From positions 992,001 to 1,056,000 of the forward strand of contig NZ_CP053833.1 in assembly GCF_013201935.1 (NCBI RefSeq): 64,000 bases of DNA. Direction: 5' to 3'. Source of the stretch: Arcobacter cloacae (GTDB taxonomy: Bacteria; Campylobacterota; Campylobacteria; Campylobacterales; Arcobacteraceae). This document shows, in pieces, positions 1 through 64,000 of the stretch. The position numbers and the translations under genes are program-made. Below the pieces are notes generated by a model, which made no database searches, was not told where the DNA came from, and saw only the letters and a program-made list of their open reading frames with translations. The first letter of the stretch is position 1; every line of letters begins with the position of its first letter.

Positions 1-2306
1 TTTAATTCTTCTTTTGAGTACTCTTTGAAAATGTCATGGTTAAAGAAAAAATCAACTAAATTCTTATCTAATTCTCCTCTTTTTGTCATTGTTGTTAAAA
101 TATTTTCAACAGTTGATAATTTCATAGCTTCTTTATATGGTCTTGTTGAAGCTGTTAAAGCTTCAAAAATATCAGCTAAAATCATAATTCTATCTTCTAA
201 ACTGATTTGTGAATCACTTAAACCTCTTGGATAACCTAAACCATTTAGTTTTTCATGGTGATTACAAGCAATATTTAATACATCTTTATATTTTTTTGGA
301 AAAGGTAATTCTGAAATCATATCAAGAGATAATTGGGCATGATTTTTTATGATATCAATTTCTTCTTTTGTAAGAGTTCCTTTTTTAATCGATAAATTAT
401 ATAGTTCATCTTGAGTTAATAAAGGAAGTGATTCACCATTTTTAACATAAGTTTGTTTAGAAATATTCTCAAGTTTTTCTATATCTTCATCAAGCATAAA
501 CTCTCCTCCAAGATTTGTTTTTTTGATAAAATCTATATTTTCATTCAGCTGTTTTATACTATTTTCAAACTCATCTTTACTAATAAGTTGTTTTAAATAC
601 TCTATCTCTTTATCTTTTTTTATTAATTCAAATCTTTGTTCTACTAGATGAATTCTGTCAAATATTTTTTCTAATTTAGTTGCTTTATCTATTACATGTT
701 CTGGCATTGAAATTTTTCCAATATCATGCATCCATGCAGCAAGAGCTATTTGTTTATAATCATTTTGAGTATATTTTACATCTTTATAAATTGTCTCATC
801 ATCATTTATCGCTTTTGCTAAAAGTAAAGCTATTTTTTCAACTTTTGCTATATGATCTTTTGTGTATGGAGATTTTGCATCAATAGCTTTTGCAATAGTT
901 GCTACAAATGCATTTATAAAGTCTTCTAAACTATTTATTAAATACATATTTGTAAGAGCCATAGCAGCTTGTGAAGCCAAAGAGATTATCACTTTTTCAT
1001 CAAATTTATCAAAACTTAAAATTTCTTGATTCTTTATTTTATTTATTAGTTGTAAAACTCCTATAACTTCATTTTCATGATTTATAAGTGGTATTACAAG
1101 CATTGATTTTGAACGATAAGAGGTTTTTTTATCGAACTGTTTTGTCCCTTCAAATTTATATTTCGTTGTTTTATAAACATCTGAAATATTTATTATTCTT
1201 TTTTCATTAGCACAAACTACAGCAACCATTTTGTTGTTTAGTGAACCATCTTCCAAAAAAATTGGTAAATCATTCCAATTAAGTTTTTCTTTAGTACCAC
1301 CCATAAAAATATTTAAACTATCATTTTGAACAACTTTGAATTGTAAAGTTTTTTCATCTTTTGATTTTATATATAAAGTTCCAGCATCGGCATTTGTTAA
1401 TTTTCTTGTTAGAGTTAAAATATTTTCAAGTAGTTTTTCTTTATTGTGTTCTGAAGAAAATGCTAGATTTATTTTCATAATCTCTTCAAATTTACTTTCA
1501 CTTAAAAGAGTATTTTCAATATTTCCTGTATCAATATGAATAACATCTCCTTCTTTTAAAATCTTCCCTTTATAGTTTAGAAGTTTATGCTTTTTTATAT
1601 CTTTTAGTAATTCTTTTTCATAATTTGGCTTTAAGTGATAGAAAAATATAGAGATATCTTTTCTTTTTAGATTTTTTAACTCTTTTGCTATCAAATTTGG
1701 AGTTAAATGTTTTGAAACTCTAGCTAATTCATCAAATTTATCAGGGAATGAACACTCAATAATTAAAGATTTTATAGTTTTGTTATTGTTTATCTCTTCC
1801 CAAATAATTGGATTTGTGTAAGTATCTCCACTTATTATAAAACTTTGATGATTTTTTGTAATTACAAAACCACATGAACCAGTTATGTGATTTGCTTCTA
1901 TTGGTTTTATTTGATATTCTCCAATACTTATAATCTCATTTAATTTTATTTTTTTTAATATCAGTGAATTTTCATCACTATTTAAAAGCTTTATTTTTGT
2001 AAAGTCAGGCCAAATTACGTTATTAAAAGAGTAGGTTTTTAATACTTCAATAGTCTCTTCAAGTGCGTATATAGTAAGTGGAGTTTTTCTTTGTTCAAAA
2101 AAGGTCTCAATTATAAAAGGTAAATCAGTTATATGGTCAGCATGGGAATGGGTTAAAAAAATGTGATTGATATCTTTTGCTTCATTTCCTAAAGAGTTTA
2201 AAACATTTCCCGCATCAATTATAATATCTTTGAATATTTGAAAAGAAGTTGTATTTTGATTTTTTGCTTTACTTCCACTAGCACCTAAAATCTTTATAAA
2301 ATTCAT
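1..2306 (-). CDS. Class II cyclic-nucleotide phosphodiesterase-like / GAF / HD-GYP protein (3' end outside window)
   Basis: About 768 codons are visible before the gene runs off the left edge, reading from ATG at 2306 with an AAAGG-like ribosome site. Residues 1 to about 250 form a metallo-beta-lactamase fold with the zinc motif HSHADH (residues 53-58), followed by IIECSFP and SKHLTP. That pattern is typical of class II cAMP phosphodiesterases rather than RNase Z. A GAF-like sensor follows (roughly 285-430). Then comes an HD-GYP c-di-GMP phosphodiesterase domain with MHDIGK near residue 527 and HHEKLNGLGYP near 682. The HD to GYP distance (about 155 residues) is far larger than the usual 60 or so because a charged helical segment is inserted. 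The same insertion occurs in the gene at 49981. Inferred role: cytoplasmic enzyme that may hydrolyse two kinds of cyclic nucleotide. Substrate of the first domain is unproven. Confidence 0.85.
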   Translation of the reverse strand, partial: MNFIKILGASGSKAKNQNTTSFQIFKDIIIDAGNVLNSLGNEAKDINHIFLTHSHADHITDLPFIIETFFEQRKTPLTIYALEETIEVLKTYSFNNVIWPDFTKIKLLNSDENSLILKKIKLNEIISIGEYQIKPIEANHITGSCGFVITKNHQSFIISGDTYTNPIIWEEINNNKTIKSLIIECSFPDKFDELARVSKHLTPNLIAKELKNLKRKDISIFFYHLKPNYEKELLKDIKKHKLLNYKGKILKEGDVIHIDTGNIENTLLSESKFEEIMKINLAFSSEHNKEKLLENILTLTRKLTNADAGTLYIKSKDEKTLQFKVVQNDSLNIFMGGTKEKLNWNDLPIFLEDGSLNNKMVAVVCANEKRIINISDVYKTTKYKFEGTKQFDKKTSYRSKSMLVIPLINHENEVIGVLQLINKIKNQEILSFDKFDEKVIISLASQAAMALTNMYLINSLEDFINAFVATIAKAIDAKSPYTKDHIAKVEKIALLLAKAINDDETIYKDVKYTQNDYKQIALAAWMHDIGKISMPEHVIDKATKLEKIFDRIHLVEQRFELIKKDKEIEYLKQLISKDEFENSIKQLNENIDFIKKTNLGGEFMLDEDIEKLENISKQTYVKNGESLPLLTQDELYNLSIKKGTLTKEEIDIIKNHAQLSLDMISELPFPKKYKDVLNIACNHHEKLNGLGYPRGLSDSQISLEDRIMILADIFEALTASTRPYKEAMKLSTVENILTTMTKRGELDKNLVDFFFNHDIFKEYSKEEL

Positions 2307-2362
2307 AAAAAAGCCTTTTGTTATATTATTTGGTAATTATAACAATAATAGCTTATTTATGA

Positions 2363-3250
2363 TTAATGATTTGTATCATTTATTTTAAAATCATCGTATG
2401 GATCCATATGAATATTTATAATCCAATCTCTTTTATTATCTAGTTTTTTTATCTTATTTTCTATAGAATCACTTGCTTTATGTGCTTCCATAAGTGTAAT
2501 AATACAGTCAAATACTAAGTGTACTTCCACAAATGTTTGATGACCTGCTTCTCTTGTTTTTAATAAATGATAAGCATTTACTCTTTTATTATCTTCTATT
2601 ATTTCTTTTATTTTTGAAACAATCTCTTCATCTACAGCTCTATCAAGTAAAACTAATACTCCATCACGAATAAGTCCATAAGCTGAATATATAATATATA
2701 AAGCAATTCCACCACCAACAAAAACATCAATTATTTCATAACCTGTAAAACTTACAAGTAATAATGAAGTTAATACGGCCAAATTACTAAAAACATCTGT
2801 TTTATAGTGAAGTGCATCAGCTCTTATAACCATAGAATTTGTTTTTTTAGCTATATAATTTAAGTAAGTAACTAAAGAAATAGTTATAACTAAAGAGATA
2901 ATCATTACATAAATAGAGATATCAAGGTATTTTGAAACTTCACCGTTTATTGCTTTATTTATTGCTTCATAAAGTAAATAAAGCCCTGAGATTGTAATAA
3001 TAGTTCCTTCTATAACTGAAGCTAAAGCTTCAATCTTTCCTCTTCCATAATTGAAAGTTTTATCGGCTGGTTTTTCGGAGTTTGAAATAGCAAAGTAGTT
3101 AAAAATAGATACAAACATATCTAAAATAGAGTCAACAGCTGATGCTAAAACAGCAACTGAACCACTTGCTATTCCAATAACAAGTTTTATAAGTGTAAGT
3201 ACCGCTGCAACACTAGAGGAAACAACGGTAGCTTTTTTTTGAAGAGTCAT
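2363..3250 (-). CDS. Cation diffusion facilitator family divalent metal exporter (FieF-like)
   Basis: This 295-residue protein has the cation efflux layout: six predicted membrane helices in the first 200 residues, then a cytoplasmic ferredoxin-like domain. The metal-site pattern of the FieF group is visible: Asp40 and Asp44 in helix 2 (ASAVDSILDM) and a His/Asp pair in helix 5 (ADALHYKTD). Length matches the family (290-300). It should export divalent cations such as Zn, Fe, Co or Mn by proton antiport; the ion cannot be told from sequence. Its ATG shares one base with the TAA of the upstream aminotransferase gene, so the two are co-transcribed and translationally coupled. Confidence 0.88.
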   Translation of the reverse strand: MTLQKKATVVSSSVAAVLTLIKLVIGIASGSVAVLASAVDSILDMFVSIFNYFAISNSEKPADKTFNYGRGKIEALASVIEGTIITISGLYLLYEAINKAINGEVSKYLDISIYVMIISLVITISLVTYLNYIAKKTNSMVIRADALHYKTDVFSNLAVLTSLLLVSFTGYEIIDVFVGGGIALYIIYSAYGLIRDGVLVLLDRAVDEEIVSKIKEIIEDNKRVNAYHLLKTREAGHQTFVEVHLVFDCIITLMEAHKASDSIENKIKKLDNKRDWIINIHMDPYDDFKINDTNH

Positions 3251-4419
3251 TATTTATTTTCTACAAACTCTTTTATTCTTTTGATTCCCTCTTGAATAGT
3301 TGCTAAATCAGTAGCAAAAGAGAATCTTACATAACCTTCTGTTCCAAAAGCAAGTCCTGGAACTAATGCAACACCTTTTTGCTCTAATAACTCAGCGCAG
3401 AATTTCATAGAGTCATTTGTAACTTCTTGAATGTTGATAAATAGATAAAACGCACCATCAGGGTCTATACTTGATAAACCTTTGATATCATTAAATGCTG
3501 AAACAGCGTAATTTTTTCTTTTTTCAAATTCAACTCTCATCATTTCAATAGTCTCATCAGCATCACCTTCAAGTGCAGGAATTGCTGCATATTGAGTCAT
3601 TGTGTTGATATTTGAAGTAACTTGACCTTGAAGTTTAGTTAAAGCTTTTGCAAGTGCTGCATCACAAGTTGCAATATATCCAAATCTCCATCCTGTCATA
3701 GCAACAGCTTTACTTAATCCATTGATAGTTACAGTTCTTTTGTACATATCTTCAGATACTTGCGCAGCAGCTGTGAATTTTTTACCGTTGTACATAATTT
3801 TTTCATACATTTCATCTGAGAATACGATAATATCAGTACCTTTTAAAACTTCACCTAAAGCTAAAAGTTCTTCTTTTGAATAAACAGAACCTGTTGGATT
3901 AGAAGGAGTATTTAATAATAAAATTTTTGTTTTTGGTGTAATTGCTGCTTTTAATTGCTCTGGTGTAATTTTGAATTCAGTTGAATCGTTTGTTTCAATA
4001 AATACAGGAACTCCACCTGAATATTTAACTTGTTCTGGATATGTTACCCAATAAGGTGCTGGGATAATTACTTCATCACCATCTTCAACAAGAACTTGGA
4101 ATAAGTTAAATAATGAGTGTTTTGCACCATTGCTAATTACGATACCATCAAGTTTGTATTCTAAACCGTGGTCTTTCTTTAATTTATTAATAATTGCTTG
4201 CTTGGTAGCGATAATACCTTCTACTGCTGTATATTTTGTTTGACCTTCATTAATAGCCTTGATAGCCGCTTCTTTAACGATTACAGGAGTGTCAAAGTCA
4301 GGCTCACCTGCACTAAAACTTAGTATATCTTTACCTTGAGCTTTAAGCTCTCTTGCTAGGGCAGTGATTGCCATAGTAACCGATGGAGACAAATTCTCCA
4401 TTCTGTTTGCAATTTTCAT
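3250..4419 (-). CDS. aspC: Class I pyridoxal-phosphate aminotransferase (aspartate aminotransferase type)
   Basis: Fold-type I aminotransferase of about 389 residues. Visible landmarks are SAGEPDFDTP near the N-terminus, the PAPYWVTYPEQ segment, the NTPSNPTG motif and the PLP lysine in NGLSKAVAMTGWRFGY, with the C-terminal VRFSFA arginine. These fit the aspartate (or aspartate/prephenate) aminotransferase group AspB/AspC, which makes aspartate from oxaloacetate with glutamate. An upstream in-frame ATG at 4446 exists, but the start at 4419 is chosen because GAGGGAAA sits 5-6 nt before it and the protein then begins MKIANRMENLSP, as usual for this family. It is first of a pair with the downstream cation exporter. 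Confidence 0.9.
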   Translation of the reverse strand: MKIANRMENLSPSVTMAITALARELKAQGKDILSFSAGEPDFDTPVIVKEAAIKAINEGQTKYTAVEGIIATKQAIINKLKKDHGLEYKLDGIVISNGAKHSLFNLFQVLVEDGDEVIIPAPYWVTYPEQVKYSGGVPVFIETNDSTEFKITPEQLKAAITPKTKILLLNTPSNPTGSVYSKEELLALGEVLKGTDIIVFSDEMYEKIMYNGKKFTAAAQVSEDMYKRTVTINGLSKAVAMTGWRFGYIATCDAALAKALTKLQGQVTSNINTMTQYAAIPALEGDADETIEMMRVEFEKRKNYAVSAFNDIKGLSSIDPDGAFYLFINIQEVTNDSMKFCAELLEQKGVALVPGLAFGTEGYVRFSFATDLATIQEGIKRIKEFVENK

Positions 4420-4457
4420 TAGCATTTCCCTCAATAAAATTATCATTATATTTTTGA

Positions 4458-4463
4458 TATAAT
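4458..4463 (+). promoter_or_regulatory. -10 box of the YgjP-type gene
   Basis: TATAAT lies 39 nt before the TTG start at 4502, inside the short divergent gap from the aminotransferase gene. No clear -35 box is visible, which is usual in Campylobacterota promoters. Confidence 0.45.
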
Positions 4464-4501
4464 AGTTCGGGATTTTACCTAAAAAATACTTAAGGAAAAG
4501 T

Positions 4502-5095
4502 TTGAGTTTTCAAATAGAAATTGAAGAAAAAATCATAACAGTAGAATTAAAAAATAGAAAAAATATAAAACATTGCTATTTGCGTATTTTAAAAGAGAAT
4601 TTGATTGAAATAAAAGTAAATAGATATTTTACTCTTTATGATGCAAAAAAATTGATTGAAAAAAAGTCTGAATGGATAAAATCTTCGATAAAAAAACTAT
4701 CGAAAAATAGGCTAAATGAAGATGAATTTTCATATTTGGGTGAAATTAAAAAATTAGAAGATTTTAATATAAAAAATTTAGATATTTTTTATAAAAAAGA
4801 GATTCAAAAAATATTACCTTTAAAAGTAGAAGAATTATCAAAAAAAATGCAACTTTTCCCAACTTCTATAAGTTTCAGAAAAAACAAAAGAACATGGGGT
4901 TCTTGTAACTATAAAAATGGTTTAAATTTCAATATTTTACTTATGAAATTTCCTATTGAAGTAATGGAATATGTGATAATTCATGAGTTAGCTCATATAA
5001 AACATAAAAATCATTCAAAAGATTTTTGGAATTTAGTTGAAGTTTATTGCCCAAATTATAGAGAAATAGAGAAAAGATTTAAGAATTTTTTATAA
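4502..5095 (+). CDS. YgjP/SprT-like (DUF45) metallopeptidase-fold protein
   Basis: A 197-residue protein with the zincin signature HELAHIKHKNHSKDFW near residues 162-177, where HExxH plus a downstream histidine are the metal ligands of the YgjP (DUF45/WLM-like) family. The segment KRTWGSCN is also characteristic. Family members are thought to be small soluble metallopeptidases; the substrate is unknown. The start is TTG with AAGGAAAAG immediately upstream. The gene converges with the next minus-strand gene and their ends overlap by 17 bp. Confidence 0.83.
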   Translation: MSFQIEIEEKIITVELKNRKNIKHCYLRILKENLIEIKVNRYFTLYDAKKLIEKKSEWIKSSIKKLSKNRLNEDEFSYLGEIKKLEDFNIKNLDIFYKKEIQKILPLKVEELSKKMQLFPTSISFRKNKRTWGSCNYKNGLNFNILLMKFPIEVMEYVIIHELAHIKHKNHSKDFWNLVEVYCPNYREIEKRFKNFL

Positions 5096-5495
5096 TTTCT
5101 CTTATTTTCTCAAATTTTTTAAAAATTTTTTCATCTTTTGCTTTATTTTCAAATATCCCATAAGAACGTTCTATATATAGAGGTTTTTCCTCTTTTTCTT
5201 CCTCTTTTTTATCTATTACATTAGTTACAAAAAAAGCTATATCTTCAACATTTGCTATCTTGAAATTTTTTAATAATGATTTTATATCTGCTTTGTTATA
5301 CTCAAACTCCATTTTATAAACAGGATGGGTTAATACAAAATAGAGGGTTTGATTTTTTACATACCCAAATTTTACGCCTTTTTTTAATTTCAAAGGAAGA
5401 GCATCGATAAACTTCATTATCAAAAACGAAGTGTTGATCTTTCTAAATTCAGGATTATTTTTAAGATGACTAAGTATTTCATTAATTTTTTTCAT
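5079..5495 (-). CDS. Small basic protein, possibly DUF721/DciA-like
   Basis: A 138-residue protein: a short helical N-terminus, then a region (about 30-80) with KLKKGVKFGYVKNQTLYFVLTHP and YNKADIKSLLK. This resembles the KH-like core of DUF721/DciA proteins, in which an exposed strand is followed by a helix. The C-terminus is a lysine/glutamate-rich tail. DciA relatives load replicative helicase, but the match here is weak and I do not assign that role firmly. The 3' end overlaps the YgjP-type gene and the start codon lies inside the small lipoprotein ORF on the other strand. Confidence 0.6.
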   Translation of the reverse strand: MKKINEILSHLKNNPEFRKINTSFLIMKFIDALPLKLKKGVKFGYVKNQTLYFVLTHPVYKMEFEYNKADIKSLLKNFKIANVEDIAFFVTNVIDKKEEEKEEKPLYIERSYGIFENKAKDEKIFKKFEKIREIIKNS

Positions 5496-5612
5496 GGGCT
5501 AATTATAGCAGGTTTTATATTATCATTTAGTGGTTGTGGATACAAAGCAGATCCAGTTTATGTTCCATCAAAATCTTCAGTTGAAGAAAGTAATCAAAAA
5601 GTTCAAGAATGA
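5466..5612 (+). CDS. Small LptM-like lipoprotein
   Basis: A 48-residue ORF with a signal peptide ending in a lipobox (ILSFSGC, Cys at residue 24), followed by GCGYKADPVYVP and a short polar tail. The Cys-Gly-x-Lys-x-Asp-Pro pattern right after the lipobox resembles LptM/YifL-type small lipoproteins. Its TGA overlaps the ATG of nadB as ATGA, so the two genes are probably coupled. The ATG at 5466 has only a distant AGGA upstream and is antisense to the first 10 codons of the neighbouring minus-strand gene, so the exact start is uncertain. The lipobox makes a real gene likely. Confidence 0.62.
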   Translation: MTKYFINFFHGLIIAGFILSFSGCGYKADPVYVPSKSSVEESNQKVQE

Positions 5613-7063
5613 AAGTTTATGATTATGTAATAATTGGAACAGGAATTGCGGGGCTTAATGCAGCAAGATTGATTCCAAAAGATAAAAGAGTTTTAATTCT
5701 TTGCAAAATGTCAACTTGGAATTGTAATACTTTTTGGGCACAAGGTGGAATAGCAAGCGCAGTTGATGAAAGTGATATTCCTTTACATATCAAAGATACT
5801 TTAGAAGCAGGCGTTAATTATAATGACCTTGAAGCAGTTGAACTTTTAAGTAAAAAATCAATTTCTACTATAAAAAATCTTATAGATTCTGGAATGAAAT
5901 TTGATTTAAATGAAGATGGGAAATTAGCTTATACAAAAGAAGCAGCACATAGTAGAAATAGAATTTTACATGCAGATGGTGATGCAACAGGAAGAATGAT
6001 GCATATCTTTTTACTTGAAAATTGCACCCATGAGATTGTAACTCAAGCTGTGGTTTGTGATTTACTGATAAAAGATGATATTTGTTATGGAGTTCAATAT
6101 TTTACAAGTGAAACACAACAAAAAGTAGCTTATGCACATAATACAATTATTGCAAGTGGTGGAGTTGGCTCTATTTATAGGTATCATACCAATTCAACAG
6201 CAAATGCAGGAGAAGTTCAAGGAATAATAGCAGAGAAAAAACTTCCTTTAAAAGATATGGAAATGATGCAATTTCATCCAACAGTTGTAAGAGGAACTTC
6301 GTTTGCTAGAAAACCACTATTAAGTGAAGCTTTAAGGGGTGAGGGTGCTTATATAGTTGATGAAAATGGTTATAGATTTTTATTTGATTATCATAAAGAT
6401 GGAGAATTAGCTCCAAGAGATGTGGTTAGTAGGTCTATTTTTGATTATAATAAAAAAACTTCTTTAGGTGTTTACTTATCTTTTGAAACATTTGAAAAAA
6501 ATGCTTTTAGAAAGAGATTTCCAAATATTTATGCAAATTTAAAAGAGTTAGGTTATGACCTTCCTTTTGAAAGAGTACCTATAAGTCCTGCTTTTCACTA
6601 CTCTATGGGTGGAGTTGAAACAACTTTAGATGCAAAAGTAAAAGGAATGAAAAATCTTTATGCAATAGGTGAAGTAGCTTGCACAGGTGTTCATGGTGCA
6701 AATAGATTAGCTTCTAACTCTTTACTTGAAGGTTTGGTTTTTTCTCAAATTGCTGTAGAAAAGTCACTAGAAGAGAATTTTAAAATAGATTTTAAAGAGT
6801 ATGATAAACCAATTATCGATTATATTAGAAATAAAGAGATAGATAAAGATTTAAAAGATAGTTTAAGAGAAATTATGTGGACTTATGCCTCAATTGTAAG
6901 AGAGCTAAAAACTTTAGAAGAATCATTAAAAACAATAGAAGAGTATTTAAAAAAAGATGTTGGAAGACTACTTTATTTAAGACTTTTAACTGCAAAATCA
7001 ATTTTAACAGCAGCATTAAATAGAAAAAAATCTTTAGGTGCGCATTATATAAAAGAAGATTAA
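5609..7063 (+). CDS. nadB: L-aspartate oxidase
   Basis: NadB oxidises L-aspartate to iminoaspartate with FAD, the first step of de novo NAD synthesis. The 484-residue sequence shows the N-terminal dinucleotide-binding motif GTGIAGLNAA, then FWAQGGIASAV, the active-site region HSRNRILHADGDATGR, MQFHPT, and near the C-terminus GEVACTGVHGANRLASNS, all hallmarks of the succinate dehydrogenase/NadB flavoprotein family. The region after residue 430 is somewhat short, so length is slightly below the E. coli enzyme (540). Start overlaps the small lipoprotein gene by four bases, and a terminator hairpin follows the stop. nadA and nadC are not in the window. Confidence 0.93.
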   Translation: MKVYDYVIIGTGIAGLNAARLIPKDKRVLILCKMSTWNCNTFWAQGGIASAVDESDIPLHIKDTLEAGVNYNDLEAVELLSKKSISTIKNLIDSGMKFDLNEDGKLAYTKEAAHSRNRILHADGDATGRMMHIFLLENCTHEIVTQAVVCDLLIKDDICYGVQYFTSETQQKVAYAHNTIIASGGVGSIYRYHTNSTANAGEVQGIIAEKKLPLKDMEMMQFHPTVVRGTSFARKPLLSEALRGEGAYIVDENGYRFLFDYHKDGELAPRDVVSRSIFDYNKKTSLGVYLSFETFEKNAFRKRFPNIYANLKELGYDLPFERVPISPAFHYSMGGVETTLDAKVKGMKNLYAIGEVACTGVHGANRLASNSLLEGLVFSQIAVEKSLEENFKIDFKEYDKPIIDYIRNKEIDKDLKDSLREIMWTYASIVRELKTLEESLKTIEEYLKKDVGRLLYLRLLTAKSILTAALNRKKSLGAHYIKED

Positions 7064-7069
7064 AAAATA

Positions 7070-7108
7070 GGATTAAAGGGATTTTATTTTCTCTTTAACC
7101 CATTTTTT
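7070..7108 (+). terminator. Terminator after nadB
   Basis: An imperfect 12-bp hairpin (arms around 7070-7081 and 7090-7101, two mismatches) is followed by a run of six T at 7103-7108. Confidence 0.55.
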
Positions 7109-7186
7109 ACAACAATTTAGATAAAATCCCAGATTAAAATTTGTAATATTTAAGCGCTAGAGTGCAAAATATGAAGGAAACAATAT

Positions 7187-8722
7187 ATGAAACATGTACC
7201 AATCGTAGTACTAGATTTTGGTAGTCAATATACTCAAATCATTGCTAGAAAATTAAGAGAAGCAGGTGTTTATTCTGAAATAGTTCCGTATAGTGAATCT
7301 ATTGAAGATATTATGGCTAGAACGCCAAAGGGTATTATTTTATCAGGTGGACCTGCGTCTGTTTATTCTGATGATGCGTATCACCCTGATACTACAATTT
7401 TTGAATTAGGTTTACCAATTTTAGGTATTTGTTATGGAATGCAGTTAATTTCTCAACATTTTGGTGGAAGTGTAATTCCTGCAAGTCATCATGAATATGG
7501 AAAAGCTAAACTTAAATTTGAAGTTGAAAATCCAATCTTTAAAGATACACAAGATGGTCAAATTGTTTGGATGAGCCATGGTGATAGAGTTGAAAATATT
7601 CCATCAGGATTTGAGAAAATTGCTACAAGTGAAAACTCTCCATTTGCAGCTATTGCTAATACTGATAGAAATATTTATGCTTTCCAATTTCACCCAGAAG
7701 TTTATCACTCAGCTGAGGGTAGCAAATTATTAAAAAACTTTGCAAAACATATTTGTGGATGTGAATCTACTTGGAATATGGGAAGTTTTGCTAAAGAGCA
7801 AATCAAAAGAATTCAAGAGCAAGTTGGAAATAAAAAAGTTCTTTGTGGAGTTTCAGGAGGAGTTGATAGCTCTGTTGTAGCTACACTTTTAGCAGAAGCA
7901 ATTGGTGAAAATGTTATTCCTGTATTTGTTGATAATGGATTATTAAGAGCAAATGAGAGAGAACAAGTTGAAGCTATGTTTAAAAGCAGAGGTGTAAAAC
8001 TAATCACTGTTGATGCAAGTGAAGAGTTTTTAACTAAATTAGCAGGTGTTACAGACCCTGAAACAAAAAGAAAAATCATTGGTGAAACATTTATCGAAGT
8101 ATTTGATAAAGAAGCAAAAAAACATCAAGGTATTGAGTTTTTAGCACAAGGTACACTTTATACAGACGTTATAGAGTCTGTTTCTGTAAAAGGACCTAGT
8201 AAAACTATAAAATCTCACCACAATGTTGGTGGACTTCCTGATTGGATGAAATTTGAATTAGTTGAGCCTTTAAGAGAAATTTTCAAAGATGAGGTAAGAG
8301 CTTTAGGATTAGAACTTGGACTTCCAGCATCTATGATTGGAAGACATCCATTCCCAGGACCTGGACTTGCTATTAGAATCATGGGAGATGTAAATAAACC
8401 TGATTTAGAGCTATTAAGAAAAGCTGATACTATCATGTTAGATGTATTACATGCAACTGGATATTATGATAAAACATGGCAAGCATTTACAGTATTATTA
8501 AATGTAAAATCTGTTGGAGTTATGGGTGATAACAGAACTTATGACAACACAGTTTGTGTAAGAATCGTAGAAGCAACAGATGGAATGACAGCAACTTTTG
8601 CACATATTCCACATGATATTTTAGAAACTATCTCAAGAAGAATCATCAACGAAGTTGATGGAATCAACAGAGTAGTTTATGATATAAGCTCAAAACCACC
8701 AGCAACTATCGAGTGGGAATAA
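7187..8722 (+). CDS. guaA: GMP synthase (glutamine-hydrolysing)
   Basis: GuaA converts XMP to GMP using glutamine and ATP. The 511 residues contain a class I glutamine amidotransferase domain with nucleophile Cys82 (GICYGMQL) and the His/Glu pair in [10 protein letters not shown]. An ATP pyrophosphatase domain follows with the P-loop SGGVDSS near residue 223. The C-terminal dimerisation domain ends KPPATIEWE, the standard end of bacterial GuaA. Length is typical. The start has AAGGAAAC seven to eight bases upstream. It has its own promoter region in the 120-bp gap after nadB. A long palindrome begins three bases after its stop. Confidence 0.97.
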
Positions 8723-8724
8723 TC

Positions 8725-8831
8725 TTTTTGCCATAATTTTGGCGCATCTTTCCGCGAATATGAACTTCGATGTACTTGTAGTACACCTTTGTTCATATCC
8801 ACAAAAATCTACACCAAACTTCTGACAAAAA
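8725..8831. repeat. 107-nt long imperfect palindrome downstream of guaA
   Basis: Two 41-nt arms (8725-8765 and 8791-8831) are inverted copies with no length difference. The innermost eight bases, ATATGAAC and GTTCATAT, match perfectly. The 25-nt centre contains a second hairpin, TGTACT-TGT-AGTACA (8771-8785). Many of the arm mismatches are C opposite A on the plus strand, which become G-U pairs in RNA copied from the other strand, so minus-strand RNA would fold better. It may be a small mobile repeat (MITE/REP type), a structured RNA or a transcription stop. Confidence 0.75.
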
Positions 8832-8929
8832 TTCTAACCAAGTTGTATTAAAATATAATTTTTACTGAATATGAAATGTTACTGTCATATAAAAAAAGAT
8901 ATAATAATTTATTTTATTAAAGGATATAC

Positions 8930-9892
8930 GTGATTAATTGGATTAAAAAAAATTCTTTATTTGTTTCTTTATTTTTTATTATTATAGGAATTATATGTTT
9001 TTATCATTCAAATTCTTATGATATTAGTTCCAAAACTTTATCTACTATTGTTGATGGTAAAATTGATACAAAACTAATTTATCAATTAGATTCAACAAAA
9101 TTATTGTTAAACATCTTTGCAAATATTTTGTTAAGTTTGGGAATAGCAATTTTCATTTCTACTTTCTTTATACGTTATATAGAAAAAGATGAACGAGATG
9201 AATTTGAGAAAAAATTATTATCATTTCAAGAAAATACAGCAAAAGATGCAATTCAATCTGTATTTAAAAGATTTATTGATGAAGAGTTTTTTTTACTTTT
9301 AAAAAAAGAACTTTTTAATGCAAAAGCAATTAGAAGGAATGCAAATTGGCAATATGATATTGGAATTGAAAATGATAAATTATATTTAGTTAGAACCATA
9401 AATTATGAATTTCATAATATTTCGCAAGATAAATTATCTGAATATATTAAAATTACTAGTAATCAAAATCAACATTGTAGTACAGAAATTATAAGTGGGA
9501 AAATACGTCATTTTAATAATGATGAAGAGCCTATAGATATAATTACTTGTCAAGAAGAAGGTAATAATTTTGTTAAAATGGAAAAAGAAGTTACTATTAA
9601 TCCTAATGAATCTATTGAAGTTGTTCTTGTATTTAAACAATTTTTTAATAATGGTTATATATATGAAACTCATACATCAAGGCATTCTATTATTAATTTA
9701 GAGATTATAGTTAATTTCCCTAGTGATTTTGATTTTGATTTATTTTCAAGTTTTTCAAATGATTTAAGATTAAAAATTGATGAACCTTCTAAAAAAGTTT
9801 ACGTAGTTAAAGGTGCAATTTTCTCAGGACAAGGAATAGAATTTATATGTAAGAAAAAAATTAGTAATCAGACTTTGCTCTCTACAATCTAA
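8930..9892 (+). CDS. Two-TM protein of unknown function with beta-rich soluble domain
   Basis: I do not recognise this 320-residue protein. It has two hydrophobic helices (about residues 10-26 and 58-80) joined by a short polar loop, then a charged helical stretch (82-135). The C-terminal part of about 180 residues alternates short strands and looks like a beta-sandwich (for example VTINPNESIEVVLVFKQF). This plan, membrane anchor plus a cytoplasmic sensing or binding domain, occurs in several membrane effectors of defence systems, but no partner gene is adjacent. The start is GTG at 8930 with AAAGGA upstream. It lies between a long palindrome and a terminator, next to mazEF, in what looks like an accessory insertion. 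Function unknown. Confidence 0.75.
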   Translation: MINWIKKNSLFVSLFFIIIGIICFYHSNSYDISSKTLSTIVDGKIDTKLIYQLDSTKLLLNIFANILLSLGIAIFISTFFIRYIEKDERDEFEKKLLSFQENTAKDAIQSVFKRFIDEEFFLLLKKELFNAKAIRRNANWQYDIGIENDKLYLVRTINYEFHNISQDKLSEYIKITSNQNQHCSTEIISGKIRHFNNDEEPIDIITCQEEGNNFVKMEKEVTINPNESIEVVLVFKQFFNNGYIYETHTSRHSIINLEIIVNFPSDFDFDLFSSFSNDLRLKIDEPSKKVYVVKGAIFSGQGIEFICKKKISNQTLLSTI

Positions 9893-9896
9893 GTTC

Positions 9897-9933
9897 TTCG
9901 TTCCTAAGCACTAGCTTGGGAATGAATATTTTT
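9897..9933 (+). terminator. Hairpin terminator after the two-TM gene
   Basis: Arms 9897-9909 and 9914-9926 pair over 13 bases with two mismatches around the loop ACTA, followed by a T-rich stretch. The inner sequence CCTAAGC/GCTTGGG resembles the GTTCCTA-type hairpins near 40630. Confidence 0.55.
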
Positions 9934-9945
9934 ATAACAATTTAA

Positions 9946-10281
9946 CTAAAAAATTATACTCTTAGTAATCCCCAAAACCTGATTTAGTGTATCTTCATCT
10001 ATTTTTTCCACAAACTTTACTTTTCTTGCATTAAAATCTATTGATTTGATTTGTTCTGTCATTATAAAACCTTTTAGATTTTTGGCTTCTAGTTTTACAT
10101 GAAAAGGGAAGTTTCTATCTGTATTGGTGATTGGACAAGCTATGGCTAAACCTAAGGCTTTATTGAAAATTTCATTACTTATAATAAGTGCTGGTCTTCG
10201 TCCTTTTTGCTCATGTCCTGATGATGGGTCAAAAGATAATATTACTAAATCACCTTTTTTGGGAATGTAGTTTTTTACCAT
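9946..10281 (-). CDS. mazF: MazF/PemK-family mRNA interferase toxin
   Basis: The 111-residue protein has the whole MazF fold: the N-terminal GDLVILSFDPSSGHEQKGRRPALIIS (given here only as a landmark at residues 10-35), the central CPITNT strand and GFIMTEQIKSID. The Arg-Arg-Pro motif and the ITNT segment are the usual catalytic and RNA-contact elements. It should cleave mRNA or other RNA at short sequences when freed from its antitoxin. It overlaps mazE by seven bases, the standard antitoxin-first order. The C-terminus (KIDEDTL) is repeated as a small remnant at 15403. Confidence 0.9.
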   Translation of the reverse strand: MVKNYIPKKGDLVILSFDPSSGHEQKGRRPALIISNEIFNKALGLAIACPITNTDRNFPFHVKLEAKNLKGFIMTEQIKSIDFNARKVKFVEKIDEDTLNQVLGITKSIIF

Positions 10282-10520
10282 TCTTCTTTACCTACGGTTG
10301 TATCAAACTCTTCACTTGCTTTATAATCACTTGGTATTTTTGAAACTAGTTCATTTAAATCATAATTTAAAATCTCTTTTTTAATTGGTTCTAAAATCAC
10401 TTTTCCATCAAAAACTATAATATTTACATCATCTCCTACATTCAGATGTAAACTTTCCATAACATCTTTAGGCATTCTAAGACCTTGAGAATTACCCCAT
10501 TTTGAAATTTTAGCAGTCAT
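10275..10520 (-). CDS. mazE: MazE-type AbrB-fold antitoxin
   Basis: This 81-residue protein starts MTAKISKWGNSQGLRMPKD, the classical swapped-hairpin (AbrB/MazE) DNA-binding domain, followed by LHLNVGDDVNIIVFDGKVILEPI. The acidic C-terminal tail (about residues 55-81) is the part that wraps the toxin in known MazE-MazF complexes. AAGGAG stands 5 bases before the ATG. MazE proteins repress their own operon, and a direct repeat upstream fits that. Confidence 0.9.
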   Translation of the reverse strand: MTAKISKWGNSQGLRMPKDVMESLHLNVGDDVNIIVFDGKVILEPIKKEILNYDLNELVSKIPSDYKASEEFDTTVGKEEW

Positions 10521-10534
10521 TTTAACTCCTTAAT

Positions 10535-10552
10535 GTATATCCTAAGTATATC
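10535..10552 (-). promoter_or_regulatory. Probable mazEF operator and promoter
   Basis: On the minus strand GATATAC occurs twice in tandem with a four-base spacer, starting 15 nt upstream of mazE, with a TATACT -10-like hexamer inside. The position suits autorepression by the MazE dimer. Confidence 0.5.
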
Positions 10553-10650
10553 TTTTTTAATATAATATTTCTCTTTTATTTATTTTTAAAATCACTTTTT
10601 TAACCACACATTCGTTAAGATTATCTCTTTTAAATTTATAGGAATCAAAT

Positions 10651-11112
10651 ATGCAAGAAAATGAACTAAAAGCTTTTATAAAAGAAAACTCATCTTTGAT
10701 TTACGAGTATATCAATGCTGAAATACTAAAAGATATTGGAGTGATGTCTTATTTATTTTTTGAAAGGCTTATTGATGAATATTTTAGTAAAGAAGAAAAA
10801 AGAGTCTGTACGGATAATTTAACTGCTGATACCTTTGGCTATTATCTCATAACTGAAGTTTTAGGAGAAGCAAAACAAGCCTTTCCATTTTTTAGAAAAG
10901 ATACCTTGAGTTTAGATAAGATTTTTAAAGAGGCAAAGGTTTATTTTAATCATGTAAAATTTACCATAGAAGATAATACTTTTAATATCTATTTAATTCA
11001 AACAAAAGCAGGTGTTTCTACACTTGATGAAGAAATCATCAAATATTCAAAACAATTTCCTATTAAAACATTTGGTATAAAAGAGTTTATAGTTAATTAT
11101 TCATTTAAATAA
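10651..11112 (+). CDS. Conserved-looking hypothetical protein
   Basis: A 153-residue soluble, acidic protein that I do not recognise. It begins with a helical segment (MQENELKAFIKENSSLIYEY), has a mixed middle, and ends in a likely alpha/beta part (VKFTIEDNTFNIYLIQTK). No signal peptide, membrane helix or metal motif is present. An ATG with GGAATC upstream supports the start. It is transcribed divergently from mazE and followed by a tiny membrane peptide gene. Coding character is good (codon use like its neighbours), but no function is suggested. Confidence 0.7.
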   Translation: MQENELKAFIKENSSLIYEYINAEILKDIGVMSYLFFERLIDEYFSKEEKRVCTDNLTADTFGYYLITEVLGEAKQAFPFFRKDTLSLDKIFKEAKVYFNHVKFTIEDNTFNIYLIQTKAGVSTLDEEIIKYSKQFPIKTFGIKEFIVNYSFK

Positions 11113-11169
11113 ATATTAGATAATTCCGATTATTTGAAACAGACAATTAAAAATAAAAAAGGATAAACT

Positions 11170-11265
11170 TTGATAGATAAAATAAAAGAGAGTAAAATAG
11201 CACAAATTTTAATATTAAAGGTACTAATAATTGTAGCTGTTGCTGGAAATATATATTTTTCATAA
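11170..11265 (+). CDS. 31-residue single-TM peptide
   Basis: The ORF starts at TTG with AAAGGAT seven to eight bases upstream. It encodes an amphipathic basic N-terminus (MIDKIKESKIAQ) and one hydrophobic helix of about 17 residues ending just before the stop. A terminator hairpin follows within 10 bases, which supports a real transcription unit. It could be a small regulatory membrane peptide or a type I toxin-like peptide; no antisense RNA was identified. Confidence 0.45.
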   Translation: MIDKIKESKIAQILILKVLIIVAVAGNIYFS

Positions 11266-11270
11266 GAAAA

Positions 11271-11300
11271 GGGACAAGCGATTTTTATTGTCCCTAAATC
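11271..11300. terminator. Terminator between convergent genes
   Basis: GGGACAA (11271-11277) and TTGTCCC (11288-11294) form a perfect 7-bp stem. A-rich sequence lies on one side and T-rich on the other, so it can serve both the small plus-strand ORF and selO. Confidence 0.65.
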
Positions 11301-11304
11301 TTTT

Positions 11305-13002
11305 CTACGACGAACAACTCACATGAGATATTCCAGCTATTCCAAAAAAATCTGTTGGTTTTTTAGCGTAATATTTCTCTTCTATTTCCTTTATTTGCTC
11401 ATTGTATGGATTTGTCATTATTTTTTGTAACTCCTGAAAGGGTTTATAGTTTCCATTTTGGGCTTCTTGATATGCTTTAACTAGATGCCATTCTCTTAAA
11501 GTATATTTTGGATTTGTTAGTTTCATTTGATTTGTTAGTTTTTGTTTTGATTCTTCATTATTTATATTTAAAAGTGATTTCCAAATTTCTAGCCAGTTGT
11601 TCCATTTTGATTTAATATTTTCATCTTTTAAGCTTCCATAAAAACTTTTTTCAAGCTGAGTAATCTCATCAGGAATATTTGATAATTCTCTAAAAAATAT
11701 AGTATAGTCAACTTTTGTTTCTATCATAAGATTTATTAGTTTTTCAAACAGCTCAACATCAAACTTTTCAAGTCCAAGTTTATTAGCCCACATAATTTCC
11801 ATTTTTTCTTGCATAACTTTGCTAAAGTTATTTTCAATTTTTTCTAGTTCTTCTAAAGCCTCTTTATTTGAACTAAGTAACGGTTTTAAAGCACTACAAA
11901 ATGATTTAAAATTTTTAAAAGCAGCAACTGGTTGATTAAAAAATGAAAAGTGCATTCCTCCACCAGTCCAAGATTGATATTTTGGATCAAACATTTCGAT
12001 AAATCCAAATGGTCCATAATCTAGTGTAAAACCTCCTGCTGCACAGTTATCACTGTTAAAGTTACCTTGGCAATATCCAACTCTTATCCAATTAGCTATC
12101 AGTGAAGTAACTCGATTTTGAAACGCATTGGCTAGTAATATTATCTTTTTTTCTAAATTCAAATCTTCTTTGATTATCTCACTATATTCCCTATCAATCA
12201 AATGTAAAACAATCATTTCTAACTCTTTTAAAGCATTTTCATGTTCATTTTTTCTAGCTCGTCTGCCAAAAAGTTCTATTTGTCCAACTCTTAAAAAAGA
12301 AGTTGCAACTCTAGTTGTAATTGCCACATCTTCTTCTATCATAACTTCAGGGTCTTTTGAATAAGAATTATCTTTAAACCAAGGTCTATTTACTTGCTCT
12401 TTTTTAGAGGTAAATAGAGTCAAAGACCTTGATGTTGGAATTCCAAGAGCATGCATATGCTCTTGTGCTAAAAACTCTCTTATGCTTGAGCGCAAAACTG
12501 CCCTTCCATCTGCACCTCTACAATAAGGTGTTTTTCCTGCACCTTTTAGTTGAAATTCCCATCTTTTACCATTTATCACTGCTTCTAAAACTGAGATTGC
12601 TCTACCATCTCCATAGCCATTTCCTGTTTGAAAAGGGCATTGGGCATAATATTCTGTTCCATAAATAGAAAGAGCATATCCAGTTGCCCAACCAATATTC
12701 TGTCTAAGATTAGAAATATTTTCCATATCACCTGAAAATAGTTTTATAAAATCAGATGATTTTAGTAGATTCTCACTAAAGCCTAATTCTTCAAAAAAAT
12801 TATTGCTATGTGAAATATATATTGGCTCTTTAATAGCAGTTGGCTGAACTTCTACATAATGTCCAGAAAAAACCTCTCTAGGAAATTTATTATCTCCATG
12901 ATATTTTGCATCAGGGTCACAATTTAGAGTGTTTATAAAAGAGTAATCACTTAAATTTATAAGTTCTTCAAATGTTTCTATATTTTTATTATTTTCTTTC
13001 AT
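11305..13002 (-). CDS. selO: Protein adenylyltransferase SelO (YdiU/UPF0061)
   Basis: SelO is a pseudokinase-fold enzyme that transfers AMP from ATP to Ser, Thr or Tyr of target proteins and helps in redox stress. The 565 residues include the family core: [39 protein letters not shown], and the metal/nucleotide region [20 protein letters not shown] with the FDP motif. The protein ends VSCSS: the cysteine stands where animal SelO has selenocysteine (U-S-S end). Length is slightly above the bacterial norm (480-560). Its ATG overlaps the stop of the upstream DnaJ-type gene by one base. Confidence 0.92.
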
Positions 13003-13805
13003 TATTTTTTCTCATCTTTAATAATCTGGTAAGCTTGATTTATCTGTTGGGTTTTAGCTGTTGCTTCTTCCATATAAGACTCATCTTTATTTTGAGAACT
13101 TATGATATCAGGGTGGTATTCACGAATTAGTTTTCGATATGCTTTTTTGATAGTTTCCATATCATCACTTGGTTTTACTCCTAAAATTTCATAGGCTTCT
13201 TTTGAACTCATTGTTTGTTGTTTATTTTTCATCATATTTTCAAATTTAATTACAGTTTCATCATAAATATTAAGAGAAAGATTAAGTTCAGTGATAATCT
13301 CTTTTAAAACTCTTTCCTCTTCTTCACTAATCCCACCATCAATAAAAGCTAATTGAATCAAAAATGTTACAAATTGTTTACGTTTTAAGATACTTCGACC
13401 TAGAAGTTTGTTTAACTCTTGAGCTATTTGTTTTGTATCATTACTTATTTGTTTTTCTTCATTGAAAATCTCTTTCATAATAGCTCTTGCTTTATCTTTT
13501 TCCTTAAAAATTTTAGAAATATCATCAAACATCATTCCTATAAGTTGAGCTTCCAACTCATGAACTCTTCCATCAGCTTTTGCCACTTTTGCAACAAGGG
13601 CAATAAAAAGTCCTAGTTCACTTTTTTTAAATAAATCCTTTGAACTTGTTAACTTATTTAATTTTCTTTTTGCATAAAACTTATATATTTTAAATGCTAC
13701 ATATAAAGAAGCAATTATTGAAATAGTTATAAAAAAGTTTGCGACAAATGCGTAATAGAATATAACTAAAAATATTGCTATGTAAATCCATTTTTTTAAA
13801 TTCAT
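13002..13805 (-). CDS. Membrane-anchored TerB-DnaJ co-chaperone (DjlA-like)
   Basis: The 267-residue protein starts with one or two membrane helices (residues 5-42), followed by a TerB-like helical domain (about 65-180) with the acidic metal-binding motif [14 protein letters not shown] and its second copy [15 protein letters not shown]-terminal J domain (about 198-265) carries the HPD motif (REYHPD). DjlA proteins have this same order and recruit DnaK to the inner membrane. It forms an operon with selO, which suggests a link to protein stress. Confidence 0.85.
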
Positions 13806-13973
13806 AATTTAATCCATTTTTGTTAGTTTAGTTTTTATATAAATCAGATTATATCTTCTTAACCTTAAGTGGTTTTAGATAAAATCTAATATAAAACTAT
13901 TATAATAGTAATAATTTAATTATTTTATTTTAATATTAAAATTAATAAAAACATTATAAAAGGAATATAATTT

Positions 13974-15338
13974 ATGGAAATAACATCTAATATATCAACA
14001 TACACTAACAATCAATCAAAAGAAGAACAATCTACTTCAAAAACAAAAAACACAATATTTGCATTTTTCCCATCATTGATACCAGATATGTTTTCTATCG
14101 AAGAATTAGATAAATTTAAATATACATCTGAATCTACATTTGATGATTATTTAGATGATGGTGCATATCTTTTAAAAACAAAAAAATATGGAACAGAAGA
14201 TTATGAAACAATTTATCTAAATAAAATTAAAGTAAATGAACATTTAAAAGAGATTGAAAATAAGGTACTTGATGATGATAGTTTAGTGGATAATGTTACA
14301 TACTGTTCAAAGTCTGAAGTATATTCCTTAAAACATAATGATTCAATAGGTTCAAAGAGTTATCAAATATGGACAAAAGAGCCAATAACAGAGAAATATT
14401 TAAAAGAAAGATATGACAAAATACAATCTTTTTTTCATAATAATTATAAAAAATTTCTACTTGAAGTTGAAAAATATAATAACGAAATGAGAAAATACAA
14501 TGAATCAAATCCAAATGAAATGCAAAAATCATATAAAGGCAGTTTCAATAGGGTTATATTAGATGGTGAAACAATTAATATAGATGAAGAAGAATATAAT
14601 CGACATTATTCAATATATTTAACCACTAGAAATGGGGATTCTGTAACTGAAGATATAGAATCTAATTTTTATTATCAAGAGTTTATGAATATAGATAATA
14701 GATATGAAAATGCACCAGAATTTGAGTCTATGGTAAATAAATTATCAAATGAAAGTAATGATATATTTGATGTTTGGAGAAAAGTATCTTTATTTGTTAA
14801 TTTAGGACTAATACCTGAGGGTAATCAAACACTTTTTTCTAACTTACAAGATAGTGAAAACGCAAGTTATGCAATGCAAAATATAAAAAATAAAAACTTA
14901 GAACAATCATTAATAAATACATTTAGTTTAATATTCGATTTTAGACTTCTTTCAATAAAAGATATTTTTGGTACATCTTTAGAGGAAAATAAGTTTCAAA
15001 ATGAACTAAATAATTATGCAAAAGAACATCCTACAACAAATAAAAAGTTTATTTTTAATGGCGATATAAGTATCGATAAAAATTCAAGTGAAGAGTATAA
15101 AAATTTTATAACAAATATTTTGATTGATTTTTTTGAAAATAAAAAATCTACATATAAAGATAAAACAATATCTGCCTCAGAAGCTGAAAGAGAACACTAT
15201 ATAAATCAAGTGACAGAATGTTTTCAACTTTTAATAGATAATTTAAAACAAACAATAAACAAGCAAGAAGAAGAAAATAATAACTTATTATATCAATATA
15301 CTAAAAATATAAAAGTAAATCCTCTTAATACTATTTGA
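13974..15338 (+). CDS. Hypothetical 454-residue protein
   Basis: Not recognised. The N-terminal 30 residues are Ser/Thr/Asn/Gln-rich and look disordered; the remainder is strongly charged, Asn/Lys/Glu-rich and mostly helical, with no signal peptide, membrane helix or clear catalytic motif. The last 60 residues form a likely coiled coil. Such a low-complexity N-terminus with a long helical body is seen in flagellar-associated or secreted proteins of this phylum, but that is only a guess. Start ATG is preceded by AAAGGAATATAA. The gap before it (13806-13973) is AT-rich and must hold divergent promoters for this gene and the DnaJ gene. Confidence 0.75.
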   Translation: MEITSNISTYTNNQSKEEQSTSKTKNTIFAFFPSLIPDMFSIEELDKFKYTSESTFDDYLDDGAYLLKTKKYGTEDYETIYLNKIKVNEHLKEIENKVLDDDSLVDNVTYCSKSEVYSLKHNDSIGSKSYQIWTKEPITEKYLKERYDKIQSFFHNNYKKFLLEVEKYNNEMRKYNESNPNEMQKSYKGSFNRVILDGETINIDEEEYNRHYSIYLTTRNGDSVTEDIESNFYYQEFMNIDNRYENAPEFESMVNKLSNESNDIFDVWRKVSLFVNLGLIPEGNQTLFSNLQDSENASYAMQNIKNKNLEQSLINTFSLIFDFRLLSIKDIFGTSLEENKFQNELNNYAKEHPTTNKKFIFNGDISIDKNSSEEYKNFITNILIDFFENKKSTYKDKTISASEAEREHYINQVTECFQLLIDNLKQTINKQEEENNNLLYQYTKNIKVNPLNTI

Positions 15339-15343
15339 TAATT

Positions 15344-15375
15344 GGAAAATTGGATTATTAATTTTTCCCTTTTTC
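15344..15375 (+). terminator. Possible terminator
   Basis: GGAAAATT (15344-15351) can pair with AATTTTTCC (15360-15368) with one bulged base, followed by CTTTTT. Confidence 0.4.
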
Positions 15376-15402
15376 AGATGGATAGTAAAAAGTGCTAAAA
15401 AA

Positions 15403-15435
15403 CTAATATAATGTATCTTCATCTATTTTTTTACC
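15403..15435 (-). pseudogene. Remnant of a MazF C-terminus
   Basis: The minus strand reads GKKIDEDTLY then stop. Twenty consecutive bases (15412-15431) are identical to the mazF coding sequence at 9988-10007, in the matching reading frame. The intergenic stretch 15339-15573 otherwise holds only a hairpin and an unsupported 21-codon ORF, so it looks like the scar of a lost toxin gene. Confidence 0.5.
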
Positions 15436-15573
15436 AGTATTGACTAAAATACAAAAAAATTAATTAAAGTGAGATTATGGCAACAATTAGACAAATAATA
15501 TTTTCAGTAAAAAAAAATTGTTCAGATATGAAAAGATTATGAAATAGTTTTTTAATTAATTATAGGATAGAAA

Positions 15574-16194
15574 ATGAATATTATTGAATTTATAGCGCTG
15601 TTTGGAATCATGATTGTACTTGCAGCAATGCCAAGTGCAAGTGTGTTTCTTGTTGTTACTCGTTCAGCTACATTAGGTATTATCAACGGTCTTGCTGTAT
15701 CTGCTGGTATTGTTTTAGGTGATTTGATTCTTGTTATTTTTGCTTTATTAGGTTTATCTATAGTTGCTGATACAATGGGCAGTTTATTTATAGTTATCAA
15801 AATTTTAGGAGGATTATATTTCTTATGGTTTGGATTTTCATTGTTAAGAGTGAAAAACTTAACAAAAATCAAATACAATAATACAAAAAATAAAAATAAT
15901 TTATTTGCTAGTTTTATTTCAGGATTTTTTCTAACACTTGGAGATATTAAAGCCATTCTTTTTTATGCGAGTTTATTTCCTTTATTTATTGATTTATCCG
16001 TAATTCAAGTATCAGAAATAGTTGTAATTTTATTGGCAACAATATTCAGTGTTGGTGGAGTTAAAATAATCTACGCTATATATGCAAATAAATTGATAAG
16101 TTATATAAAAGATTCAAATATAAAAACCATGTTAAGAAAAATTGTTGGTAGTTTTATGATGGGTATTGGTGGTTACTTAATTGTTAAGGTCTAA
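15574..16194 (+). CDS. LysE/RhtB-family amino acid exporter
   Basis: A 206-residue membrane protein with about six hydrophobic helices. The N-terminal motif (AMPSASVFLVVTRSATLG) corresponds to the PGP-type signature of LysE/RhtB exporters, and GLYFLWFGFSLLR ends the third helix as usual. The family exports amino acids such as lysine, homoserine or threonine by proton antiport; the substrate here is unknown. ATG is preceded by TAGGATAG. It is followed by RidA, a common partner in amino-acid metabolism. Confidence 0.85.
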   Translation: MNIIEFIALFGIMIVLAAMPSASVFLVVTRSATLGIINGLAVSAGIVLGDLILVIFALLGLSIVADTMGSLFIVIKILGGLYFLWFGFSLLRVKNLTKIKYNNTKNKNNLFASFISGFFLTLGDIKAILFYASLFPLFIDLSVIQVSEIVVILLATIFSVGGVKIIYAIYANKLISYIKDSNIKTMLRKIVGSFMMGIGGYLIVKV

Positions 16195-16318
16195 TAAAAA
16201 TAAAAAAACCGATACAATATTCTAAATAGTTAGTTTTTTTGATAAAAAAATTAGAATGATTTAAAATATGTATCAAATTCATAATATAAAAAATAAATAC
16301 AATCAAGGAAAATAATAA

Positions 16319-16684
16319 ATGAAAATTCACAGAATAAATCCAAGTAAAAGATGGTCTGATATTACAGTTTTTAATGGAATTGCAACTTTTACAGAAGTTG
16401 CAGATACAGATACAAGTGCAGATATAAAAGGACAAGTTTTACAAATATTTGAACAAGCAGAAGCTAGTTTAGCTTTGATTGATAGTGATAAATCACGAAT
16501 TTTAGCAGTTACTATTTATATTACAGATTTTGCAAATTTTGATGCTTTAAATGAGATTTGGGATGAGTGGTTTCCACAAAATTGTGCACCAAGTCGTGCT
16601 TGTGTTAAGGCTGAATTAGTTGATTCAAATTTATTGGTTGAAATGACATTTACAGCTGCAGCTGGTGAGAAATATTTATCATAA
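16319..16684 (+). CDS. RidA (YjgF/YER057c/UK114) family protein
   Basis: The 121-residue protein has the chorismate-mutase-like fold of the family with the arginine-containing SRACVKAELVDSNLLVEM motif, where the arginine binds the carboxylate of imines. RidA hydrolyses reactive 2-aminoacrylate and related enamines. The N-terminus (INPSKRWSDITVFNG) belongs to a divergent RidA subgroup rather than canonical RidA. It starts at ATG with AAGGAAAAT upstream and lies 18 bases before the pentapeptide-repeat gene. Confidence 0.85.
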   Translation: MKIHRINPSKRWSDITVFNGIATFTEVADTDTSADIKGQVLQIFEQAEASLALIDSDKSRILAVTIYITDFANFDALNEIWDEWFPQNCAPSRACVKAELVDSNLLVEMTFTAAAGEKYLS

Positions 16685-16702
16685 ATTATAAAAAGAGATT
16701 TT

Positions 16703-17269
16703 ATGTTTAAAACAAACGATTATTGGGAAGAAGAGTTTTTTGAATACAATGATAAAAATTTGGAATCTATTTATTTTGATGATTGCACTTTTATAAAATG
16801 TGACTTCTCAAAAAGCCTTATGCAAAATTGTAAGTTTACAGAGTGTAAATTTGTAAATTGTGATTTATCTTTATCTTCTTTAAAATCTTGTACTTTTAAT
16901 GATATAGTATTTGAAAATTGTAAACTTATTGGAATTTCATGGAGTTCATCTCAAGAGCCTTTTGAAGTTAAATTTGACTCTTGCAATATTTCTTCAAACT
17001 CTTTTCATGTTATGGATTTACGACAAATGAAATTTATAAATTCACTTGTAAAAGATTGCGGTTTTGAGGAGTGTAATATGGAAAAAACACTTTTTGATAA
17101 TTGTGATTTACAACAAACAGTTTTTATAAAAAACAATCTAAAAAAAGCTGATTTTAGAACATCAAAAAATTATTTGATTGACCCAAAACAAAATGATTTA
17201 ACAAAAGCTTTGTTTTCACTACCTGAAGCTTTGAGTTTTCTTTCTTTACTTCCTATAGAGATAAAATAA
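16703..17269 (+). CDS. Pentapeptide-repeat protein of the McbG/Qnr type
   Basis: The 188 residues contain two blocks of A(D/N)LxF-like five-residue repeats (about 25-72 and 78-152), for example CTFIKCDFSKSLMQNCKFTE, interrupted by ISWSSSQEPFEVK. The C-terminus (NYLIDPKQNDLTKALFSLPE and EALSFL) is the conserved cap seen in McbG and Qnr. Those proteins form right-handed quadrilateral helices that mimic DNA and protect gyrase. Whether this one protects gyrase is inference. It probably shares a transcript with ridA. Confidence 0.85.
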   Translation: MFKTNDYWEEEFFEYNDKNLESIYFDDCTFIKCDFSKSLMQNCKFTECKFVNCDLSLSSLKSCTFNDIVFENCKLIGISWSSSQEPFEVKFDSCNISSNSFHVMDLRQMKFINSLVKDCGFEECNMEKTLFDNCDLQQTVFIKNNLKKADFRTSKNYLIDPKQNDLTKALFSLPEALSFLSLLPIEIK

Positions 17270-17347
17270 TAAATATGCTTTAACCACTTTCTAAATAGAT
17301 ATTAGATACCATCTTTAGCATTTTTTATTATGATAATTAGGATATTT

Positions 17348-18649
17348 ATGAAATTTATTACTTTATTACTTCTTGTATTTATAAATCTTTTTGCACAAAA
17401 TAAAGATTTTGATTTATATAAAAAAGAGGGAACTTCAGCTGGACATACTTTACTTGTAATTGGTGGAATCCATGGTGATGAACCAGGTGGATATTTTGCT
17501 CCTACATTTTTAGAAAAGTATTATAAAATCAAAAAAGGTAATCTTTGGATAGTTCCAAATCTAAATGGACATAGTATTATGGCAAATAGAAGAGGAATCT
17601 ATAATGATATGAATAGGAAGTTTAACACAATAGATAAGAGTGATCCTGATTATTTCGTTGTTGAAAGAATCAAAAAAATAATGGTAGAAAAAGAGGTAGA
17701 TTTAATACTAAATTTACATGATGGATATGGTTTTTATAGAGAACAATATGAAAATGCAATCTTTAATCCAAATGCTTGGGGACAAGCAACTATAATTGAC
17801 CAAGAAAAAATAAAAGGTCTTGATAAATTTGGTAATTTAGATGAAATAGCAAGTTTAGTAAATAAAAATCTAAACAAAGATAATTTGTTTGAAGATTTCC
17901 ACTCTTTTGGAGTTAAGAATACCCAAACAAAATTCAAAGATGAACAAATGCAATTATCTTTAACTTATTATGCAGTAACACATAATAAACCAGCGTTTGC
18001 TATAGAAACAAGTAAAAATATTACTGATTTAGCACATAAAGTTACTTATCAATTAAAATCAATTGAAGAGTTTATGAAGATTATGGATATAGAGTTTGAA
18101 AGAGATTTTGATATAAATGATTATAAAGAAGTAGAAAAAAGACTTTATAATTTTGGAAAAGTTATTATCAATGATAATATAGTTTTTGATTTAAGTGATA
18201 TAAAAAGAACCACAAGATTTGTACCTTTAAAAAAAGATAATAATGATTTTAAATTTGAGCATATTTTAGGTGCAATAAAGAGTGTTGATAATAGATATGA
18301 ATTATATATTGGAAATTTCAAAGTTTCTGATTTTTATCCACAAATTTTTGAAATAGAACAATATAAAGAAAAAATAAAAGTTGAAATTGATGGTAAAATA
18401 GTTGAAACAAATTTCGCTTCTCAACTAGATGTAAAAGATAGTTTTAAAATATTAAAAAGTGATTTTAGGGTAAATATTATTGGTTTTAGTAAAGATGGTG
18501 TTGATAGTGAAGATGATATTTTGATTAAAAAAAGTGATATAGTTGATAGTTTTTCTGTCGATAATGGAAAAAATAAGTATAGAGCAGAGTTTTATAAAGA
18601 TGGTAAGTTTTACGGAATGATTATCTTAAATTTTTTAAAGGATAAATAA
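17348..18649 (+). CDS. pgp1: M14-type peptidoglycan carboxypeptidase (Csd4/Pgp1-like)
   Basis: A periplasmic protein of 433 residues with an N-terminal signal peptide (MKFITLLLLVFINLFAQ). The M14 zinc site is visible: His42 and Glu45 in GGIHGDEPGG and His124 in NLHDGYG. Spacing (3 and 79 residues) equals that of H. pylori Csd4. Csd4 and C. jejuni Pgp1 trim tripeptides of peptidoglycan to dipeptides and are needed for helical cell shape. The first ligand here is His; in Csd4 it is, as I recall, the unusual Gln46. After residue 220 come two beta-rich domains as in Csd4. The start at 17348 has AGGA in place; the in-frame ATG at 17330 has none. Confidence 0.87.
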   Translation: MKFITLLLLVFINLFAQNKDFDLYKKEGTSAGHTLLVIGGIHGDEPGGYFAPTFLEKYYKIKKGNLWIVPNLNGHSIMANRRGIYNDMNRKFNTIDKSDPDYFVVERIKKIMVEKEVDLILNLHDGYGFYREQYENAIFNPNAWGQATIIDQEKIKGLDKFGNLDEIASLVNKNLNKDNLFEDFHSFGVKNTQTKFKDEQMQLSLTYYAVTHNKPAFAIETSKNITDLAHKVTYQLKSIEEFMKIMDIEFERDFDINDYKEVEKRLYNFGKVIINDNIVFDLSDIKRTTRFVPLKKDNNDFKFEHILGAIKSVDNRYELYIGNFKVSDFYPQIFEIEQYKEKIKVEIDGKIVETNFASQLDVKDSFKILKSDFRVNIIGFSKDGVDSEDDILIKKSDIVDSFSVDNGKNKYRAEFYKDGKFYGMIILNFLKDK

Positions 18650-18650
18650 A

Positions 18651-18947
18651 ATGGCTAAAAAAAATAGTAATGATATAAAAAGAGAGTTTGCTGTTGTAAT
18701 AAGAAACGCTAAAATTACAGCATTTATCTTCTTTTTATTATTAGCACCAAATATTGTAATACAAGTAAAAGGTTTAGAAGAGATTGCAGGATTATCAAAA
18801 GATACATGGTTTAATGGAGCAATAGCTGGATTTGTAATTTATTTAGGATTTGTATTTTTCTTATGGAAGTGTCCAAATTGTGGGAAATACCCAGGTCGTG
18901 GATGGTTTAGAAAAAACTGTGAAAAATGTGGGGTTGAATTGAGTTAA
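18651..18947 (+). CDS. Small membrane protein with C-terminal zinc ribbon
   Basis: A 98-residue protein with two hydrophobic helices (about 22-42 and 56-74) and a zinc ribbon at the C-terminus: CPNCGKYPG then CEKCG, four cysteines in two CxxC pairs. It starts one base after the stop of the carboxypeptidase gene with AAAGGATAAATAAA upstream, so the two are one operon, and a strong terminator follows. Function unknown; the metal site is likely structural. Confidence 0.8.
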   Translation: MAKKNSNDIKREFAVVIRNAKITAFIFFLLLAPNIVIQVKGLEEIAGLSKDTWFNGAIAGFVIYLGFVFFLWKCPNCGKYPGRGWFRKNCEKCGVELS

Positions 18948-18949
18948 AA

Positions 18950-18977
18950 GGGAAGATTTTAAATCTTCCCTTTTTTT
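18950..18977 (+). terminator. Strong Rho-independent terminator
   Basis: GGGAAGATTT pairs with AAATCTTCCC with almost no loop remaining, followed by seven T. It ends the carboxypeptidase/zinc-ribbon operon; on the other strand it abuts the end of the DUF2892 gene. Confidence 0.85.
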
Positions 18978-19170
18978 ATGCTTTTGTTTTAGGAGTACAC
19001 TTTTTACTAATAATACAAACAGGACAAAAGTCTGCTAGACCAGCTATTAAAGGAATAACTCCTAAATAAAACCAAGCGTTTCCAGTAAAAAATCCAATAG
19101 CTATTAAAACTAAACCTATTACGATTCTAAACGGTCTACAAAAGTTTCTAAATTTATCAAATTTATTCAT
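18976..19170 (-). CDS. DUF2892 (YgaP-like) inner membrane protein
   Basis: A 64-residue protein when started at MNKFDKFRNF. The motif RPFRIVIGLVLIAIGFFTG followed by a second helix and FCPVCIISKKC matches DUF2892 proteins, including the C-terminal half of YgaP, whose cysteines follow the second helix. An upstream in-frame ATG (19203) would add 11 residues, but TAGGA stands before the shorter start. Function of the stand-alone family is not settled; a link to sulfur handling is suggested by its rhodanese-fused relatives. Confidence 0.75.
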   Translation of the reverse strand: MNKFDKFRNFCRPFRIVIGLVLIAIGFFTGNAWFYLGVIPLIAGLADFCPVCIISKKCTPKTKA

Positions 19171-19313
19171 AATTTTAATTCCTAAAATATTTATTTTGTG
19201 CAATTATGATATAAGTGTACTTAATCTAAAATAAATAAGAAAAACTTATATTCTATTTCATTAAGTGATTTTTTTGTACAATCAATTAAAAAATAGATAT
19301 TTAGGTTTTAAAT

Positions 19314-20009
19314 ATGAAAGAAAAGATTTATTTTATTCCAGGACTTATGACTGATGAAAGATTGTGGAAGCGGGTTATTCCTCTTTTAGAAAATGATTAT
19401 GAAATAGTTCATGTTCCAATACCAAGAAGTGAAGATTTTGATGAAATAATTGATATTTTATTTAATGAAATAAAAGAGGAAAAGATAAATCTATTAGGAT
19501 TTTCTCTAGGAGGATATATAGCTTCTTATTTTGCAATTACTTATCCAAATAGAGTAAAGAGAGTTTTTATGGTTGCAGCAACTCCTGGGGCTACAAATGA
19601 AGCTGAAATCGAAAGAAGAAAAGAGAAGTTTGCTATTATTGAAAAAGAGGGCTTTGGTTTAAGTTATGAAAAGGCTTTATCTTTAGTGGAAGAAACAAAT
19701 AAAAATGATGAAGATTTGATACAAACAATCATTGATATGTTTAATGATTTAGGAAAAAATTGTTTTATTTCTCAACTTACATCTACTTTTTATAGAAAAG
19801 ATTTATTTGAGGATTTAATACATCAAGATTTTCCAATTTGGATATTTTATAGTGACAATGACAGACTTTTAAATAAAGAGTCCTTAAAAAGACTAATAAC
19901 TACAACTCATAATATAAAAATGATTAAAAGGGAAGGTTCAAGTCATAATATACCTTTAGAAGCACCTTTTGATTTTGCTTCTAATGTAAAAAATTGGATG
20001 AATTCTTGA
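19314..20009 (+). CDS. Alpha/beta hydrolase
   Basis: The 231-residue protein has the alpha/beta hydrolase fold: IPGLMTDERLW near the N-terminus (oxyanion-hole region), the nucleophile elbow GFSLGGYIAS (Ser in GxSxG), an acid residue in FYSDNDRLL, and the catalytic His in SSHNIPLEAP. Family members are esterases or related hydrolases; the substrate is unknown. It converges with sfsA, overlapping it by 29 bp. Confidence 0.85.
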   Translation: MKEKIYFIPGLMTDERLWKRVIPLLENDYEIVHVPIPRSEDFDEIIDILFNEIKEEKINLLGFSLGGYIASYFAITYPNRVKRVFMVAATPGATNEAEIERRKEKFAIIEKEGFGLSYEKALSLVEETNKNDEDLIQTIIDMFNDLGKNCFISQLTSTFYRKDLFEDLIHQDFPIWIFYSDNDRLLNKESLKRLITTTHNIKMIKREGSSHNIPLEAPFDFASNVKNWMNS

Positions 20010-20673
20010 TTGTAATATCTTCTAAATTTATGCTAGATTGATAAACTAAAACTTCAACTTTGTTTTTTGTAACTTCTTTAAAAGTTTCACAATATTTTTT
20101 ATCAATTTGGCAAGCTAATTTAAAAGGTAAATCATCAGTTCTTTGAATAACATATAACATTACAGCTCTATGCCCAAGTTTAACCATCTCTTCAAGCTCT
20201 TTTAGATGTTTTGTTCCCCTTGAAGTAACAGCATCAGGAAAGGCTAAAAAATCATCTATTCTTAAACTTACACTTTTTACTTCAACAAAACATTTTTCAT
20301 TTTCATTTTCAAGCAAAATATCTATTCTACTACTTTGTCCATATTTTTGTTCAGTTTTCAAAGATTTATAACCTTGAAGCTCTTTTATTGTTTGGTTATT
20401 TATTGCTTCTACAGCTATTTTATTTGCTACATTTGTATTGGTACAGATTAAGTTTTCACCAATTTTTGTAAGTTCTAAAGTGTACTTCAGTTTTCTTTTT
20501 TCACTATCATGAAAGCTAACCCAAACATCACAATTTTCTTCTATACAGCTTGTCATCGCTCCACTATTTGGCACATGTGCTGTAATTATTTCTTTATTAT
20601 CTAAAATAATATCTGCTAAAAATCTTTTATATCTTTTTATTAGTTTTCCGTGTATTAGTTCTTCAAATTTCAT
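19981..20673 (-). CDS. sfsA: SfsA family DNA-binding/nuclease-fold protein
   Basis: A 230-residue protein with the diagnostic SfsA motifs: KRYKRFLADI, HVPNSGAM, a PD-(D/E)XK-like core with RIDILL and CFVEVKSVSL, and FPDAVTSRGTKHL followed by ELEEM. SfsA was described as a sugar fermentation stimulation protein and DNA binder in E. coli; the fold suggests a nuclease ancestry. Length is typical. A gap of about 200 bases separates it from the next gene and contains AT-rich sequence suitable for divergent promoters. Confidence 0.92.
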   Translation of the reverse strand: MKFEELIHGKLIKRYKRFLADIILDNKEIITAHVPNSGAMTSCIEENCDVWVSFHDSEKRKLKYTLELTKIGENLICTNTNVANKIAVEAINNQTIKELQGYKSLKTEQKYGQSSRIDILLENENEKCFVEVKSVSLRIDDFLAFPDAVTSRGTKHLKELEEMVKLGHRAVMLYVIQRTDDLPFKLACQIDKKYCETFKEVTKNKVEVLVYQSSINLEDITIKNSSNFLH

Positions 20674-20871
20674 TAAAATTATCCTTTTTTTTCAAAGAAA
20701 CATAATAAGCTTTTTTTATTGAAAATAGCTTAAAAAAATTATAAAAATTTATAAGTGACTAATAAAAGATTTTAAGCTATCATATTGCCGCATTTAAAAA
20801 ACTTATATCATTATTTTAGAAAAAATTATGATATTTTTTTTTAAGGAAACATTTTAAAATTTGGAGGGCTG

Positions 20872-22029
20872 ATGCCGAACACTCTTGCACCAATCACACT
20901 AACGGATGACATATCATTTGCTACAAATATTGTTATCGCTGTTTTATTATTGGTTTTATTTCTTACATTTAAGAAATCTCAACATACAGATGTTTTTCCA
21001 ATTTCTGTAACTCAAGAACTTAAAGGTTTAGGTATTTTAACAGTTGTTTTTGCACACTTTGCATATATGAAAGTTACAAATCCTGAGTTTCTTTTTCCTT
21101 TATCTATTATAGCTGGGGTTGGAGTTGACTTATTCCTTTTTATGTCTGGGTATGGTTTAACTGTGGGGATGTTAAAAAAACCAATGCCTACTTTAGATTT
21201 TTATAAAAGAAGAGTTATAAAAATCTTTATTCCATTTTGGGTTGCGTTGATTATTATTTTTGCTGCTGATGCATTATTTTTAGGAATTTTTTATCCAGTT
21301 CCTTACATGATACAATCAGTTTTAGGATGGTTCCCAACTGCTATTGGATTTGGAGATGTTAACTCACCATTTTGGTATATTACATGGATGTTGATGTTTT
21401 ATATTCTGTTTCCACTTGTATTTAGTGTTAGTAAACCTTGGTTAAGTGCTATTATACTTGCTGTTATTGCTACAGTAATTGGTACTTATAATCCATTAGA
21501 TATGGGTGATAATTGGCTTCATAGATTACATACAGTTGCTTTTTCTATGGGTATTATTGCTGCTTGGTTATTAACTGAATCAAAAGATAAAGAGAATAAA
21601 CTTGTAAAATATTTAAAAGAGTTTAGAACAAATAGTAATGTTTCAAGATATGTACTAATAGCTTTAATGTTTGTAATAGTTGTTTATATGTCTTTACATA
21701 CAACGGCAAATCATTGGCCTAAATTAACTGCACTTTTAGGAAAAGGTTTTTATGTTGAACAGTTTACTTCTATAGTTATTATGTTGGCATTTATTGTGAT
21801 TTTCTCACTTAAAAAAGTTGATAATAAGTTTTTAGCTATTTATGGGCTTTATTCATTTGAAGTATATTTAATTCACTGGCCATTAATGGCAAGATATGAT
21901 ATCTTCTTTGATTATTTACCTTCTTGGGCAGCTGTTATTGCTTGGATGATTGCATTTATTCTTGTAAGTATGTTATTACAAAAAATTGTAACACCAATTA
22001 GTTCATGGGTTGATAAAATCGCAAAATAA
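20872..22029 (+). CDS. Acyltransferase-3 family membrane O-acyltransferase
   Basis: This 385-residue protein has 10 or so membrane helices and the family landmarks: VFAHFAYMKV (histidine in the first conserved motif), FMSGYGLTVG, and FYKRRVIKIFIPFW, where RR precedes a membrane helix. Acyltransferase-3 enzymes such as OafA and OatA move acetyl groups across the inner membrane onto lipopolysaccharide, capsule or peptidoglycan. The start is ATG with GGAGGG upstream. It converges with the SGNH/MBOAT pair, which suggests a shared role in surface O-acylation. Confidence 0.88.
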   Translation: MPNTLAPITLTDDISFATNIVIAVLLLVLFLTFKKSQHTDVFPISVTQELKGLGILTVVFAHFAYMKVTNPEFLFPLSIIAGVGVDLFLFMSGYGLTVGMLKKPMPTLDFYKRRVIKIFIPFWVALIIIFAADALFLGIFYPVPYMIQSVLGWFPTAIGFGDVNSPFWYITWMLMFYILFPLVFSVSKPWLSAIILAVIATVIGTYNPLDMGDNWLHRLHTVAFSMGIIAAWLLTESKDKENKLVKYLKEFRTNSNVSRYVLIALMFVIVVYMSLHTTANHWPKLTALLGKGFYVEQFTSIVIMLAFIVIFSLKKVDNKFLAIYGLYSFEVYLIHWPLMARYDIFFDYLPSWAAVIAWMIAFILVSMLLQKIVTPISSWVDKIAK

Positions 22030-22037
22030 ATATAGAG

Positions 22038-22071
22038 TAATTCCAATCTTAGGATTGGAATTATTTTTTTT
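22038..22071 (+). terminator. Rho-independent terminator
   Basis: TAATTCCAATC and GATTGGAATTA form a perfect 11-bp stem around the loop TTAG, followed by eight T. It ends the acyltransferase gene and covers the stop of the convergent gene. Confidence 0.85.
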
Positions 22072-23056
22072 CTACATAAATTCCAAAATCTTTTGGTACA
22101 TTTACTGATGAATCATCAAAAAGTCTAGCAAAATATAAATATCCAAACTCTTGCTTTATATGAGAAGAATCTATGAAATTATCTTTATTTGTTGTAATGC
22201 TATTAGAATACATAAAATCCCAATAAGGTGTGATTTTAGCTACTTCTTCTTTCCATTTATAATATATATCCATTTTATTTAGTTCTTCTAATAATTCCAA
22301 TTGAGAAGTGTGAATGGCTGTTGTAAACACTTTTAGATTTACATTATGTTCTTCACATAGTTCAACCATTTTTTTCAAATAATCTAAACCGCTTTCTCCC
22401 CATTCTAAATAATCTCTATATTTTTTTCTGTAACCATTAACAGAGTTACTCCATCTTTTTTCTTCAGGATTATTTGTAAGAACTATTTGTTGATGATAAG
22501 CTGTTATTGCACCATCTTTATATACAGGCTCTGTATTTGTGTTGTTATAGGCATATTTTAGATATTTATATAATGGAACTTCTAAATAGTGTTTTATTTG
22601 TTGATAAAAATTAAATTTATTTGTAAAAATATCCTTATCAAAATCACTTGAATTATCCTCTAAAACTTCACTAAAAGTATAAAGATTTATTCCAAGAATT
22701 ACATTTTTAATTTGAAGATTTTCTAAAGAGTATTTTAAAAAATAGTATTGTTCTTCTAGTGTTGAATAACTAAGTCCTAAATTATAGACTTTATCATTTG
22801 TATATTTTTTTAAATCTTCTGGATTTAAGTAATGAACTCTACTTCCACCAACCATTAAAGTATCTGGTTTTATTTGATTTAACTCCACAAATTTTTGTGT
22901 TCTATATGCTAAAGCTATATCTTTGTATAAGCCTAAGTTAAATTTATTGTTTAATCCAGCTGGATCAATAATATATCTTACACCAATTCCAAGAGCAAAA
23001 AGAATCAATGTAAAAATGATTGATAAAAGTAGATAAATCTTATATTTTTTTTTCAT
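22061..23056 (-). CDS. SGNH/AlgX-like membrane-anchored hydrolase-fold protein
   Basis: A 331-residue protein with one N-terminal membrane anchor (about 7-28) and a periplasmic SGNH-like domain. VGGSRVHYLNPEDL resembles the GxSR block I of the AlgX/AlgJ/DHHW group, NVILGINLYTF a central strand, and DSSHIKQEFG near residue 302 the final Asp-x-x-His block. Such proteins complete acetyl transfer to polysaccharide after an MBOAT partner has moved the acetyl group across the membrane. The adjacent upstream MBOAT gene, ten bases away, fits this. Polymer target unknown. Confidence 0.8.
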   Translation of the reverse strand: MKKKYKIYLLLSIIFTLILFALGIGVRYIIDPAGLNNKFNLGLYKDIALAYRTQKFVELNQIKPDTLMVGGSRVHYLNPEDLKKYTNDKVYNLGLSYSTLEEQYYFLKYSLENLQIKNVILGINLYTFSEVLEDNSSDFDKDIFTNKFNFYQQIKHYLEVPLYKYLKYAYNNTNTEPVYKDGAITAYHQQIVLTNNPEEKRWSNSVNGYRKKYRDYLEWGESGLDYLKKMVELCEEHNVNLKVFTTAIHTSQLELLEELNKMDIYYKWKEEVAKITPYWDFMYSNSITTNKDNFIDSSHIKQEFGYLYFARLFDDSSVNVPKDFGIYVEKK

Positions 23057-23065
23057 CTTTTTGCC

Positions 23066-24448
23066 TTAAAATTGGAAATATAAAAATTCTTTTGCACTTG
23101 AAAAAGTGAACATTGAAGCTGCTAAAAGAATTACTGTGTAAAAAATATATTTAAAATTTGGTTTGAAATTTTCTGAAATTTCCATACTATTTTTACAAGC
23201 AAGGGCTAAATATAAAGCTAAAACTATATAAAAACTTTGTAAATATGGGTCTATATAAAATAGATTTTCAAATCTTAAATTTGATATATCAAAAAGTGTA
23301 GTTGTTACATACCAAGCATCTGCAAAATCATTTGAAACGAATAAAATTCTTGTTAATATAAGTCCAAAAAACATCAAAAACCAAGCTACATAAAAATTCA
23401 TTTCAAGATTTGCTTTTTTCATCATGTGAGCCATAACTACAAAAATACCATTTAATAATCCCCAAACAACGAAGTTCCATCCAGCTCCATGCCAAAATCC
23501 AGATACAAAAAATGTAATCATTATATTTAGATACATTACCCAAACTAAAGATTTATTTCCACCTAAAGATTTGTAAATATAATCACCTAAAAATCTTGAA
23601 AGAGTAATATGCCATCTTTTCCAATAGTCAGCAAAATTTCTAGCTTTGTATGGACTGTTGAAGTTTTTTGGAATATTTATATTAAACATTTTTCCAATAC
23701 CAATAGCCATATCAGCATATCCTGAAAGGTCAAAATAGTAAGATAATACATAAGAAACAGAAGCATACCAAGCTTCAACCATAGATAGTTTTTGAGCATT
23801 ATCAAAGGCATATTGAGCATAATCAGTTAAAGGGTCACCAATTAGTGTTTTTTTTGAAAGTCCAATAGCAAAAATAAATAGACCTAAAGCTACATTTTCC
23901 CATTTTATAAAAGATTTCCACTTTGTTTGAAACTGTGGAATAATCTCTTTGTGGTGCATAATTGGACCCATTAGAAGTTGTGGGAAAAAAGTAATAAATA
24001 AAGCATAATTTAAAAAATTGTATTCTTTTGTTTCACCTCTATATGAATCAACTAAAAATGCAATTTGTTGAAAAGTAAAATAACTAATTGCAAGAGGAAG
24101 TGCTAAATGAAGAAGTTCCACATCTTTATTTAAAGCCCAATTAAAATTTTCTATAAAAAAATCTGTATATTTAAAGTATCCTAAAAGTGCAACATTTCCA
24201 ATAATTCCAAATGTTAGCATCTGTTTAGTACGGTTTTTTCCTAAAAATTGCCCAACGTAAAAGTTGAAAATCATACTTCCTAAAATCAATGGAAGATAAA
24301 TAACATTCCACCAAGAATAAAAAGTTAATGAGGCAAGAACTAAAAATATTTTGCTTAAAGTTATAAGTTTTTTTGAGTTTAAATAAAAATAAACAATAAA
24401 TGTAAGGGGTAAAAAAACCAATAAAAATTCATAAGAGTTAAATAACAA
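23066..24448 (-). CDS. MBOAT-family O-acyltransferase (AlgI/DltB type)
   Basis: A 460-residue polytopic membrane protein. Diagnostic segments are FPQLLMGPIMHH, ADMAIGIGKMFNINIPKNF, YWKRWHITLSRFLGDY and the catalytic histidine in GFWHGAGWNFVVWG. The family transfers acyl groups across or at the inner membrane: AlgI in alginate acetylation, PatA in peptidoglycan acetylation. Followed by its SGNH partner in the same direction. The target could be peptidoglycan, lipopolysaccharide or capsule. No biosynthetic genes for a polysaccharide surround it. Confidence 0.92.
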   Translation of the reverse strand: MLFNSYEFLLVFLPLTFIVYFYLNSKKLITLSKIFLVLASLTFYSWWNVIYLPLILGSMIFNFYVGQFLGKNRTKQMLTFGIIGNVALLGYFKYTDFFIENFNWALNKDVELLHLALPLAISYFTFQQIAFLVDSYRGETKEYNFLNYALFITFFPQLLMGPIMHHKEIIPQFQTKWKSFIKWENVALGLFIFAIGLSKKTLIGDPLTDYAQYAFDNAQKLSMVEAWYASVSYVLSYYFDLSGYADMAIGIGKMFNINIPKNFNSPYKARNFADYWKRWHITLSRFLGDYIYKSLGGNKSLVWVMYLNIMITFFVSGFWHGAGWNFVVWGLLNGIFVVMAHMMKKANLEMNFYVAWFLMFFGLILTRILFVSNDFADAWYVTTTLFDISNLRFENLFYIDPYLQSFYIVLALYLALACKNSMEISENFKPNFKYIFYTVILLAASMFTFSSAKEFLYFQF

Positions 24449-24517
24449 TAAAATACCTTTTTTATCTAAATAGTGAAAAAAACGCGAAATTTTAGTAGAA
24501 AATTGTGAAATAATTGC

Positions 24518-25399
24518 TTAATTTATAAGTTTTTGTAAAGATTTGAATTTATAAATATTATCTAAAAAATTAAATTCTAAATAATTAGCTTGTAGCATTA
24601 GTCTTGAAGCTTTTGAAATTTCCAATCTTTTTTCTTCTGAAATTTTGTTTTTCAAAAACTCATCAGCAAATTTTTCATCAACTCCATAAAGTGTATCTCC
24701 TATGATTCTATGAGCAATTGATTCTAAATGAACTCTGATTTGATGTTGTCTTCCTGTTTGTGGGATTGCTTCTATTTGTGTTTGATTGTTTTTTTCATCA
24801 TAAAAAATAGGATTGATAAGAGTTTTTGACTCTTTTCCTTTTTCATCAACTCTCATTTTTAGTTTTATTAGCCCATTATCATTTGTAATTGCGGAGTTTA
24901 TTTCTATACTATTTGTGATTTTTCCTTCAACTATAGCTTGATATTTTTTTATATACTCTTTTTCTTCAAACATATTTTTTAAAACCATATCACTAAAAGG
25001 ATTTTTAGCAACTAAAACTAAACCTGAAGTTTCAGTATCAATTCTGTGAACTAATGAACCTTTTTCTTTATAAAGGTATCTAATTTCATCTAAAAGGGTA
25101 TAAATATTTAGTTGATGAGAAGAGGGATGAACCATCAAACCACTTGGTTTGTCAAAAATAGCAAAATGAAAAGTTTCAAATATAGGTTTTAATCCTTTTG
25201 TTATTGGTTCAAAAATAGTTATATAAATAAATTCTGATTTTAGGATTTGATTTTTCTGAAGTCGAGAGTTTTTTTCATCACTTATTTTGCCTTTTTCTAA
25301 AAGTGATAAACTAAGTCTTAAATCTATAGGAAGTTCTTTTAAAAACTCTTCTATTTTAATACCTTTTTTTGTTTTGAACTCTTTTTTTATATACGGCAA
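24518..25399 (-). CDS. RluA-family rRNA/tRNA pseudouridine synthase
   Basis: The 293-residue enzyme contains the RluA catalytic motif LVHRIDTETSGLVLVAKN, with Asp as nucleophile, preceded by IFDKPSGLMVHPS and followed by GRQHQIRVHLESIAHRIIGDTLYG. It converts uridine to pseudouridine in rRNA or tRNA. An S4-like N-terminus is short or absent (residues 1-60 are weakly related). Substrate site cannot be assigned. It is divergent from the Gre factor gene, with a gap of only 58 bases. Confidence 0.9.
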   Translation of the reverse strand: MPYIKKEFKTKKGIKIEEFLKELPIDLRLSLSLLEKGKISDEKNSRLQKNQILKSEFIYITIFEPITKGLKPIFETFHFAIFDKPSGLMVHPSSHQLNIYTLLDEIRYLYKEKGSLVHRIDTETSGLVLVAKNPFSDMVLKNMFEEKEYIKKYQAIVEGKITNSIEINSAITNDNGLIKLKMRVDEKGKESKTLINPIFYDEKNNQTQIEAIPQTGRQHQIRVHLESIAHRIIGDTLYGVDEKFADEFLKNKISEEKRLEISKASRLMLQANYLEFNFLDNIYKFKSLQKLIN

Positions 25400-25457
25400 A
25401 ATTTCTCCTAAAAACTACTTTTTTGTGATATTAACAAAAAATCAATATAATTCCACA

Positions 25458-25937
25458 ATGAATAAAGATTTAATTACAAAATACGGTTATGAAAAAATAG
25501 TTAAAGAGTTTAAAGATTTACTAAAAGAGAAATCTTTTTGGGTTAAAGAGAAAGAAATAGCAGCTCAACTTGGTGATAGAAGTGAAAATGCTGAGTATAT
25601 TGCTGCTAAAGAGCAAATTAGAAATTGCGATAAAAGGCTTAGATTTCTTGATAAAATCATAAATAATAGTGAAGTTGTTGATATTTCTTTGATTCCACAT
25701 ATAAAAGTAAATTTTGGTTCAAAGGTTGTTTTAGAAGATTTAGATACAAATGAAGAGAAAACTTTTATTATTGTTGGAACTTTTGAAGTAGATATAAATG
25801 AAAACAAAATATCAAATAAATCTCCTTTTGGAAGAGCTTTGTTGGGTAAAAAAATAGATGAAGAGTTTGAATTTGAAATAAACAACGAAGTTTATGAATA
25901 TAGAGTGATTTCAATACAAGAGTATAATTTTGAATAG
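25458..25937 (+). CDS. GreA/GreB family transcript cleavage factor
   Basis: A 159-residue protein with an N-terminal coiled coil and the tip motif GDRSENAEYIAAKEQ, whose acidic residues coordinate the metal that promotes transcript cleavage in stalled RNA polymerase. The C-terminal FKBP-like domain includes SPFGRALLGKKIDEEFEF. The RSEN tip and the segment RNCDKRLRFLDK lean towards GreB. The true start is taken as ATG 25458: a longer frame upstream runs through the divergent pseudouridine synthase gene and has no family similarity. No clear ribosome site is visible. Confidence 0.88.
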   Translation: MNKDLITKYGYEKIVKEFKDLLKEKSFWVKEKEIAAQLGDRSENAEYIAAKEQIRNCDKRLRFLDKIINNSEVVDISLIPHIKVNFGSKVVLEDLDTNEEKTFIIVGTFEVDINENKISNKSPFGRALLGKKIDEEFEFEINNEVYEYRVISIQEYNFE

Positions 25938-26865
25938 TATAAATTTAGAAAAATTAGAAGAGATAATTTTAAAAAATCTTGAAAATAAAACAGAAGAAGT
26001 AAAAAGGATTTTTCATGGAAGGGGAAATTTTTATGAAGATTTTAACTATTTAAGTGTTGATAGTTTAGGAAAAATCTTATTTGCGACTTTTCATGATTTA
26101 ATAGAAGAGAAAAAAGAGAGAAGTATCATAGAACTTCTTAATAAAATAGCTATTTTAAAAGATTTTGATATTTTTATAGTTCAAAGAAAATATAAAAAAG
26201 AGGAACTTTTTGAAGCTATAAAAGGCGAAATACCACAATCTTATGAAGTTATAGAAAATGGTTTAAAATATAAAGTAACTTTTTCAAATAGAAATATTGG
26301 AATATTTTTTGATATGAAAAAAGGAAGAGAGTTTGTAGCTTCTATTTGTAAAGATAAAAATGTTTTAAATCTCTTTTCTTATACTTGCGCTTTTAGTGTA
26401 ACAGCAATTAATAGTGGTGCTAAACAAGTAGTGAATGTAGATATGGCAAAAGGTGCTTTAACAACTGGAAGGGAAAATCATCATCTAAATAATCTTGATA
26501 CTAAAAAAGTAAAATTTATGCCTTATGATATTTTAAAATCATGGAGTAGAATAAAAAAATTTGCTCCTTATGATGTGATTGTTATTGACCCACCAGCTTT
26601 TCAAAAAGGAAGTTTTGCAGCTACTAAGGATTATGAAAAGATTATTAGAAGATTGGATGAGTTAGCAAGTGAGAATTGTGTTGTTTTATCAACTTTAAAT
26701 GACCCAATGATAGGAACAGATTTTGTAAAAGAGCAGTTTATCTCTTTTGCTCCTTCTTTTAAATTTGATAGAAGATTGGAAAATTTAGAAGAATTTAAAG
26801 CTTTGGATGAAGAAAAATCATTAAAAAATCTTATATTTATAAAACAAAACTCTAATAAAACTTAG
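25930..26865 (+). CDS. Class I SAM-dependent methyltransferase (RlmI/RlmK-like)
   Basis: The 311-residue protein carries the Rossmann methyltransferase motifs: VLNLFSYTCAFSVTAINSGA (motif I), VNVDMAKGAL, and VIVIDPPAFQKG, an (N/D)PPxF motif IV typical of the RlmI/RlmK group of 23S rRNA methyltransferases. The N-terminus lacks the PUA domain of RlmI. TTG start at 25930 overlaps the end of the Gre gene by 8 bases, so they are coupled. RNA substrate is inferred from family only. Confidence 0.85.
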   Translation: MNSINLEKLEEIILKNLENKTEEVKRIFHGRGNFYEDFNYLSVDSLGKILFATFHDLIEEKKERSIIELLNKIAILKDFDIFIVQRKYKKEELFEAIKGEIPQSYEVIENGLKYKVTFSNRNIGIFFDMKKGREFVASICKDKNVLNLFSYTCAFSVTAINSGAKQVVNVDMAKGALTTGRENHHLNNLDTKKVKFMPYDILKSWSRIKKFAPYDVIVIDPPAFQKGSFAATKDYEKIIRRLDELASENCVVLSTLNDPMIGTDFVKEQFISFAPSFKFDRRLENLEEFKALDEEKSLKNLIFIKQNSNKT

Positions 26866-26904
26866 GATAAAATCCCCGCTTATTTTCTTTGGGGGAGTTA
26901 TATT

Positions 26905-28161
26905 TTGAAAGTTGAAAAAAACCGTTGGCTTATGGCGCTTAGTGCTGTGGGCGTTCATATTTGTATTGGTTCTGTTTATGCTTGGAGTGTTTATGTAAAA
27001 CCTATTCAAGCGCAAATGAACTGGAATTTAACTGATGTTACAATAGCTTTTAGTATTGCGATTTTCTTTTTGGGATTAAGTGCTGCACTTATGGGAAAAT
27101 TTGTTGAAAAAAATGGTCCTAGGGTTTCAGCGATAATCGCAGCTTCACTTTTTGGTTTAGGAACTATGGGTTCTGGACTTGCTATCATGATGGAATCAAA
27201 GTTATTGTTATATTTCTTTTATGGAGTTCTTGGTGGTTGTGGTTTAGGAATTGGATATATTTCACCTGTATCAACACTTGTAAAATGGTTTCCTGATAAA
27301 AGAGGAATGGCAACGGGACTTGCTATCATGGGATTTGGTTTTGCATCTGCTGTTTGGGGACCAACTATTAAAATTTTGATTGAAGCTGTTGGAATTGCTG
27401 GAACATTTTTTATTTTGGGTGCTTCATATTTTGTGATAATGTTTGCATCAGCACTTTATCTTGAAAAACCACAAGAGGGTTATTTACCAAAAAGATTTGA
27501 AGAAAAAGTAAAAGCAGGAAAGAAAAAAATCAAAGAGGATTTAGCATTTATAGGTTTAAACGAAGCTATTAAAACTCCTAGATTCTATGGGCTTTGGATA
27601 ATGCTTTTTATAAATGTAACATGTGGAATTGCGATTATTGGAGTTGCTTCTCCTTTACTTCAAGAAGTTTTAGGAATGACAGCAATCGCTGCAGCAGCAG
27701 CTGTTGGTTTAATGGGAATATTTAATGGAGCAGGGCGACTTATGTGGGCGTCATTGAGTGATTATCTAACACGACCTATTGTTTATGTGATATTTTTTGC
27801 AACACAAGCGGTTGCTTTTTATATGCTTCCATCAATCACTGAAATTTTAGTTTTCCAAATAGTTTTATATTTTATTATGACTTGTTATGGTGGAGGATTT
27901 GCTTCAATTCCTGCATATATTGGTGATATTTTTGGAACAAAAGAGCTTGGTGCAATTCATGGATATATTTTAACTGCTTGGGCAGCAGCTGGACTTGTGG
28001 GACCACTTATTATTTCAATGGTAAAAGATGCAACGGGTTCATACTCTCAAACGCTTTATGTTTTTGCTGCGTTTTTTGTGGTGGCATTAGTTGTTTCAAT
28101 AGCTATGATTTTTAATATTAAATCAATTCAGAAGAAAAAAGTAAAACATAAACATCATTAA
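26905..28161 (+). CDS. MFS transporter of the oxalate/formate antiporter (OFA) family
   Basis: A 418-residue, 12-helix transporter. Family landmarks are GVHICIGSVYAWSVYVKPI in helix 1, GGCGLGIGYISPVSTLVKWFPDKRG (residues around 110-135, the MFS loop 4 region) and GRLMWASLSDYLTRP in the loop between helices 8 and 9. OFA proteins exchange or import small organic acids such as oxalate, formate or pyruvate; the substrate is not known here. Start is TTG with a strong GGGGGAG site. Confidence 0.9.
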   Translation: MKVEKNRWLMALSAVGVHICIGSVYAWSVYVKPIQAQMNWNLTDVTIAFSIAIFFLGLSAALMGKFVEKNGPRVSAIIAASLFGLGTMGSGLAIMMESKLLLYFFYGVLGGCGLGIGYISPVSTLVKWFPDKRGMATGLAIMGFGFASAVWGPTIKILIEAVGIAGTFFILGASYFVIMFASALYLEKPQEGYLPKRFEEKVKAGKKKIKEDLAFIGLNEAIKTPRFYGLWIMLFINVTCGIAIIGVASPLLQEVLGMTAIAAAAAVGLMGIFNGAGRLMWASLSDYLTRPIVYVIFFATQAVAFYMLPSITEILVFQIVLYFIMTCYGGGFASIPAYIGDIFGTKELGAIHGYILTAWAAAGLVGPLIISMVKDATGSYSQTLYVFAAFFVVALVVSIAMIFNIKSIQKKKVKHKHH

Positions 28162-28166
28162 TAAAA

Positions 28167-28189
28167 GGGAGAGAAAAATCTCTCTTTTT
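28167..28189 (+). terminator. Rho-independent terminator
   Basis: GAGAGA and TCTCTC around AAAA, followed by TTTTT; it ends the OFA transporter gene. Confidence 0.75.
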
Positions 28190-28856
28190 ATTGATTTTCC
28201 CTTAAAGTTCTTCTTTTATCAATTCTCATAAAAATCATCCAAATAAACCAAAAAAGAAGTGTGATTCCAAGTGCTGCGTAAATAGCGGGCATTGGATTTT
28301 CTAGGTTACTAATAGACCCAGCATAAGTAATAACACACAAATAAGGAATAGTTCCAATAATCCAAGCTGTTAAAAATCTTTTGAAAGACATCTCACAAGC
28401 TCCAGCAAGGCAAGAAGAGATTTCAGGAAGCATAGGAACAGCCCTTGAAAGAACTATTACTAAAACACCGTGTTTGTTAAATAAATTTGTCATTTCTAGT
28501 TTTTGTTCTTCATTTGAAGAGAGTTTATCTAAAACTTTCATACCATATCTTTTTGATAAAAAATATCCAGTTAATGAAGCACTTAAAAGTCCAACAGTTG
28601 TATAAAATAGGGCTAATTCAAAACCTATAAAATAACCAGCAAGTATAATAATAGTCATAGTAGGCACTGCAATAAATAAATCAATAAACAAGAAAAATAC
28701 TATTAAAGCACCCAAAATATATGAAGGTTGAGACTTTAGATTTGCAAAAATCTCTTTTATATCTTCAACAGTTAAAACGCCACTAAATTTGATAATAAGT
28801 AAAGTAGTTGTAAAAATAGTGGCTAAAATCAAAATAGTTTTTATTAGAAGTTTCAT
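28188..28856 (-). CDS. TVP38/TMEM64 (DedA-superfamily) membrane protein
   Basis: A 222-residue integral membrane protein with five to six helices. The central family block is visible: GYFIGFELALFYTTVGLLSA, then GYFLSKRYG and VIVLSRAVPMLPEISSCLAGA. The arginine followed by a proline in the re-entrant region is diagnostic of the VTT/DedA superfamily, members of which move lipids such as undecaprenyl phosphate or phosphatidylethanolamine. Specific substrate unknown. Confidence 0.87.
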   Translation of the reverse strand: MKLLIKTILILATIFTTTLLIIKFSGVLTVEDIKEIFANLKSQPSYILGALIVFFLFIDLFIAVPTMTIIILAGYFIGFELALFYTTVGLLSASLTGYFLSKRYGMKVLDKLSSNEEQKLEMTNLFNKHGVLVIVLSRAVPMLPEISSCLAGACEMSFKRFLTAWIIGTIPYLCVITYAGSISNLENPMPAIYAALGITLLFWFIWMIFMRIDKRRTLRENQ

Positions 28857-28920
28857 TTTATAATCTTTTGTTTTTGGAAATTATAAACATAAAAAGTTAA
28901 TGAAAATCCTAAAATCAAAA

Positions 28921-31791
28921 CTAATATCTTCTTCTATAAATCAAATCCAAACTTTGTGTGTTTTGTTCAAATCCTAACTCAACATTCCAAAGTTTTGTAA
29001 GTTCTCTCATCAAAATTAGTTGTCCACTATCTGATTTGTTTTTTAATACAATTTTACTTTTTTGTGAAATATTTTTACCCACATGGGTTTCTATATATTG
29101 AGTTTTTGGGTCATATTGAAAATATATCATATCAAGTCCTAACTCTTTTGCATAATCTTTTGAGAGTTCATTTAGCAAAAATAGTGAAGCTTGAGATTGT
29201 TTACTTTGTGTGTTTGCTTGTGAATCTGCTGAGAATCTAGTTCCAAAAATCAAATAAGATAAAATATCTTTTTGGCTCATTATTGGAGTTGAATGTAGAT
29301 TTATTCTAGGATAATTCAAAGTTCCTCCAATAACAATAGAGATATCAACATCATTTAATTTATTTAAAGCGTGAATATCCAAAATAGGGTCGATTGGATC
29401 AAGTCCTCTAAAATATATAGCTGAATTTTTTATATTATAGTTTTTCCCAAGTTCACTAAAAGTTCCTGATACATCTTGAACTGACCCATAAATTCTAATA
29501 CCCGATGAAAACTCTTTTTTTAGATATAAAACGGTTGAAGCGTTTAAATCTATATTTTTTACATTGTAGTTTATATTATTACCAAATATAGAGAGTTCTA
29601 GTGCTATATCTTCATAAAAAGTATCTTTTTGAGTAAATTTCTTATTTTTAGAGACGATAATAATATCTTTATCTTTACTAATACTCATGCTCGGAGCTTG
29701 ATAAAGTACAGTTAATTTATCGACTTTTAGTTCTCCACCTATTAAAATCTTATTTTCTTCATTTATATCTACAAAAATATCAGAGTTTAAAAATCCACTT
29801 CCATAAGAACTATGTGCTAAGAACAAATCTTTTGTATTTATACTTAAAATTATATTTTTATCATTTTTTGAACTCTTTAAAATAATATTATCAAAAGTAA
29901 ATTCTCCATCAAAACTATCTATATCAAAAAAAGCTCTCTTTTTTAGAACAAAGTTTTTTTGTAAATTTATCTCATAAATTTCAAAAATATTGAAATCTAA
30001 CTTATCAAAAAATATTTTGTTTTCCGAAAAATTACCTTTTATACTAATTTTTTCAATTTTTTCTTTATCTATAGAAATTTTTGGACTATTTATTTCAAAA
30101 TTTGTGTTTAACTCATCTATTGATATATCAACATCTACTAAACCAGAAAGATTTAAAGTAGAAAAATCCAAGATTTTAGATAACTCTTTTTCTAAATCTT
30201 TCAACTCTTTTATTTGGCTTCTTATTTTTGTTTGATTCTCTTTTTTATCTACTTTTACTAAAAAAGAGTTGTTTTTTATAGTTGCTTCTAAGTCATTATT
30301 TTTTGTATTTAAAATTGCATTTAATAAAAGAGAATCATTTAAAATCAAATCACCTTTTAAAGATAAGTTTTCATCAAATTCACCTTTTATTTTTCCTTTT
30401 AATTTTGAGATTTTTATACTTTTATCAAGTTCATAAAACTCATTTGGATTTAGTTGTTTTATATCCAAGTCAAAAATAAATCTTTTAAAATCTTTACTTT
30501 TTATATCAAAAGTTGCAATTTTTGAATCAAGGTTTATATCTAAATTATCTTTTTTGTAAGAGCTATTTATCGTTATATTTCCTATAGATTTTAAGTCTAA
30601 ATTTTCATATTTTAGATTTTCTAGGGTTGATTTTGCTTTTATTGAAAGATTTTCTATATTTTGTTTATTTATTTTTACTTCAATTTTTGATTTTTTATTT
30701 GCAAGATTTGATTTTAGATTAAAATCAGCAAAAATATCTATATTTTTATTATCTATTTTTATATTTCCATTTACTGAAGAATTTTCTATTTTTATAGGAT
30801 TTTTCTCTATATTTAGTTGATTTGATTCTATATTATTTACAAATTTTATCTCTTTTAGGTTTCCTGTAAAGTTTGATTTTAGTTGTAAATCTTTTTGTAA
30901 AGCTTCATAAATACTCTTTTTTATAGTTGTTTGTAAATCAATATCAAAAATTAAACTATCTATATCATTATTTAGCATAGAGGCTTTTGCAATAATATTT
31001 GATGAAATTTCTTCATATTTCACTAAAGAACTTAGATTTGAAATCTCAAGATTAGAGTTTTTAATATCATAATTTCCATTTATAAGTAGATTTTCTATAT
31101 CTATTATTTGATTATCTTCTTTAAGTGTAAATTTTTTATTTTCTACTTCAAAATCTACTTTATTCAAATCTCCAGTTGCTTGGATATAAACATCATTTAT
31201 TAGCTCTTTTTTTAAATCAAGTTGGGCATTTAGTTTATAGTTATTATTTTTTAAATTTATTTTCGTTTCAAGGTCTATTAGATTTGATTTGATTTTTGCT
31301 TCAAGATTTGCACTTAAATTCTCTTTTAAATCTGAACTTAAATCTTTTGAAGTTAGTAAAAACTCTTCTACTTGATAATCTTCATAATTAAAGTTATATA
31401 AACTAGCTTCTAAATTTTTGATAAATAAAGAAAAAGGTATGACAAATTCTTCAGAGTTTTCTTCATTTGATGATGATAAAGACTCTAAAAATTTATCTTC
31501 CAAAATTATCTTATTTATCTTCAAATCATAAATAAATATCTCTTTTACAAGTAGTGATAAAAGACTAGGTTTTATATAAAACTCTTCAATCTTTATCATA
31601 TCATCATAGTTTAAATCAACTATTTTTATACCTGAATATAAAGTTCCATTTACACTACTAAATTTTATGGGTAATTCATGACTTACATATTCAAATACTT
31701 TTTTTGTTACAAAAGTTGAGTGAATTAAAAATAAAAAAGCTGTTAAAAATATAAGTAATAATGAATAAAATACAATTTTCAAACTTTTCAA
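28921..31791 (-). CDS. tamB: TamB, inner-membrane-anchored AsmA-like translocation protein
   Basis: The 956-residue protein has a single N-terminal membrane anchor followed by about 800 residues of repeating beta strands, as in the lipid-carrying groove of TamB/AsmA proteins. The C-terminal DUF490 region includes VIGGTLNYPRINLHSTPIMS, then DILSYLIFG. It is smaller than E. coli TamB (1259). TamB spans the periplasm, works with TamA, and helps build the outer membrane by phospholipid transport and insertion of certain beta-barrel proteins. It overlaps tamA by four bases. Confidence 0.92.
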   Translation of the reverse strand: MKSLKIVFYSLLLIFLTAFLFLIHSTFVTKKVFEYVSHELPIKFSSVNGTLYSGIKIVDLNYDDMIKIEEFYIKPSLLSLLVKEIFIYDLKINKIILEDKFLESLSSSNEENSEEFVIPFSLFIKNLEASLYNFNYEDYQVEEFLLTSKDLSSDLKENLSANLEAKIKSNLIDLETKINLKNNNYKLNAQLDLKKELINDVYIQATGDLNKVDFEVENKKFTLKEDNQIIDIENLLINGNYDIKNSNLEISNLSSLVKYEEISSNIIAKASMLNNDIDSLIFDIDLQTTIKKSIYEALQKDLQLKSNFTGNLKEIKFVNNIESNQLNIEKNPIKIENSSVNGNIKIDNKNIDIFADFNLKSNLANKKSKIEVKINKQNIENLSIKAKSTLENLKYENLDLKSIGNITINSSYKKDNLDINLDSKIATFDIKSKDFKRFIFDLDIKQLNPNEFYELDKSIKISKLKGKIKGEFDENLSLKGDLILNDSLLLNAILNTKNNDLEATIKNNSFLVKVDKKENQTKIRSQIKELKDLEKELSKILDFSTLNLSGLVDVDISIDELNTNFEINSPKISIDKEKIEKISIKGNFSENKIFFDKLDFNIFEIYEINLQKNFVLKKRAFFDIDSFDGEFTFDNIILKSSKNDKNIILSINTKDLFLAHSSYGSGFLNSDIFVDINEENKILIGGELKVDKLTVLYQAPSMSISKDKDIIIVSKNKKFTQKDTFYEDIALELSIFGNNINYNVKNIDLNASTVLYLKKEFSSGIRIYGSVQDVSGTFSELGKNYNIKNSAIYFRGLDPIDPILDIHALNKLNDVDISIVIGGTLNYPRINLHSTPIMSQKDILSYLIFGTRFSADSQANTQSKQSQASLFLLNELSKDYAKELGLDMIYFQYDPKTQYIETHVGKNISQKSKIVLKNKSDSGQLILMRELTKLWNVELGFEQNTQSLDLIYRRRY

Positions 31792-33479
31792 AATACTTGT
31801 CCTATACCTATATGAAATACAAATCCTCCATCATCCAAAGGAAAACCAAAATCAACCCTTAAAGGTCCAATAGGTGTATAATATCTAGCTCCAACACCAT
31901 AAGAGTGATAAAACTTTTCATTAAAATTATGTGATTGTAAACTTAACATTGTTGAATCAAAAAAAGTTGCTATTCCCAAATCTTTATAAACATTGTATTC
32001 AAACTCAATACTATTATCAATCATAGATAATCCTCCATAAGGATTATCATCAGGGTCTAAAAGTCCAACTTTTTGATAAGAGTAACCTCTATTACTGTAA
32101 TCTCCCCCTGCAAAGAAGTGTTTAAAAATTGGTAAATCTTTATCAAGTGTTCCTACTTTTGTTTTCATTGAAGTAGTTAATTTATCAAAACTTTTTATTA
32201 ATCTTATTTCACTTAATGTTTTTATATAGTCAATTTCACTTGCAAGTGCTTTTGTTCCATTTTCTACATAAAAAGATAGATAATATCCATTTTTTGGGTT
32301 TAAGATATCATCTCTTCTATCTAAAATAACTTCATAAAAAAGAGAATTTAAAAGATAACTTCCACTTTGATACTCTTTTAGATTTGATTCAATTGTTGAG
32401 TGTTCTGCTAAAAATCCAACCGTATGAGATAGACCGAAGAAATCTTTTGAGAATGATAGTTTTTCTTCAATCTTTTTTTGTGAATAACTTTTATAGTCCA
32501 TATCTTCGTATGAAATATCATTGTTTAATGATAAACCATCAAATAAAAAATATGGATTATTTAAATTATTATAGATATTAAATCCATCTTGATTTACTTT
32601 TGTACCAATTGTAAATTTTTTTAGATTTCCTAAGAAATTATCATTTTTATATTGAGCTTTAAATCTAGCTTTTGTATCTGTATCATAACCAATACCATAA
32701 GTTGTTTCTCTATATTCACCCTCAATAAGTTTTATATTTATGGGAATAATATCATCTTGAGTGTCTATATTTTGTTCAATTGCAATATATTTATAAATAC
32801 CAAAATTGTATAAATTTTCATAGGTTTTATCTATTAAAGTTGAGTTATATTTATCACCTTTTTTGAACTCTATTTCTTTTTGTAAAAATTCTGTATCTAC
32901 ATTTGCATTATTTTCAATATCTACTTTCCCAAAATATTGAAGATTGTTTTTTTCAACTTTATAAACTATATCAACTTTATATTCATCAATATCCACATAA
33001 GCCTTTGCATCAAGTTGTGCTTTTGGATAACCTTGTTCATTTAGGTATTTATGAATATTTTTTTTAGAATTTGTAAAATCTGAAGCATTAAAAAAATCAT
33101 CTATTTTTAAGCCAATTATATTTTTATATTCATCTTCTATATCAATAGAAGAGATTTTTATTTGTTTGTTTTTTTGAATACTAAGTGTTGCTTTTTCTTC
33201 ACTTATTTCATAACTTATGTTTGCTTCATAAAAACCTAAACTTTGGGCATATTCTATTAGTGATTCATTACAAATTAAAATATCATATTGGGTAAAAGTA
33301 GGATTTTTTTGCCAAAACTTATAAATTGGAGGATAAGAGATATTACATACTTTTTCAAGATTGCTTTTAGAAAAATCTCCTAAAACCAAATCAATATCTC
33401 CTGTAAAATCAACATCTTTAATCTCTTTAGAAAAAGCACTTAATGATAAAATAATAAGTATTAAAATTTTTATAAACAT
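31788..33479 (-). CDS. tamA: TamA, Omp85-family outer membrane protein
   Basis: A 563-residue Omp85 protein: signal peptide (residues 1-17), about three POTRA domains (20-250; for example YLNEQGYPKAQLDAKAYVD) and a C-terminal barrel. The barrel contains GGDYSNRGYSYQKVG, the lid-lock VRGF/RGY motif, and ends in GIGQVF with the terminal phenylalanine of outer membrane proteins. It is directly followed by tamB in the same direction, the normal TAM pair. Confidence 0.92.
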   Translation of the reverse strand: MFIKILILIILSLSAFSKEIKDVDFTGDIDLVLGDFSKSNLEKVCNISYPPIYKFWQKNPTFTQYDILICNESLIEYAQSLGFYEANISYEISEEKATLSIQKNKQIKISSIDIEDEYKNIIGLKIDDFFNASDFTNSKKNIHKYLNEQGYPKAQLDAKAYVDIDEYKVDIVYKVEKNNLQYFGKVDIENNANVDTEFLQKEIEFKKGDKYNSTLIDKTYENLYNFGIYKYIAIEQNIDTQDDIIPINIKLIEGEYRETTYGIGYDTDTKARFKAQYKNDNFLGNLKKFTIGTKVNQDGFNIYNNLNNPYFLFDGLSLNNDISYEDMDYKSYSQKKIEEKLSFSKDFFGLSHTVGFLAEHSTIESNLKEYQSGSYLLNSLFYEVILDRRDDILNPKNGYYLSFYVENGTKALASEIDYIKTLSEIRLIKSFDKLTTSMKTKVGTLDKDLPIFKHFFAGGDYSNRGYSYQKVGLLDPDDNPYGGLSMIDNSIEFEYNVYKDLGIATFFDSTMLSLQSHNFNEKFYHSYGVGARYYTPIGPLRVDFGFPLDDGGFVFHIGIGQVF

Positions 33480-33491
33480 AGTATTATCATA

Positions 33492-34181
33492 TCATATTTG
33501 TCTTATATCTACATAACTTCCTGATTCAAACTCATCAATTTTAGCTATTAAATTATCAAGTTTTATGGCTGTTTCTTGGGGTGTTTGAACTATTCTTGTA
33601 TTTAGTTTTTTTGCAGATGGAAAAGCATCAGTATCAATTTCAAACCTAATATAATCAGTCATAGGAGTTTTTATGACTCCAGGAGCAACCGCTAAAATCT
33701 TTGTATTTAACATCTCATTTGAATATAAATTTGCAAGCATATTAACTCCTGCTTTTGATAAAGAGTATGAAGCCCAGCCTTTATAGCCATTTTTTGAAGC
33801 ACCTGAAGAGATTAGAATTATATTTTTTACTTCTAAGTTTTTACAAATATCTAGTAATTCTTTATTTGTATAGACATTTAAACTATAAACTTCATTTAAT
33901 TCTTCTATACTTAACTCTTCTAAAAGCTTTATTTTTCCTAACATTCCTGCGTTTAAAAATATAGTTTCAAAGCTATTTATTTGCAATAATAAAGGATTTA
34001 GATTTTTTTTTATTTTTTCAACTTGCGATAAATCAAAACTGATATGAATAAAATCTTTATTTTCTATATTTGGATTTTTTCTACTTATTCCAAAGACTTT
34101 AAAACCTTCTTGTAAATAGTAGTTTGTCAAAGCCAAACCAAGTCCAGAACTACAACCAGTGATTAAAATATTTTTTTTCAA
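33492..34181 (-). CDS. Short-chain dehydrogenase/reductase
   Basis: The 229-residue enzyme has the NAD(P)-binding motif TGCSSGLGLAL at the N-terminus, LNAGM (the NAG motif), a catalytic serine in LISSGA and the YSLSKAG pair (YxxxK). The Arg/Lys pattern after strand 2 (GISRKNP) suggests NADP preference. Substrate unknown. It ends 12 bases before tamA and may be co-transcribed. Confidence 0.88.
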   Translation of the reverse strand: MKKNILITGCSSGLGLALTNYYLQEGFKVFGISRKNPNIENKDFIHISFDLSQVEKIKKNLNPLLLQINSFETIFLNAGMLGKIKLLEELSIEELNEVYSLNVYTNKELLDICKNLEVKNIILISSGASKNGYKGWASYSLSKAGVNMLANLYSNEMLNTKILAVAPGVIKTPMTDYIRFEIDTDAFPSAKKLNTRIVQTPQETAIKLDNLIAKIDEFESGSYVDIRQI

Positions 34182-34263
34182 AATTAAGCCTTTTTTCTTT
34201 TTTTTATTTTAGTAAAGCTTATATTTTAGACAGTTTATAAACTAAAAAAGTTTTAAAAATAAA

Positions 34264-34269
34264 TATAAT
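34264..34269 (+). promoter_or_regulatory. -10 box of the amidotransferase gene
   Basis: TATAAT 22 nt before the chosen ATG, in a gap with no other coding signal; a T-rich stretch lies upstream. Confidence 0.45.
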
Positions 34270-34290
34270 TTTCTCTTTATGGGAGGGATA

Positions 34291-34992
34291 ATGAAAAATT
34301 TATATATTGTAAAATGTGGAAGTACCTTTGATAGTATAAAAGATGAGTTTAGGGATTTTGAAGATTGGATTATAGATAAACTTGAAGATAAAAACAGAGA
34401 TATTTATGTACTTGATATTCAAAATGATGAAGATTTACCAACTTTAGAAAAAAATGATGTAGTAATTTTTACAGGTTCTCATAGTATGGTAACAGATGAA
34501 GAGCCTTGGAGTTTGAAGCTTGAAAGTTGGCTTTTAAACTTAATAGAAGATGAAATTCCTCTTTTGTGTATATGTTATGGACATCAGTTATTAGCCAAAA
34601 GTTTAGGAGGAGTTTGTATTTATCATGAAAATGGTATAGAAATAGGAACTGTTGATGTTTTTTTGGAAGAAAATGCAAAAAATGATGAACTTTTTTCAAA
34701 ATTAGAAAATAGTTTTAAAGCCCATACGATTCACTCTCAAACAGTGCTTGAATTACCAAAAGGTGCTGTAAGATTAGCTTTTAATAATCATGATAAAAAT
34801 CATGCTTTTAAAGTTGGAAGTTGTGCTTGGGGAGTTCAGTTTCACCCTGAATTTGATGAAAATATTATGGATTTATATATAGATGAAGTCTCTAAAAAGA
34901 AAGATTTAAATATAAAAGAACTAAAAGAAAATATAAATAAAACGCCTGTTTCTACTTTAGTTTTGAAAGAGTTTGAAAGATTGTTTTTATAA
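34291..34992 (+). CDS. Class I glutamine amidotransferase-like protein
   Basis: The 233-residue protein shows the GATase1 triad: Cys in CICYGHQLLAKSLGG (near residue 96), and His and Glu in GVQFHPEF. It belongs to the stand-alone group related to the GuaA amidotransferase domain (YfeJ-like). These act on glutamine or gamma-glutamyl compounds; the acceptor is unknown. Start is set at 34291 because GGGAGGG stands just before it; the in-frame ATG at 34279 lies on the ribosome site itself. The end converges with the next minus-strand gene with a 6-base overlap. Confidence 0.86.
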   Translation: MKNLYIVKCGSTFDSIKDEFRDFEDWIIDKLEDKNRDIYVLDIQNDEDLPTLEKNDVVIFTGSHSMVTDEEPWSLKLESWLLNLIEDEIPLLCICYGHQLLAKSLGGVCIYHENGIEIGTVDVFLEENAKNDELFSKLENSFKAHTIHSQTVLELPKGAVRLAFNNHDKNHAFKVGSCAWGVQFHPEFDENIMDLYIDEVSKKKDLNIKELKENINKTPVSTLVLKEFERLFL

Positions 34993-35808
34993 AACAATCT
35001 TTCTTAGTAAAATATATAAGATATATAAAAAAATAATTGGTAATAAAATAGTTTGAAATATAAATACAATAATCAAATCAATCATATATTCACTTGAGTT
35101 ATCAACTGCATTTTTATATTCATCTACTTTTTTCTCATAGAAACTTATATTGAATTTTTCTGTAATTTTGCCAAAAAATGAACTTTCCTCTTGTTTCTGA
35201 TTTATAGTTTCTTGGTTTATTTTACTTACATTTTCAGTTACTTTTAGCATATTTTCATTTAGTGTTTCTATATTGTATTGAGGTTTTACAAAGTAGTTGT
35301 AAGCGATATTATTTACATAACCAATCATAGGAATAGAAAATCTTAAAAATAGTAAGATAAAAGTAGTTTTGAAAAATAAAGTTCTTAGTTTTTCATCATT
35401 TGAAAATCTTTTAAATAACCAAATATTAAACACAATTACAAAAGCAAATAAAATATAATTAAAAATTTCATTTGTCACAAAATTTAATAATATCTTTTGA
35501 ATGCCAAGAGAGACTAAACTAGCAAGCATAATAAGTGAAAATTGTTCAACCAAATCATTTATTGGATCAAGAATTTGCCCAATAGCAACTGTGATAAAAG
35601 GTAAATCTAGCTCTGTTCCTTGTGCTAGTGAAATCACTCCATTTAGTGCTTTTGCACTTCCAAATACAATAACAGCTTGTTTAAAAGCTTCATCTATTAG
35701 TTTTTTTGAATTTTCATCAATACTCAAAGAAGTTGCTAAAAACAAGACAGTTAAAGAAAATATTACTAAAAGTAGTTTGTTTATGTTGTTTAAAATAAAT
35801 GTTTTCAT
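34987..35808 (-). CDS. Hypothetical multi-pass membrane protein
   Basis: A 273-residue protein with about six hydrophobic segments (around 10-27, 85-105, 115-133, 143-165 and 240-268) and a long periplasmic or cytoplasmic helical loop (175-235) with coiled-coil character. No family was recognised and no catalytic motif is seen. The N-terminal segment could be a signal anchor. It is probably an integral inner membrane protein of unknown role. Confidence 0.72.
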   Translation of the reverse strand: MKTFILNNINKLLLVIFSLTVLFLATSLSIDENSKKLIDEAFKQAVIVFGSAKALNGVISLAQGTELDLPFITVAIGQILDPINDLVEQFSLIMLASLVSLGIQKILLNFVTNEIFNYILFAFVIVFNIWLFKRFSNDEKLRTLFFKTTFILLFLRFSIPMIGYVNNIAYNYFVKPQYNIETLNENMLKVTENVSKINQETINQKQEESSFFGKITEKFNISFYEKKVDEYKNAVDNSSEYMIDLIIVFIFQTILLPIIFLYILYILLRKIVL

Positions 35809-35841
35809 AAAATAGATTATACAAAAAATAAAGGTAAAGAG

Positions 35842-35994
35842 ATGGAAATAGTAGTAGTTTTGATGTATATAGTGCTTTTTTTTATAGCTTTGGTTTTAAG
35901 TTTTTCAAGTTTTAAGTATTTTATAACTATGTGGAAATTTAAGAATAGAAAAAAAGATGGTAGTGAAGATGAAAATTTTAAAAGGTTTGATTAG
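35842..35994 (+). CDS. 50-residue single-TM protein
   Basis: ATG with AAAGAG just upstream opens a 50-codon frame: a hydrophobic helix (about residues 2-23), then FKYFITMWKFKNRKKDG and an acidic end. The positive-inside rule puts the tail in the cytoplasm. The gene would otherwise leave a 480-base gap. Unknown function; moderately supported by its ribosome site and its sensible membrane-protein composition. Confidence 0.55.
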   Translation: MEIVVVLMYIVLFFIALVLSFSSFKYFITMWKFKNRKKDGSEDENFKRFD

Positions 35995-36071
35995 AATACA
36001 TAAAAAATCACAACTGTGATTAACAAAATAAACACAAACAAAAAAATCAATTCTTCATTGAAAAACTTCAT
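35991..36071 (-). CDS. 26-residue single-TM microprotein
   Basis: The minus strand has AAAAGGTTCAAT directly before ATG, opening a 26-codon frame: MKFFNEELIF, then one hydrophobic helix to the end. It converges with the 50-residue ORF, sharing four bases at their stops. Microproteins of this type often bind larger membrane complexes, but no partner is suggested here. Confidence 0.5.
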   Translation of the reverse strand: MKFFNEELIFLFVFILLITVVIFYVF

Positions 36072-36234
36072 ATTGAACCTTTTTATAATCGTAAGAAATA
36101 CAATTATTTTTTTAATTGTATAATTATAACAATCAAATGACTCACAAATTACTCTTTTTTGAAAAAAATGAAAAAAATTTTAAAATTATTTTATTGATAT
36201 TTGAAAATCATCGATTTTAAGGGGATTTAAAAAG

Positions 36235-36279
36235 AAACAAATTTTGCATCAAAAGTTTTTTTTGATACAAAAATTGTTT
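36235..36279 (-). terminator. 20-bp hairpin, terminator of the META-domain gene
   Basis: Arms 36235-36254 and 36260-36279 pair over 20 bases with two mismatches, and on the minus strand CTTTTT follows. The rest of the stretch 36072-36234 holds nothing recognisable beyond AT-rich sequence. Confidence 0.6.
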
Positions 36280-36291
36280 TTATATAAGAAA

Positions 36292-36726
36292 TTAGAAGAA
36301 TATTGCTTTAAATTTTGCTATTTCTTTTTTATTTTCATCAAAGAAAATCATATATTCTTCTTTTATTTCATAAGTTTTTGTATTCTGAAGCACTTTTGAA
36401 AAAGCATCTTCTGTTTTGATATTTGGGCACATCATTTTTGTACTGGCTACGCCTTCAAAATTGATATTATTATTCTCTTTTTTAAAACTTCCAAAGAAGT
36501 TATTGCATCCTAAGTTTCCAAATACTTTTCCATCTTCTTGAAATTTGATGTGAGGTTCTCTATCAAAAACTTCTACTTTTTTACCATCTAAACTTAAAGC
36601 TTTAAAATAAGTGTTTGTAAATGAAACATTTGGCTTGGTAGAATTATTCTCAACAGTTGTAGTGCTACAAGCTGTGAAAAAAACAGCTGAAAATAAAAGT
36701 CCTAAAAAAATAATCTTATTTTTCAT
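36292..36726 (-). CDS. META/HslJ-domain lipoprotein
   Basis: A 144-residue lipoprotein: signal peptide with lipobox (FFTAC, Cys near residue 20), a short Ser/Thr/Asn linker, and a META domain (about 40-140). Typical elements are DGKVFGNLGCNNFFGSF and STKMMCPN. HslJ in E. coli is an outer membrane lipoprotein linked to novobiocin resistance and stress; biochemical function of the domain is unclear. Confidence 0.85.
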   Translation of the reverse strand: MKNKIIFLGLLFSAVFFTACSTTTVENNSTKPNVSFTNTYFKALSLDGKKVEVFDREPHIKFQEDGKVFGNLGCNNFFGSFKKENNNINFEGVASTKMMCPNIKTEDAFSKVLQNTKTYEIKEEYMIFFDENKKEIAKFKAIFF

Positions 36727-36780
36727 AAATACTCCTTTTTTATTTTTTTGAAGATATATTGTAACATAAGGTAGGTTTTA

Positions 36781-37650
36781 TTAAGTTTTGTGACAATTTT
36801 GTTTCACTCTTTCCAAAATATCAAAACTTTGTATGTCAAACTTAGAAAATGCAAACCATTTTTTGCCTAAGTCTTTAAGACTAGCTCCTAGATGGTAAAT
36901 CTCTTTTTTATCAAGTATCAAAAATCTATCGTGAGAGTTTTTGAATTCTTTTAGCTCTATATTTTGGTATTGAGTTTGATATTTTTGATAGTCTAATTTT
37001 AGTTGTTTTGTGATGTTTGCTGTGTAAATTATAAAACTTATATTTGGGTATTTTGAAAAAAGAGTAAAGACTGTGTCATCTATATAGTTATCTATTAAAA
37101 CTACTTCTTCAATAGCAATTTTTAACAAATCATTTACAAAAACATAGGCATCGAAAACTTGCCCATTATAAAATATTCCCTGTTTGGGATTTAGAGTTTT
37201 ATCTTCAAGTGAATTTGAAATATTTTCTACTTTTGATTTTAGAAGTATTACTTCCTTTTCAAGTTCTTTAAATCTATCATTTGTAATTTTATCGTTATTA
37301 ATAATATACCCATTTTGAATATAGTTTTTAAGTATATATGTTGCCCATTGTCGAAATTTGATAGCTTTTGATGAGTTTGTTCTATACCCAACAGCTAAAA
37401 CAATATCCAAACTATAAAAACTTACTGGTTTATCAGAATTTGCAATATGCATTTTTTGCATATTGCTTTTTTTATCTACTTCATTATCTTTAAAAAGATT
37501 GTTGATATGCCTACTTATAACGCTTTGGTCTTTTTCAAAAATATTACATAATTGAGTTTGTGTAAGCCAAATAGTTTCATTTTCAACTGAAACTTTTAGT
37601 TCCAATTCACCATCATTATAAACTATGATATTTGATATGTTTTCTTGCAT
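36781..37650 (-). CDS. RhuM-family protein with PLD-like C-terminus, array copy 1
   Basis: First (promoter-distal) of four tandem paralogues. The 289 residues contain a common start (MQENISNIIVYNDGELELKV), an HTH-like segment (WLTQTQLCNIFEKDQSVISR, about 29-48), the RhuM hallmark FRQWATYILKNYIQNGY near residue 105-121, a coiled coil (130-155) and a C-terminal domain. That domain holds LIDNYIDDTVFTLF and HDRFLILD from His240, followed by GASLKD: an HxRx4D plus GS-like pattern resembling one phospholipase-D (HKD) motif with Arg for Lys. It ends with six extra residues compared with its sisters. The variable region (50-100) differs from all other copies. Function unknown; nuclease-like or regulatory activity is inference. 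Confidence 0.82.
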   Translation of the reverse strand: MQENISNIIVYNDGELELKVSVENETIWLTQTQLCNIFEKDQSVISRHINNLFKDNEVDKKSNMQKMHIANSDKPVSFYSLDIVLAVGYRTNSSKAIKFRQWATYILKNYIQNGYIINNDKITNDRFKELEKEVILLKSKVENISNSLEDKTLNPKQGIFYNGQVFDAYVFVNDLLKIAIEEVVLIDNYIDDTVFTLFSKYPNISFIIYTANITKQLKLDYQKYQTQYQNIELKEFKNSHDRFLILDKKEIYHLGASLKDLGKKWFAFSKFDIQSFDILERVKQNCHKT

Positions 37651-37677
37651 TTTTTAGCCTTTTGGATTTATGTAAGA

Positions 37678-37730
37678 ATTATATAAACTTTTTTGATTTG
37701 AACTTAAAAATATTACGATTTGTTATTTTT
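37678..37730 (-). promoter_or_regulatory. Promoter and conserved 25-bp box of RhuM copy 1
   Basis: Minus-strand TATAAT (37678-37683) starts 33 bases upstream of the ATG. The box 37706-37730 (AAAAATA-N11-TATTTTT) begins 23 bases beyond it. The same layout precedes all four copies. Confidence 0.6.
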
Positions 37731-38568
37731 ATTTTAACCTTTCTAAAATATCAAAAATTTGTATGTCAAACTTAGAAAATGCAAACCATTTTTTGCCTAA
37801 GTCTTTTAAACTAGCTCGGATATGATAAATCTCTTTTTTATCAAGTATCAAAAATCTATCGTGAGAGTTTTTGAACTCTTTTAGTTCTATATTTTTATAT
37901 TGTTTTTTATATTTCTCAAAATCAAGTTTTAGTTGCTTAGTAATATTTGCTGTGTAAATTATAAAACTTATATTTGGGTATTTTGAAAAAAGAGTAAAGA
38001 CTGTGTCATCTATGTAGTTATCAATTAAAATTACTTCTTTAATAGCAAGTTTTAGTAAGTCATTGATAAAAGAGTAAGCGTCATAAATTTGTCCATCATA
38101 AAAGATATTTTGAATAAATTCTAAGCTGTTATCTTTTATTTTTGATTTTATAATTTTCATATCATTTTCTAATTCAAAAAGTCTTTGTTCTGTAATTTTA
38201 TGATGATTTATCGCATAGCCATTTTGGATATAGTTTTTTAGAATTGAAGTTGCCCATTGACGAAATCTAACACCTTTTTGGGATTTAACACGATAACCAA
38301 CAGAGATAATAACATCTAAGTTATAGTATTCAACATCATATATTTTCCCATCAGAGGCAGTTGTCGCAAAATTTGCGACAACTGAAAACTTAATAAGTTC
38401 ACCTTCTATAAAGATGTTGTTTATATGTTTACCAATAGTTTTTACATCTCTATCAAAAAGTTTGGCTATTTGATTTCTATTTAGCCAAACACTCTCTTGT
38501 TCAACTGAAACTTTTAGTTCCAATTCACCATCATTATAAACTATGCTATTTGATATGTTTTCTTGCAT
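37729..38568 (-). CDS. RhuM-family protein with PLD-like C-terminus, array copy 2
   Basis: A 279-residue paralogue. N-terminal 22 residues nearly equal the other copies; the HTH-like part reads WLNRNQIAKLFDRDVKTIGK; the middle differs (FSVVANFATTASDGKIYD) and is followed by the shared FRQWATSILKNYIQNGY. The PLD-like end keeps HDRFLILD (His236) but has IRASLKDL in place of the LGASLKDL found in copies 1 and 4, replacing the conserved glycine with arginine. If that motif is catalytic this copy may be impaired. Its stop lies 78 bases before the next gene, and it has its own promoter. Confidence 0.8.
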   Translation of the reverse strand: MQENISNSIVYNDGELELKVSVEQESVWLNRNQIAKLFDRDVKTIGKHINNIFIEGELIKFSVVANFATTASDGKIYDVEYYNLDVIISVGYRVKSQKGVRFRQWATSILKNYIQNGYAINHHKITEQRLFELENDMKIIKSKIKDNSLEFIQNIFYDGQIYDAYSFINDLLKLAIKEVILIDNYIDDTVFTLFSKYPNISFIIYTANITKQLKLDFEKYKKQYKNIELKEFKNSHDRFLILDKKEIYHIRASLKDLGKKWFAFSKFDIQIFDILERLK

Positions 38569-38595
38569 TTTTTAGCCTTTTGAATTTATGCAAGA

Positions 38596-38648
38596 ATTAT
38601 ATAAATTTTTTAAAGTAATAACTAAAAATATTACAATTTGTTATTTTT
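38596..38648 (-). promoter_or_regulatory. Promoter and conserved 25-bp box of RhuM copy 2
   Basis: TATAAT on the minus strand at 38596-38601, 33 bases before the start, with the 25-bp box at 38624-38648 at the same 23-base distance as in the other copies. Confidence 0.6.
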
Positions 38649-38667
38649 TGGTAGTTTTGTTTAGCAC

Positions 38668-38691
38668 GAAACTTGTTTCACTCAAGAGTTG
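38668..38691. repeat. 24-nt repeat in the RhuM array (copy a)
   Basis: Begins GAAACTTGTTTCA and matches 40656-40679 with one mismatch. The first half is a small palindrome (GAAAC-TT-GTTTC). It sits between the promoter box of copy 2 and the end of copy 3. Confidence 0.6.
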
Positions 38692-38698
38692 TAAGTGT

Positions 38699-39568
38699 TT
38701 ATTTCAATCTACCTAAAATATCCAAAATACCTATTTCAAACTTTGAAAATGCAAACCATTTTTTACCTAAGTCTTTAAGACTAGCTCCGATATGATAAAT
38801 CTCTTTTTTATCTATAATCAAAAATCTATCATGAGAGTTTTTAAATTCTAGTAGTTCTATATTTTGATATTGTGAAGTGTATTTTTGATAGTCAAGTTTG
38901 AGTTGTTTGGAGATATTTCTTGTATAGATTTTTATATTTAGATTTGGATATTTACTAAAAATTGTAAAAACACTTTCATCAAGATAGTTATCTATAAGTA
39001 GTACTTCACTTTTTGCACTTCCTAGTAAATCATTGATAAAAACATAAGCATCATAAGTTTCTCCATTAAAAAATATCCCTTGTTTTGGTTTGATGTTTTC
39101 ATTTTTGATAATTGTTTTCATCTCTTGCATTTGGGATTTGAGGAGTTTTACTTCATTCTCTAAAGATACAAACCTCTCATTTGTAATTTTATCATAGTTG
39201 ATAACATAACCATTTTGGATATAGTTTTTTAAAATTGAAGTTGCCCATTGACGAAATCTAACACCTTTTTGGGATTTAACACGATAACCAATAGAGATAA
39301 TAACATCTAAGTTAAAGTATTCTATATCTCTTAAAATTTCTCTACCACCTTCAAATTGAACTGTTGCAGATTTTGCAACAGTTGAAAATCTTTCAAGTTC
39401 TTTTTCTAAAAAGATATTTTTTATATGTCTTGAAATTACAGATTTATCCCTATCAAATAATTCACATATTTGATTTAAACTCAACCAAACACTCTCTTGC
39501 TCAACTGAAACTTTTAGTTCCAATTCTCCATCATTGTAAACTATGATATTTGATATGTTTTCTTGCAT
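38699..39568 (-). CDS. RhuM-family protein with PLD-like C-terminus, array copy 3
   Basis: A 289-residue paralogue. Shared N-terminus, HTH-like WLSLNQICELFDRDKSVISR, variable part ERFSTVAKSATVQFEGGRE, then FRQWATSILKNYIQNGY, a coiled coil and the PLD-like domain. HDRFLIID (His246) and IGASLKDLGKKWFAF are intact. The C-terminus has diverged most (LDILGRLK). Variable parts of copies 2 and 3 are related (both contain a STVAKSATV/SVVANFATT element), suggesting duplication followed by divergence of one segment. Confidence 0.82.
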   Translation of the reverse strand: MQENISNIIVYNDGELELKVSVEQESVWLSLNQICELFDRDKSVISRHIKNIFLEKELERFSTVAKSATVQFEGGREILRDIEYFNLDVIISIGYRVKSQKGVRFRQWATSILKNYIQNGYVINYDKITNERFVSLENEVKLLKSQMQEMKTIIKNENIKPKQGIFFNGETYDAYVFINDLLGSAKSEVLLIDNYLDESVFTIFSKYPNLNIKIYTRNISKQLKLDYQKYTSQYQNIELLEFKNSHDRFLIIDKKEIYHIGASLKDLGKKWFAFSKFEIGILDILGRLK

Positions 39569-39594
39569 TTTTAGCCTTTTTGATTTATGTAAGA

Positions 39595-39647
39595 ATTATA
39601 TAAAGTTTTTTGATTTAGACTTAAAAATATTGCAATTTGTTATTTTT
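39595..39647 (-). promoter_or_regulatory. Promoter and conserved 25-bp box of RhuM copy 3
   Basis: TATAAT on the minus strand at 39595-39600 and the box at 39623-39647; the distance between them is again 23 bases. Confidence 0.6.
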
Positions 39648-40515
39648 ATTTTAACCTCTCTAAAATATCAAAACTTTGTATGTCAAACTTAGAAAATGCA
39701 AACCATTTTTTGCCTAAGTCTTTAAAACTAGCTCCTAGATGGTAAATCTCTTTTTTATCAAGTATCAAAAATCTATCGTGAGAGTTTTTGAACTCAATAA
39801 TTTCTATGTTGTTGTGTTGTGTTTGATATTTTTGAAAATCAAGTTTTAGTTGTTTTGAAATATTTGCTGTATAAATCTTGATTTTAATATTTGGATATTT
39901 TGAAAATATTGTAAATACAGTTTCATCTATGTAGTTATCAATTAAGATAATTTCATTAACTGTAAGTTTTAGTAAATCATTGATAAAAACATAAGCATCA
40001 AAAATTTGCCCATCGTAAAATATTCCTTGTTTTGATTTTAAACTATTATTTTCAAGTGAATTTGAGATATTTTCTACTTTTGATTTTAGATTTGATACTT
40101 CGTTTTCCAAAAATAAAAATCTCTCATTTGTGATTTTTTCACCATTTATCACATAGCCATTTTGGATATAATTTTTTAGAATTGAGGTTGCCCATTGACG
40201 AAATTTTGTGGCTGTAATAGAATTTACACGATAACCAATAGAAATTATCATATCAAGATTATAATGGTCAATATCTCTTTCAACTTCTCTATTTCCCTCT
40301 TTTTGAACTACTCTAATTTTTCGAGTAGTTGGATTTTTTATAAGCTCTTTTTGTTTGTAAATATTTTTAATATGATAAGTTATATTATGTGATTCAACAT
40401 TAAAAAGTTCACCTAATTGTTTTTGAGTAAGCCAAATTGTTTCATTTTCAACTGAAACTTTTAGTTCCAATTCTCCATCATTGTAAACTATGATATTTGA
40501 TATGTTTTCTTGCAT
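39646..40515 (-). CDS. RhuM-family protein with PLD-like C-terminus, array copy 4
   Basis: The first copy in the direction of transcription, 289 residues. HTH-like segment WLTQKQLGELFNVESHNITY, a variable part with NPTTRKIRVVQKEGNREVE, FRQWATSILKNYIQNGY, coiled coil and the PLD-like domain with HDRFLILD (His246) and LGASFKDLGKKWF. Its last 100 bases are almost identical to those of copy 1, a sign of recent duplication or gene conversion, while the segment between residues 50 and 105 is unlike any sister. It has its own promoter, and the box overlaps no gene. Confidence 0.82.
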   Translation of the reverse strand: MQENISNIIVYNDGELELKVSVENETIWLTQKQLGELFNVESHNITYHIKNIYKQKELIKNPTTRKIRVVQKEGNREVERDIDHYNLDMIISIGYRVNSITATKFRQWATSILKNYIQNGYVINGEKITNERFLFLENEVSNLKSKVENISNSLENNSLKSKQGIFYDGQIFDAYVFINDLLKLTVNEIILIDNYIDETVFTIFSKYPNIKIKIYTANISKQLKLDFQKYQTQHNNIEIIEFKNSHDRFLILDKKEIYHLGASFKDLGKKWFAFSKFDIQSFDILERLK

Positions 40516-40542
40516 TTTTTAGCCTTTTGGATTTATGCAAAA

Positions 40543-40595
40543 ATTATATAAATTTTTTAAAGTAATAACTAAAAATATTACAATTTGTTATTTTT
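40543..40595 (-). promoter_or_regulatory. Promoter and conserved 25-bp box of RhuM copy 4
   Basis: TATAAT on the minus strand at 40543-40548 and the box at 40571-40595, 23 bases apart. Confidence 0.6.
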
Positions 40596-40608
40596 TTAAT
40601 ATTTTTAT

Positions 40609-40672
40609 TAACACGAAACAAGTTTCGTGTTCCTATGATTTTTAGATAGGAAACTGAAACTTGTTTCAGTCA
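40609..40672. repeat. Three adjacent hairpins upstream of the RhuM array
   Basis: AACACGAAAC-AA-GTTTCGTGTT, then TTCCTAT with ATAGGAA around a 9-base loop, then ACTGAAAC-TT-GTTTCAGT lie head to tail. The last overlaps the 24-nt repeat at 40656-40679. They resemble short chromosomal hairpin repeats and may insulate the array from the gene upstream. Confidence 0.65.
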
Positions 40673-40707
40673 AGAGTTGAGAAAAGGAAAAAAAGTGCCT
40701 CGTCTCT

Positions 40708-40737
40708 ATTTATAAAAAGGTGGCGACTGTCCTTTTT
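40708..40737 (-). terminator. Probable terminator of the cyclase-like gene
   Basis: CCTTTTT (40731-40737) and AAAAAGG (40714-40720) pair around the 10-base loop TGGCGACTGT. The loop and the neighbouring GTGCCTCGTCTC resemble REP-type repeats. Confidence 0.5.
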
Positions 40738-40779
40738 TCTACATTAGGAACGATTGAAAGATGTCTATCCTTTTTTCCC

Positions 40780-41553
40780 TTATAATGTTTCAAGTAATCT
40801 AATATACTCATGATATGCCATAGAACTACCAAGTTGTTTTTCTTTGTGATACAAATATGAAATCAAATAATCAGAAACCCATTTAAACTTTTTATATAAT
40901 GTAACATCAGAGTATATATTTTCTTGAATATTATTCATAACCATCAGTAAATCATCATTCTCAATATTATGAAAATAATTTATAAAAAGTGGAATATCTT
41001 TTTCTATTTTAATCATATGATTACCATACCAATTCCATTGAAAAAGATATTGATGTTGAGTTCTATTCAGTTTGTTAATTAAAACATCACTAGAATCAAG
41101 TTCTAGTTCATAGATAATTTTATTGTCTATAATAACTCTTGGTACAATTGCATGATTTGCTTCTAATAAATAAGCATTAATGTAACCTGCACCTACTATT
41201 TGTTTTTCCTCTGAGTCAATATATGTTTCTCCACTTGATATTGCACCTCTTAACCAAATATTATGCAAAGCTAATTTACACTGTATTTTTCCTACTGCTA
41301 TACATAATTGACGAAGATTTTCTATCTTTTGAGTTTCATCTTGACTTTGTTCAATCGAAATAATAATGGAATCACTAATTAGAATATAATTAATATCTTG
41401 TTTTGTATCAACTGTTTTAAGACTTGAAATTTCACTTTTTACTATTTCAAAATAACTTTCTATTTTTTTCTTATCTTCTTTTGATTTACTAAAAACTAAT
41501 TTTTTAAAACCTAAAACATCTAAAAATGCAACATAACTATTTTCATATTTCAT
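40780..41553 (-). CDS. Divergent class III nucleotide cyclase-like protein
   Basis: A 257-residue soluble protein. The order of conserved elements follows the class III adenylyl/guanylyl cyclase fold: FLDVLGF with Asp12 (first metal ligand position, as in F-x-D-I-x-G-F), ISDSIIIS with Asp61 (second metal position), and LRGAISSGE around residues 101-109 (like the RxGIxxG strand). GAGYINAYLLEANHAIVPRVII follows. Proteins of this FLDxLGF type are uncharacterised; the pyrimidine cyclases of the Pycsar defence system are also class III. The ATG overlaps the end of the restriction-modification gene by 11 bases, so the two were one operon. No dedicated cyclic-nucleotide effector was identified beside it. 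Confidence 0.6.
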   Translation of the reverse strand: MKYENSYVAFLDVLGFKKLVFSKSKEDKKKIESYFEIVKSEISSLKTVDTKQDINYILISDSIIISIEQSQDETQKIENLRQLCIAVGKIQCKLALHNIWLRGAISSGETYIDSEEKQIVGAGYINAYLLEANHAIVPRVIIDNKIIYELELDSSDVLINKLNRTQHQYLFQWNWYGNHMIKIEKDIPLFINYFHNIENDDLLMVMNNIQENIYSDVTLYKKFKWVSDYLISYLYHKEKQLGSSMAYHEYIRLLETL

Positions 41554-44500
41554 TTATATTTTTTCCTTCAACAATCTTAATCTCATCATCACTTAAATCA
41601 TAAAGTTTATAAACCATTTGGTCGATTTCTTTATCTGTAATATTTATTTGATTTTGGATTTTTAAAACTTCTTTTTTGTCATTTTCAAAAAGAGCTTTCC
41701 AGTCATTTTTGAAATTTCTTTCTTCTAGTTTGTCGGCGAATTTTATTTTTTTTGATTTTGTGTATTCTTTTATAAAATCATCAAACTCTAATTCTTCAAA
41801 TTTTTGTAGTTTGGTTGTAAGTTTTTCAAGTTTTAATTCATCATAAAAGTTTTGTTTTGTTTCTTGTAATTTTTTATTTAATTCAAGCATTAAGTTAGCT
41901 TTTTGGATAAATGGCTCTTTATTAAATTCAAAATTTATAATAGGTAATCTTTTTAGATTTATAGCTTTTACTTCTGCAAAAGTTCTTCCCTCTTCGGGAA
42001 CTAAAAATTTATAATAAAAATCCATAAGTTTAGAGTTTAATATACAAACAAGAGCTTCATAACTATATCTTTCATCATTTATTACAATATTATGAACATT
42101 ATTTAAAGATAATAAACCTTGATAATCTATTGCTGATATTATTTTATCACTTGTTTGTCTAACCATAATCTTTTTCTGAAAAAAATTAAAATTCTTTCTT
42201 GGAGCAGCTAAATTATCTCCAAATTTAATCCAATCAGTTTTTGAAGAAGTTATTATAAATTTATTTATACTTCCTCCAACAATATAGTTATGATAACTTT
42301 CATCTATTTTATAATTAGCATCATAAACTCTATTTTTTAAATCTTCTTTTGTTTGTTTTGGATTACCTTTGCCAACTTCATAAGGTTTAATTCCATTTGG
42401 TATATCAACTATTTTTTCTAATTCAAAACTATCTTTTAAGATTTTTTCTATAACTTTAAGTTTATCTCCATTAAATAAAATATTAAAACCTAATTCATAA
42501 CTATTTATCCAATCATTTTGAGAAATTTGTTTAAATATCTTTGTTTCTATTTCATTTGAATTATCATAAAAATTTGTATTAATTTTCTCATTGATTTCTT
42601 TATTTTTTGTTAAAGTAATTATTGAAGTTTCTGCGGTTACATCTTCAAAAACTTGATACCTAAAAAGTAGCAAATTATCAAAATAACTATTTTCAATAAG
42701 ATATTTTCTCAAAGTCTTAAAATAGAACATTGTAAGCCAAGTAGATGGAACAATAAAAGCTAATTTAGCATTTGTTTTTAATATTTTATGTGCTTTTTCC
42801 ATAAATAGAGTATATGTATCAAGTTGATATTCAACTGTTTCAAATTTAGAATAAAAATAATCTTTTTCTTCTTTGTTTAAAGTTGCACCATAAGGAGGAT
42901 TTCCAATAACTACATCAAACCCACCATTTTCAAATACTTCTTTAAACTCCTCTTGCCATACAAAAGCATTTTCAACTACTAATTTATCACTTATTAGTGA
43001 ATTTCCACATTTTATTTTATTTGCTAAGTTTGTAAGTGGTCTTCCTCTTTGAGCAGTTCTTAGCCATAAACTAAGCCTTGCTATTTCAACAGCATCTTCA
43101 TTTATATCCACACCATAAAGGTTATGTTCTAGTACACTTTCTTCAACTGTATAAGATGAAAACAAATCTCCCATAAGTGCAAGGTCATTTTGTAGTTGTT
43201 TGTGTTCAATTATGAGGTATTCTAAAGCTTGATTTAAAAACGCACCACTTCCACAAGCAGGGTCTAAAATCTTTAGATTAAAAAGCCAATCTTTGTATAT
43301 AAGAAGATTATCTTTTGTTTGTTGTTCTTTTTTTGTTAGTTTTTTTGGGTTTAAAGGTGAGGTTAAAACCTCACTTCCTATGTTTAGTTCTTCTCTTTTA
43401 TCAAGGCACATTTTTCCAAGTGTGTTTTCTACTATATATTTTGTGATATATTCAGGAGTATAAAAAACTCCATCTTTTTTTCTTTTTGATTTTGTTTTAT
43501 CAAAGTTTGTATTTTCTATATTTGCTTGAAGTTCTTCTAAGTCTGTTAAAGATTGTTCAAATATATGTCCTAGTATATTTACAGATATTTCACTTTCAAA
43601 GTTATAGCTACTTAATTTTTGAGCTTCCATATTTAAAACTTCATCATCTATTTTTAGATTATCAAGTAACTCATCTTTGGCAAAAAGTCCACCGTTGTAT
43701 TTTGGAATATTTAGTTTTTCATTTCCTTCATTTATGGCATTGAAGTAGATTTTATAGTATTCATACATAGAGTTTCCAAAGACATCTTGGCTGTGTCTTG
43801 TGATTAACTCTTTTATAGTGTTTGGTTTTAAAAGTCCTCTATCTTCTGCAAATAGTATAAATATGATTCTATCGCATAGTTTTTGAGTTAGTCTTAGAAG
43901 CGTTGATTTATCTATGTTTTCATTGTTTTTTACAATATTTTCAAAAAGATGAGTTCTAAAAGCACTAAAGTCTTTATATAACTCTTTTGAGATATTTTGC
44001 TCAAAGGTTGCTGTTTTTTCTTTTAGTTTTAGTGGAATATCTTCTTTGATACTTTCATAAGAGATTAAAAGATGAAGCTTTTTAAACTCTTCATAACTAA
44101 GAGTAAAAAGAGAAAATTTTTCATAAGCTGTTTTTTTGTCGATATAAAATCGCAGTTCATCAAAGTTTGAGATGATGATATATTTTGAGTTTGAGTGTGA
44201 AGCGTGATAGTTGAAAGCTTGTGTTTCTATCTTGTCAAGATTTTTTGTATCTTGGGCTTTTAGCTCTATTACTCCTATAACTTTGTTATCTACATATATT
44301 ACACCATCGGCTTTTTTGCCATTGGTTTCGTTTTTCTTTTCTCGCTCAAGATTGTAGTTTGAAGGATTTGTCATATCAAGAGTGTAGCCTAAACAGTTTT
44401 CAAAAACATCTTTTAGAAATCCATCTTGATATTTTTCCTCTTTTACTGTTTTGATATAATCAACTTTTGCTAAAAACTCTTGAAACTTTGCTCAACGAAG

Positions 44501-44560
44501 TGCTACTAAACTCTCATCTTGTTTGATACTGTTTATTACTGATTTTTAAAACATAGACAT
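41543..44560 (-). pseudogene. Type IIG restriction-modification enzyme with two 5' nonsense codons
   Basis: Read from ATG 44560 the gene would encode about 1005 residues, but TAA at 44546-44548 (codon 5) and TGA at 44492-44494 (codon 23) stop it. Between and after them the frame is clearly coding (ESLVALR-stop-AKFQEFLAKV, then GFLKDVFENCLGYTLDM). An open frame of 943 codons continues from the internal ATG at 44374. It has a PD-(D/E)XK nuclease (Asp23, Glu37 and Lys39 in VIELK, numbered from that ATG), SAM motif DPACGSGAF (near 375), adenine methyltransferase motif GNPPYG (near 490) and a C-terminal target-recognition region. The ancestral enzyme methylated and cut DNA at one specific site. 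Re-initiation at 44374 could still make the methylase, though MTNP is an internal family segment, not a natural start. Confidence 0.82.
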
Positions 44561-44686
44561 AAAAATAAAACCTTTTATAATTTTAAAATAATTATTTTAT
44601 CCAAATGAAATAAAAACAACTTGATTGAATTTAAAATTTTTTTGGATATAATCAAAACCATTTAGAAAACTTAAGAAGAAGAAGCC

Positions 44687-45817
44687 TTGCAATTTACAAT
44701 AACAGAGAAAATAAAAAACCTAGAAATAGATGACATAAAAGAGAATCTTTTTCATTACTCATACGACAATAAAAGTTTAAAAGCCTTAGTTAAAAATAAC
44801 ACATCAACAGAAGATATTTCATATATTTCAGCTTATAGTAGCTTCAAAGGTGAAATTTATGAAAATATAATATATGAGTTATTACTAGAGTATGCACTAA
44901 GCCAAGATGAGATTACAAAGTTTGTATTAAAAGGACCATATCAAGATAAAGAGAATCTTTTTATAAAAAGTGGACTTTTAATAGATAGTAGTTCACAAAT
45001 AGTATATAAATCAGCATATAAAGATATTAGCGAATTTGATGCTTTGTTTTTTACAAAAGATAGTGTGTATTTTGTGGAGATGAGCACTTCTAAAAAAACA
45101 GCTAGTTTAAATAAAAGATTAGTAAAAAAATGCGCCTTATTGAAGATGATTTTTCCAACACTAAATATAAAAGCTCTGATAGTTGTAACAGCAGGTTCTG
45201 TAGGTCTTAGAAATTTTCCAGAGTATGCAACTATTTGGACTACAAAAGATTTAGAAGATGAAGAGTTAATAGAGAAAATAATCTTTGCAAAAAAAGTAAA
45301 AAATGACATCCAAACTCTAAAAGCTCCAGAAAATAAAAAATATATTGAAGCTTGTAAAATAAAATATAAAAAATTCCAGTATTTCCCAACTTTAGAGTGG
45401 ATTTTAAATACCTCAAGACAAAATCCAAAATTTGCAGTTGATTTGAAATTTTTCTCATCTGCTAAACTTGGATTGTTTTTTGATATTTATACAAAGTTAT
45501 ATATAGGGTATATAAATACAGAAGAGTTTTTAGAGTTATATAGTGAGTTTAATCTAAAAGTTAAAACAAATAGAATCATAGTAACCATTGAAAAAGTAAA
45601 TCAAACAGAGTTAGATATAGTTTATTATGCAAAAGAGACAAATGGAAAACTAAAAAGAGTGAGACTTGAAGAGGATAATATATCTATAAAAGATAAAGAA
45701 TTAGATGGATTTACAAATGCTGAGGTAAGATTTTTTATGAAAGTTTTAGAAGAAAAACACCATTTAAGCGTAGAAAATATAAGACATATACAAAAAAACA
45801 TCTCACTAATCAAATAA
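44687..45817 (+). CDS. Hypothetical protein with a PD-(D/E)XK nuclease-like core
   Basis: A 376-residue soluble protein. The segment around residues 118-140 (EFDALFFTKDSVYFVEMSTSKKT) keeps the spacing of a PD-(D/E)XK core: Asp, hydrophobic strand, Glu, with a lysine shifted to the following helix. An upstream helix starts with SSFKGEIYENIIYELL, a usual first helix of such nucleases. The remainder is helical and basic. The start is TTG with AAGAAGAAG just upstream. It diverges from the restriction-modification gene with a 126-base gap. A role in DNA defence is an inference from context and fold. Confidence 0.7.
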   Translation: MQFTITEKIKNLEIDDIKENLFHYSYDNKSLKALVKNNTSTEDISYISAYSSFKGEIYENIIYELLLEYALSQDEITKFVLKGPYQDKENLFIKSGLLIDSSSQIVYKSAYKDISEFDALFFTKDSVYFVEMSTSKKTASLNKRLVKKCALLKMIFPTLNIKALIVVTAGSVGLRNFPEYATIWTTKDLEDEELIEKIIFAKKVKNDIQTLKAPENKKYIEACKIKYKKFQYFPTLEWILNTSRQNPKFAVDLKFFSSAKLGLFFDIYTKLYIGYINTEEFLELYSEFNLKVKTNRIIVTIEKVNQTELDIVYYAKETNGKLKRVRLEEDNISIKDKELDGFTNAEVRFFMKVLEEKHHLSVENIRHIQKNISLIK

Positions 45818-45832
45818 TATGGTATAATTCGC

Positions 45833-45838
45833 CTCAAA
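45833..45838 (+). promoter_or_regulatory. Extended -10 promoter of the leader/CNNM operon
   Basis: TGGTATAAT directly after the stop of the preceding gene; transcription would start near 45845, leaving about 17 bases before the leader ORF. Confidence 0.55.
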
Positions 45839-45861
45839 AATTTAAAAAGGATTAAAAAAAA

Positions 45862-45927
45862 ATGAATTCGACCGACTCCTATTATAGGCGTACCTTAAAT
45901 ATTACTTTCTTGGGGTGTAAAAAATGA
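45862..45927 (+). CDS. 21-residue leader ORF overlapping the CNNM gene
   Basis: AAAAGG lies 10 bases before ATG 45862. The 21 codons read MNSTDSYYRR, then TLNITFLGCKK, and the TGA overlaps the downstream ATG as ATGA. The ORF is richer in G and C than its surroundings and contains the palindrome CCTATTATAGG. Its place on the mRNA is that of a leader peptide that could control translation of the transporter. Confidence 0.5.
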   Translation: MNSTDSYYRRTLNITFLGCKK

Positions 45928-47009
45928 CCCTTTTACTCACTTATCTATCTGTCGCTTTGTTTGTTTCTTTTATGTGTTCTGTTCTTGAAGCTGTTTTACT
46001 TTCTAGTACTTCTTCTTATATAGAAACATTGTCAAAAGATGGTAACTCTAAAACTGCTAAAAAATTAAAAGATTTAAAAGCAAATATTGATAAACCAATA
46101 TCTTCTATCTTAATACTTAATACTTTTGCTCATACAATGGGAGCAGCTGGTGTTGGAGCGCAAGCACAACTTTTATTTGGTAATGAATGGCAGACATTGA
46201 TTGCATTTGTTTTAACTTTATTGATTCTTTATGTTTCAGAAATTGTTCCAAAAACAATAGGTGCTATTTATTGGAAAAATCTTTTAGTTCCAGCTGCTTA
46301 TATCATATCTTTTATGATTAAAATTACTTATCCTTTAGTTTGGTTTTCTGGTTTAATAACTAGTTATATTTCAAAAGGTAAAAAAGATGAAATCAATTTT
46401 TCAAGAGATGAGATTATGGCTGTTGTTTCTATGGGAGAAAAAGAGGGTTCTATTCACTCAAAAGAGAGTGTTTTAATAGAAAATCTTTTCAAACTGAAAA
46501 ACATAAAAACAAAAGAGATTATGACACCAAGAAGTGTTGTTTTTGCTTTAAATGCAGATACTACAGTAGAAGAAGCTATTGAAGACGATAAAATGTATAT
46601 TCATTCAAGAATACCAATTTATAGTGAATCAATAGATGATATTATAGGAATAGTATTTAATCAAACTATTTTAGAAGAGAGCGTTGAAGAAAGAGACCAA
46701 ACAATCTTAAGAGATATTACGGTTCCTGTTCATAAAATTTCAGAAAATGTTCCTGTTTCTGTACTAATAGATTTATTTGTAAAGAGAAAAACTCACTTAT
46801 TTATAGTTCATGATAACTATGGTCAAACAAGTGGAGTTGTAACTTTAGAAGATGCTATTGAGACACTTTTAGGTGTTGAAATAGTTGATGAGATGGATGA
46901 AGTTGAAGATATGCAAGCTTTTGCAAAAGATAAAAGTAAACAATTTCAAGATAAATTATTAGTAGAAAAGAAAAGATTAAAAAAACTAGATTTGTCAGCA
47001 CAAATCTAA
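45924..47009 (+). CDS. CNNM/CorC-type divalent cation transport protein (DUF21-CBS)
   Basis: The 361-residue protein has an N-terminal DUF21 membrane domain (about 1-180, four helices; SSILILNTFAHTMGAAGVGA and SEIVPKTIGAIYW are typical), then two CBS domains: KTKEIMTPRSVVFALNADT, and SVLIDLFVKRKTHLFIVHDNYG with GVVTLEDAIETLLG. It lacks the C-terminal CorC/HlyC domain. Relatives transport or regulate Mg2+ or Co2+, and CBS domains bind Mg-ATP. A paralogue lies at 55191. The start is fixed by the ATGA overlap with the leader ORF. Confidence 0.9.
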   Translation: MTLLLTYLSVALFVSFMCSVLEAVLLSSTSSYIETLSKDGNSKTAKKLKDLKANIDKPISSILILNTFAHTMGAAGVGAQAQLLFGNEWQTLIAFVLTLLILYVSEIVPKTIGAIYWKNLLVPAAYIISFMIKITYPLVWFSGLITSYISKGKKDEINFSRDEIMAVVSMGEKEGSIHSKESVLIENLFKLKNIKTKEIMTPRSVVFALNADTTVEEAIEDDKMYIHSRIPIYSESIDDIIGIVFNQTILEESVEERDQTILRDITVPVHKISENVPVSVLIDLFVKRKTHLFIVHDNYGQTSGVVTLEDAIETLLGVEIVDEMDEVEDMQAFAKDKSKQFQDKLLVEKKRLKKLDLSAQI

Positions 47010-47021
47010 AACTTACAAATC

Positions 47022-47049
47022 AAAAAGAGTTAAAATAATAACTCTTTTT
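47022..47049. terminator. Bidirectional terminator
   Basis: AAAAAGAGTT (47022-47031) and AACTCTTTTT (47040-47049) form a perfect 10-bp stem with A-tract and T-tract on opposite sides, between the convergent CNNM and transpeptidase genes. Confidence 0.75.
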
Positions 47050-48775
47050 GCATTTTATCAAAATTATAAATATCTTCCCTAAATTGAAGTTTCTCATTTT
47101 CATCTACCCAAGCTGTAAGATAAATGATATGAATAGGTATTTTATTGTTTAATCCAACTGATTTTTCACTAGGTTCTTTTAGGAATTCATCAGCTTTTTG
47201 TAAAGTCATATTTTTATCATCAGTTGCTATTAAATTTAAAAGTTCTTGAGGTTTTGAAAGCCTAATACAACCATGAGAATAAGCTCTTCTAGCATTTGCA
47301 AATAAAGATTTAGCTGGAGTATCATGTAAATAAACAGCATGTTTATTTGGAAACATAAATTTCATTTTTCCAAGAGGATTTTCATTACTTGGTCCTTGCG
47401 TAAATCTAAAGTTTGGAACAGATTCTACATCTTGTAAAATAAGAGTATCAACTACTTCTTTTGTTTCAATTTTTGAAGCATTTCTATCCCAACCTTGATA
47501 TATTTCTATACCTTTTGAGTCTAAATAATTTGGGTCTTTTAAAAGTTTTGGAAGAATCTCTTTTTTCGCAATACTTTCAGGAATATTCCAATTTGGATTT
47601 AAAACAATATAAGACATTTTGTCTGAAAAAATTGGAGTAGGGTATTTTTTATCTCCAACTATTACAGCCATATTTAGTTTTATATCATTATTTTCTATAA
47701 CTCTTAATCTATATTCAGGAATATTTATCAATAAATATTTTTCACCAAAATCTCTAGGAAGCCATCTCATTCTTTCAAGATTTAATTTAATTTTTTTTAT
47801 TTTTTCTTTTGCACTCATATTTAAAAAAACTTGCGTTTGAAGACCAACTATTCCATCAGCATAAAGTCCATGATTTTGTTGAAAAGAGATAACTGCATTT
47901 TTTAAATCTTCATCAAAAATCTCTTCACAAGGAGTATTATCTTCTATATTTGAAGTAACTTCTTCATCATTTGTATCTATTGAAGTTGAATTTGTTATTA
48001 TATTTTGAGCATAAATACTATTTTCACAATTAAGAGCTATATTTTCACTTTGAGTTAATCTTTCTCTTAAAGTTTTAACAATAGGTGATTTATCACCAAT
48101 TCTTAGAGTTTTAAAAGGAGGAAGTTTTATATAGTCTCCATTTTGTGCTATTTGTTCTAGTTGTTTTATTGCATCTAGTAGTTTATTTGCATTTGGGAAA
48201 TTATAATCAAGTTCATTAAATGAAATAGACAAATCATTGTTTTTTGAAGCTTCTATCAAAAGTGTTTTTTTATCTTTCTCTATTTTATATCTATCCCATT
48301 GTGCTTTTATTTCACTCTCTTTTTCTAAATCCTTTAATTTATTTTGAAAGGCTTTCCAATTTATAGAACCTTCAAGTAAATAAGAACTATATTTATCATA
48401 AAGTTCAGTTAATAAAAATTCTACTTCTAAAAGATTCTCTTCAATATTTTCATCAAGATTTTTTAAATTTTGTAATTTATCTTCAATCTGTGTAATTTTT
48501 AATTTATCTAAGTCATCTGACTTTAAAATAGGGTCATTTTTTATTTTTTCTAAAAGTTCGATAGATATTTTTTTTATCTCATTATTTTCTATCCAGAAAG
48601 TTTGATAATTGTTTTGTTTATAATATTCTGTAAGATTTTTTTTATTTATAAAAATAGGTTTATACTTTTGTGATAAATAGTTATTTATATCAGAATTTTT
48701 ATCTTCTAATAAATTTGCAATTAAGTAACTATTTATAAAAAAAATAGAAACGACAATAAACTTTAGTCTATTCAT
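47030..48775 (-). CDS. L,D-transpeptidase (YcbB/LdtD type)
   Basis: A 581-residue periplasmic enzyme: signal peptide (1-20), an N-terminal scaffold domain (about 30-200), a peptidoglycan-binding domain (about 215-320, GDKSPIVKTLRERLT and LKNAVISFQQNHGLYADGIVG) and the YkuD catalytic domain (about 345-520) with the signature HDTPAKSLF and SHGCIRLS, Cys as nucleophile. LdtD-like enzymes make 3-3 cross-links in peptidoglycan and resist most beta-lactams. The stop codon lies inside the bidirectional terminator. Confidence 0.92.
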   Translation of the reverse strand: MNRLKFIVVSIFFINSYLIANLLEDKNSDINNYLSQKYKPIFINKKNLTEYYKQNNYQTFWIENNEIKKISIELLEKIKNDPILKSDDLDKLKITQIEDKLQNLKNLDENIEENLLEVEFLLTELYDKYSSYLLEGSINWKAFQNKLKDLEKESEIKAQWDRYKIEKDKKTLLIEASKNNDLSISFNELDYNFPNANKLLDAIKQLEQIAQNGDYIKLPPFKTLRIGDKSPIVKTLRERLTQSENIALNCENSIYAQNIITNSTSIDTNDEEVTSNIEDNTPCEEIFDEDLKNAVISFQQNHGLYADGIVGLQTQVFLNMSAKEKIKKIKLNLERMRWLPRDFGEKYLLINIPEYRLRVIENNDIKLNMAVIVGDKKYPTPIFSDKMSYIVLNPNWNIPESIAKKEILPKLLKDPNYLDSKGIEIYQGWDRNASKIETKEVVDTLILQDVESVPNFRFTQGPSNENPLGKMKFMFPNKHAVYLHDTPAKSLFANARRAYSHGCIRLSKPQELLNLIATDDKNMTLQKADEFLKEPSEKSVGLNNKIPIHIIYLTAWVDENEKLQFREDIYNFDKMQKELLF

Positions 48776-48908
48776 ATTTGGTCTCTCCGAATTTATGATT
48801 ATTTTTGAGAGCTTAAAATACCCAAAAAATGATTAAAATATAGTAATTTATATAGTTTTTTCTCTTTAATTTGCTACTATATCAATAAAAAAAGTATAAA
48901 GGTAGATT

Positions 48909-49964
48909 TTGGAAAATATAGTAAAAGAAGCAAATTTTGCAAAGGCATTTTATTTCTTTGCATTTATGTTTTTAGTAATTTATGCACTAAATAGTTTAAG
49001 CTCTATTTTAACACCTATTGCAATAGCTATTTTAATATGGTTTTTAATAAATGCTTTAGCAACTCAAATAAAAAGAATTCCATTTTTAAGTCAAAAAGTA
49101 GGGGATATAATAGCAATTCCTTTGTCTTTAATAATAATAATTTATTCAATGGTTGAAATAGGAAGTTTTATTGCTTCAAGTATGATGCAATTAGGTTCAA
49201 CAATTTCTCAATTAGATGGAAAAGTGAACTCTTTGATTGAAAAATTATCTTTGATGACCTCTTTTGATTTTACAACTCCTTTACAAAAGTTTTTTCAAGA
49301 GTTTAGTCTTTCAAGTGTTATAAATAAAATAATTGCTGCTTTTAGTTCTATATTTAGTAATATAGTTCAAATATTTTTATATGTTCTTTTTTTATTGATA
49401 GACCAACAGTTTTTTAATTCAAAACTAAATGCACTTTTCCCTAAAAAAGAGACGAGACAAAAAGCTAATGATATTTTAAATTCTATTTCAAAAGGTGTAA
49501 AAACATATATTTTTATTACTACAGTTATTAGTTTAATTACAGGATTTTTAACATATCTAATTTGTGAAATGTTCTCACTTCAAGGTGCTGTTTTATGGGG
49601 ATTTATTGCTTTTGTATTAAATTTTATACCAACAATTGGAAGTATTATTGCTGTTTTAATTCCAATGATTTTTGCACTTATTCAATTTCCAGAAATTTCT
49701 GATGTTTTATTATTGAGTTTATGTTTAGTATTAATTCAATTTGTAATAGGAAATATTTTATATCCAAGACTTATGGGGAATAAACTAAATATTTCTCAAT
49801 TTGTTGTTATTTTATCTTTGGTTGTTTGGGGTGCGATGTGGGGAACTGTAGGAATGTTTTTATCAGTGCCATTGATGATGATTTTGATGATTACTTTAGC
49901 ACAATTTCATAGTACAAAAAATTTAGCTATTTTGATTTCAGGAGATGGAAAGATTTTAAGTTAA
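48909..49964 (+). CDS. AI-2E/PerM-family transporter
   Basis: A 351-residue protein with seven to eight helices and the family C-terminus: VLWGFIAFVLNFIPTIGSI, followed by NILYPRLMGNKLNISQFVVI and GAMWGTVGMFLSVPLMMI. Family members include TqsA (autoinducer-2 export) and sodium/proton antiporters, so the substrate is open. TTG start with AAAGGTAG upstream. It is 16 bases from the HD-GYP gene and likely co-transcribed. Confidence 0.88.
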   Translation: MENIVKEANFAKAFYFFAFMFLVIYALNSLSSILTPIAIAILIWFLINALATQIKRIPFLSQKVGDIIAIPLSLIIIIYSMVEIGSFIASSMMQLGSTISQLDGKVNSLIEKLSLMTSFDFTTPLQKFFQEFSLSSVINKIIAAFSSIFSNIVQIFLYVLFLLIDQQFFNSKLNALFPKKETRQKANDILNSISKGVKTYIFITTVISLITGFLTYLICEMFSLQGAVLWGFIAFVLNFIPTIGSIIAVLIPMIFALIQFPEISDVLLLSLCLVLIQFVIGNILYPRLMGNKLNISQFVVILSLVVWGAMWGTVGMFLSVPLMMILMITLAQFHSTKNLAILISGDGKILS

Positions 49965-49980
49965 AAAATAGGAAAAAGAT

Positions 49981-52338
49981 ATGTTTAAAATAAGAAATAA
50001 ACTAATTAGATTAAAACCAACTATATTGAGCCTATTTTTTATAGTTTCTTTAGTGATTTTTACACTTTTGATTTATGTTCAATACAATTCAAATAAAAAA
50101 TTTGCTTTAGAATTAAGTGAAGCCTCTTTTGAAAGATTATCTTATGAATTAACTTCTAAAATAAAAGATCAAGATGAAGAGAGTTATGATTTTTTGACTA
50201 TATTATCAAGCTATGATTTTATAAATGAAAATCCAGTTTCAGATAAAAAACACTCCTCTTTAAAAGTTATAACAAATTATTTACAAAATAAAAACTATAT
50301 ATATTCAGTTTATTTTGCTAAAAATGATAGTAGTTTTTATGAACTTGTAAATTTAGAACATAATACTAGTGTTAAAACATCTTTGAAAGCACCTGAAAAT
50401 TCAAGATGGTTGGTTATTAAAATATATGAAGTAGAAGGTAAAAGAGTAAAGTTTGAAGAGTTTTTGGATTCAAATTTGAATCTACTACAATCTTTTGAAA
50501 AAGAGACAAACTTTAAAGCATCAACAAGACCTTGGTTTATAAAAGCAATAAACTCAAATACAATAACAAAAACAGAACCTTATCTTTTTTCATCTATTGA
50601 TAAATATGGAATCTCTTATGTTAAAAAAATCAAGAATAAAGATTTAGTTATTGGATTGGATATTACTTCAAAAAAACTAGAAGAGATAATAAATAGTAAT
50701 CTAAATGAAGAGAGTAAAATCTTTTTTTACAAAACTTCAGGGGAGTTATTGGTTTCAAATCACTCTTTTAAAGATGAGTCGATAAATAAGCAGTTATTTA
50801 ATTTTAGTAAAGAAGACAGAATAGTTGATTTTGATTCTAAAGAGTATTTACATGGAAAATTCTTCTTTAAAAATGGTGAGATTTTACAAATACTTTTTCC
50901 ACTTGATAAGCTTTTGCAACCAAGTATAAATCAAGTTTATCTTTTTATATTTATCTCTTTTTCTTTGTTTTTAATAATAGGTGTTCCTTTGATTGTTCTT
51001 GCTTCAAATTTAATCACAAAACCAATTGAAAAAATAGTTCAAGAAAATAATAAAATAAAAAATAGACAATTTAAAGAGGTGAAAAAAGTTAATTCGATTA
51101 TTGTTGAAGTTGATGAATTATCAGAATCTTTATTAGATTTATCAGAATCAGTGGAAAAATATCAAACTAATCAAAAAGATTTGATGGACTCTTTTATAAA
51201 ATTAATAGCTGTTGCAATTGATGAAAAATCAGAATATACAGGGGCTCACTGTAAAAGAGTTCCTGAACTTGTATCTATGATTGTTGATGAAGTAAATAGC
51301 TCTAAAGATAAAGCTTTTGAAGATTTTGAAATAAAAAGTGAAGAAGAATTAAGAGAGATTACGGTTTCTGCTTGGTTGCATGATTGTGGAAAAGTTATAA
51401 TTCCTGAGTATGTAGTGGATAAAGCTACAAAACTAGAGACGATTTACAATAGAATTCATGAAATAAGAACACGATTTGAAGTAATTTATAGAGATTTGAT
51501 TATCAAATCCCTAGAAGAGAAATTTCAAGGAAAAAATATTGATGAAGTAGAAGAAAATCTAAAAAATGAACATCAAAAATTAAAAGAGGATTTTGAATTT
51601 ATAGCAAAAGTCAATATTGGTGGAGAGTTTTTAAAAGATGAAGATAAACAAAGGGTTGAAACTATTGCAAAACGTACTTGGTATAGATATTTTGACAATA
51701 CTTTGGGATTATCTAATGACGAAAAACAAAGATTAAAAGATAAACAAAAAAATGAAACTTTACCAGTAAAAGAGGATTTATTGGTTAATAAACCTGAACA
51801 TATTATAAAAAGAGATGAAAATTATAAAAATAAAAATGATAAATATAATTTTAAAATTGAAGTTCCTGAAAATCTATATGATTTAGGAGAGATTTATAAT
51901 CTTACTATTTCAGCTGGTACTTTAACCAAAGAAGAAAGATATAAAATTCAAGAGCATATAGTTATGACTATTAAAATGCTAGAAGAGTTACCCTTTCCTG
52001 AAGAACTTAAAAATGTTCCTTTATATGCAGGTGCTCATCATGAAACTTTGGTTGGTACAGGATATCCTAGAAAACTAAAAAAAGAGAATTTACCTTTGGT
52101 TTCTAGGATTATTGCTTTTGCTGATGTATTTGAAGCTTTAACTGCTTCTGATAGACCATATAAAAGTAGTAAAACAATATCAGAATCAGTGAGAATTCTT
52201 CATAATATGGTAAAAAAAGAGCATTTAGATAAGGATATCTTTGAGATATTTTTGAAAAAAGGTATCTATAAAGAGTATGCTAAAAAATATTTAAATAAAG
52301 AGCAAATAGATGAAATAAATTTAGATGAGTTTATCTAA
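49981..52338 (+). CDS. Membrane HD-GYP c-di-GMP phosphodiesterase with Cache-like sensor
   Basis: A 785-residue protein: N-terminal helix (17-37), a periplasmic Cache-like sensor (about 40-315), a second helix (about 320-345) and HAMP, then an HD-GYP domain. The HD motif is AWLHDCGKVIIPEYVVDK and the GYP motif AHHETLVGTGYPRK. Between them lies an insertion of more than 150 residues, rich in charged helix, with an IGGEFLKDED segment shared with the gene at 1-2306. The insertion splits the usual KLTxEE loop: KATKLE precedes it and GTLTKEERYKI follows. Expected function is hydrolysis of c-di-GMP in response to a periplasmic signal. Confidence 0.87.
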   Translation: MFKIRNKLIRLKPTILSLFFIVSLVIFTLLIYVQYNSNKKFALELSEASFERLSYELTSKIKDQDEESYDFLTILSSYDFINENPVSDKKHSSLKVITNYLQNKNYIYSVYFAKNDSSFYELVNLEHNTSVKTSLKAPENSRWLVIKIYEVEGKRVKFEEFLDSNLNLLQSFEKETNFKASTRPWFIKAINSNTITKTEPYLFSSIDKYGISYVKKIKNKDLVIGLDITSKKLEEIINSNLNEESKIFFYKTSGELLVSNHSFKDESINKQLFNFSKEDRIVDFDSKEYLHGKFFFKNGEILQILFPLDKLLQPSINQVYLFIFISFSLFLIIGVPLIVLASNLITKPIEKIVQENNKIKNRQFKEVKKVNSIIVEVDELSESLLDLSESVEKYQTNQKDLMDSFIKLIAVAIDEKSEYTGAHCKRVPELVSMIVDEVNSSKDKAFEDFEIKSEEELREITVSAWLHDCGKVIIPEYVVDKATKLETIYNRIHEIRTRFEVIYRDLIIKSLEEKFQGKNIDEVEENLKNEHQKLKEDFEFIAKVNIGGEFLKDEDKQRVETIAKRTWYRYFDNTLGLSNDEKQRLKDKQKNETLPVKEDLLVNKPEHIIKRDENYKNKNDKYNFKIEVPENLYDLGEIYNLTISAGTLTKEERYKIQEHIVMTIKMLEELPFPEELKNVPLYAGAHHETLVGTGYPRKLKKENLPLVSRIIAFADVFEALTASDRPYKSSKTISESVRILHNMVKKEHLDKDIFEIFLKKGIYKEYAKKYLNKEQIDEINLDEFI

Positions 52339-52340
52339 AT

Positions 52341-52841
52341 TTATTTTTTTTCATGCCCTGTGTGTGGAAGGTTTGGTCTTTCTACAAAAATTTCAAAGTT
52401 TTCGCCACCTAAATTATAGGCTTTGCCAAAACCAAAAACAGCTTCTCCATAAAATGGTGTAAATTCAAAAAGATAAAAATCTTTCATTTTATAAAGCATA
52501 TCTATCATCTCTTTTCCAAATTTTTCTCTAAATTGTTCAAGTATCTCTTCTTCTTGTTTTGTATTTTGTTCTAATCTTTTTGCTTCACACTGAATAGAGA
52601 CTCTTTTTTTTCCAAAGATATTTTTACAATCCTTTTCATCTTCACAAAAGAAAATAGAAGCTTTTGGGTTTAAACTCAAATTTGAAGAGTGTTTTGCCAT
52701 CAAAGATAAATAAACATAATATTTGTGTTTGTATTTTACAAATGGAGCATAAGATGAAAAAGGAAAACCTTTTTCATCCAGTGAAGCTATCGTAAGACTT
52801 TTTAAAGGCTCTAAAAATTCATCTAAATTTTCTGTTATCAT
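52341..52841 (-). CDS. HugZ-like flavin/heme-binding split-barrel protein
   Basis: A 166-residue member of the pyridoxamine-phosphate-oxidase-like fold. It is short beside HugZ/ChuZ (about 250) and lacks their N-terminal extension, but its end, GEAVFGFGKAYNLGGENFE, then PNLPHTGHEKK, resembles the heme-binding C-terminal loop of that family. HugZ degrades heme to release iron. The start at 52841 is preferred over an ATG five codons earlier because GGAAAG stands eight bases before it and it overlaps the upstream stop as ATGA. Confidence 0.72.
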   Translation of the reverse strand: MITENLDEFLEPLKSLTIASLDEKGFPFSSYAPFVKYKHKYYVYLSLMAKHSSNLSLNPKASIFFCEDEKDCKNIFGKKRVSIQCEAKRLEQNTKQEEEILEQFREKFGKEMIDMLYKMKDFYLFEFTPFYGEAVFGFGKAYNLGGENFEIFVERPNLPHTGHEKK

Positions 52842-55198
52842 AATTGTTCTTTCCATAATAATTCTAATTTTATATTGTAAATATCACTTCTTTTTGGTTT
52901 GATAAAAATCTCTTCAATTGGATAGTTTGAACTTAAATTTGAAGAGTTGATTTTTTCAATCTCATTTTCAAGTAAAATTTTAAGGCTCTCTTTTTCTTCT
53001 TGTAGTTGATTTATTTCATTTTGCACTTGCTTAACATCATTTTTTTCTTTTAAGATTTTTGTAGCACTCTTTGCACCAGTTGCCACTTTTCCAATAGTTG
53101 TTGCTGTTGATGACCTACCAAAGAAAGCCCCTAAAATAGAAGTTCCTATAGAGATTATAGTATCTGTTGTAGTAGATGTTGCTTGTTGTTGTTCTCTTTG
53201 AAGTCTTTCATATAAACTATTTAGTTTTTTTTCAAAGGAGTCATTCTCTTTTTTGAATCTTTCTTGAAGTTTTTCAACCTCTAAATCAATTTTTTCATTT
53301 AGTCTATCTTGAAGTCTAATTTTAAAATCACTTAAACTCTCATCTTGTTTTGAAGTGATTTTTAAAGCATCATTTTTGTATAAAGTAAGTTTTGAATTTC
53401 TATAAATATAATCAGCAAAACTTTTTTCTATTGATTTTAATTCCCTTTCATTTTGGATAAAACTTGGAATTTCATAATAAAAAGAGTTTGGTTTCTCTTT
53501 TGTGTCATAAGAGTTTGATTCAACATCTTCTTTATCTTCAAAATTTATCTCTTTCATTGTTTCATCTAAATAGATTTTAAAACTTTCATTAGTTTTTAAA
53601 TCTATAGCTTTACTTACATTTACATAGTGAATATCGCAAGAACAAATCAAATAAGGTTGTAAATAATAAGCACTATTTTGAGATGAATAGTGATATTTTT
53701 GGGATAAACTATTTGGAATAATAGGTTTTGGAATACTTTTTTCTATGTTTATTAAAGTATGGCTTTCTTCATTTTTTTGTTCTTTTTTTGATAAAGAGTT
53801 TAATTTTTCAGCCATTAATTTTTTTATTCCCTCTTTAGGAATAGGACCTTTTAAGTATGATAAAGCCCATCTTGTTTGAAATAGTTTTATTCCATCTTCA
53901 TTTATGTTTTTAAGAATAAAATTTCTTTTTTCTAAATTTGATAGAAGATTCATAATCTCATTTTTATCTAAATTTCCTTCATTTGCTGAACTTAATCCAT
54001 CAATTACTTTTTCTTTATCTTGTTTTGTTTGAAGTCGTCCTATAAACCAAGTTCCAATATTTGCTAAACCTTTATAATCTATATCAACTGGATTTTGAGT
54101 AGATAAAATAATTCCAATTCCAAAACTTCTTGCTTGTTTTAAAAGTGTAAGCATCGGTAATTTTGATGGAGGATTTGAATTTGGTGGAAAATATCCAAAA
54201 ATCTCATCCATATAAAGTAGGGCTTTAAGTGAAGTAGTTCCCTCTTGTCTTCTCATCCAAGAAACCATTTGGTTTAATAAAAGTGAAACAAAAAACATTC
54301 TTTGAGAATCGTTTAGATGAGCAATTGAAAAAATAGAGACTTTTGCTTTTCCTGATTCATCATAAAGTAGATTTGAAATATCTAATGTTTCTCCTTCTAT
54401 CCAAGTTTTAAAAGCTGGATTTGCAATAATTGTATTTAGTTTAAGGGCTAGTTTTAGTCTATCTGCTTGACCAAAAAATGTCTCTAAATCAAAGATTCCT
54501 ATTTTTGAAAAAGGAGGAGTTACAATCAAAGTAATCAACTCTTCAAGGCTTAAATCTTTTCCTTCTAAAAAATAGTTCATAAAAATTGAAGAGATTAAAA
54601 TAGACTCTTTTGAAGAGGAGTCATTTTTTTCATCAATCAAAGATAAAATAGATGAAACTGTTGAGTTTATCAAAGAAACTAATAAATCATTATCTTCTAA
54701 AACTTCTTTTGAAGGCGCTTTAAAAGATGACAAAATAGAGATTTGAACTCCTGCGTTACTTCCTGGCGTATAAATAGTAAAATCAGCAGAGTTTTTTAGT
54801 TTTTCAACTCTACTTGCACTTTGAAAATCTTTTTCAAGTCCATTTTTCCATAAATCAGCAGTTTTTTGTGCAAACTCTTTTACGTTTGAACCATTATTAA
54901 TAGCATCTTGTTCTTCAATCCAAGGTTCAAAATCACTTCCATTTAGATTTGGAAAAGTAAGAAGTAGATTTGTCATATCACCTTTTGGGTCAATAATAAT
55001 TGATGGAATATTATCAATAGCAGCTTCTTCTAAAAGTGAAATACCAAGTCCTGTTTTACCACTTCCTGTCATACCAATAATAGCAGCATGGGTTAATAAA
55101 TCTTTATTTTTATAAACTAAAGGAACATAGTTTTCATTTACTTTTTCTTTTCCAATATAAAAAAGCTTTAATTTTTCATAATCAAAAGTCTCATTCAT
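52838..55198 (-). CDS. HerA/DUF853-like P-loop ATPase with C-terminal coiled coil
   Basis: A 786-residue protein. Walker A is GMTGSGKTGLG (about residues 42-52), SIIIDPKGDM marks the HerA/FtsK-type strand 2, and Walker B is ALLYMDEIFGYFPP (about 320); ILSTQNPVDIDYKGLANIGT is a further family segment. The region after residue 450 is unique: a beta-rich middle, then a long coiled coil (630-700) and a glycine-zipper-like stretch (TIISIGTSILGAFFGRSS) before a final coiled coil. HerA-like ATPases move DNA or proteins. Known relatives of this length are called ATP-binding DUF853 proteins. It starts within the CNNM gene end (8-base overlap). Confidence 0.8.
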   Translation of the reverse strand: MNETFDYEKLKLFYIGKEKVNENYVPLVYKNKDLLTHAAIIGMTGSGKTGLGISLLEEAAIDNIPSIIIDPKGDMTNLLLTFPNLNGSDFEPWIEEQDAINNGSNVKEFAQKTADLWKNGLEKDFQSASRVEKLKNSADFTIYTPGSNAGVQISILSSFKAPSKEVLEDNDLLVSLINSTVSSILSLIDEKNDSSSKESILISSIFMNYFLEGKDLSLEELITLIVTPPFSKIGIFDLETFFGQADRLKLALKLNTIIANPAFKTWIEGETLDISNLLYDESGKAKVSIFSIAHLNDSQRMFFVSLLLNQMVSWMRRQEGTTSLKALLYMDEIFGYFPPNSNPPSKLPMLTLLKQARSFGIGIILSTQNPVDIDYKGLANIGTWFIGRLQTKQDKEKVIDGLSSANEGNLDKNEIMNLLSNLEKRNFILKNINEDGIKLFQTRWALSYLKGPIPKEGIKKLMAEKLNSLSKKEQKNEESHTLINIEKSIPKPIIPNSLSQKYHYSSQNSAYYLQPYLICSCDIHYVNVSKAIDLKTNESFKIYLDETMKEINFEDKEDVESNSYDTKEKPNSFYYEIPSFIQNERELKSIEKSFADYIYRNSKLTLYKNDALKITSKQDESLSDFKIRLQDRLNEKIDLEVEKLQERFKKENDSFEKKLNSLYERLQREQQQATSTTTDTIISIGTSILGAFFGRSSTATTIGKVATGAKSATKILKEKNDVKQVQNEINQLQEEKESLKILLENEIEKINSSNLSSNYPIEEIFIKPKRSDIYNIKLELLWKEQL

Positions 55199-56249
55199 TT
55201 TTTAAATCCTCTATTTTAGATTTTTCTTTTCTTTTTGCTTTCATTTTATTTAAAGCAAGTTTTCTCATATCAGCTGTTGTGTCTAGTTCATCCATTATTT
55301 CAAGACCTAAAAGTGTTTCTAAACAATCTTCTAAAGTTACAATTCCTTCTGTTTGATTATAAGAGTCATGAACTATAAACATATGTTCTTTTTTTTGAAT
55401 AAAAAGATTTAAAGCTTTTGCTACATGAATATTTTCATGTAGTGAAAATACAGGTTTCATAATATCTTCAAGGGTTTTATTATTTTCTGTTAACTCTTGT
55501 TTGAAGATTTTTTTACCTAAAACTATTCCTATAATATTATCGATATTTCCTTCATAAACAGGAATCCTTGAAAATTTATATGTTCTTTTATCTTCTATCA
55601 TATCTTTAAGTGAAGTATTTTTTTCAACAGCATATACAACAGACCTTGGTGTTAAAATATCTTTTAGTTTAACACTATTTAATTTAAGTGTATTTTCAAT
55701 AATTTGTGATTCAAAATCACCAATTACTCCCTCTTCTTCACTTAATAGAGTTGATTGGATTAACTCTTCTCTTGAAATAGTATCACAACTCTCTTTACCA
55801 ATTTTTTTAGTTACAAATTGTGTGATTAAAATGATAGGATAAGTTATAAATATAAATATATTTATGATTCTTGCAGCTATTGGTGCTAGTTGTTTCCAAT
55901 AAACAGCTCCTATTGTTTTTGGGATTATTTCAGCAAAAAACAAAATCATAAAAGTAAGAATTATTGATACTATCATAACTAAAGTGCTATTTGATTCAAA
56001 AACAGTTTGAGCTTGTACCCCAATTGCTGTTGCTCCTAATGTATTTGCTATTGTATTTAATATAAGAATAGATGCAATAGATTTATCAATATCTGTTTTT
56101 AATTTTTTTAGTAAAGTTCCTAAATAGGGTTGATTTTTTTCTAAAACAGAGATATATGATACATTGGTAGATAACAAAACAGATTCTAAAATAGAACACA
56201 AAAATGAAGTTCCAATTACAAGAACAAATAGTAAGATTAAAATTTCCAT
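55191..56249 (-). CDS. CNNM/CorC-type divalent cation transport protein (second copy)
   Basis: A 352-residue paralogue of the protein at 45924, with the same DUF21 domain (SIASILILNTIANTLGATAI, EIIPKTIGAVYWKQL) and CBS pair (KLKDILTPRSVVYAVEK; FIQKKEHMFIVHDSYNQTEG). It too lacks a CorC C-terminal domain. No leader ORF like that of the first copy is visible before it. Overlap by 8 bases with the ATPase gene implies one transcript. Confidence 0.89.
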   Translation of the reverse strand: MEILILLFVLVIGTSFLCSILESVLLSTNVSYISVLEKNQPYLGTLLKKLKTDIDKSIASILILNTIANTLGATAIGVQAQTVFESNSTLVMIVSIILTFMILFFAEIIPKTIGAVYWKQLAPIAARIINIFIFITYPIILITQFVTKKIGKESCDTISREELIQSTLLSEEEGVIGDFESQIIENTLKLNSVKLKDILTPRSVVYAVEKNTSLKDMIEDKRTYKFSRIPVYEGNIDNIIGIVLGKKIFKQELTENNKTLEDIMKPVFSLHENIHVAKALNLFIQKKEHMFIVHDSYNQTEGIVTLEDCLETLLGLEIMDELDTTADMRKLALNKMKAKRKEKSKIEDLKNE

Positions 56250-56427
56250 TTTATCTCACTTTTTACAAGAATTTGACTATGGGAATGAACTTCCAAAAGT
56301 ACTCCTTTTTTATATTATATAAATTAAACAAATAATATCTAAATATACTTAATAATAAAATTTCTTAAAAAACAAAATTTTTATAGTATAATGGTAGATA
56401 TAAAAACTTTCATAAAAGGAGTTTATT

Positions 56428-56793
56428 ATGGAATATGGACTAATACCAAAAATTGACCAGTTTAGTGATAATAAAGCCTTAGAATTGCAAAGAGTTCAAG
56501 CCTCTTCAAGTTCATCAGAAGTAAAAACAAAAGAGACTTTGGAACAAGTTCAACAACAGGCTATATCAAAAGCAAAAGAAGCATCAGAACTTAAAGATGT
56601 AAAAAATGAAAAAACAACTTCAAATAAATACGAAGTTGTTTTATCAAATATGAATTTTGGTTACAACGATTCTTCTAAAGATTTTTATGTAAAAGTAGAA
56701 AGAGGAAATGTTGAGAATCAATATCCAACCGAAGAGATGATGAAAATGAAAGCTTACATGTTAAGTTTAAATGAACAAATTTCAGCATCTTAA
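56428..56793 (+). CDS. FlaG-like flagellar protein
   Basis: A 121-residue protein with a low-complexity Gln/Ser/Lys N-terminus and a C-terminal domain with NMNFGYNDSSKDFYVKV, then ENQYPTEEMMKMK. The strand-strand layout followed by P-x-E-E-M corresponds to FlaG (QIPPEEMLKL-type end), which in Campylobacterota influences filament length. Length (about 120) fits. No other flagellar gene is nearby, so the call is moderate. ATG has AAAGGAG six to seven bases upstream. Confidence 0.6.
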   Translation: MEYGLIPKIDQFSDNKALELQRVQASSSSSEVKTKETLEQVQQQAISKAKEASELKDVKNEKTTSNKYEVVLSNMNFGYNDSSKDFYVKVERGNVENQYPTEEMMKMKAYMLSLNEQISAS

Positions 56794-56795
56794 AT

Positions 56796-56826
56796 AGATG
56801 ATATAAGTATAAAACTTATATCATCT
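56796..56826. terminator. 12-bp hairpin between convergent genes
   Basis: AGATGATATAAG and CTTATATCATCT pair perfectly around a 7-base loop between the FlaG-like and DUF309 genes. No strong T-run follows, so it may act as an RNA-stabilising hairpin rather than a classic terminator. Confidence 0.55.
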
Positions 56827-57157
56827 TATTTAGTTTTATTAAAAACTCTTTTGCTTCGTAATATTTTTCTTTTTCTTCAAAATCAACTTCTTCTAAAAGA
56901 GGAATGTATTTTTCAAAAGCAAGCCAAACTTTTTTGTGTCCTTCTTCTTTTTTTTTAATATGAAAAAGAGCAAGTGCAGTTGCACCGTTTATTAAACCCT
57001 TTAAAACAAGGGCTTTGTTTATTTCACCCTGTTTTTTATAATAGTTCCAATCATCTTCAAGTAGTTCATGAGCTTCTACAAAATAACCATTTTTTATTGC
57101 AAAAATAAATCTATCAATAGCTGTTTTTTGATTGAAAATATTATAATCTATTTTCAT
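56816..57157 (-). CDS. DUF309 family protein
   Basis: A 113-residue helical protein with the DUF309 signature: YFVEAHELLEDDWNYYK, where the HExxE-like acidic helix is conserved, and LKGLINGATALALFHI in the second half. Function of the family is unknown. It overlaps the end of uvrA by four bases (ATGA), thus probably co-transcribed with it. Confidence 0.8.
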   Translation of the reverse strand: MKIDYNIFNQKTAIDRFIFAIKNGYFVEAHELLEDDWNYYKKQGEINKALVLKGLINGATALALFHIKKKEEGHKKVWLAFEKYIPLLEEVDFEEKEKYYEAKEFLIKLNKMI

Positions 57158-59970
57158 TTTCCATTTATCTCTTTATCTAGGTAATATCCAGTATATGAAC
57201 CAGAATTTTTATGATTTTGTGCTAAAAACTCAGGTGTTCCTTCATCAACTATTTTTCCACCTTTACTTCCACCTTCAGGTCCAATATCAATAACCCAATC
57301 AGAGTTTTTAATAACATCAAGATTATGCTCAATTACAAGTACAGAGTTACCAAGTTCTACTAAGTGATGTAATACTTTTGTTAATCTATCAACATCAGCA
57401 AAGTGTAAACCAGTTGTTGGCTCATCTAAAACATATAGAGTATTTCCAGTATCTTTTTTACTTAACTCTTTACTTAGTTTTATTCTTTGAGCTTCTCCAC
57501 CACTTAAAGTAACTGCATTTTGTCCTAAAGTTATATATCCAAGTCCTACATCACTTAGAGTTTGAAGTTTAGCATTTAGTTTTGGAACTTTTGAAAAAAA
57601 TTCTAAAGCTTCATCTACACTCATATTTAAAACATCAGAGATATTTTTACCTTTGTACATTATCTCTAAAGTTTGAGAATTATATCTATGCCCTTGACAA
57701 GCATCACATTTCACCATAATATCAGGTAAGAAGTGCATTTCAATTTTGATTTCACCTTCTCCTTGACACTTCTCACAACGTCCTCCTTTTACGTTAAAAG
57801 AGAAACGTCCAATTTTATAACCTCTAAGCATTGCTTCTTTTGTTTTTGCAAACAAATCTCTAATATCATCCATAAGTCCAGTATAAGTTGCAGGATTACT
57901 TCGGGGAGTCCTTCCTATTGGACTTTGGTCAAGATAGATTACTTTATCAAGTTTTTCTAATCCTTCAATCTCTACACCATCTACTTTTTTTACTTTTCTT
58001 GCATGATTTAAAAGCTCTTTTGCAACTGGAAGTAGGGTTTGTAAAATAAGTGAAGATTTACCACTTCCACTAACTCCCGTTATTGAAACAAGATTTTTTA
58101 GTGGAATTTGTACATCTAAATCTTTTATGTTATTTATATTTACATTTTTTATCTCTATAAACTCTTCTTGAGGTCTGTTGTGAACATAATCAATCTTTTT
58201 TGCACCAGTTACATATTTTGCTGTTAGAGTTTTTGCTTTATTCATCTCTTTTAAAGTTCCAGCAAATACAATTTCTCCACCAAATTTACCTGCATTTGGT
58301 CCAATATCAACTATATAATCAGCTGCTTGAATCGTCTCTTTATCATGCTCAACTACAATAACAGTATTTCCTTTTTCTTGTAGAGCTCGTAAAGTTTTGA
58401 TAAGTTTATTTGTATCTCTTTCATGAAGTCCAATAGATGGCTCATCTAAAACATACATAACTCCTGTTAGTCCTGAACCAATTTGTGAAGCTACTCTAAT
58501 TCTTTGAGCTTCTCCTCCACTTATAGTTCTAGCATCTCTTCCTAAAGTTATATATCCAAGTCCAACATCATGTAAAAAGAATATTCTCTCTTTAATCTCT
58601 TTTAGTATAGGTGCAGCAATCATCTTATTTTGCTCACTTAAATACTCAAAATTTTTATCATCTTGGAAAAATGCATGGGCATCTTCTATTGGAATATTTA
58701 AAATATCAGGAATATTTCTATTTGCTACAAAAACACTTTGAGAAGAGGGTTTTAATCTATTTCCATTACAAGCGTCACACTTCTTTTCAGTCATGTATTC
58801 ACTCATCTCTTTTTCTTCTTTTATCATGTCATAGGCAAGTTTTACTATTCCTTCCCATTTTCTAACTAATTTATGTTTTTTCCAAAAAAATGTAACTTCA
58901 TCTACTGTTCCATGTAAAATGGCTTTTTTTTCGTGTTCTTCTAAAGAATTAAAAGGAATTTTTATGTTTATATTATTTTGTTCACAAAATGCTAAAAGCA
59001 TTTTGAAATAAAAGCCTTTATTAAATCCATAAATAATTTTAATAGCTCCATCTTCAATAGATAAATCTTCATTTATAACTTTTTTCATATCTAAAGCATA
59101 TCTAATTCCCAAACCATCACAAGAAGGACAAGCACCTTTTGGTGAGTTAAAAGAAAAAGAGATAGGTTCAAGTGGTTCAAAAGAGATTTTACAATCAAAA
59201 CAAGCCATATGTTCTGAGTAATGAATATGCTTTTCTACTCCAACTTCTTCATGATTTATAATCTCTATTTCTAACTCTCCAAAACTCTCTTTTAGACCTT
59301 TTTCCACATCTTGAGCAATTCTTTCTTTATTCTCTTCTTTTACTGTAACTCTGTCTATTACTACTTTAATAGTATGCATTTTGTTTTTTTCAAGTTCGAT
59401 ATCTTCATCAAGTCTTGCCATAACTCCATCTATCATGGCTCTTACATAACCTTTATTTCTAAGACTTTCTAATAAATCAGCAAAACTTCCTTTTTTTCTG
59501 TTTATTAATGGTGCTAAAATTACTATTTTTGATTCATTGGGTAAAGATAAAACTTGATTGATAACATCACTTGCACTCATTTGAGAAATAGGTTGTCCAC
59601 ATTGGTGACAATGTTGTTTTCCAACTCTTGCATATAAAAGTCTAAAATAATCATAAACTTCAGTGATAGTTCCAACAGTTGAACGAGGATTTTTTGAAGT
59701 GGTTTTTTGATCTATTGCAATAGCAGGAGTTAATCCTTCTATTCTTTCAACATTTGGTTTTCCAATCTTATCTAAAAACTGTCTAGCATAAGAAGATAAA
59801 GACTCTATATATCTTCTTTGCCCTTCAGCGTAAAGTGTGTCAAATGCTAATGTAGATTTTCCAGAACCACTTAATCCTGTAAATACAATTAGCTTATTTT
59901 TTGGTATTTCTAAATTAATATTTTTTAAGTTATTTTCACAAGCGTTAAATATTTTTATAGTATCTGTCAT
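57154..59970 (-). CDS. uvrA: UvrABC system subunit A
   Basis: UvrA recognises damaged DNA and loads UvrB in nucleotide excision repair. The 938 residues include two ABC ATPase halves, each split by zinc fingers: Walker A GLSGSGKSTLAFDTLYAEG near residue 32, the CxxC pairs CHQCG and CFDCK, the ABC signature GGEAQRIRVAS, the second Walker A GVSGSGKSSL, the zinc finger CEKCQGEG with CDACQG, and the second signature GGEAQRIKL. Length is typical (940). No LexA-like box was found upstream, consistent with the phylum lacking a classic SOS system. Confidence 0.97.
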   Translation of the reverse strand: MTDTIKIFNACENNLKNINLEIPKNKLIVFTGLSGSGKSTLAFDTLYAEGQRRYIESLSSYARQFLDKIGKPNVERIEGLTPAIAIDQKTTSKNPRSTVGTITEVYDYFRLLYARVGKQHCHQCGQPISQMSASDVINQVLSLPNESKIVILAPLINRKKGSFADLLESLRNKGYVRAMIDGVMARLDEDIELEKNKMHTIKVVIDRVTVKEENKERIAQDVEKGLKESFGELEIEIINHEEVGVEKHIHYSEHMACFDCKISFEPLEPISFSFNSPKGACPSCDGLGIRYALDMKKVINEDLSIEDGAIKIIYGFNKGFYFKMLLAFCEQNNINIKIPFNSLEEHEKKAILHGTVDEVTFFWKKHKLVRKWEGIVKLAYDMIKEEKEMSEYMTEKKCDACNGNRLKPSSQSVFVANRNIPDILNIPIEDAHAFFQDDKNFEYLSEQNKMIAAPILKEIKERIFFLHDVGLGYITLGRDARTISGGEAQRIRVASQIGSGLTGVMYVLDEPSIGLHERDTNKLIKTLRALQEKGNTVIVVEHDKETIQAADYIVDIGPNAGKFGGEIVFAGTLKEMNKAKTLTAKYVTGAKKIDYVHNRPQEEFIEIKNVNINNIKDLDVQIPLKNLVSITGVSGSGKSSLILQTLLPVAKELLNHARKVKKVDGVEIEGLEKLDKVIYLDQSPIGRTPRSNPATYTGLMDDIRDLFAKTKEAMLRGYKIGRFSFNVKGGRCEKCQGEGEIKIEMHFLPDIMVKCDACQGHRYNSQTLEIMYKGKNISDVLNMSVDEALEFFSKVPKLNAKLQTLSDVGLGYITLGQNAVTLSGGEAQRIKLSKELSKKDTGNTLYVLDEPTTGLHFADVDRLTKVLHHLVELGNSVLVIEHNLDVIKNSDWVIDIGPEGGSKGGKIVDEGTPEFLAQNHKNSGSYTGYYLDKEINGK

Positions 59971-60053
59971 AGTTTTGCCTTTAAAATTTTAAAGCTTGCA
60001 TTATAGGATAGATATATATAATAGTCTATTAAAGAGGGAATATAAATTTGTCT

Positions 60054-60080
60054 AAAAAACCCTTTTTTTAAGAGTTTTTT
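60054..60080 (-). terminator. Terminator overlapping the zinc-ribbon gene stop
   Basis: An 11-bp stem (60054-60064 with 60070-60080, one mismatch that is G-U in RNA) around a T-rich loop. The descending arm on the minus strand is GGGTTTTTT. The stretch 59971-60053 has no other clear feature besides AT-rich promoter-like sequence for uvrA. Confidence 0.55.
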
Positions 60081-60532
60081 TCTTTATATTCTTCTGTTCT
60101 TATTCGTCTTTCAATCTCTCTTTTTACTAAGTTAATTGCATAGTTTTTATTTCCACCATGAATGGTTGAAACTATTTGAGAATTACAAGTTTCACATATA
60201 AAATCAGTTTTTGTAAGTTCGTTTGCTTTTGTGTGGCAAGAACGGTCATCATAAACAAGTAAACTATCACAAGTAGGACAATAACATTGTATATTTGTAA
60301 TACTATTTTTTTCCCAATTCCATTTCCATTTAGCTTTGTAAATAGAATCTTCTTTATAGGCTAAATAGTCTAGTTTAGAAGTTTTTTTTAGGTTTATAAA
60401 AATTTTTATAAAAAGAATTAGTAATAAAATAAAAATTATTATTAAAGACCAAACAGGAAGGCTGTAATAAGATAATAAAAAATCATATATAGGATTTAAC
60501 GCAAGTTTTATTTGTAAAATGGAGTTTTCTAT
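60068..60532 (-). CDS. Membrane-anchored zinc-ribbon protein with apparent ATA start
   Basis: A 154-codon frame with clear protein character but no ATG, GTG or TTG anywhere in it. A stop (TAA) lies nine bases before the proposed ATA codon at 60530-60532, and AAAAAGG sits eight bases before that ATA. The product has one membrane helix (about 27-48), a basic and Trp-rich stretch (AKWKWNWEK), then two CxxC pairs, CPTCDS near 85-90 and CETCNS at 113-118, with extra cysteines (83 and 99), followed by a helical tail. It is either translated from a rare start or its start codon has mutated. The terminator hairpin and intact 154 codons favour recent activity. Confidence 0.7.
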   Translation of the reverse strand: MENSILQIKLALNPIYDFLLSYYSLPVWSLIIIFILLLILFIKIFINLKKTSKLDYLAYKEDSIYKAKWKWNWEKNSITNIQCYCPTCDSLLVYDDRSCHTKANELTKTDFICETCNSQIVSTIHGGNKNYAINLVKREIERRIRTEEYKEKNS

Positions 60533-60649
60533 TTGTAAACCTTTTTAAATAAATTTTTGGAATTATATATTATTGATACTAAAAATAAAAATATCAATTT
60601 TTAAACTAGACAAATATTGACTATAAAAACAAATTAAGCTAAACTTTTA

Positions 60650-60665
60650 CCAAACAATCGTTTGG
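60650..60665. promoter_or_regulatory. TetR operator upstream of tetR
   Basis: CCAAACAATCGTTTGG, an inverted repeat (CCAAAC-N4-GTTTGG), lies eight bases before the regulator ATG. Fifteen of its bases recur exactly at 61251-61265. Confidence 0.8.
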
Positions 60666-60672
60666 ATAAAAT

Positions 60673-61227
60673 ATGGCAATCAAAAAAACATCAAAAGAAG
60701 AGATTTTAAAAGAGTCTATCAAACTTTTTAAAATACAAGGATATTCAAATACTTCAATGGCAAATATAGCAGATGCTTGTGGTTTGATAAAAGGAAGTAT
60801 TTATCATCATTTTAAAAGTAAAGATGAAATAGGAATGGAATCTTTAAGATATATTCATAGCTACTTTGATAAAGAAGTTTTTTCTATTGCATATAGGACT
60901 AATTTATCGGATAAAGAAAAAATCAAACTTATAGTAAAAAAAACAGATGAATATTTTTTACAAAGTAAAGGTGGTTGTTTACTTGGAAATTTAGCTTTAG
61001 AAGTAGGCACTTTAAATTTAGAGTTTAAAGAAGAAATAAAGATATATTTTACCGCATGGGAAAATGCTTTTGCAAATATATTTCAAAACAAATATCCCAA
61101 AGCAAAAGCTAGAGAGTTATCCAAAGAGTATGTTGCTTTGATTCAAGGTTCAATTATGATGATGAATCTATACGATTCATCTGAAGAATATTTAAAAGTT
61201 GGTGAAAAAATCATCAGTTTAATCTGA
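60673..61227 (+). CDS. TetR/AcrR-family transcriptional repressor
   Basis: The 184-residue protein has the N-terminal TetR DNA-binding domain: EILKESIKLFKIQGYSNTSM, then IADACGLIKGSIYHHFKSKDE. The C-terminal ligand domain contains the TetR_C segment GGCLLGNLALEVG, found in the AcrR/YcdC/NemR-like group that senses electrophiles or small ligands, with Cys near residue 104 a possible sensor. It likely represses itself and the three genes that follow through the two matching operators. Confidence 0.9.
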   Translation: MAIKKTSKEEILKESIKLFKIQGYSNTSMANIADACGLIKGSIYHHFKSKDEIGMESLRYIHSYFDKEVFSIAYRTNLSDKEKIKLIVKKTDEYFLQSKGGCLLGNLALEVGTLNLEFKEEIKIYFTAWENAFANIFQNKYPKAKARELSKEYVALIQGSIMMMNLYDSSEEYLKVGEKIISLI

Positions 61228-61238
61228 TGTTTTTTTTT
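61212..61238 (+). terminator. Terminator of the tetR gene
   Basis: CATCAG and CTGATG around a 6-base loop, followed by nine T; the stem includes the gene's stop codon. Confidence 0.8.
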
Positions 61239-61250
61239 ATTTATTTTAAT

Positions 61251-61265
61251 CAAACAATCGTTTGG
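61251..61265. promoter_or_regulatory. Second TetR operator, before the HPP-family gene
   Basis: CAAACAATCGTTTGG is identical over 15 bases to the operator before tetR and stands 19 bases before the HPP start, so the regulator very probably controls this operon too. Confidence 0.8.
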
Positions 61266-61284
61266 TTGAAAAAAAGGAGAAGTT

Positions 61285-61790
61285 ATGAATTATCTAAAAA
61301 AATTTAAAGGGCAGGGTGAAAAACTACCTGCAAAATCAAACATAAACGAAATCATTTTTGCTTGGTTTGGTGGATTTATTTCAATTGCTATTATTGGATA
61401 TTTGACAAAGTCTTATGATAATCTTTTAGTAATGGGTTCATTTGGTGCCTCTTGTGTGTTATTATATGGTTTTCCAAAAAGTCCATTTTCACAACCAAGA
61501 AATGTAGTTTTAGGGCATATTTTTTCTACATTTATTGGATTGATTTATTTTCATTTTATTGGAAATGAATGGTGGAGTATGGCATTGGCTTTAGCAACTG
61601 CAATTGCTGTATTGCAACAAGAACAGTTCATCCACCAGCAGGTTCAAATCCTTTAATTGTTTTTTTATTGAGTGCAAATTGGGATTATCTTATTTTTCCT
61701 ACTTTAATAGGTTCTATAATTTTAGTAATAGTTGCATTGTTTTATAATAATCTACATAAAGATAGATTTTATCCTGACTATTGGTTTTAA
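61285..61790 (+). pseudogene. HPP-family membrane protein, frameshifted
   Basis: The first frame begins MNYLKKFKGQGEKLPAKSN and runs through three membrane helices to ALATAIAV (about residue 109). There it shifts: the next residues in the second frame are ATRTVHPPAGSNP, the family name motif, followed by the last helix and HKDRFYPDYWF to 61790. Joining the frames near 61612 needs one extra base (a 1-nt deletion in this sequence). Joined length is about 168, normal for HPP proteins, a poorly understood transport-like family (NirX/Mlr-type). It could be a genuine mutation or a sequencing error. Confidence 0.82.
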
Positions 61791-61799
61791 GGAGAAAAA

Positions 61800-62327
61800 A
61801 TGGGAATTTTTACACAAGAACATTTAACAGTAAGAGAAAAATATGGTACGACAAATCAGGCTGAAATGGTTTTTAGTTATATGGATACGACTTCTTTAAG
61901 TGATAGAATGATTGGTTTTATAGAAAGTATAAACTACTTTTTTCTTGCAACTTCAAGTAAAGAAGGAAGAACAAATGTAAACTTTAAAGGTACAAAATCA
62001 AAAAGACTTATAAAAGTTTTAGATAAAAATAGACTTATATTTCCTGATTTTAATGGAAATGGAATTTTACACTCGGTTGGAGATATATTATCAAATCCTA
62101 ATGTTGGTTTATTGGTTATTGATTTTTCAAAAGATATAAGAATTAAAATAAATGGTAAAGCAAAAATCATAGATGATAAAGAGATAATTTCAAGTTATTT
62201 GGATTATTTTGACTCTTTTAATTTTTCAAGATTGATAGAAGTAGAGATAGATTATGTTATACCAAATTGTTCAGCAAATTTAAGTGTAGTAAGAGACTCT
62301 ATCTTGGATAAAGGAAATAAAGTCTAA
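61800..62327 (+). CDS. Pyridoxamine-phosphate-oxidase-like FMN-binding protein
   Basis: A 175-residue split-barrel protein. It begins with a helical part (residues 1-40), then INYFFLATSSKEGRTNVNFKG, the typical first strands of the FMN-binding fold, followed by PDFNGNGILHSVGDILSNP and DIRIKINGKAKII. Similar stand-alone members bind FMN or F420 and reduce small molecules. It lies in the TetR-controlled group, ten bases after the HPP gene with AAGGAG at its start. Together with TetR and the electrophile-type setting, a detoxification role is plausible. Confidence 0.83.
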   Translation: MGIFTQEHLTVREKYGTTNQAEMVFSYMDTTSLSDRMIGFIESINYFFLATSSKEGRTNVNFKGTKSKRLIKVLDKNRLIFPDFNGNGILHSVGDILSNPNVGLLVIDFSKDIRIKINGKAKIIDDKEIISSYLDYFDSFNFSRLIEVEIDYVIPNCSANLSVVRDSILDKGNKV

Positions 62328-62359
62328 AATACACTTTCAAATAATCAAAAGGAAAGTTT

Positions 62360-63604
62360 ATGCCATTTTCTAACTTAGGTCTTAATCAAAGAATAAATAA
62401 AGCACTTAAAGAAAATGCTTATAAAAATCCAACTTCAATTCAAGAAAAAGTAATTCCTTTAATCTTAGAAAAAAAAGATATTATGGCAAAAGCACAAACT
62501 GGTAGTGGAAAAACTGCTAGTTTTGTTTTGCCTATATTAGAACTTTTTTTTAATAAACATGAAGAAACAAAAGAAAAAACAAAAGCAAAAATTTCTACTT
62601 TGGTACTTACACCAACAAGAGAACTAGCTCTTCAAGTATCAAAAGCTTTTACTGATTTTTCCATAAATTTTGAAAATAAACCAAAAGTTGTGACTGTTAT
62701 TGGTGGAGAAAGCCTTACTCAACAGCTTTTAGATATTCAAAAAGGTTGTGATATAGTTGTTGCAACCACGGGAAGATTACTTGATATTTTAGATAAAAAG
62801 CAAATAAATTTGTCAAATATTGAATTTTTTGTTTTAGATGAAGCAGATAAAATGCTTGATTTAGGATTTGAAGCAGAACTTGAAGAACTTTTAAAATCTC
62901 TTCCAAAAAATAGACAAAATCTTCTTTTTTCTGCAACTTATCCACAAAAGATGCTAAATATTGCTTCAAAAATTACTACAAAAGCTTTAGAAGTTTTTAT
63001 AGAAGATGAAACGCAAACAGTTCAAACTATAAATCAACGAGTAATAACTGTAAATAAAGAGAATAGAAGTGCACTTTTAAGATATCTAATACAAAACAAT
63101 GATTGGGAACAAATACTTGTTTTTATGGCTAATAAACGCTCTTGTGACAATATAGCTTTTAAATTTAGAAAATATGGCTTAAATGCTGAATCTTTTCATG
63201 GAGATTTACTTCAAGATGAAAGAAATGATACTTTAGAGGATTTTAAAAATAAGAAAATTAATATTTTATTTAGTACAGATATTGCTGCACGTGGACTTCA
63301 CATAGATGATATTTCTTGTGTTATAAATTTTGATTTACCACGCTCACTTGCTGATTATGTTCATAGAATTGGAAGAACAGGACGAGCTGGAAAAAGTGGA
63401 GATGCTATCTCTTTTATAGGATTAGAGGATTTTGAACATTTTGCTTTGATAGAAAAACGATGTGAAATAAAACTTGAAAAAGAGCAAATAAAAGGCTTTG
63501 AACTAATAGGTGAAGTAATTAAAAAACAAAAAGGAAATGAACCTATAAAAGGCAAAAGAAAAAGTAAAAAAGATAAGTTAAGAGAACAAGCTTTAAAAGA
63601 CTAA
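62360..63604 (+). CDS. rhlE: DEAD-box RNA helicase (RhlE-like)
   Basis: The 414-residue helicase carries all classical motifs: Q motif (YKNPTSIQEKVIP), motif I AQTGSGKT, Ia PTRELALQ, II VLDEADKMLD, III SAT, IV/V FSTDIAARGLHIDD, and VI HRIGRTGRAG. The tail is short and basic (KGKRKSKKDKLRE). RhlE-like helicases remodel RNA in ribosome assembly and mRNA decay. Assigned rhlE from the compact C-terminus and overall motif style; csdA is longer. Its stop overlaps the convergent permease gene end. Confidence 0.9.
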   Translation: MPFSNLGLNQRINKALKENAYKNPTSIQEKVIPLILEKKDIMAKAQTGSGKTASFVLPILELFFNKHEETKEKTKAKISTLVLTPTRELALQVSKAFTDFSINFENKPKVVTVIGGESLTQQLLDIQKGCDIVVATTGRLLDILDKKQINLSNIEFFVLDEADKMLDLGFEAELEELLKSLPKNRQNLLFSATYPQKMLNIASKITTKALEVFIEDETQTVQTINQRVITVNKENRSALLRYLIQNNDWEQILVFMANKRSCDNIAFKFRKYGLNAESFHGDLLQDERNDTLEDFKNKKINILFSTDIAARGLHIDDISCVINFDLPRSLADYVHRIGRTGRAGKSGDAISFIGLEDFEHFALIEKRCEIKLEKEQIKGFELIGEVIKKQKGNEPIKGKRKSKKDKLREQALKD

Positions 63605-64000
63605 ATAGTCTTATAAAGCATAGCTATTAGAATAACAATATTCAAAAGAAGAATAAATTTTTTATAAGAGGTAGCTTTAGTAAGATTTTTTGCTTTTATT
63701 CCAAAATAGACTCCAATAAGTGAAGCAATACCAACAATAGCACCTTCTTGATATAACATCAATCCTTGTAAAGATTGAGAAATAAATCCTGCAATTGATG
63801 AGAATATTACAAAAAATAGTCCTAATGCTGTTGCCATTTTTAAGTCATATTTTAAAAATCCAACTAAAATAGGAGTTAATAAAATAGAACCTCCAACTCC
63901 AATACTCATAGCTACTATTCCTATGAAAAAACCAATTATTAAAAGAATAAATCTATTTTGAGATTTTGGTTGGGCTTCTTGAGAAGCTGGTGAATAAAAA
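63601..64000 (-). CDS. TauE/SafE-family permease (5' end outside window)
   Basis: About 133 codons are visible, reading in from the right edge without a start. The sequence contains GFFIGIVAMSIGVGGSIL, the conserved glycine-rich helix of TauE/SafE proteins, LGLFFVIFSSIAGF, and a last helix ending at 63601. These four-TM-repeat proteins export sulfite or small organosulfonates, or import related compounds. An ATG at 63909 inside the helix is not a plausible start because the hydrophobic motif continues upstream. Confidence 0.85.
   Translation of the reverse strand, partial: FYSPASQEAQPKSQNRFILLIIGFFIGIVAMSIGVGGSILLTPILVGFLKYDLKMATALGLFFVIFSSIAGFISQSLQGLMLYQEGAIVGIASLIGVYFGIKAKNLTKATSYKKFILLLNIVILIAMLYKTI

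Follow-up and report, generated by a model that had tools for sequence, protein, structure and literature searches.

A membrane zinc-ribbon gene of Aliarcobacter with a probable, conserved AUA or AUC start codon

The locus and its product

In the 64,000-nucleotide stretch of DNA analyzed here (the window), a minus-strand frame (60068-60544) is open from TAA to TAA over 158 codons, none of which is ATG, GTG or TTG. An earlier note had singled it out as a 154-codon gene lacking a standard start codon, with AAAAAGG properly spaced before an ATA and with a transmembrane (TM) helix, CPTC and CETC pairs and a terminator as further signs of a gene. Most of this held: counted from the ATA (60532-60530) the frame has 154 codons and a stop, the spacing is 7 nt, both cysteine pairs are present, and one strong TM helix (H31-55) is predicted. 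The terminator fared worse, as a scan of 59900-60800 gave none, and only an A/T-rich inverted repeat could be seen by eye downstream of the stop. Because of the in-frame TAA at its 5' border the start is confined to the five codons that precede the conserved coding region, AAA GGT TTA CAA ATA. The features of the locus are listed in Table 1.

Table 1. Features at the zinc-ribbon locus (window coordinates)
Feature	Position	Strand	Remarks
Membrane zinc-ribbon CDS, counted from ATA	60068..60532	-	154 residues; one TM helix; CxCPxC and CxxC pairs; C-terminal helix; TAA stop
ATA, proposed start codon	60530..60532	-	ATA in 14/18, ATC in 4/18 homologous loci
Shine-Dalgarno sequence AAAAAGG	60540..60546	-	7 nt 5' of ATA
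In-frame TAA directly 5' of the frame	60545..60547	-	
TATAAT, likely -10 box	60563..60568	-	invariant alignment columns
uvrA, downstream neighbour	57154..59970	-	same strand; also close by in further members of the genus
TetR-type regulator, divergent neighbour	60673..61227	+	also close by in several further members of the genus

Thirty random windows matched in trinucleotide composition (Markov-2) together contained three ORFs of 150 codons or more, each with a start codon, and in the real window no start-less ORF other than the frame at 60068-60544 reaches 100 codons. The frame is more than a product of chance. Another late-starting ORF, at 44941-45486 on the minus strand, runs antisense to a normal gene; we set it aside. 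Elsewhere in the window (61285-61790), two ORFs in different frames (123 and 73 aa) overlap and seem to be the parts of a single integral membrane protein, beginning MNYLKKFKGQG..., that a frameshift near 61600 has divided.

The encoded protein consists of a short N-terminus, the TM helix, a domain with the CYCPTC and CETC pairs, and a C-terminal helix (mean pLDDT of the structure model 77.9). No Pfam or NCBIfam match exceeded the cut-off, PADLOC gave no match, and comparison of the model with solved folds gave no useful one (best PDB E value 1.6). Judged by its parts, the product is a zinc ribbon that is anchored in the membrane and probably cytoplasmic.

Conservation of the 5' end among homologues

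Homologues were present in 17 of 31 Aliarcobacter genomes, the other 14 being without a match, and one further close homologue was found in another Campylobacterales family (genome G386, locus L049). With identities of 48-95% within the genus, the homologues mark the frame as a real gene. One plasmid match was obtained, on A. faecis pAFAEC (L017), and none in the phages and viral contigs of the collection searched.

An alignment of homologues, proposed in the earlier note as a check for ATG at the position of the ATA, yielded a uniform picture. In 18 of 18 loci, which are related and thus stand for far fewer independent events, AAGG is followed after exactly 7 nt by ATA (14 loci) or ATC (L003, L016, L017 and L049), and ATG, GTG, TTG and ATT are absent from the start position in all 18. 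Both AAAGG and TATAAT are invariant in the 15 aligned chromosomal copies, and most copies have an in-frame stop a few codons 5' of AAGG. In the lineage of the window copy (L001-L003 and L014) about 32 codons including TM1 are missing just after the first few codons, yet these codons and the AAGG-N7-AT[A/C] arrangement have been kept. The note had also reasoned that ATG in every relative would point to a fresh null mutation; this does not apply to the 18 close homologues, and it is only in gammaproteobacterial and Desulfobacterium relatives that an ATG lies nearly at this place (see below).

Since the codons preceding it vary freely, ATA/ATC is the sole constant candidate for the start. Initiation at a neighbouring near-cognate codon, such as the ATT or TTA two codons 5' of ATA, would draw on the presence of ATT there in several copies; we consider it extremely improbable, because that codon varies (ATT, TTA, TTT, GCT) and is just 1 nt from the Shine-Dalgarno sequence, the codon directly before ATA varies as well (CAA, CAG, CCA, ACA, AGA), and ATA/ATC alone is constant. 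In principle, ATA/ATC could be an internal isoleucine codon if a still odder codon upstream initiated. Of 13 isoleucine-rich columns, that of the start alone lacks ATT, the commonest isoleucine codon in these genes, but one other column nearly matches it, and as the sequences share ancestry the missing ATT is suggestive only.

The frame is not joined to a normal start by a frameshift, an outcome that would have spoken against the earlier note: in the window copy the leader following TATAAT is free of ATG in any frame, and the upstream neighbour is the divergent TetR gene. The same region bears on the idea that ribosomes begin upstream in another frame and enter this one by frameshifting or slipping on the A-rich tract. 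The AAAAAAGG tract does resemble a slippery sequence, and L017 carries an out-of-frame ATG just upstream; this ATG, however, is not shared by the other copies, between the -10 box and the tract of the window copy there is no ATG, GTG or TTG in any frame, and the length of the A-run differs among copies whereas AAGG-N7-AT[A/C] is constant, all of which makes slippage exceedingly unlikely.

In one copy (L012 in G001, about 1975-2053) AAGG-N7-ATA is kept and the frame is shifted near a T6 run after 24 codons. This copy is either decaying or affected by a sequencing error.

Selection on the protein and inheritance of the locus

Between near-relative start-less pairs dN/dS was about 0.15-0.2 (L001-L002, 0.026/0.167; L005-L006, 0.047/0.289; L007-L009, 0.019/0.099; another such pair, 0.053/0.353), with higher ratios in more distant or faster pairs. 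The zinc-ribbon part showed the strongest constraint (0.058/0.327); the N-terminal part following the ATA was likewise, if more weakly, constrained (0.128/0.272). The protein is under purifying selection, and a fresh null mutation is thereby ruled out together with the start layout conserved in 18/18 loci. The related idea that the gene is dead, having lost its ATG recently and now decaying, would account for the frame without a standard start, for the frameshifted L012 and for the many genus members without the gene. We regard it as very improbable, given that ATG is missing throughout the 18 loci while the Shine-Dalgarno sequence and its spacing are fixed, that start-less pairs have dN/dS values far below 1, and that the zinc-binding cysteines are invariant in 15 of 15 aligned sequences.

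In most of the wider chromosomal regions that were checked, uvrA, the TetR gene and/or a DEAD-box gene have remained neighbours, so the start-less state looks old and vertically inherited.

Internal ATG was found in 6 of 2870 codons of the start-less group (L001-L017 and L049) versus 22 of 2392 in ATG-start relatives (L074-L087). Out-of-frame ATG was not depleted (149 and 82 observed, 135 and 91 expected), and on this ground gene-wide selection against ATG was rejected and the rarity of in-frame methionine ascribed to amino-acid make-up. Methionine is scarce in the ATG-start relatives too.

Annotation and the question of an internal start

The remark of the earlier note that gene callers would miss such a gene was borne out in one annotated case, the A. 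faecis plasmid copy. There the RefSeq protein starts at an internal GTG (L122:8031), 59 codons 3' of the ATC (7854), and as a result has lost most of the membrane part. With callers restricted to ATG, GTG and TTG, a membrane protein that is real and conserved goes missing or is cut short. Could the RefSeq call be right, and the gene produce a shorter, soluble zinc-ribbon protein from an internal standard start? GTG, TTG or ATG codons do occur inside some copies, but at differing places in differing copies, and constraint extends over the codons up to and including the membrane segment. In the window copy and in L003 such a start is excluded, as neither has an ATG, GTG or TTG anywhere in the frame. 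These observations leave the internal start highly unlikely.

Proposed mode of initiation

The aligned chromosomal copies share the promoter motif TTTAGT...TA(C/A)TATATAAT. Judged by sequence, its TATAAT is likely a good -10 box, which would place a leader of about 25 nt before the ATA; no stable RNA structure was detected around the start (z +1.1).

Taking the conservation and selection data together, we think it very probable that this is a functional gene whose near-cognate start codon, AUA or in some relatives AUC, is weak and aided by a fixed Shine-Dalgarno sequence. Transcription from the promoter just upstream would give an mRNA with a short, unstructured leader, on which the 30S subunit would be held by AAAGG 7 nt before AUA or AUC. 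The initiator fMet-tRNA (anticodon CAU) would then initiate there with a third-position mismatch. The yield would be low and dependent on proofreading by IF3, resulting in a small, buffered dose of the membrane zinc-ribbon protein, and we infer that selection keeps ATG out. A small, IF3-sensitive dose is to be expected from published data: AUA and AUU starts of Staphylococcus aureus gave about 10% of the AUG yield (up to 30% for ccpN) with an extended Shine-Dalgarno sequence (PMC13009471), the GTC start of Streptomyces sigR is repressed by IF3 (PMC5472188), and in vitro IF3 disfavours weak third-base pairs (PMC10158994). Shared by every related copy in the genus, the start without AUG looks like a deliberately weak signal, not a broken gene.

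Comparison with known non-AUG starts

To our knowledge, just a handful of bacterial genes with conserved AUA, AUC or AUU starts have been documented. The infC gene starts with ATT in E. coli, ATC in Streptomyces and AUA in S. aureus, and pcnB starts with ATT. In the zinc-ribbon loci the full-length protein has no standard start, a near-cognate codon and a spaced Shine-Dalgarno sequence are conserved, and the coding sequence is under selection; these findings support placing the gene in the small class with conserved non-AUG starts. None of the literature searched was found to describe a conserved AUA, AUC or AUU start in Campylobacterota.

The closest parallels are ccpN (AUA) and cvfC1 (AUU) of S. 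aureus, which also combine a conserved non-AUG start with a conserved Shine-Dalgarno sequence, cvfC1 being likewise a putative zinc-finger protein. They belong, however, to another phylum and are unrelated genes, the Aliarcobacter product being a membrane protein; their Shine-Dalgarno sequence is extended, whereas the Aliarcobacter gene has just AAAGG, and their starts were demonstrated by Ribo-Ret and reporters, whereas the Aliarcobacter start is predicted by sequence comparison. As in Streptomyces sigR, a non-canonical start has been kept genus-wide and missed by annotation. Unlike the present ATA/ATC gene, sigR has GTC or GTT, a long Shine-Dalgarno sequence (AGGAGGTG) and, as a sigma factor gene, a known regulatory logic.

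With infC and pcnB the gene shares an AUA, AUC or AUU start, which in those two is read by the initiator tRNA and is sensitive to IF3. The earlier note had added that such starts are usually autoregulated. For infC this is so because its product is IF3, whereas the Aliarcobacter product is a membrane zinc-ribbon protein, neither IF3 nor a member of any other recognized family. In addition, TTG appears to be the start codon of infC itself in each of the 30 genus genomes in which that gene was found (L090-L119). As the product is no translation factor and the infC genes of the genus use TTG, autoregulation of the zinc-ribbon gene is not indicated, nor is an infC-type feedback loop implied; the classical IF3 autoregulation through the start codon is probably absent or different in this genus.

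Relatives outside the genus and integron cassettes

The most similar proteins outside Campylobacterota were those of Pseudomonas, Stutzerimonas, Vibrio, Shewanella, Colwellia, Ectothiorhodospira, Kistimonas, Psychrobacter and a Desulfobacterium MAG. These relatives (L074-L089) are of the same protein family and have a similar start region (MSENS or alike, compared with IENS), but they use a standard start, ATG (GTG in L080). Many of them begin shortly 3' of a GTTAG boundary, in the fashion of integron cassettes, and several look like such cassettes. Measured from the cassette boundary, the start region lies equally far in L049 and in the outside relatives. In a gap-free comparison from this boundary ATG AGC GAA of the outside relatives corresponds to AGA ATC GAA in L049, ACA ATC GAA in L017 and CAA ATA GAA in the window, so that the ATG sits one codon 5' of the ATC/ATA position. 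As near homologues with ATG exist in Gammaproteobacteria, the effect of the start codon is testable on one protein.

L049 is a true integron cassette: its region (L121, G386) encodes an integron integrase (TIGR02249, 420.8 bits against a cut-off of 265) and carries four attC-like repeats, two of which flank the L049 gene. L017 on pAFAEC was seen by eye to lie behind an attC-like sequence, and thus the two deepest copies without ATG are at cassette boundaries, whereas the upstream side of the window copy holds the conserved promoter. More distant homologues in other genera of Campylobacterota mostly have ATG or TTG starts and unrelated N-termini. In a tree including these the branches were long, the group without ATG did not form one clade, and L017 and L049 stood at the base of the ATG-start group, and the tree does not tell whether ATG was lost or gained relative to ATA/ATC.

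The gene probably spread as an integron cassette. More tentatively, and with slightly less than even confidence, we propose that a mobile cassette gene already in its AUC/AUA-start form crossed between Campylobacterales families and became fixed in Aliarcobacter chromosomes with a promoter of its own, selection excluding AUG and IF3-limited initiation setting the dose. We have not seen a cassette-borne history described for the class of conserved non-AUG starts, and the present case suggests that such starts can travel with mobile cassettes.

The integron of L121 (7754-12331) is a complete one located outside Arcobacter, with attC-like repeats of about 70 nt and cassettes without known function.
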